Shown here piece by piece: positions 1-20,336 of a DNA stretch of 20,336 bases. A program made the translations under genes and the position numbers. The stretch covers positions 1 through 20,336 of the forward strand of contig CADCOF010000239.1 in NCBI GenBank assembly GCA_902802975.1, read 5' to 3'. Below the pieces are notes generated by a model. The model did no database searches. It saw only the letters and a program-made list of their open reading frames with translations, and was not told the origin of the DNA. Numbering within the stretch: position 1 is the first letter of the stretch; every line of letters begins with the position of its first letter. Origin of the DNA: an uncultured Ruminococcus sp. (GTDB lineage: Bacteria; Bacillota; Clostridia; Oscillospirales; Acutalibacteraceae).

Positions 1-67
1 GTCGGGCTGTATCGTAAACGATAATCTTCGCCGCGTTTGCAGTTGTATTATTCCCACAACCAACCGG

Positions 68-125
68 GCGGCATGCTGCCGCACCCAATTCCGCTGGGCG
101 GAACTGCCCGCGGGTGCATACCCGC
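68..125 (+). other. GC-rich stretch with three consecutive perfect hairpins (possible structured RNA tail)
   Basis: The first 140 bases are visibly richer in G and C than the rest of the window. They contain three short perfect hairpins in a row: 68-73 with 77-82, 89-94 with 98-103, and 110-115 with 120-125, with loops of 3, 3 and 4 bases. A rho-independent terminator follows directly. I see no convincing protein on either strand: one + frame is open to about 150 but has no recognisable content. It could be the 3' part of a structured non-coding RNA or an untranslated tail of a gene that begins left of the window. The family is not recognised. Confidence 0.35.
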
Positions 126-139
126 CGCCGCATGGCGAT

Positions 140-174
140 CCCTCTCTGTGATGTGCAGAGAGGGCTATTTTTTT
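140..174 (+). terminator. Rho-independent terminator
   Basis: A nine-pair stem (140-148 with 156-164) with a seven-base loop is followed by a run of seven T residues at 168-174. The orientation ends transcripts coming from the left on the + strand. It isolates whatever lies upstream from the lipoprotein genes. Confidence 0.88.
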
Positions 175-206
175 GGAAAACGCTGTAAATATGAGACTTG
201 ATCGTA

Positions 207-235
207 TTGCATTTTGAATGAGTATATGTTATACT
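207..235 (+). promoter_or_regulatory. SigA-type promoter with extended -10 for the PASTA lipoprotein genes
   Basis: A -35 box TTGCAT (207-212), a 17-base spacer and a -10 box TATACT (230-235) preceded by TG at 227-228 make a close match to a vegetative promoter with an extended -10. It lies about 70 bases upstream of the first lipoprotein start and just after a terminator, which fits the start of a new transcription unit. Confidence 0.72.
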
Positions 236-309
236 AAAATTGTAAGAAAAAGTCATTATTGCTATTAAATATTGATAATTGTTTTGCAAAAGGGGTTTTA
301 GATGTTATT

Positions 310-1494
310 ATGAGTAGTAATGATAAATTTTTGAAATATGCGACATTGTGCTGTGCTGTCATAATGTTTGCTGCTTCATCAAGCGGATGCGTAGAAATAG
401 AGCCTATAGAAGGGATTGAAGATATATTTAAAATTAGTTCGAATTCTGAAAATAGTTCGTCTTCTGAACAAGTCAGTGTGCCTGAGGTGGCTAATTTGTC
501 TGTTAAAACGGCGGAAGAAATACTTGCTAAGGCCGGTTTGACGTATTGCATAGAGAAAGAAAAGAGCGATTCGGCAGAGGGCACAGTAATATTGCAGTAT
601 CCTGCTGCTGGCGAAAAAATAGATAAAGGCGGTCAGGTAACGCTTGTGGTATCGATCGGAAAAGACGAGGATACAGAAAGTGACATTGGTCCCATTATTC
701 AGGAAAGCAATAGCAACAGCGTACTTATCAAAAGCTTTGTGGATCAATCATTTGATGACGCTAAGTGGTATTATGAATCAAACGGGCTGAAGGTGAAGTA
801 CGATGAAGTCTATACAGATAAACATGAGTATGGCAATGTAATATGGCAGAGCATAATGCCGGGTTATTCCGATACATATGTTGAAAAAGGTACAACAATT
901 TCATTCCAGGTTTCTGCAGGAAAAGCAAAGGTTGCATCTGCTCCCGCTGTCTCTTCCGCTCCTGCTGTCTCATCTGCTCCCGCGCCAGCTGTTTCTTCTG
1001 CTCCTGCACCAGCTGTTTCTTCTGTTCCCGCACCCACAATCACTCCAACTCCTCCTGTGCAGGTAATAGTTAATCGCAAGGTGGCTTTTTTTTCAAAAAT
1101 TACTGCCTCATCAATTTTTTCTAATGAGGATATTCCGGAAAACGTACTCAATTACAACGGAAGATGTTGGGCAGAGAATAAAAGCGGTGTCGGTATCGGA
1201 GAATATATTGAATTTAGTCACACAAGTCCTGTTACTGTAGGTGCTTGCGGAGTGGTTAACGGTTTTACGGTAGATGATGAAAATTTTAAGAGTAACGGAA
1301 GATTAACTAAGGTTAAGTTTGAGGGCGATGATGTGGCGTTTACATTTAACATAGACCCGGATTCAATGCAGCTGCAGATATTTGATTTTCCTGAATTAAT
1401 GCATACGCGTTCATTGAAAATAATTATTGAAGATGCAATTTCGGGTACAAAGTATGAGGATACGTGTATTTCAGTTATTATTCCATATGAATAA
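310..1494 (+). CDS. Secreted lipoprotein with two PASTA domains and a discoidin-like NADase-type glycan-binding domain (paralogue 1)
   Basis: I chose ATG 310 (394 aa) because AAAAGGGG lies at 288-295 and the product begins with a signal peptide; an upstream TTG at 259 is less likely. Residues 1-27 are a short charged start, a hydrophobic core and SSGC, giving a lipidated Cys27, although Ser at -3 is not the classic lipobox. Residues about 57-117 and 138-204 are PASTA domains, as found outside penicillin-binding proteins and Ser/Thr kinases, where they bind muropeptides or the cell wall. A Pro/Ala/Ser linker of about 45 residues follows. Residues about 255-394 match the pattern of the NADase-type glycan-binding fold: an ASS start, then PEN, GIGEYIEF, a VVNGF-type strand, and a closing GTKYEDTCIS. 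The protein is probably anchored outside the membrane, reading wall or glycan ligands. Its near-copy follows at 1802. Confidence 0.85.
   Translation: MSSNDKFLKYATLCCAVIMFAASSSGCVEIEPIEGIEDIFKISSNSENSSSSEQVSVPEVANLSVKTAEEILAKAGLTYCIEKEKSDSAEGTVILQYPAAGEKIDKGGQVTLVVSIGKDEDTESDIGPIIQESNSNSVLIKSFVDQSFDDAKWYYESNGLKVKYDEVYTDKHEYGNVIWQSIMPGYSDTYVEKGTTISFQVSAGKAKVASAPAVSSAPAVSSAPAPAVSSAPAPAVSSVPAPTITPTPPVQVIVNRKVAFFSKITASSIFSNEDIPENVLNYNGRCWAENKSGVGIGEYIEFSHTSPVTVGACGVVNGFTVDDENFKSNGRLTKVKFEGDDVAFTFNIDPDSMQLQIFDFPELMHTRSLKIIIEDAISGTKYEDTCISVIIPYE
937..1035 (+). repeat. Imperfect tandem repeat encoding a Ser-Ala-Pro-Ala-Val linker
   Basis: About five imperfect copies of an 18-24 base unit encode variations of SAPAVS and SAPAPAVS between the second PASTA domain and the C-terminal domain. 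The copies alternate synonymous codons, so the repeat is better conserved in protein than in DNA. The paralogue at 1802 has only a short, different linker here, so the repeat expanded (or was lost) after duplication. Confidence 0.75.
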
Positions 1495-1497
1495 ATT

Positions 1498-1725
1498 ATT
1501 ATAGTAAATGACATAAATCTTTTCCTGAACACTTTTTTCAGTGTGGAGAGTTGAGTGTTGAGTGTTGAGAGTTGAGATGTTTTGTTTGCGGAACTTTCTT
1601 CCACGATAAAATTTCGGTTTGATACTTTAATTTTTGTTGTGAGTAAAAAGTTTTTACTTGCACTCCAAACTCAACTCTCAAAACACCACACTCATAAAAG
1701 ATTTTTTAATAAAATTTACTATAAT
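1498..1725. mobile_element. MITE-like palindromic element between the two lipoprotein genes
   Basis: The ends are perfect 12-base inverted repeats, ATTATAGTAAAT at 1498-1509 and its complement at 1714-1725. Pairing resumes inward (ATCTTTT near 1517-1523 against 1696-1702). Further in, a TTGAGTGTTGAG-rich tract at 1550-1575 faces its complement CTCAACTCTCAA around 1670-1681, and a small palindrome sits at 1642-1658. There is no coding content. The whole 228 bases could fold into one long hairpin. It begins four bases after the stop of the upstream gene. A target-site duplication is not clear. It fills the gap between the two genes, which otherwise holds nothing I recognise. Confidence 0.6.
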
Positions 1726-1801
1726 TAGTTATATAATTTATTGTATCTATATTTTGTTACATATATGTTTTGCCAAATAATTTCCAGGTGGTGTTGTGAA
1801 T

Positions 1802-2911
1802 ATGAATGCTAAATATACGAAATACATAGCATTGCTATGTGCAATTATAATGTTTTCCGTTTCATCAAGCGGGTGCGTAATAGATTTGTCAAGTGAGCTG
1901 AACGATATTTCGTACCCGGAACAAGTAGTTGAGCAAGTCAGTGTGCCCGGAGTAGTATCTTTGTCAGTTGAAACAGCGGCGGATATACTTGCTAAAGCCG
2001 GTTTAACGTATTGTGTAAAAGAGGAAAAAAGTGATTCGGCAGAGGGGACAGTAATATTGCAGTATCCCGCTAATGGTGAAAAAATTGACAAAGGCGGTCA
2101 GGTAACGCTTGTGGTGTCCATAGGAAACGGAGAGGAAAGCAATCAGGAGAGTACACAAGAAATACAAGAGAGTACGCCGGAGAATATTAAGCAAAACACC
2201 AGTCCCATTGTTCAGGAGAGCAACAATAACGTTGTACTTGTAAAAAACTTTGTGGGTCAATCAATTGACAGTGCTAAGTCATATTATGAATCAAATGGAT
2301 TGACCGTTAAGTATGATGAAGTCTATACAAACAGTTATTCACGCGGCATTGTGATATGGCAAAGCTTGATGCCGTCTGATTCGGATTCGTATGTCGAAAA
2401 AGGTGAAACAATTTCTTTCCAGGTCTCTGCAGGCAGCGCAGCAACAGTGACTTCAACACCTGCCGCACGGTCAACTCAGCGCAGAGTAGCTTCTTTTTCA
2501 AAAGTTAGTGCGTCGTCTGTTCTTCCTGATGAAGGGGTTTACACGTATATTCCCGAGAACATACTAAACTTCAATGGAAAGTGTTGGACGGAAGATAAAA
2601 GTGGTGTCGGTATAGGAGAGTATGTTGAGTTTAAGAATTCAAATCCGGTTACTGTAAGTTCATGCGGAGTAGTTAACGGCTATACGCTTGATTATGAAAG
2701 ATTTACAAATAACGGAAGATTGACGAAAGTCAAATTTCAAGGTGATGATAAATCGTATACATTTAATATAGACTCAAATTCAATGCAGGAGCAGATATTT
2801 GAGTTTCCGGAACCAATGTATACACGTTCATTGAAAATAATAATTGCAGATGCAATTTCCGGCACAAAGTATTCGGATACATGTATTTCGGTTATTATTC
2901 CATATCAGTGA
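1802..2911 (+). CDS. Secreted lipoprotein with two PASTA domains and a discoidin-like NADase-type glycan-binding domain (paralogue 2)
   Basis: ATG 1802 (369 aa) sits nine bases after AGGTGGTG (1786-1793). GTG 1796 is an in-frame alternative with tighter spacing. The product repeats the plan of the preceding lipoprotein: signal peptide ending SSGC with Cys25, PASTA at about 48-107 and 144-212, then a C-terminal glycan-binding-type domain at about 228-369 with the same GVGIGEYVEF, NNGRLTKVKF and GTKYSDTCIS elements. The region between the PASTA domains is longer and rich in Gln, Glu, Ser and Thr, while the Pro/Ala linker is shorter. Stretches of nearly identical DNA (for example around 2030-2110 against 570-650) show a tandem duplication. 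The gene ends 28 bases before the GTPase gene, so the two are probably cotranscribed. Confidence 0.85.
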   Translation: MNAKYTKYIALLCAIIMFSVSSSGCVIDLSSELNDISYPEQVVEQVSVPGVVSLSVETAADILAKAGLTYCVKEEKSDSAEGTVILQYPANGEKIDKGGQVTLVVSIGNGEESNQESTQEIQESTPENIKQNTSPIVQESNNNVVLVKNFVGQSIDSAKSYYESNGLTVKYDEVYTNSYSRGIVIWQSLMPSDSDSYVEKGETISFQVSAGSAATVTSTPAARSTQRRVASFSKVSASSVLPDEGVYTYIPENILNFNGKCWTEDKSGVGIGEYVEFKNSNPVTVSSCGVVNGYTLDYERFTNNGRLTKVKFQGDDKSYTFNIDSNSMQEQIFEFPEPMYTRSLKIIIADAISGTKYSDTCISVIIPYQ

Positions 2912-2939
2912 TAGACATATAAGGAAGGATAAGTAAAAT

Positions 2940-4163
2940 ATGGAAATTTTTAAGTCAAATAAAAACAACGCGGAAGTTTTTGATTACGAAAATTTTGATT
3001 ATGAAAAATGCCTCAGTGAGGTTTTGGAGTCTGTTAAGAAACCCAATATTATGATTTGTGGTTCTTCCGGCGTAGGCAAAAGCAGCTTGATCAATGATAT
3101 TTTCGGTACTCATGTGGCTGAAGTCGGAAATTCGGGAGTATCTACCACAAGAGGAATACACGAATACAAAGGTGAAACGATAAATCTGTTTGATACGGAA
3201 GGCTTTGAGATCGGCAGAGAAGAAGTTGCCGCACGTCATATTTTTAATCGTTTGAATAACAAGGAACAGATAGCAAGTAACGATTTTGAAAATCGAATTC
3301 ATGAAGTCTGGTATTGTATCAACGGTGGAAGTAAGCGTTTTCTTGATTTTGACAAAGAAGAGATTTGCAAGATCAGAGATAAGAACATCCCGGTGATGAT
3401 AGTTATCACTAAAATCGACACACTTTCAGAGGATGAACTCATTGCCCTGAAAAACGAGATTGCGTATGTTTTGCCGTCTATTCCAAGCATTTTTTCATAT
3501 TCAACCAATAGTCAGTTCGTTCAGGAACTTAAAGCTGCAGGTATATATAAAAAATTTGTCCAAAGAGATGAGATGGTAAAATGGGCTATCGATCATCTTG
3601 ACGAAGCACTGAGAGAGGGTTTCGTTCCGTCACTGCGTTCAAGTCTTGCAATAAGAAGAAACTATATTATATCAACAATAGTTAAAAAATACAGTACTAT
3701 GGCAGGCGCGGTTGTGATTGGAACATCGTTTATTAATGTTCCTTTCTCGGATTCTGTACCTTTGATGTCACTTCAGGTGAAAATGGCAATGTCAATTATA
3801 AATGCCTACGGCATAAAGTCGGACGTCTCGAAATTGGTTGGTAACTTGATAGGAACTACAGGTGTGTCGTATTTTGGAAGGACGCTTGCGTCTCAATTGA
3901 TTTCTGTTATTCCGTTCATTGGCAATACAGCTAAAGCGTCTGTTAATACCACTGTTGCTGTAACTATAACCGGAAGTCTCGGCGCAGCAATTACACTTGT
4001 TTGTGAACAGTATTTGAAAGCGTGTATAAAGAATAACGGAGCAAATAATTTGCCGTTTTCTGATTTTCTTACAGTTGAGAATCTCAAACGAGCAATTTCA
4101 TTCGTACAAAAAAACAAATCGGATTTTGGTATTTCAGATACAGACAAGAAACACAACGCTTAG
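2940..4163 (+). CDS. Era/TrmE-like P-loop GTPase with DUF697-like hydrophobic C-terminal domain
   Basis: This 407-aa protein has a full GTPase signature: G1 GSSGVGKS at 41-48, candidate G2 threonines at 69-70, G3 DTEG at 85-88 and G4 TKID at 157-160, so guanine specificity is expected. Residues from about 225 on are a weakly hydrophobic, Gly/Ala/Ile-rich helical region like the DUF697 (YcjF-type) domain, which suggests membrane association or oligomerisation. AGGAAGGA lies about ten bases before the ATG. The gene lies 28 bases after the lipoproteins and 10 bases before a second GTPase, and all look cotranscribed. Related GTPases occur in defence-like and membrane-remodelling contexts, but no specific role can be assigned here. 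Confidence 0.82.
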   Translation: MEIFKSNKNNAEVFDYENFDYEKCLSEVLESVKKPNIMICGSSGVGKSSLINDIFGTHVAEVGNSGVSTTRGIHEYKGETINLFDTEGFEIGREEVAARHIFNRLNNKEQIASNDFENRIHEVWYCINGGSKRFLDFDKEEICKIRDKNIPVMIVITKIDTLSEDELIALKNEIAYVLPSIPSIFSYSTNSQFVQELKAAGIYKKFVQRDEMVKWAIDHLDEALREGFVPSLRSSLAIRRNYIISTIVKKYSTMAGAVVIGTSFINVPFSDSVPLMSLQVKMAMSIINAYGIKSDVSKLVGNLIGTTGVSYFGRTLASQLISVIPFIGNTAKASVNTTVAVTITGSLGAAITLVCEQYLKACIKNNGANNLPFSDFLTVENLKRAISFVQKNKSDFGISDTDKKHNA

Positions 4164-4173
4164 GTGGGTATAT

Positions 4174-5391
4174 ATGAAGACGAATAACAACGTGCTAAAA
4201 ACATCAGTTCTCGTAATAGGTCAATCGGGTGTTGGAAAAAGTTCACTGCTTAATTACATTTTTAGTAGGGAAGTTGAGAAGACAGGTGTAGGTAAAGCTG
4301 TCACCAAAAAGGGTATCTTTCCTCATGATTTTAAATATGATGATGATTTTATTATTAAAATATATGATACATGGGGATTGGAACCTGAAAAAGATGCTGC
4401 TTGGAAAGATTTGGTTTTTGAAAATATAAGCGAAAATGATACGAAAGACATTAGCGAATGGCTTAATACAATTATCATATGTATAAGTGCGTCATCTGAT
4501 AGAATTCAGGAATTTGAAGTTAATATTATAGAAGACTTATTAAAAGACAAGCGAAATATCATTATAGCAATTACAAATTGTCAAAGTGAGCAAGATATAT
4601 CGGCGGAAAAGATCAGGAAACAGTTAATCGAGAAAACAGTGTTGGAAAATATGGACATCGTTTTTGTAAACAGCGTTTCCAAAAAGCTTATCGGCAGAAA
4701 AGAAGGCACTCCTACATTCGGCAGAGAGAAAATTGTCAGAGCAATTATAGGCAATATGTGGAAAACATTTAGAGCCAAAATCCCGGGTTATATTAATTCC
4801 AATATGGTTAGGCGGGAAACACAGTGGCTTACTGCAGAATTTAAGGTGATAGATAGCTTTAAGTTTCCTTTTATCAGAAAAAACACCAGAATTGATGAAT
4901 ATGTCCTTAATATAAATAATGATCTTGATGCTTATATTGACAGCGAAGTTGAAATGGTCAATGATGAATTCAGAAATGCAATAAATTATTACAGTAAACT
5001 TTCAAAAAAGTTTGTTGAAATATCTTTGATCAACTCCGGGTATTACAAATACGGGTCTGATTTCAATGTTGATATCAGAGAGATTTTTTCGGAGAAGGTA
5101 GACGCTACGCTTGAGAAATTATTTTCCAGCCGCAAAAAACTTATTGAACTGGCAAATCACGAAATACGCGACGGAAAAACTTTCAGAGATATTTTGAAGA
5201 CAATGGGTATAGAATTAGGTATGTATTTAAGAAATACCGTGTCATTAAAAAAGGATCTGAAAGAATCGACTCGCAGCACGATAAGAGAATTTAACGAAAG
5301 TATGTATGTTGAAATTCAAAATTTTGGAGTCTACATTGATCACCTTAATATCGAAAAAGTTTTTCTTGACCAGATAAGAAATTCGGTATAG
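4174..5391 (+). CDS. P-loop GTPase-like protein with altered G4 and a helical C-terminal region
   Basis: ATG 4174 (405 aa) is preceded by AGGTGGG with five-base spacing. The open frame extends upstream inside the previous gene, but that part is not supported. G1 GQSGVGKS occupies 16-23 and G3 DTWG 65-68. The position expected for G4, after the strand NIIIAI, reads TNCQ (134-137) instead of NKxD or TKxD, so guanine specificity is uncertain. Residues from about 200 to the end are largely charged, predicted helical sequence without membrane segments, unlike the DUF697-like tail of the preceding GTPase. The two adjacent GTPases may act as a pair, one canonical and one degenerate, as in septin or dynamin-like heteromers; that is inference. 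Confidence 0.78.
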   Translation: MKTNNNVLKTSVLVIGQSGVGKSSLLNYIFSREVEKTGVGKAVTKKGIFPHDFKYDDDFIIKIYDTWGLEPEKDAAWKDLVFENISENDTKDISEWLNTIIICISASSDRIQEFEVNIIEDLLKDKRNIIIAITNCQSEQDISAEKIRKQLIEKTVLENMDIVFVNSVSKKLIGRKEGTPTFGREKIVRAIIGNMWKTFRAKIPGYINSNMVRRETQWLTAEFKVIDSFKFPFIRKNTRIDEYVLNINNDLDAYIDSEVEMVNDEFRNAINYYSKLSKKFVEISLINSGYYKYGSDFNVDIREIFSEKVDATLEKLFSSRKKLIELANHEIRDGKTFRDILKTMGIELGMYLRNTVSLKKDLKESTRSTIREFNESMYVEIQNFGVYIDHLNIEKVFLDQIRNSV

Positions 5392-5392
5392 C

Positions 5393-5563
5393 ATGTCTGT
5401 TGTTTCTACAGGCGGTGACTGTTTCCAAAATCGAGAAAAAGCAGCGTTTCTTGAGAAAGCCGCAAAAGAAGGAAATACGGAGATTATTTCACAAAATCAT
5501 GAATTGCTTGTAGAAATGCTTAAAGCGACAGCGAATGATATTAAGGCGGCGGGAATATATTGA
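5393..5563 (+). pseudogene. Short ORF resembling the C-terminal helices of a histidine phosphotransfer (HPt) domain, probably a remnant
   Basis: A 56-codon frame starts one base after the stop of the GTPase gene. Its product contains EKAAFLEKAAKEGNTEII followed by a QNHELLVEML helix. This pattern resembles the last two helices of HPt domains (an AxxGD-type turn then HxELLxxY), but the phosphorylated-His helix is missing. No ribosome site of its own is visible, though translational coupling is possible. It is either a gene remnant or a small coupled protein; a remnant is more likely. Confidence 0.4.
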
Positions 5564-5615
5564 GAGAATAATTAAAGTTTTTGCTCATTTATAGGTTCGA
5601 TCATAATTTTTTGAA

Positions 5616-5647
5616 AAAGTCCGGAGATATTGACAGCTCCGGACTTT
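5616..5647 (+). terminator. Hairpin terminator after the GTPase block
   Basis: A perfect 11-pair stem (5616-5626 with 5637-5647) encloses a ten-base loop. It is preceded by A residues and followed by a short AATTT rather than a long T run. The A-rich 5' side and T-rich 3' side could also let it work on the opposite strand. It separates the GTPase genes from the RNA-repair operon. Confidence 0.7.
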
Positions 5648-5689
5648 AATTTGTACCATTTATTCTTAACTTTAATATTAACATATTGT

Positions 5690-5720
5690 TTATGATTTTT
5701 GTAGAAAAATAGTGTATAAT
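5690..5720 (+). promoter_or_regulatory. Probable promoter of the RNA-repair operon
   Basis: A perfect TATAAT stands at 5715-5720, about 50 bases before the first start codon of the operon and after a terminator hairpin. The -35 region is weak: the best candidate, TTATGA at 5690-5695 with a 19-base spacer, is poor. A weak -35 could indicate activator dependence, but nothing shows an operator. Confidence 0.45.
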
Positions 5721-5770
5721 ATCAATAAACCCAAAAACTGTTTTGTGCAAATTTCGAAGGGAGTGATAAT

Positions 5771-6487
5771 ATGGAATCCTATTCTGATTTCTTGTATAGA
5801 ATCAGCTACCAGCAGCCCGAACTGCAGATCGGCGAAGGACGTTTTACTGCGGATAATCGTGTGCTTGAAAAAGTATCTCACGATAATTCTTTTAGCAGCT
5901 TTTACGGCGATACAGTTGTGTTCGATCTGAAAGACAAAGCCAAGAAGAAAATATCGGCGCAAATTGACACGCTTTATGAAGAGGTTCCTATGTGTTTTGC
6001 ACAAAGGCTCGATTCTTCCACACTTCACATGACGCTGCACGATCTGAGTGCGTCAAGCGATTTAGACAGCGTCTCGTCTGATGTGTTCAACAACGAAGTT
6101 AAGCTTTTGCGGGTACTGTCGGAGAATCATATTGCATGCGAAACTATTGATATGAGAATGAACTACATTGTCAATATGGTGAACACAAGTCTTGTAATGG
6201 CTCTTGTTCCCGAAAATGAAAATGAATGGAATAAGCTTCAAAAGCTTTACACGCTTATTGATGAGGTTCGCGTTTGTCCGTATCCGTACCTTACTCCGCA
6301 TATAACGTTGGCATATTTTAATCGCAGCGGATTTGATATGGAGTCAGCCGCTGCACTTAAAACCGTAGTAAGAGAGCTTAACAGCAAGAGTATTAAGATT
6401 CATCTACACACAGATCATCTTGTATATCAAAAATTTCTCAGTATGGATAACTATATTGACGTGTTCAGGCTGGCGAAAAAATTGTGA
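5771..6487 (+). CDS. 2H phosphoesterase-superfamily protein (LigT/CPDase-like)
   Basis: The 238-aa product has two HxT motifs in the expected hydrophobic setting: LHMTL with His86 and Thr88, and PHITL with His177 and Thr179. They are about 90 residues apart, which defines the 2H superfamily. Known members cleave or ligate 2',5' bonds, hydrolyse 2',3'-cyclic phosphates or act on ADP-ribose 1'',2''-cyclic phosphate. The first 45 residues are an extra N-terminal segment not needed for the fold. AAGGGA lies nine bases before the ATG. It is the first gene of an operon containing an RNA ligase and an RNA end-healing enzyme, so RNA-end processing is the likely role; the exact substrate cannot be read from sequence. 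Confidence 0.78.
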   Translation: MESYSDFLYRISYQQPELQIGEGRFTADNRVLEKVSHDNSFSSFYGDTVVFDLKDKAKKKISAQIDTLYEEVPMCFAQRLDSSTLHMTLHDLSASSDLDSVSSDVFNNEVKLLRVLSENHIACETIDMRMNYIVNMVNTSLVMALVPENENEWNKLQKLYTLIDEVRVCPYPYLTPHITLAYFNRSGFDMESAAALKTVVRELNSKSIKIHLHTDHLVYQKFLSMDNYIDVFRLAKKL

Positions 6488-6499
6488 GGAGGATGCTAT

Positions 6500-7108
6500 A
6501 TGTTTGACCCCGGAAAAATGTACACATATATTCGTGGTTTTGCTACAGGTGCGGGAATGCAGGACACACGAAGGGCACTGGCGTTTGCGCGCAAAAAGCA
6601 TGACGGACAATTGCGAAAGAGCGGTGAGGCTTATATTATACATCCGCTTACAATGGCTTGCAACGCGCTCAGTATAGGCATTAAGGATGACAATGTTATA
6701 GCAACGATACTTTTGCATGACGTGTGCGAGGATTGTGACGTTGGACTGCAGGAGCTGCCTGTGTCTGATTCTGTGAAACACAGCGTAAGCTTGATGACAT
6801 TTTCCATAATGCATGGAGAGACAAAAGAGGTTGCCAAAAATCGTTATTACAATATGATACTGCAGGATAGAGCGGCAACTCTCACAAAGCTTATTGACCG
6901 CTGTCACAATGTTTCCAGTATGGCAGGCACATTTTCCGAGGAAAAGCTGACTGCGTATATCGAAGAAACAAGAAAGTATGTACTGCCGCTGATAAAGGAA
7001 GCAAAGCTTCAGTATCCTGAGGATTTTGATGTTCTTTTTGCTCTTAAATATCATATCACAAGCGTAGTGGATTCTATTGAGGCAACTATGCAGGTTTATC
7101 GTAATTGA
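6500..7108 (+). CDS. RelA/SpoT-type HD phosphohydrolase (MESH1-like, stand-alone)
   Basis: This 202-aa protein carries the metal-binding HD pattern of (p)ppGpp hydrolases: His34 in ARKKHDG, His48 in the YIIHPL motif, His73-Asp74 and Glu77-Asp78 in LLHDVCED, and Asp133 in IDRCHN. No synthetase, TGS or ACT domain follows, so it is a single-domain hydrolase of the small alarmone hydrolase/MESH1 type. Known members remove the 3'-pyrophosphate of ppGpp or the 2'-phosphate of NADPH. It starts 12 bases after the phosphoesterase stop, with GAGGAGG seven bases upstream. Given its neighbours, the substrate may instead be another nucleotide or an RNA end. Confidence 0.8.
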   Translation: MFDPGKMYTYIRGFATGAGMQDTRRALAFARKKHDGQLRKSGEAYIIHPLTMACNALSIGIKDDNVIATILLHDVCEDCDVGLQELPVSDSVKHSVSLMTFSIMHGETKEVAKNRYYNMILQDRAATLTKLIDRCHNVSSMAGTFSEEKLTAYIEETRKYVLPLIKEAKLQYPEDFDVLFALKYHITSVVDSIEATMQVYRN

Positions 7109-7124
7109 CGGGAGGGATTTGAAT

Positions 7125-7614
7125 ATGTCCGAAAATTTGAAACATAGCGACGTTGAGATCATCAGCGGAGATTTTGTTATCAGGACGCGTAAAGATTCAA
7201 CGTTTTATTCATTGAAACTGAATAATAAGAGATGCTCATTGACGTTCGATCATGCATACACGATCGATTGTGGTTCTAATTCTAAAAGTATCAGGGATTG
7301 TACTTATAGAGTAAACGGGCGTACTTTTATATCTGACATTTAAAGAAGGAAAAACGCTTACAGAATTTTATAAGCACAGCCAGCTCAGACAACATGCTGA
7401 CGGAACCAGATTTTTGTACTTTTACAATGACATTCCTACTTTTGATTCTGATGACCGTGTTTGGGACGGAAATGAGTATATTGCTATTTACTCAGATAAA
7501 GGGGTAATTAATCTGATTAGCTGCCGCTGCGGTTATCAAATTCCCGATATAAGGGTGTATATCAATCTGAAAAATTTTGACGCCGCTTTTTCCGAGTGGA
7601 TTACCAGGCTGTAA
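7125..7614 (+). pseudogene. Unknown protein split by a +1 frameshift
   Basis: A good ribosome site (GGGAGGG) precedes ATG 7125. The first frame runs 72 codons and stops at 7341-7343. The next frame is open from 7315 to the stop at 7614 and continues as YLTFKEGKTL, ending AFSEWITRL. Together they would make about 160 residues. The second part has no start codon with a ribosome site, so one extra base between about 7315 and 7343, in or near the TTTTATAT tract, is the simplest explanation. The product is not recognised: it is a mixed alpha/beta, non-membrane sequence. Alternatives are a sequencing error or a programmed +1 shift at ATT TAA. The operon spacing on both sides is intact. Confidence 0.6.
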
Positions 7615-7628
7615 TCGGAGTATGATGT

Positions 7629-8333
7629 ATGAACTATGATCATTTTGCTGCGGCATATGTCAGAGGTCAGATAATGAAATTCGGCGATACAATGAGTTTA
7701 GACAGTATTACAAATCGATGTATTACTTGTCCTATTGATGAATTGACCGATGATGAGCTTGTGCTGCTTGCTGAAATCGGTAGAAATAATGATCTGAAGA
7801 TGTATCGTTTCAAGGAAAAAGAGTCTATTCCACGAGTGAAAAAAGTAATAGGTTTTCTGAAAGCATTTTATCCCGAAAGTTTGCTTGATGTGGGCAGCGG
7901 CAGAGGTGCGTTTCTTTTTCCTTTTATGAGAGAGCTGCCATATGTTCCTGTGACGTCAATAGATATATTGCCTCATCGAGTTGATTTTTTGAAAACAATT
8001 GGCATGGGCGGAATACAAACATTAACTGCGATACAGGAAGATATATGTACTTGGCATATTCCAAGCGGCAGTTATGACGTTGTAACAATGCTTGAGGTTC
8101 TGGAGCATATTCCTGATGCTGAAAAAGCTGCGGCGAATGCTTACAGGATAGCGAAACGTTTTTTGGTGGTGTCCGTTCCGTCAAAGCCCGATAATAATCC
8201 CGAGCATATTCATCTTTTCACAAAAGATAAGCTTACATCTATGTTCAATTCAGTGGGCGCGGAAAAAATCAGTTTTGACGGAGTTAACGGACATCTAATT
8301 GCAATTATTTCTAAAGGTGCAGAAAATGAGTGA
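7629..8333 (+). CDS. Class I SAM-dependent methyltransferase
   Basis: The 234-aa protein has motif I LLDVGSGRG at 85-93, an acidic motif II residue at Asp112 (SIDIL), and EVLEHIPD at 156-163 as the motif IV region. About 80 residues precede the Rossmann fold. Most relatives with EVLEHIPD are small-molecule or general methyltransferases of the Methyltransf_11/23 type. However, Glu156, Glu159 and His160 with a later histidine pair (193, 195) also recall the metal-binding ExxEH...H of Hen1 RNA 2'-O-methyltransferases. CGGAG lies eight bases before the ATG, and the 3' end overlaps the RNA ligase start by eight bases, implying translational coupling. An RNA or RNA-end substrate is plausible but not shown. 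Confidence 0.8.
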   Translation: MNYDHFAAAYVRGQIMKFGDTMSLDSITNRCITCPIDELTDDELVLLAEIGRNNDLKMYRFKEKESIPRVKKVIGFLKAFYPESLLDVGSGRGAFLFPFMRELPYVPVTSIDILPHRVDFLKTIGMGGIQTLTAIQEDICTWHIPSGSYDVVTMLEVLEHIPDAEKAAANAYRIAKRFLVVSVPSKPDNNPEHIHLFTKDKLTSMFNSVGAEKISFDGVNGHLIAIISKGAENE

Positions 8334-9102
8334 AACAAAGCTAATAAAATATCCCCGTACACCGCATATTGAAGGTTCCAGACTTCAGCCGGGTGATGAA
8401 GATCTGTCGCAAGTGCCATTTAAGCAGATAAGGGGCAGATATATTGTTGTGGAAGAAAAGGTTGATGGTGCAAACACGGCAATTTCATTTGGCGATAACG
8501 GCGAACTTCTGCTGCAAAGCAGGGGACATTATTTAACGGGCGGATATCGTGAAAGACATTATAATTTGTTAAAACAATGGGCTAATATTTATAGAGAGAC
8601 GCTTCATGATGTATTGGGAAGTCGTTACATAATGTATGGCGAGTGGCTGTATGCCAAGCATACCGTGTACTATGACGCCCTTCCTGATTATTTTATGGAG
8701 TTTGATATTCTCGACAGGACTAACGGCAAATTTCTTGATACTGTTTCAAGGCGGCATATCACACAAAACTTGCCTATAATATGTTCGGTGCCCGTTTTGT
8801 GGAGCGGTATAGCAACGAGTAAAGAGAAGATTATGAAAAATCTTGGAAGATCGCACTATATCACTGACAAACACCTCGATAATCTCAGAAACGAATGCCT
8901 CAAGATTGGCTTGGATCCGGAACGTGTGGTCAAAGAAACCGATAATTCAAATTTAATGGAAGGTTTGTATATTAAGGCAGAGGAAAACGGCGAGGTGACC
9001 GATAGAATAAAATTTGTACGGGCGTCTTTTTTGCAAACGGTAGATTCCTCGCCAACTCACTGGCTGGATAGACCTATTGTGCCGAACAAATTATCAATCT
9101 GA
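8326..9102 (+). CDS. ATP-dependent RNA ligase (Rnl2-like, RNA_ligase family)
   Basis: I chose ATG 8326 (258 aa) because it has a ribosome-like AAAGGTG at 8312-8318 and starts just before the methyltransferase stop. The nucleotidyltransferase motifs are in order: motif I EKVDG with nucleophile Lys45, Arg66 in the LQSRGH strand, GEW at 105-107, motif IIIa FMEFDI at 123-128, motif IV EGLYIK at 212-217 and motif V IKFVR with Lys229. The enzyme adenylates itself with ATP, transfers AMP to a 5'-phosphate end and seals it to a 3'-OH. It is compact and lacks a large C-terminal domain. The next gene supplies both end-healing steps the ligase needs, the classic pairing described for HD-Pnk. Confidence 0.9.
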   Translation: MSETKLIKYPRTPHIEGSRLQPGDEDLSQVPFKQIRGRYIVVEEKVDGANTAISFGDNGELLLQSRGHYLTGGYRERHYNLLKQWANIYRETLHDVLGSRYIMYGEWLYAKHTVYYDALPDYFMEFDILDRTNGKFLDTVSRRHITQNLPIICSVPVLWSGIATSKEKIMKNLGRSHYITDKHLDNLRNECLKIGLDPERVVKETDNSNLMEGLYIKAEENGEVTDRIKFVRASFLQTVDSSPTHWLDRPIVPNKLSI

Positions 9103-9118
9103 GGTCGATTATTAGATT

Positions 9119-10297
9119 ATGAATGTTATGAATGGATATGACAAACTGGCAGAAATCGTACCTATTGCGCCTGATTATGTGATAGATTGGAAGAAAATAG
9201 AATTCTCTCTCATGTCGCCTTTTTACGAAAAAATGAAAAAAACACAGCAAAATCCGGAATTTCACGCGGAGGGTGATGTGTGGAAACACACAAAAATGGT
9301 GTGTGAATGCCTCGTTAATGATTCAGAATTCAGATCGTTGCAGCGGCGACAGCAGCAGGAGCTGTTCTTAGCGTCGGTATTGCACGACGTGGGAAAGATT
9401 TATACAACAAAACTTGAAAACGGGAGCTGGACGTCTCCGTATCATTCGATCAGAGGAGCAAATGTTGTCAGAGATTTGCTTTGGCGAGAGTATGGTTTAT
9501 GTGGAACACATGAGTTTCAGGTTTTTCGTGAGACGATATGCTTGCTTGTACGTTATCATATGACGCCGTCTCATATATTAGAATCTGAGCGCAGCGAACA
9601 AAAACTTATTAAAATTGCGTCAAATGGAGAATTAATACCCGATTTTGATTTGAATATGCTGCTGATTCTTTCTGCAGCGGACAATAATGGCAGGTTGTTT
9701 GCAGGAAAGAAACAAAGAGAAGAAGATATTTTGCTTGTCAGAGAGCTTGCAGATGAACTGGAATATTTAAATGCCCCCAGGAAATTTTCGGATTCGTTTA
9801 CCGAATTCGCATATTTATCAGGCAAACAGAAATATCCGGATTCACAGCTTTTTAATGATACCGAGTTTGAAGCTGTGATAATATGCGGATTGCCTGGTAC
9901 CGGAAAGGATACCTTCATACAAAACAATTATCCTGATTATTTTGTGGTTTCACTTGATGATATACGATCTGAGTTTGGAATATCGCCACTTGGAAACCAA
10001 AAAGAAGTTGTTCGCATTGCAAACGAAAGGGCTGCAAAGCTTATGAGAAAAAAGCAGTCTTTTGTTTGGAATGCTACATCTGTAACGCCGGATATTCGCA
10101 GAAGAGTTGTATCTTTGGTGACAGATTATCACGGCTATGTAAAAATATTTTTTCTTGAAACCGATTTTGAAGAAAATTTAAAGAGAAACAAAAGCAGATC
10201 CAAAGCAGTGCCTCAGTCTGTTATAGAAAAAATGCTTGAAAGGCTTGTTCTTCCGGAGCGGTTTGAGGCGCATGATGTTGAATGGATTTGTTTGTAG
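9119..10297 (+). CDS. HD-Pnk: bifunctional 2',3'-phosphoesterase and 5'-OH polynucleotide kinase
   Basis: The 392-aa protein joins two end-healing modules. The N-terminal HD domain has His57 (VWKHT), His89-Asp90 (VLHDVGK), His109, and Asp188 (SAADNNGR). The C-terminal kinase has P-loop GLPGTGKDT at 257-265 and a SLDDIR motif shortly after, as in T4 Pnk-type kinases. The same architecture in Runella slithyformis HD-Pnk removes 2',3'-cyclic and 3'-phosphates and phosphorylates 5'-OH ends; homologues are often encoded beside an ATP-dependent ligase, as here. ATG 9119 follows GAGGT with rather long spacing (13 bases); Met at 9128 is an in-frame alternative. Product ends would be direct substrates for the adjacent RNA ligase. 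Confidence 0.88.
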   Translation: MNVMNGYDKLAEIVPIAPDYVIDWKKIEFSLMSPFYEKMKKTQQNPEFHAEGDVWKHTKMVCECLVNDSEFRSLQRRQQQELFLASVLHDVGKIYTTKLENGSWTSPYHSIRGANVVRDLLWREYGLCGTHEFQVFRETICLLVRYHMTPSHILESERSEQKLIKIASNGELIPDFDLNMLLILSAADNNGRLFAGKKQREEDILLVRELADELEYLNAPRKFSDSFTEFAYLSGKQKYPDSQLFNDTEFEAVIICGLPGTGKDTFIQNNYPDYFVVSLDDIRSEFGISPLGNQKEVVRIANERAAKLMRKKQSFVWNATSVTPDIRRRVVSLVTDYHGYVKIFFLETDFEENLKRNKSRSKAVPQSVIEKMLERLVLPERFEAHDVEWICL

Positions 10298-10331
10298 AAT
10301 ATAAGTATAAAGTGAAAGGAAGATAATAATT

Positions 10332-10973
10332 ATGGCTACAAGACCTGCATGGGCATATCACAGAGGATATGTTGTAAAAGGTGATTTCGATTTTGATTGG
10401 AACGGTGGTTTTGCCGCTTCACAAAAACAAAAGAATATTGCTGCTCTTCATGACGAAATAATGAAAAGATACGGCGAAACAGCACTTGAAATATCAACAA
10501 AGTCGCTTGTTGATATGGGTCGTTCGCTCAGTGCGTTTAATCTGAAGTTGGACGGCGTGCTGCTTGAGTGTGTTTTTCAGTCGAGCAAGGTGTTTGAAAA
10601 CGGCGGTCCATACCGTGATTTGCTCGAAGTATCTCCGAAAGAGGCGAAGAGGGATGAAAGATTAAAAAGCTCCGGAAAGCTTGTTGCATTTGATTATGAT
10701 TCAAAAAGATGGGAATTGGAACCGAAAACGGCATTCTACGATTATATTTACGTAAAAAGCGCGCTTGGTACGTTTTCTGTCGAACAGCTCAAAGAAACAC
10801 TCAATCAGTATGTGTGGTTTACGGATATTGAATTCAATCCGAAAAAGTCAATCAACTCTCAGGCAAGATCAGTTGCTCTTTTAAAGGCCATTATTCTTAC
10901 TGATTCACAATCTGTTCTTGATACTTATGAAGATTGGATAGCCTATCACAAAAAAATAGTTGGTAAGTCGTAG
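10332..10973 (+). CDS. NADAR-family protein (DarT1-associated NADAR antitoxin type), without a visible DarT partner
   Basis: The 213-aa sequence resembles what I know of the DarT1-associated NADAR antitoxin family. It has a MATRPAW start, a GGFAASQKQKNI segment, STKSLVDMGRSLSAFNLKLD, an FQSSKVFENGGPYRDLLE core, EAKRDERLKSSG, and a late WFTDIEFNPKKSINSQAR block. NADAR enzymes remove ADP-ribose from guanosine, reversing DarT1-type DNA modification. The length is normal and it looks intact. AAAGGAAG lies about nine bases before the ATG. No ADP-ribosyltransferase is encoded next to it, which is unusual if it is an antitoxin. Its place after RNA ligase and HD-Pnk suggests it acts as a repair enzyme for modified nucleic acid. 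The family call is from remembered similarity and is not verified. Confidence 0.72.
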   Translation: MATRPAWAYHRGYVVKGDFDFDWNGGFAASQKQKNIAALHDEIMKRYGETALEISTKSLVDMGRSLSAFNLKLDGVLLECVFQSSKVFENGGPYRDLLEVSPKEAKRDERLKSSGKLVAFDYDSKRWELEPKTAFYDYIYVKSALGTFSVEQLKETLNQYVWFTDIEFNPKKSINSQARSVALLKAIILTDSQSVLDTYEDWIAYHKKIVGKS

Positions 10974-10989
10974 AGGAGGAATAGACAAC

Positions 10990-12468
10990 ATGAGACAATA
11001 TTATGAGGAGAGCGGATTGTCAAGCAAATCGGAATTTATCGAAGATTTGCAATATCAAAGCTTAACAGAAAATTACGAGCATTCCGGTGTGCCTTTGATA
11101 TATGACAACGGAAGTGTTTATACTGATATTTCCGATTCACATACCCTGATTTTTGGAAATACAGGTTCAAAAAAGACGCGGAATTTCTGTATTCCTACGG
11201 TATATACCATAGGTATGGGCGGAGAATCTATGGTAATATCAGATCCCAAGGGTGAGATATATCGTAATACATCCGGTTTTTTAAAGGAACGTGGCTATTC
11301 AATAAAGGTATTCAATCTTCGCAGTCCCGAACATGGGTCAAAGTGGAATCCGCTTATGCTTCCGTATAAATATTACAAAAATGGCGATCAGGATAAAGCC
11401 ATAGAAATGATTTCTGATTTTTGTATGCAGCTAAAAAATCAGGTTCATTCAAGTGTGGACCTTTACTGGGAAAACCAAGCTATGGATTTGCTTATGGGTT
11501 TGATACTTATACTTTTTGAGGTGGAACCTAACGAGAAAAAAATACATATGGAAAGCGTTCAGCGTATTCGTATGTATATAGGAACACAATCGAGTTCGTC
11601 TGATGATACAAATAATATATTCTGGAAGATGCTGGAAACTTTTCCGGAACGTTCTCTTATTCGTATGAAGTTGGCTTCCGTGTATAATTTAAGAGGTGTC
11701 GAGAAAACACTTAATTGTGTTATAAGCACATTTGATACTATGATACGTTCTTTCCTTCTCAACAAAAAGCTTATGAATATGACGGACTCAAGCGAGTTTG
11801 AATTTGACTCAATAGCAAAGGAAAAAACAGTACTTTATCTGATAACGCCCGATGAAAAAACAACATTCCATTTTCTTGTCAGTGTATTTGTTAAGCAGTG
11901 TTATGAGGTGTTTATTGATTATGCTCATAAATGCAAGAATGGGCTGCTGCCGATAAGGGTAAATTATATCCTGGACGAATTCTCTAATTTCCCACAGATT
12001 GCCGATATGTCCGCTATGATATCGGCAGCGCGCAGCAGAAATATTCGTTTTCTTCTTGTGGTTCAGAGTAAACAGCAGCTTATTTCGGGATATGGCGATG
12101 CAGCGGAAACAATCAAGTCGAACTGCAGAACATGGATATATTTAACATGCAGAGAGTTAAGTTTGCTTCAGGAGATTTCGGAGTTGTGTGGAACTATTGA
12201 GGTGAACGACAGGGAACGCCCGGTGCTTAGTACTACGCAGCTTCAGTGCTTAAAAGTGGGTTGGGAGGATAGTCAGGCGTTGATACTGCGCAGCAGAATA
12301 CGTCCATATCTCTCATGGATAAAGGATTTTTCTGTTTACCCTCAGTCAAAGTATCCGCCTGTTCCGTTTGAAGAGCATGAATTAAAGAATTCATCGTGTT
12401 TTTCTGTTCCCAAATATATGTATAAAGTTTTAAGAGATGAACTGGAATTGGATAATAGCAAGAGGTGA
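10990..12468 (+). CDS. Stand-alone VirD4/TraG-like coupling-protein ATPase, soluble, with altered Walker A
   Basis: ATG 10990 (492 aa) follows AGGAGG. The fold pattern is that of TraG/VirD4 motors: P-loop at 56-63 reading GNTGSKKT, an ISDPKGE block soon after, Walker B YILDEFSNFP around Asp329-Glu330, then AARSRNIRFLLVVQSKQQL and a late CRTWIYL strand. The usual Gly before the Walker A lysine is replaced by Lys. The N-terminal membrane segments of true coupling proteins are absent, and no relaxase or mating-pore gene is present. The protein is therefore probably a cytosolic DNA or protein motor recruited to another system. It starts 16 bases after the NADAR gene and is followed almost immediately by a small partner gene. 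Confidence 0.8.
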   Translation: MRQYYEESGLSSKSEFIEDLQYQSLTENYEHSGVPLIYDNGSVYTDISDSHTLIFGNTGSKKTRNFCIPTVYTIGMGGESMVISDPKGEIYRNTSGFLKERGYSIKVFNLRSPEHGSKWNPLMLPYKYYKNGDQDKAIEMISDFCMQLKNQVHSSVDLYWENQAMDLLMGLILILFEVEPNEKKIHMESVQRIRMYIGTQSSSSDDTNNIFWKMLETFPERSLIRMKLASVYNLRGVEKTLNCVISTFDTMIRSFLLNKKLMNMTDSSEFEFDSIAKEKTVLYLITPDEKTTFHFLVSVFVKQCYEVFIDYAHKCKNGLLPIRVNYILDEFSNFPQIADMSAMISAARSRNIRFLLVVQSKQQLISGYGDAAETIKSNCRTWIYLTCRELSLLQEISELCGTIEVNDRERPVLSTTQLQCLKVGWEDSQALILRSRIRPYLSWIKDFSVYPQSKYPPVPFEEHELKNSSCFSVPKYMYKVLRDELELDNSKR

Positions 12469-12473
12469 GGATA

Positions 12474-13322
12474 GTGTTTCAAAAAGTAAAGGACGAGCTT
12501 GTTAGTGCCTCGGAAAAATTGAATATCGAAAAAGTGTTTGAGCTTGCGCCAATATATTTATTGCCGCAAAATGAGGATTGCAGCGATAATATACAGTATT
12601 CGTTGGAACAGCTTCTGTCTGAGTTGGACAGTAAGGGTATTGTATCAGAAAAAGACGGAGCTTGTATCAGATTAAGTGCGGAAAAGGGAAGTATTGATAT
12701 TATTAATTCTGCCGGCTTTGGATTGTATGATGATTACGGAAAATTTAAAAAAACATTGGATCAATGGCTGCAGGATATTGGCTTGAAGTATCATTTTTAT
12801 CAGGGAATTGTGTTGCTGTCAGTTAAAAAAATCAAGGATTTGATTTTGGAAGATGTTTGGTGCGAACAGCTTTTCAGACATATCAAGTATTACAAAAACC
12901 ATTTTTTGTTTATTGTTTCATTTGACGAGAAAGAAATAAAAGATGCGGAGTCTTTGATGGGGAAGAGTTTCTTCTGTGAAACTATTATGCCAACAAAGAA
13001 AACAGAAAAAGATTATAATGAACATATCACATCGCTGCTTGAACAATATGACACAAAGCTGAGTGAAGATGCTGCAATTTGTTTGACTGAAATTCTGAAG
13101 AAGTATTATTCTGATATTAACTATAAGATTATTGATCTGTGGATTAAGCAGATCCTATGGAATATGCTAAAGAATAGTGGCAGCGACATGACGCTGAATG
13201 AAATTGATCTGTCTGAGACTATGCTTGCAGAAATAGTCAAAAGCAGCAAATCGGAAACAACAGGTTTTTCAATAGGCTTTATAACATCGGAAAATAAGGC
13301 ATTTTTTACACATTATTCTTGA
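12474..13322 (+). CDS. Unknown protein, possibly a degenerate AAA+ ATPase-like partner of the VirD4-like protein
   Basis: GTG 12474 (282 aa) is preferred because AGAGGTGAGG lies just upstream; GTG 12465 overlaps the previous stop and lacks such a site. I do not recognise the family. No Walker A is seen. The middle has a strand-rich FLFIVSFDEKEI segment, then a GKSFFCETIMPTKK block and a helical KLSEDAAICLTEIL region. Their order recalls sensor 1, a FxxxI strand and the lid of SpoVK/CbbX-type AAA+ domains. The start and end are soluble mixed alpha/beta sequence. Being five bases after the VirD4-like gene, it is very likely translated with it. It is the last gene of the operon. Confidence 0.6.
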   Translation: MFQKVKDELVSASEKLNIEKVFELAPIYLLPQNEDCSDNIQYSLEQLLSELDSKGIVSEKDGACIRLSAEKGSIDIINSAGFGLYDDYGKFKKTLDQWLQDIGLKYHFYQGIVLLSVKKIKDLILEDVWCEQLFRHIKYYKNHFLFIVSFDEKEIKDAESLMGKSFFCETIMPTKKTEKDYNEHITSLLEQYDTKLSEDAAICLTEILKKYYSDINYKIIDLWIKQILWNMLKNSGSDMTLNEIDLSETMLAEIVKSSKSETTGFSIGFITSENKAFFTHYS

Positions 13323-13372
13323 TCGGAATAAAAGTAATTACAAAAATTTAATAAAAAACTCATTTTAAACTA

Positions 13373-13401
13373 TTGCAATATTCGACAAGTTGCGATATAA
13401 T
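13373..13401 (+). promoter_or_regulatory. SigA-type promoter for the Hsp70/pseudokinase operon
   Basis: TTGCAA (13373-13378), a 17-base spacer and a perfect TATAAT (13396-13401) form a near-consensus promoter in the 231-base gap between operons. The leader to the first start codon is about 145 bases, long enough for regulation, but I see no clear hairpin or riboswitch. No strong terminator closes the preceding operon in this gap. Confidence 0.75.
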
Positions 13402-13553
13402 ATTAAACGAGTTGACCAATATATTATTCTATAATCTTTATTTTTTTATTTAATATGAATTTGATTAGGAATTTGATTATATAGATAATATCCTTGTATT
13501 ATATGTTTGTCTGCAATAAGGGTTAGATTTTTGGGCGTAGCGGTGATATTATA

Positions 13554-14654
13554 ATGCTTTATGATTTTGAAAGTTTTTTTGATTCATATTACAGTTGGGA
13601 TAATTTAAGTGATTCTGTTTTCCCAATTGTGGTGGGAATTATTGTGCATATCTTTTTGGCATATAGGTGTATAAAACGAGGGGATAATAATACAATTAAT
13701 GCTTTTTTTTGGCTGATTGTCATTATATCTGTTCCGGTTTTGGGACCTATATTGTATTTGTTGTTTTCTGCTTTTCTTAATGACTTATCCTCCCATAAGA
13801 TTGGTGTTGTGAGGCTTTTTGATAAAAATGAAACCGGTGCTTGGTATAATTTCCAAAAGAAGGAAAATGTAAGTGTGCTGGATTTGTCAAAGTCAAATTA
13901 CTCGACAGATGTTGGAATTAATCGTTCAAAAGTAAAGATCAATCATCTTCTTTTGCTGTGTTGTTTTTGCATTGCATTGGCGGTTTTGGGTGGCGATTTG
14001 CGATTGTCGTTTCTTCCGTTTGCTTCGCTGATTGTTCTTCATGATTGGCTTACGAATTATTGTAATGCGCCAATGTATTTCAAAATTATCAATAAATCCA
14101 ATGCATATGAGATGATTGAACCATCTGAATCATTGCTTGGAAAGCCATGTTTTATTGAACATGATTACTTAAAGGATGGAATGGAAGATAAAGAAAAAGG
14201 TTTAAATCCGCGCGCAATGGTAAGTATGGTGTGGAAAATTATGCCCAAAATTTGCAGTAAAAAAGCAAGGATTGAGGCATCACAGCTTCAGCTGCAAAGA
14301 AATTTCGGTTATAAAGTTGATACGGGTAATGATAGCGATAATTATTATATTCAGGTGATTGATCCTTTTTTTGACTTAAAACAGCTTGATGTCAAATCAG
14401 TAACGCAGCTGCCGATAGACTCGCATATTTCATGTATCTCATATTATGATTGGCAAAAATCCGGTAAAGATGATAATGATCTAGATATTTATTATCGTGG
14501 AAGTGTCGAGAGACGTATATATAAAGTCAGACCTAGATTTAGATATTTATTAAGTCGTGCAGTGGTATATATTTTATTTTACATTGTGCTTTTTACTCCA
14601 CTGTGTACTCATTTGAACTATGCTGTTTCTGATTTTATAGAGAGTACGTTCTAA
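13554..14654 (+). CDS. Multi-pass membrane protein with PLDc_N-like N-terminus
   Basis: The 366-aa product has hydrophobic segments at about 22-40, 49-72, 128-165 (probably two) and 338-356. The segment FFWLIVIISVPVLGPILYLL matches the PLDc_N pattern (paired helices with a Pro-Val-Leu-Gly turn), a membrane module found before phospholipase D domains and in stand-alone proteins. No HKD catalytic motif is present. The soluble part at about 170-330 is not recognised. The ribosome site is weak (CGGTGA). The gene begins the operon containing Hsp70-like proteins and lies 17 bases before the first. A role as the membrane anchor of that system is inference. Confidence 0.65.
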   Translation: MLYDFESFFDSYYSWDNLSDSVFPIVVGIIVHIFLAYRCIKRGDNNTINAFFWLIVIISVPVLGPILYLLFSAFLNDLSSHKIGVVRLFDKNETGAWYNFQKKENVSVLDLSKSNYSTDVGINRSKVKINHLLLLCCFCIALAVLGGDLRLSFLPFASLIVLHDWLTNYCNAPMYFKIINKSNAYEMIEPSESLLGKPCFIEHDYLKDGMEDKEKGLNPRAMVSMVWKIMPKICSKKARIEASQLQLQRNFGYKVDTGNDSDNYYIQVIDPFFDLKQLDVKSVTQLPIDSHISCISYYDWQKSGKDDNDLDIYYRGSVERRIYKVRPRFRYLLSRAVVYILFYIVLFTPLCTHLNYAVSDFIESTF

Positions 14655-14671
14655 AAAAAGAGGTCGGTATT

Positions 14672-16195
14672 ATGAATGTTGGTATAGATCTTGGTACAAC
14701 AAATACAGTTGTTAGTTATCTTAATGAATTTGATGAGTGGAGAACTCTTTCATTTTCGAAAGGCCGATCGGAGAATCCTTCAATGCTTCCCTCGTGCCTT
14801 TGTGTTGTCAACAGTAACGAGATTAAAGTTGGTCAGGATGCACTTGATGAACGTCTTGTAAATGCAAATAATTTTTTATGTGATACTAAGTATCATATGG
14901 GTGATGAAAAAACCGTATTTAGCAGAGGCGGAATTACTTTTACTGCGAGATTGGCAGCAGAAAAAGTTCTTGAAGAGGTCATGGGCGAATTAAAGCGTCA
15001 ATTTCCTGAAGAAGAAACATTTAATGCATTTGTTACTGTTCCTGCCAGATTTCTCGAGGCTGCCAGGCGTGAAACAAGAGAAGCATTGATTAAAGCCGGT
15101 TTTGAAGATAACGGAGACCGCAGATCGCTTACCGATGAACCAATTGCCGCAGCAGTAGCGTATAGTTCAGCTCTTTCAACCGCGTCAAATGTTTTGGTCG
15201 TGGATTATGGCGGAGGAACATTTGATTTGTCGCTTGTTACCACAAACACTGTCGGTATTGCAAGCGGTATGCAGAATTTGAGCGTAAAGAGCTGGGGCGG
15301 AGACCTGCATTTAGGCGGAAATGATGTTGATCGACTTTTGATCAACAAAATGGTGGAACAATTTGTTAAAAATGGAGGCAGGTCTTTCGATCCGTTTTCA
15401 ACATTTAACAATTCCGATGAACAAAGAGCTGCTGCATTGATCTGTGCTCAGCCTATTGAAATAAAAAAACAGCTGTTTGAAGATTTTACTTCTGAGGCTT
15501 CTGTTCTTGTTCCCGATCTTTTAGATGGCGTTGATCTTGAGTTTTATATTACTCCGCAGGAATATGAAGATATGATGACAGATATTTCTGTGAAATATCA
15601 AGATTGTATAAACAAAATGTTTATACAATCTAAGGAAGTCGATATATCGTCTGTGGATACGGTACTTATCGTTGGCGGTATGGCGCATGAACCATGTCTG
15701 CGCAAGGTTTTGGTTTCTTTATTTCATGATGAGAGTAAGTTGGTTATTCCTGATGATTCTATGTACTTGGTGTCTAAGGGAGCGTCCATTTGGAATAGTA
15801 ATGCTGATGTTCACGTTGAAAATAAAGTTTACACTTCAATAGGAATCCTTCTCAATGGAGGAAAAGATGTGTGTCAGGTTGTTAAAGAAGGCGATTTGAT
15901 CGATGATGCCGGTAAATTGTTCTCGGGCAATTTCAGGTTGACCAACTCTATGTCAAGTAATTTTCTGTTGAGCATTGTTGAGTATCAGGGGGAATTTTCT
16001 CCTGGTAATTATACCATTCTAAAAAGCGAACGGGTTCCGGTTGGAAAACCTAGAAGAACCGTTTTTTCATTTCACAATTCCCCCACTGTAGATGTCAAAA
16101 TAGAAATAAAGATGGACGCTGATAAGTTATTCTGTATCACAGTAAAGCAAAATGGTATACCGGATAGGTTGATTGATCTGAGACTGGGAAACTAA
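14672..16195 (+). CDS. Hsp70-family ATPase, short form without the helical lid
   Basis: This 507-aa protein has the Hsp70/actin ATPase motifs: phosphate 1 GIDLGTTNT from residue 4, VTVPARF, a TDEPIAAAVAY connect-like block, phosphate 2 VVDYGGGTFD at 176-185, and the adenosine motif VLIVGGM at 331-337. Residues after about 385 form a beta-rich segment like the substrate-binding beta domain, but the alpha-helical lid of DnaK (about 638 aa) is missing. The nucleotide-binding residues look intact, so ATP binding and hydrolysis are expected. AGAGG lies seven bases before the ATG. No DnaJ or GrpE is nearby, so it is not the housekeeping chaperone. It probably works with the divergent Hsp70-like protein encoded next. 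Confidence 0.88.
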   Translation: MNVGIDLGTTNTVVSYLNEFDEWRTLSFSKGRSENPSMLPSCLCVVNSNEIKVGQDALDERLVNANNFLCDTKYHMGDEKTVFSRGGITFTARLAAEKVLEEVMGELKRQFPEEETFNAFVTVPARFLEAARRETREALIKAGFEDNGDRRSLTDEPIAAAVAYSSALSTASNVLVVDYGGGTFDLSLVTTNTVGIASGMQNLSVKSWGGDLHLGGNDVDRLLINKMVEQFVKNGGRSFDPFSTFNNSDEQRAAALICAQPIEIKKQLFEDFTSEASVLVPDLLDGVDLEFYITPQEYEDMMTDISVKYQDCINKMFIQSKEVDISSVDTVLIVGGMAHEPCLRKVLVSLFHDESKLVIPDDSMYLVSKGASIWNSNADVHVENKVYTSIGILLNGGKDVCQVVKEGDLIDDAGKLFSGNFRLTNSMSSNFLLSIVEYQGEFSPGNYTILKSERVPVGKPRRTVFSFHNSPTVDVKIEIKMDADKLFCITVKQNGIPDRLIDLRLGN

Positions 16196-16207
16196 AGACA
16201 TGTGGGT

Positions 16208-16229
16208 AATGGGTTAATGATTTCCCATT
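16208..16229 (+). other. Small inverted repeat between the two Hsp70-like genes
   Basis: AATGGG at 16208-16213 pairs with CCCATT at 16224-16229 across a ten-base loop, within a 90-base gap. There is no following T run, so it is not a clear terminator. It may be an operator or an mRNA hairpin, or may be chance. Confidence 0.2.
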
Positions 16230-16285
16230 GTATGGAAAATGAGTATTAATTTGATTATTTGTAATTATAAGAGGAGGGCCTTTCT

Positions 16286-18613
16286 ATGAATTTATCTCAG
16301 TGGATATCAGATAACTCTCCTTTGGACAAACGTCCCGAAAATTATGATTTGATTGTTGATGATATCTTGGCTCAATTGTTGGGATTTATTTGTTCACACA
16401 ACGATGAAGCAGATACAAAAGGTCATATGTCAACTGCAGATGACAGCCTTATGCAGCTTTTGTTTGTTTCACAAAAGACAAAAAATCAACTTCGAATTAA
16501 CCCTGATATGATTGAAGTCGCTGAAGCCGATTCCGGGTTTGTGGATTTGGTGTGTTCCGGCAGTGCAACAGGTGTGTTTTCAGATGAACTTTGTCAAAGT
16601 GGATTATTGTGCAATGACGAAGAATGTGATAATGTTCTTGCTGCCGGCATTATTTATGAACAACTGAAATTTGGTGAACCGTTTGATTATCAAGGTAAGG
16701 TTGATTGGCGCAACGGAGGTTCACTGTTGAATAAAATGATAGTTACCGATCCCAATGAGCGTATATCAGCAAAGGATGCTCTTCAGATTCTTGCGTCTGA
16801 AAATGATGGTCGTGTGATTATTAATTTTACTGAATTTGAAAGCGGAGCTGTAGTGAAGTCTGATGAGATTATTTACAATTCATCGGATTTTATTTTGCAT
16901 TTGCCAACCAATATTACGTCTGAATCTTCGATTAAGACTTTTTATGTGACAGATAATAAAGATAGGAAAATATATTATCGAGCAGCACCGATAATAGAAT
17001 GTGTGTATTGTACTGCACTGAAAAGACCGGATGTTAATAAGATTGAATATTCCAATTCTATGAAAAAGATTATTGTGGGAATAGATATTGGATTTAAAAA
17101 AATAAACGCTTCGATAATTGATAATAACGGTCAAATATATGATGTATTTAATTCGAATATTGCTGCCAATAAAATTTCGTATCCGATTTGTATAGCGTCG
17201 GATAACGGTGGTGTGTTGTTCTTAGGTTCAGAGGCTGAAACAAGAATACGCAAAGATTTGGCGAAACCTGTTTTGATACATAGCTGCGATCCGGCAAATA
17301 AGATAGAGATTGTTAAAGGCATTTATGAATCATATGATTCACTATTACAAAAGCTTTTTGCGGATTTTAAGGCCGAACTGATAAGTCGTATTAACGTAGA
17401 TTACACATGTCTGGAGTTTTATTATATATTACCTGCCGAATTTTCCGATGCAAAAAAAATTGCCTATCGTTCAGCTTTAAAAGCCATTGGCTTTGGTGAG
17501 AACGAAGTTGACGGATTTTGTTCCGTTTATTGTTGGCTTAGAAAGCGTGGTATATTACGGGATAATTCTGTTTCTTTTATAATAGACGGCGGCGAAGGCG
17601 CTGTTCGTATCGGAGTTGTGAAGTCCGATGCAAATAGTGCTGTCAGAACGTTGTATAAGAATTGTTGTTCAGGCGGATATGAGATGACTCAAAAGCTTAT
17701 TTCAGCCGAAGAAGCTAAGATAAAAAAATTTGATGTTCCCGATTACGAAGACTACGCATCAAACAAGGTTATTTTAGCAAAGAATATAGAAGAGGTGAAG
17801 AAGTCTCTCACTTATTCAAAAAGAGTAAGAAGGTCTGTGAAACTCCAAAGTAACGGAGAAGAGAAAACAGTAGTTTTACTTCATGACCGAAGATTGTTAA
17901 ATGAATATATTTCCGGTGTCAAAAGCGCGCTGAATAAGTGCTTGGATAGTTGTTCGGGATTTAACATAACAGATGTGATTCTTTTGGGAGGTCTTTCTGT
18001 TATGCCAGAATTGATCGATTATGTAAATGACTGTGCGAAAAGATGTAATAGTAAATTTCATTTGTTGGATTATTCAGAAGTTTTTGCAAGAGGTGCAGCT
18101 ATTTACGGAAGTATACAAGTTCCGATTCAAGTGAAAAATCAAGCGGAAAATTCTGTTGACGATGTTCCTGTTGAGAAGATCAATAATAAGACAACACGAG
18201 AAATTGGTATACAGATTCAAGATCCACTCAGAAATACAATAACGTTTCAAACAAAAGTACCTATTGGAACGCAGTACAACGATGACGGCAATGTGAATTT
18301 TGAATATGACTATACTGTTACAGTTGATGAATTGCGCAATAGAAAATGTTCTCTGAAAGTTTATACCAGAGAACCCGGGATGTCTCATATTACAAGTACA
18401 TTGGTGGATTCAGATAAAGCGATCAGGGCTTTGGGTATGCTGCAAATAACAATTCCCGAAAAGTTCAAGCTTGCTAAAGATCATCTTGTTGTAACATTAT
18501 ACATTGATAGAAATGAACTGGTTACAGCAAAGGTTATATGGAAGTATAAGTATATTGGGTTTGTAGCGATCGAAAAGAGTGTTACAGATTTCAAGTTTAT
18601 TACCCCCAGATAG
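16286..18613 (+). CDS. Pseudokinase C-lobe fused to a divergent Hsp70-like ATPase domain
   Basis: The 775-aa protein starts at ATG 16286 after GAGGAGGG. Residues about 20-170 follow the C-lobe of a Ser/Thr kinase. INPDMIEVAEADSGFVDLV stands where the catalytic loop and DFG would be, AAGIIYEQLKFGEPF matches the SxGxxxYxLxxGxxPF helix, and LLNKMIVTDPNERISAKDAL matches the final kinase helix. The HRD Asp, the DFG and the N-lobe are missing, so it cannot be an active kinase. Residues 263-640 are Hsp70-like: VGIDIG (264-269), IIDGGEG (432-438) and VILLGG (564-569). Phosphate 1 has lost its Thr-Thr and phosphate 2 its third Gly. A beta-rich tail of about 135 residues completes it. It probably acts as a regulatory or scaffold partner of the neighbouring Hsp70. 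Confidence 0.75.
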   Translation: MNLSQWISDNSPLDKRPENYDLIVDDILAQLLGFICSHNDEADTKGHMSTADDSLMQLLFVSQKTKNQLRINPDMIEVAEADSGFVDLVCSGSATGVFSDELCQSGLLCNDEECDNVLAAGIIYEQLKFGEPFDYQGKVDWRNGGSLLNKMIVTDPNERISAKDALQILASENDGRVIINFTEFESGAVVKSDEIIYNSSDFILHLPTNITSESSIKTFYVTDNKDRKIYYRAAPIIECVYCTALKRPDVNKIEYSNSMKKIIVGIDIGFKKINASIIDNNGQIYDVFNSNIAANKISYPICIASDNGGVLFLGSEAETRIRKDLAKPVLIHSCDPANKIEIVKGIYESYDSLLQKLFADFKAELISRINVDYTCLEFYYILPAEFSDAKKIAYRSALKAIGFGENEVDGFCSVYCWLRKRGILRDNSVSFIIDGGEGAVRIGVVKSDANSAVRTLYKNCCSGGYEMTQKLISAEEAKIKKFDVPDYEDYASNKVILAKNIEEVKKSLTYSKRVRRSVKLQSNGEEKTVVLLHDRRLLNEYISGVKSALNKCLDSCSGFNITDVILLGGLSVMPELIDYVNDCAKRCNSKFHLLDYSEVFARGAAIYGSIQVPIQVKNQAENSVDDVPVEKINNKTTREIGIQIQDPLRNTITFQTKVPIGTQYNDDGNVNFEYDYTVTVDELRNRKCSLKVYTREPGMSHITSTLVDSDKAIRALGMLQITIPEKFKLAKDHLVVTLYIDRNELVTAKVIWKYKYIGFVAIEKSVTDFKFITPR

Positions 18614-18637
18614 TAACAGTTATGGCAGGAGGAAAAA

Positions 18638-19249
18638 ATGAGTTTTTTTGCCGAAAAACAGAATTTTAAAAATGAGGAAGTTGTTTGTCCTGTTTGTAAG
18701 AAAAGGATGACACAGGCAATGGTGTTTTCTTCACCATATAATGATTCTGTTGACAGAATGTGTCAGGATTGTTTCAGAATGTGTTATAAAGACAAGGTAA
18801 AAAAAAGAGTTGCCGGAATTATTGATGATTCAATCAACTTGGCGAATGTAAATAAAAGATTGGATTGCCTTGAATATGAATCAGACAATGGCGGTTTGTT
18901 TCTTAATGAGGGAACAGAGTATACGATTCCTAATCTCACTCCTGAGGATGTTAAGGCGGAGCAGAGAGGTTTCTTAATTTTATATGCTTTTTTTAGATTG
19001 TTTTTTGTAATATATAAATTGGGTTTTGATAATTATGATGATATTGGTATGAATACCTCTGTCATAATTATGAATTGTATTTTTTTTGTAGGTGCATTAT
19101 TGTACGCCGTAATTACAGTTTTCAGATTTATTAGCAGTTGGCAAATGGGCTGTTCAAAAAAAAGATTGGTAAACCTAGCGATAACGCTGCTTATATATTT
19201 AGTCTTAGCTGTTTTTACAGCACCGATAAAGATTAACATAAGTATTTAA
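18638..19249 (+). CDS. Zinc-ribbon membrane protein with three C-terminal transmembrane segments
   Basis: The 203-aa product begins with two CxxC knuckles, Cys17/Cys20 (CPVCKK) and Cys42/Cys45 (CQDC), with an extra Cys49, forming a probable zinc ribbon in the cytoplasm. Hydrophobic segments lie at about 110-127, 141-164 and 177-199. The family is not recognised beyond this architecture. AGGAGG precedes the ATG. It sits 24 bases after the pseudokinase-Hsp70 gene and 38 bases before the GTPase-like gene, so it belongs to the same operon and could tether the cytosolic components to the membrane. Confidence 0.7.
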   Translation: MSFFAEKQNFKNEEVVCPVCKKRMTQAMVFSSPYNDSVDRMCQDCFRMCYKDKVKKRVAGIIDDSINLANVNKRLDCLEYESDNGGLFLNEGTEYTIPNLTPEDVKAEQRGFLILYAFFRLFFVIYKLGFDNYDDIGMNTSVIIMNCIFFVGALLYAVITVFRFISSWQMGCSKKRLVNLAITLLIYLVLAVFTAPIKINISI

Positions 19250-19287
19250 TTTTAATAAATTTTTGCTTTAAGGTTAGGAGATATATT

Positions 19288-20336
19288 ATGTCAGACTTGG
19301 ATTCATTACAGGAAGTACAAATTGCCCTTTTAGGTGGTACATCTGATGGAAAGACAACTTTTATTATCAGTATGATCAATTCGATGTCCAGAAAACTTGT
19401 GAATATTTCGGATAATCATACACTTAGATTACAGCCTGTAGGACTAAAGAAAGGCTTGGTACTGGCTGGCAATGCGAAAGATGTACAAGAAGATTATTCC
19501 GAAGATCTGAAAAAAGTAGCAGAAAAAATAAATACAGAAGCTAAAGGAAATATAGCGTCCAGAATGGCAAGAGCTTCATCATCAGCAGGTCAAAGCAGAT
19601 CAACCGGAAATTCCATTGATAAGGCAGGAAATATTAATATTCTCGATAAAGAAGAGGGGTCAGCTGAAGCAGCTGCTGCAGTTATGGAATTAACAGATCA
19701 GCTTGCCAGACTCTTTACCTTTCCAAATATAGGCGGCAGAGCGACCTTTGCCACAGTTACAACAAGGTATATAGTTATTACATTCAATGTACTGGTAGAT
19801 GAAAAGGAAGTATGCAAGCTTGTCATTACCGACTATGCCGGAGAAGTTGTAGAGCTTGGGCAGGACAGAACTGTTCTCGACAGTTTAAAGAATAGTTTCG
19901 CTATTCAGATTGCGGACAGTGATAGTGCTATACTTTTGGCAAATGCAACTAAGCTTAGTAAGAATCTTAATAGTAAAATCATGGACAACACATCGATGTT
20001 TAATGAGGCTCAGACTAAATCCAGCTTAAATGTAGATAATATAACACCGATAATAACAAGTACAAAGAGTGTACAGCCTTACTCTATTATTGTAGCGATT
20101 AGTCAGACTGATCATCCGTCACTGGATTCCAGAATAATCAGAAATAATTTTAAGGATGTAGAGTATCAGCTGCAAAAGTATATATATCAGTCTCTGGCGG
20201 TTTTTGCCTTTTCAAATAAGAAGGCTTTTGGGATTTTACCTGTTTGCGCGTTTGGCAAGAATTCAGCCGGAGAGCCAAATGTAGATCAGAATAATATGCT
20301 TATCAAAAATAGTGACCCGAATCCACAAAACATTGA
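19288..20336 (+). CDS. P-loop GTPase-like protein, incomplete at the window end
   Basis: ATG 19288 follows TAGGAG with seven-base spacing, and the frame stays open for 349 codons to the window edge, so the C-terminus is missing. The P-loop GGTSDGKTT lies at 16-24. An insertion of about 100 residues rich in Ala, Ser and Lys follows. The G3-like LVITDYAGE then lies near 192-200, and AISQTDHPSLDS may serve as the G4 region. The DxxGE-type G3 and the long insertion resemble TRAFAC-clade double-GTPase proteins of conflict systems, but this is an inference. It is the third P-loop GTPase-type gene in the window and belongs to the Hsp70 operon. Confidence 0.7.
   Translation, partial: MSDLDSLQEVQIALLGGTSDGKTTFIISMINSMSRKLVNISDNHTLRLQPVGLKKGLVLAGNAKDVQEDYSEDLKKVAEKINTEAKGNIASRMARASSSAGQSRSTGNSIDKAGNINILDKEEGSAEAAAAVMELTDQLARLFTFPNIGGRATFATVTTRYIVITFNVLVDEKEVCKLVITDYAGEVVELGQDRTVLDSLKNSFAIQIADSDSAILLANATKLSKNLNSKIMDNTSMFNEAQTKSSLNVDNITPIITSTKSVQPYSIIVAISQTDHPSLDSRIIRNNFKDVEYQLQKYIYQSLAVFAFSNKKAFGILPVCAFGKNSAGEPNVDQNNMLIKNSDPNPQNI

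Follow-up and report, generated by a model that had tools for sequence, protein, structure and literature searches.

A predicted RNA-damage-reversal operon with an RNA ligase, HD-Pnk and a DarT1-associated NADAR in an uncultured Ruminococcus sp.

Results

Seven genes on the + strand occupy positions 5771–10973 of the window, the whole stretch of 20,336 nucleotides analysed here (contig CADCOF010000239.1 of assembly GCA_902802975.1), and the coordinates of each gene were confirmed. The intergenic gaps measure 12, 16, 14, 16, and 34 nt, and the methyltransferase and ligase genes overlap by 8 nt, matching the spacings of 12–34 bases and the single overlap recorded in the initial annotation. The seven-gene island described there is borne out, but the same-strand run continues past the NADAR gene into a VirD4-like gene whose ATG at 10990 lies 16 nt downstream. 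On the other side, between an upstream GTPase gene and the 2H gene, a 9-bp hairpin with a T-rich stretch after it resembles a terminator (5618–5645, + strand; found by eye); its loop of 10 nt is longer than the 8 nt allowed in the terminator scan, which did not list it. The scans gave 7 terminator-like sites versus 3.5 in shuffled sequences, and promoter-like sites were close to chance (20 versus 16.9). Transcription of all the genes as a single unit is plausible but unproven.

The locus was probably acquired laterally. The VirD4-like protein belongs to the CD1115 family (NCBIfam 281 bits; cut-off 250), its gene and a 285-aa neighbour were found as a pair in another genome without the island, and the ligase is rare in the taxonomic family (2 of 250 genomes, own included). 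All of this would suit a mobile element that uses the operon as counter-defence, to survive RNA-cleaving host defences rather than to protect the host. However, the Pfam scan of window genes, short ORFs aside, gave no relaxase or integrase match, and we regard this explanation as quite unlikely.

Sequence profiles and conserved residues support a predicted end-healing and sealing cassette composed of the ligase and HD-Pnk. The ATP-dependent RNA ligase (8326–9102) matches RNA_ligase PF09414 (E 7.3e-33), and K45, D47, and G48 of its nucleotidyl-lysine motif (K45-x-D-G) are invariant in 81 aligned rows; its start at ATG 8326 is backed by the N-termini of relatives, of which a protein search returned 7666. 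HD-Pnk (9119–10297), encoded next to it after a 16-nt gap, combines in one chain an N-terminal HD phosphoesterase (HD, E 3.9e-5) and a C-terminal P-loop polynucleotide kinase (AAA_33, E 1.2e-18). H49, H57, H89-D90, H109, H147, and D188 of the HD part and G260, G262, K263, and D264 of the P-loop are invariant in 80 rows. Both enzymes named in the initial annotation were thus recovered by their profiles, and the core they form has a conserved neighbourhood. Among the best 80 of 517 ligase-anchored relatives, the sample behind all neighbourhood counts given here, HD-Pnk lies near the ligase in every locus (80/80) and the methyltransferase in 66, and the methyltransferase–ligase–HD-Pnk order is kept at gene-sized spacing in 60; this triad is conserved across phyla. 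The 2H and RSH-like HD genes come and go: relatives of the 2H gene lie no more than 6 kb from the ligase in 9 of the best 80 loci and relatives of the RSH-like gene recur in 6, in shuffled order (ligase-HD-Pnk-RSH-2H-ARG in L006, RSH-2H-methyltransferase-NADAR-ligase-HD-Pnk in L061). Related loci include those of Lachnoclostridium sp. An131/An138 (L054, L067). The complete seven-gene set was present only in this window when compared with the best 80 of 517 relatives.

The third member of the triad carries a HEN1-like metal-ligand pattern. This 234-aa class I SAM methyltransferase (7629–8333) matches Methyltransf_23 at E 1.1e-14, in agreement with its earlier assignment, and its structure model has a pLDDT of 94. 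In an alignment of 34 rows, E156-x-x-E159-H160 plus H193/H195 never vary. ExxEH motifs also occur in proteins other than Hen1. The residues include the HEN1 metal ligands E-x-x-E-H plus H as given in PMC10781085, the last ligand being H193 or H195. Its profile matches the Hen1 chains 3jwi/3jwg at E 3e-7, and many small-molecule enzymes are as close in fold as Hen1.

Two further hydrolase genes open the run. The 2H phosphoesterase (5771–6487), a predicted 2',3'-cyclic phosphodiesterase, scored 22.2 bits (E 1.6e-4) against PF13563 and did not reach the cut-off of 27, whereas the His and Thr of both its motifs, H86-M-T88 and H177-I-T179, are invariant in 8 aligned rows. A relative in L061 scored 23.1 bits against the LigT_PEase cut-off of 23.3. 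The RSH/MESH1-like HD hydrolase (6500–7108, 202 aa) consists of the hydrolase domain alone, covering positions 1–143 of the 687 in the spoT_relA model, and the RelA/SpoT synthetase and regulatory domains are absent. Its assignment as RSH-like is upheld by HD_4 (E 5.8e-9), spoT_relA (E 3.8e-20), and phmmer matches to RSH and MESH1 structures, and by the invariance in 8 rows of H48, H73-D74, E77-D78, and D133, which we take to be the RSH active site. The spoT_relA score of 71.8 bits lies far below the model cut-off of 499 because the gene has the HD part only. Relatives in L006, L026, L059, and L114 are 66–74% identical.

Between the HD hydrolase and methyltransferase genes lies a member of a single orphan family, disrupted here into two frames (7125–7344 and ~7315 to 7614) by a frameshift or else by a mistake in the assembly. 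The pieces align side by side on shared relatives; 19 relatives were found, mostly of ~163 aa, and L026, L064, L066, and L071 likewise contain matches to one piece or to both. The L064 relative was modelled with a pLDDT of 90.8, and fold comparison of this model gave no convincing match.

The last gene (10332–10973) encodes a NADAR of the DarT1-associated (BC4488) subfamily, a predicted guanine-ADP-ribose hydrolase. The protein, formerly a putative NADAR, matches NADAR-DarT1 PF22397 at E 3.3e-69; its only solved relative by sequence is the Geobacter lovleyi NADAR (8bat, E 4.9e-40), and E79 and D165 are invariant in 118 rows. Its neighbours are the HD-Pnk and VirD4-like genes, with no DarT1 gene adjacent. 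DarT (PF14487) was found in none of the 12 genomes searched, namely the own genome (84% complete) and 11 others, and 11 of the 12 carry a PF22397-type NADAR; a NADAR toxin–antitoxin pair is therefore unlikely. PF22397-type NADARs occur in 8 of 250 genomes of the taxonomic family (own included; one match weak and partial), and relatives elsewhere in the class sit in other contexts, such as beside phage-like genes in L107, by our reading of its ORFs.

Other ADP-ribose removers, of different folds, recur beside the triad. In 25 of the best 80 of 517 loci, the triad strand carries one within 6 kb, either an ARG or a YbiA-type NADAR, often macro-fused; ARG (PF03747) itself is near the triad in 16. 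This count compares with ~0.3 expected, an expectation that does not include general accessory-island enrichment. Remover density per Mb fell with distance, at 78, 44, 14, 0, and 12 in successive 2-kb bins, and in 21 of the 25 loci the remover belongs to an unbroken series of + strand ORFs less than 250 nt apart. In 24 of the 25, the labelled remover ORF contains a PF03747 or PF08719 match from Pfam; in L044, the match extends over two ORFs divided by a stop, and the removers of L015, L052, L065, and L072 are cut at contig ends. The other 55 loci, some cut by contig ends, had no remover within 6 kb on the triad strand. On the ligase tree, the remover label changes 19 times, at least 14 of them on starred branches, with gains and losses indistinguishable. 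Shuffled labels gave 22.3 changes, and 25 of 500 shuffles were as low as observed; the label is slightly less scattered than in the shuffles, and some remover associations were therefore inherited.

The proposed tie to ADP-ribosylation reversal is thus carried by functional equivalents in relatives but not by PF22397-type NADARs, which lie beside the triad in none of the best 80 of 517 loci. Such a count would suit a NADAR that had inserted next to an ordinary RNA-repair cassette, either as a defence gene acting alone or as an orphan DarT1 antitoxin, as would its membership of a DarT1-associated family, the unrelated contexts of its relatives, and the rarity of both NADAR and ligase in the taxonomic family. 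Accidental adjacency is nevertheless unlikely in our view, given the same-strand position after a 34-nt gap, the lack of DarT in all 12 genomes, and the equivalents in 25 loci. In L047, a KptA-gp30.3 NADAR-nucleotidase fusion and RtcB lie beside the triad, and ADP-ribose cyclic phosphate made by KptA is described as a substrate of 2H enzymes (PMC9503650). Both points fit ADP-ribose enzymes that process small by-products or signals, such as this compound or cyclic ADP-ribose, instead of modified RNA. However, KptA was not found in the own genome (84% complete) and occurs in 7 of the 25 genomes that have an ADP-ribose partner versus 8 of 25 that lack one, which indicates no link between the two, and such a role appears decidedly unlikely.

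Discussion

Precedents for this locus are known, and what is new is this gene combination as a variant. The putative operon DRB0100-DRB0099-DRB0098 of Deinococcus radiodurans likewise joins an RNA/DNA-ligase-type protein, an HD-Pnk, and an ADP-ribosylhydrolase (PMC11833690, PMC1997131). As published, its remover is a macrodomain-type PARG where the window has a NADAR, and the three genes described include no methyltransferase, 2H, or RSH-like HD protein, all of which the window has. Deinococcus plasmid HD-Pnk proteins are 25.6–27.9% identical to that of the window (three matches listed of 18 Deinococcus records), and in one region, from KNUC1210, the ligase adjoins HD-Pnk with no PARG annotated. 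The Deinococcus operon, which irradiation induces, was at first put forward as a DNA-repair system and has a kinase active on DNA (PMC1997131), and DarT1-type NADARs likewise act on DNA (PMC11543638), all consistent with a set that repairs DNA instead of RNA. Yet the Deinococcus ligase, alone or with two operon partners, failed to seal DNA (PMC1997131), and the partners 2H and KptA are RNA-end enzymes; repair of DNA is highly improbable.

Other known systems overlap only in part with the window. Pnkp-Hen1 and Pnkp1-Rnl-Hen1 share its division of labour among kinase, phosphatase, ligase, and a SAM methyltransferase with ExxEH plus His. They differ in that the 3'-end phosphatase of the window is an HD domain, and that its 234-aa methyltransferase scores 13.5 bits against the cut-off of 340 for the bacterial Hen1 model (TIGR04074). 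The Pnkp architecture of kinase, metallophosphatase, and ligase is likewise absent, as HD-Pnk scores 33.1 bits against 750 for bacter_Pnkp, through the kinase part only. DarTG1 has a NADAR of the same Pfam family (PF22397), although no DarT lies in the window. For ARG-centred host systems, section 3.8 of PMC9503650 predicts a role against viral ADP-ribosylation, and their partners, i.e., alarmone-type HD, calcineurin-like phosphatase, vWA, macro, and NADAR proteins, recur around the triad in relatives. That section names no RNA ligase or HD-Pnk, and its systems have ARG as their core, whereas the window's genome (84% complete) has no match to ARG (PF03747).

The gene set probably mends toxin-cut RNA and strips ADP-ribose tags. 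We lean, by a modest degree, towards a modular RNA-damage-reversal operon in which de-ADP-ribosylation joins the mending of breaks and perhaps a Hen1-like methylation of ends. Cleavage by a ribotoxin or an anticodon nuclease would yield a 2',3'-cyclic phosphate and a 5'-OH. The HD domain of HD-Pnk would then clear the 3' end, with the 2H enzyme as a second route, and its kinase would phosphorylate the 5' end. The healed 3' end may receive a 2'-O-methyl group from the methyltransferase, as with Hen1, and the ligase would seal the healed ends. The NADAR would remove ADP-ribose that ADP-ribosyltransferase toxins or enzymes of phages attach to guanines, from RNA first and perhaps from DNA, and the RSH-like HD hydrolase might clear a nucleotide by-product or alarmone. 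NADARs, including the E. coli C7 NADAR, are reported to take guanosine-ADP-ribose off RNA, and ARH-like and macrodomain enzymes to remove ADP-ribose from phosphate ends (PMC11833690); a Pseudomonas regulon contains an RtcB homologue plus a NADAR (PMC11888443). A link of NADARs and other ADP-ribosylhydrolases to RNA-repair settings has, in general terms, been published before (PMC9503650, PMC11833690).

That toxins and phage-defence enzymes ADP-ribosylate RNA was discovered recently. Tentatively, and with somewhat more doubt than belief, we extend the modular operon to many bacteria, where one island may reverse two injuries of unrelated chemistry, strand breaks and ADP-ribosylation, and mark the repaired junction by methylation, the remover (ARG, macro, YbiA NADAR, or DarT1-type NADAR) being swapped to suit local toxins and phages. 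A recurrent set coupling de-ADP-ribosylation with break repair offers concrete candidates for testing, among them a NADAR that lacks its toxin, the KptA-NADAR-nucleotidase and ARG-NADAR fusion proteins, and what may be an HD-based counterpart of Pnkp1-Rnl-Hen1.

Results

The seven genes at 5771-10973 on the + strand are spaced 12 to 34 nt apart, with one overlap of 8 nt, in a 1.98 Mb genome assembly of 333 contigs (84% complete), of which the window is the full contig C239. Profile searches bore out the identities that the initial annotation had given to the ligase, HD-Pnk, NADAR, methyltransferase and RSH-like HD enzyme. Its 2H phosphoesterase call stood in part: the profile match is weak (22.2 bits, cut-off 27), but both H-x-T motifs are present and invariant in 8 aligned rows. 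Residues predicted to be catalytic are retained in the other enzymes, namely K45-x-D-G of the RNA ligase (81 aligned rows), those of both the HD domain and the P-loop in HD-Pnk (80 rows), H48, H73-D74, E77-D78 and D133 of RSH-HD (8 rows), and E79 and D165 of NADAR (118 rows). Judging from the conserved segment, D165 probably corresponds to the BC4488-subfamily aspartate, which is D171 in the E. coli C7 NADAR (PMC11543638). The P-loop of HD-Pnk (9119-10297) closes with GKD instead of GKS/T, aspartate replacing serine or threonine after the lysine in 80/80 aligned rows. The orphan gene (7125-7614), read in two frames in the window, represents a family of ~163 aa with a confident beta-rich model and no convincing fold match; relatives recur in the related loci L026, L064, L066 and L071.

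The methyltransferase-ligase-HD-Pnk triad is the conserved core of the operon. A scan of one genome per species with a ligase alignment of 22 rows confirmed at least 517 relatives, and the best 80 were kept as loci, from Bacillota, Bacteroidota, Planctomycetota and one genome labelled Chloroflexota. Within these best 80 of at least 517, HD-Pnk lies within 6 kb of the ligase in 80/80, supporting a conserved neighbourhood, and a methyltransferase does so in 66/80; in 60/80 the methyltransferase starts at most 1.5 kb upstream and HD-Pnk at most 2 kb downstream. Fourteen of the 80 have no methyltransferase, and in 6 of these the available DNA ends less than 1 kb from the ligase. Four more distant plasmid regions pair ligase and HD-Pnk, with no methyltransferase match in any of them. 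Of 16 viral loci, L085 and L087 have an unambiguous HD-Pnk after the ligase, and most others show weak HD-Pnk matches near it. The ligase is rare in the window's family (2/250 genomes, its own counted); in the other genome, G031, ligase, HD-Pnk and RSH-HD are consecutive (locus L114).

Partners around the triad vary. With profiles built for this analysis and Pfam checks of sample members, we counted, on the same strand within 6 kb in the best 80 of at least 517 loci, ARG in 16/80, YbiA-type NADAR/macro in 11, BspA-type LRR in 11, calcineurin-like in 10, 2H in 9, RSH-HD in 6, vWA in 6 and the window's NADAR family in 0/80. Gene orders include ligase-HD-Pnk-RSH-2H-ARG (L006), RSH-2H-methyltransferase-NADAR-ligase-HD-Pnk (L061) and methyltransferase-ligase-HD-Pnk-RSH-ARG-NADAR/macro-orphan (L064). 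Between methyltransferase and ligase, L061 encodes an 808-aa protein (7441-9864) with LRR, gp30.3-type NADAR, cytidylyltransferase-like and YbiA-type NADAR domains. The ~12-kb locus of a Prevotella MAG (L047, 4118-16577) carries ARG, methyltransferase, ligase, HD-Pnk, RtcB, a KptA-NADAR(gp30.3)-NT5C (nucleotidase) fusion, a further ARG and an RSH-like gene, and L046, L054 and L067 each have PF03747 (ARG) and PF08719 (NADAR) matches within one ORF.

The ADP-ribose partners far exceed the genome-wide expectation. ARG or NADAR/macro occurs on the same strand within 6 kb in 25/80 loci (0.76 Mb searched; best 80 of at least 517), against ~0.3 expected from genome-wide family density, as distinct from density near other accessory genes. 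The background comprised 44 PF08719 and 78 PF03747 rows (split pieces counted apart) in 148.8 Mb from 51 genomes: the window's own, those of the 25 positive loci and 25 chosen others. With this choice of genomes the rate is biased upward and hence conservative; in an unselected set of 60 genomes from the family (122 Mb), PF03747 matched 36 times. For 24/25 positive loci the labelled ORF contains a match to PF03747 or PF08719; in L044 the match runs over two ORFs with a stop in between. In consecutive 2-kb bins, the density of ADP-ribose genes is 78, 44, 14, 0 and 12 per Mb, decreasing with distance. On the ligase tree (82 rows), presence of a partner requires 19 changes, of which starred branches force 14 or more, compared with 22.3 for shuffled labels (25/500 shuffles as low); the trait is thus recurrent and mildly clustered, gain being indistinguishable from loss. 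KptA does not account for the partners, as it occurs in 7/25 genomes with one and 8/25 without, and was not found in the window's genome (84% complete).

Discussion

The window's NADAR belongs to the DarT1-antitoxin family, which raises the reading of a toxin-antitoxin half. DarT (PF14487) was found neither in its own genome (84% complete) nor in any of the 12 genomes searched (its own, 10 others with window-type NADAR and one with the ligase), and such a role would be unlikely on these profile searches, although the model may miss a divergent DarT1, or a DarT1 gene may lie in the 16% of the genome that the assembly lacks. Window-type NADAR is rare (8/250 family genomes, including one with a weak partial match, and 4/391 class genomes, its own counted in both), and its relatives occupy other gene contexts. 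The genome's one YbiA-type NADAR lies on a different contig.

Upstream of the operon are two related proteins that combine PASTA repeats with an NAD-glycohydrolase-translocation (F5/8 type C) domain (259-1494 and 1796-2911), then two GTPase genes (2940-5391). Directly 3' are a VirD4-like gene (CD1115 family) and a 285-aa gene (10990-13322), a pair also present in locus L130 (66% and 31% identity), where the repair island is absent. Of two Hsp70-like genes (14672-18613), the second has an N-terminal part resembling by eye, without profile support, the end of a protein-kinase domain.

Related systems have been published. NADARs were noted alongside RNA-repair systems (PMC9503650), a Deinococcus operon combines ligase, PARG and HD-Pnk (PMC11833690; PMC1997131), NADARs reverse guanosine-ADP-ribose on RNA (PMC11833690), and an RtcB homologue and a NADAR are both members of a Pseudomonas regulon (PMC11888443). 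ARG-centred host systems have been predicted (PMC9503650, section 3.8) to act against ADP-ribosylation by viruses; their partners include alarmone-type HD, calcineurin-like phosphatase, vWA, macro and NADAR. In the literature searched, mostly at listing level, we found no account from Clostridia and Bacteroidota that places ARG or NADAR beside the methyltransferase-ligase-HD-Pnk triad, but since these related systems are published, we regard the operon as a variation on already described systems.
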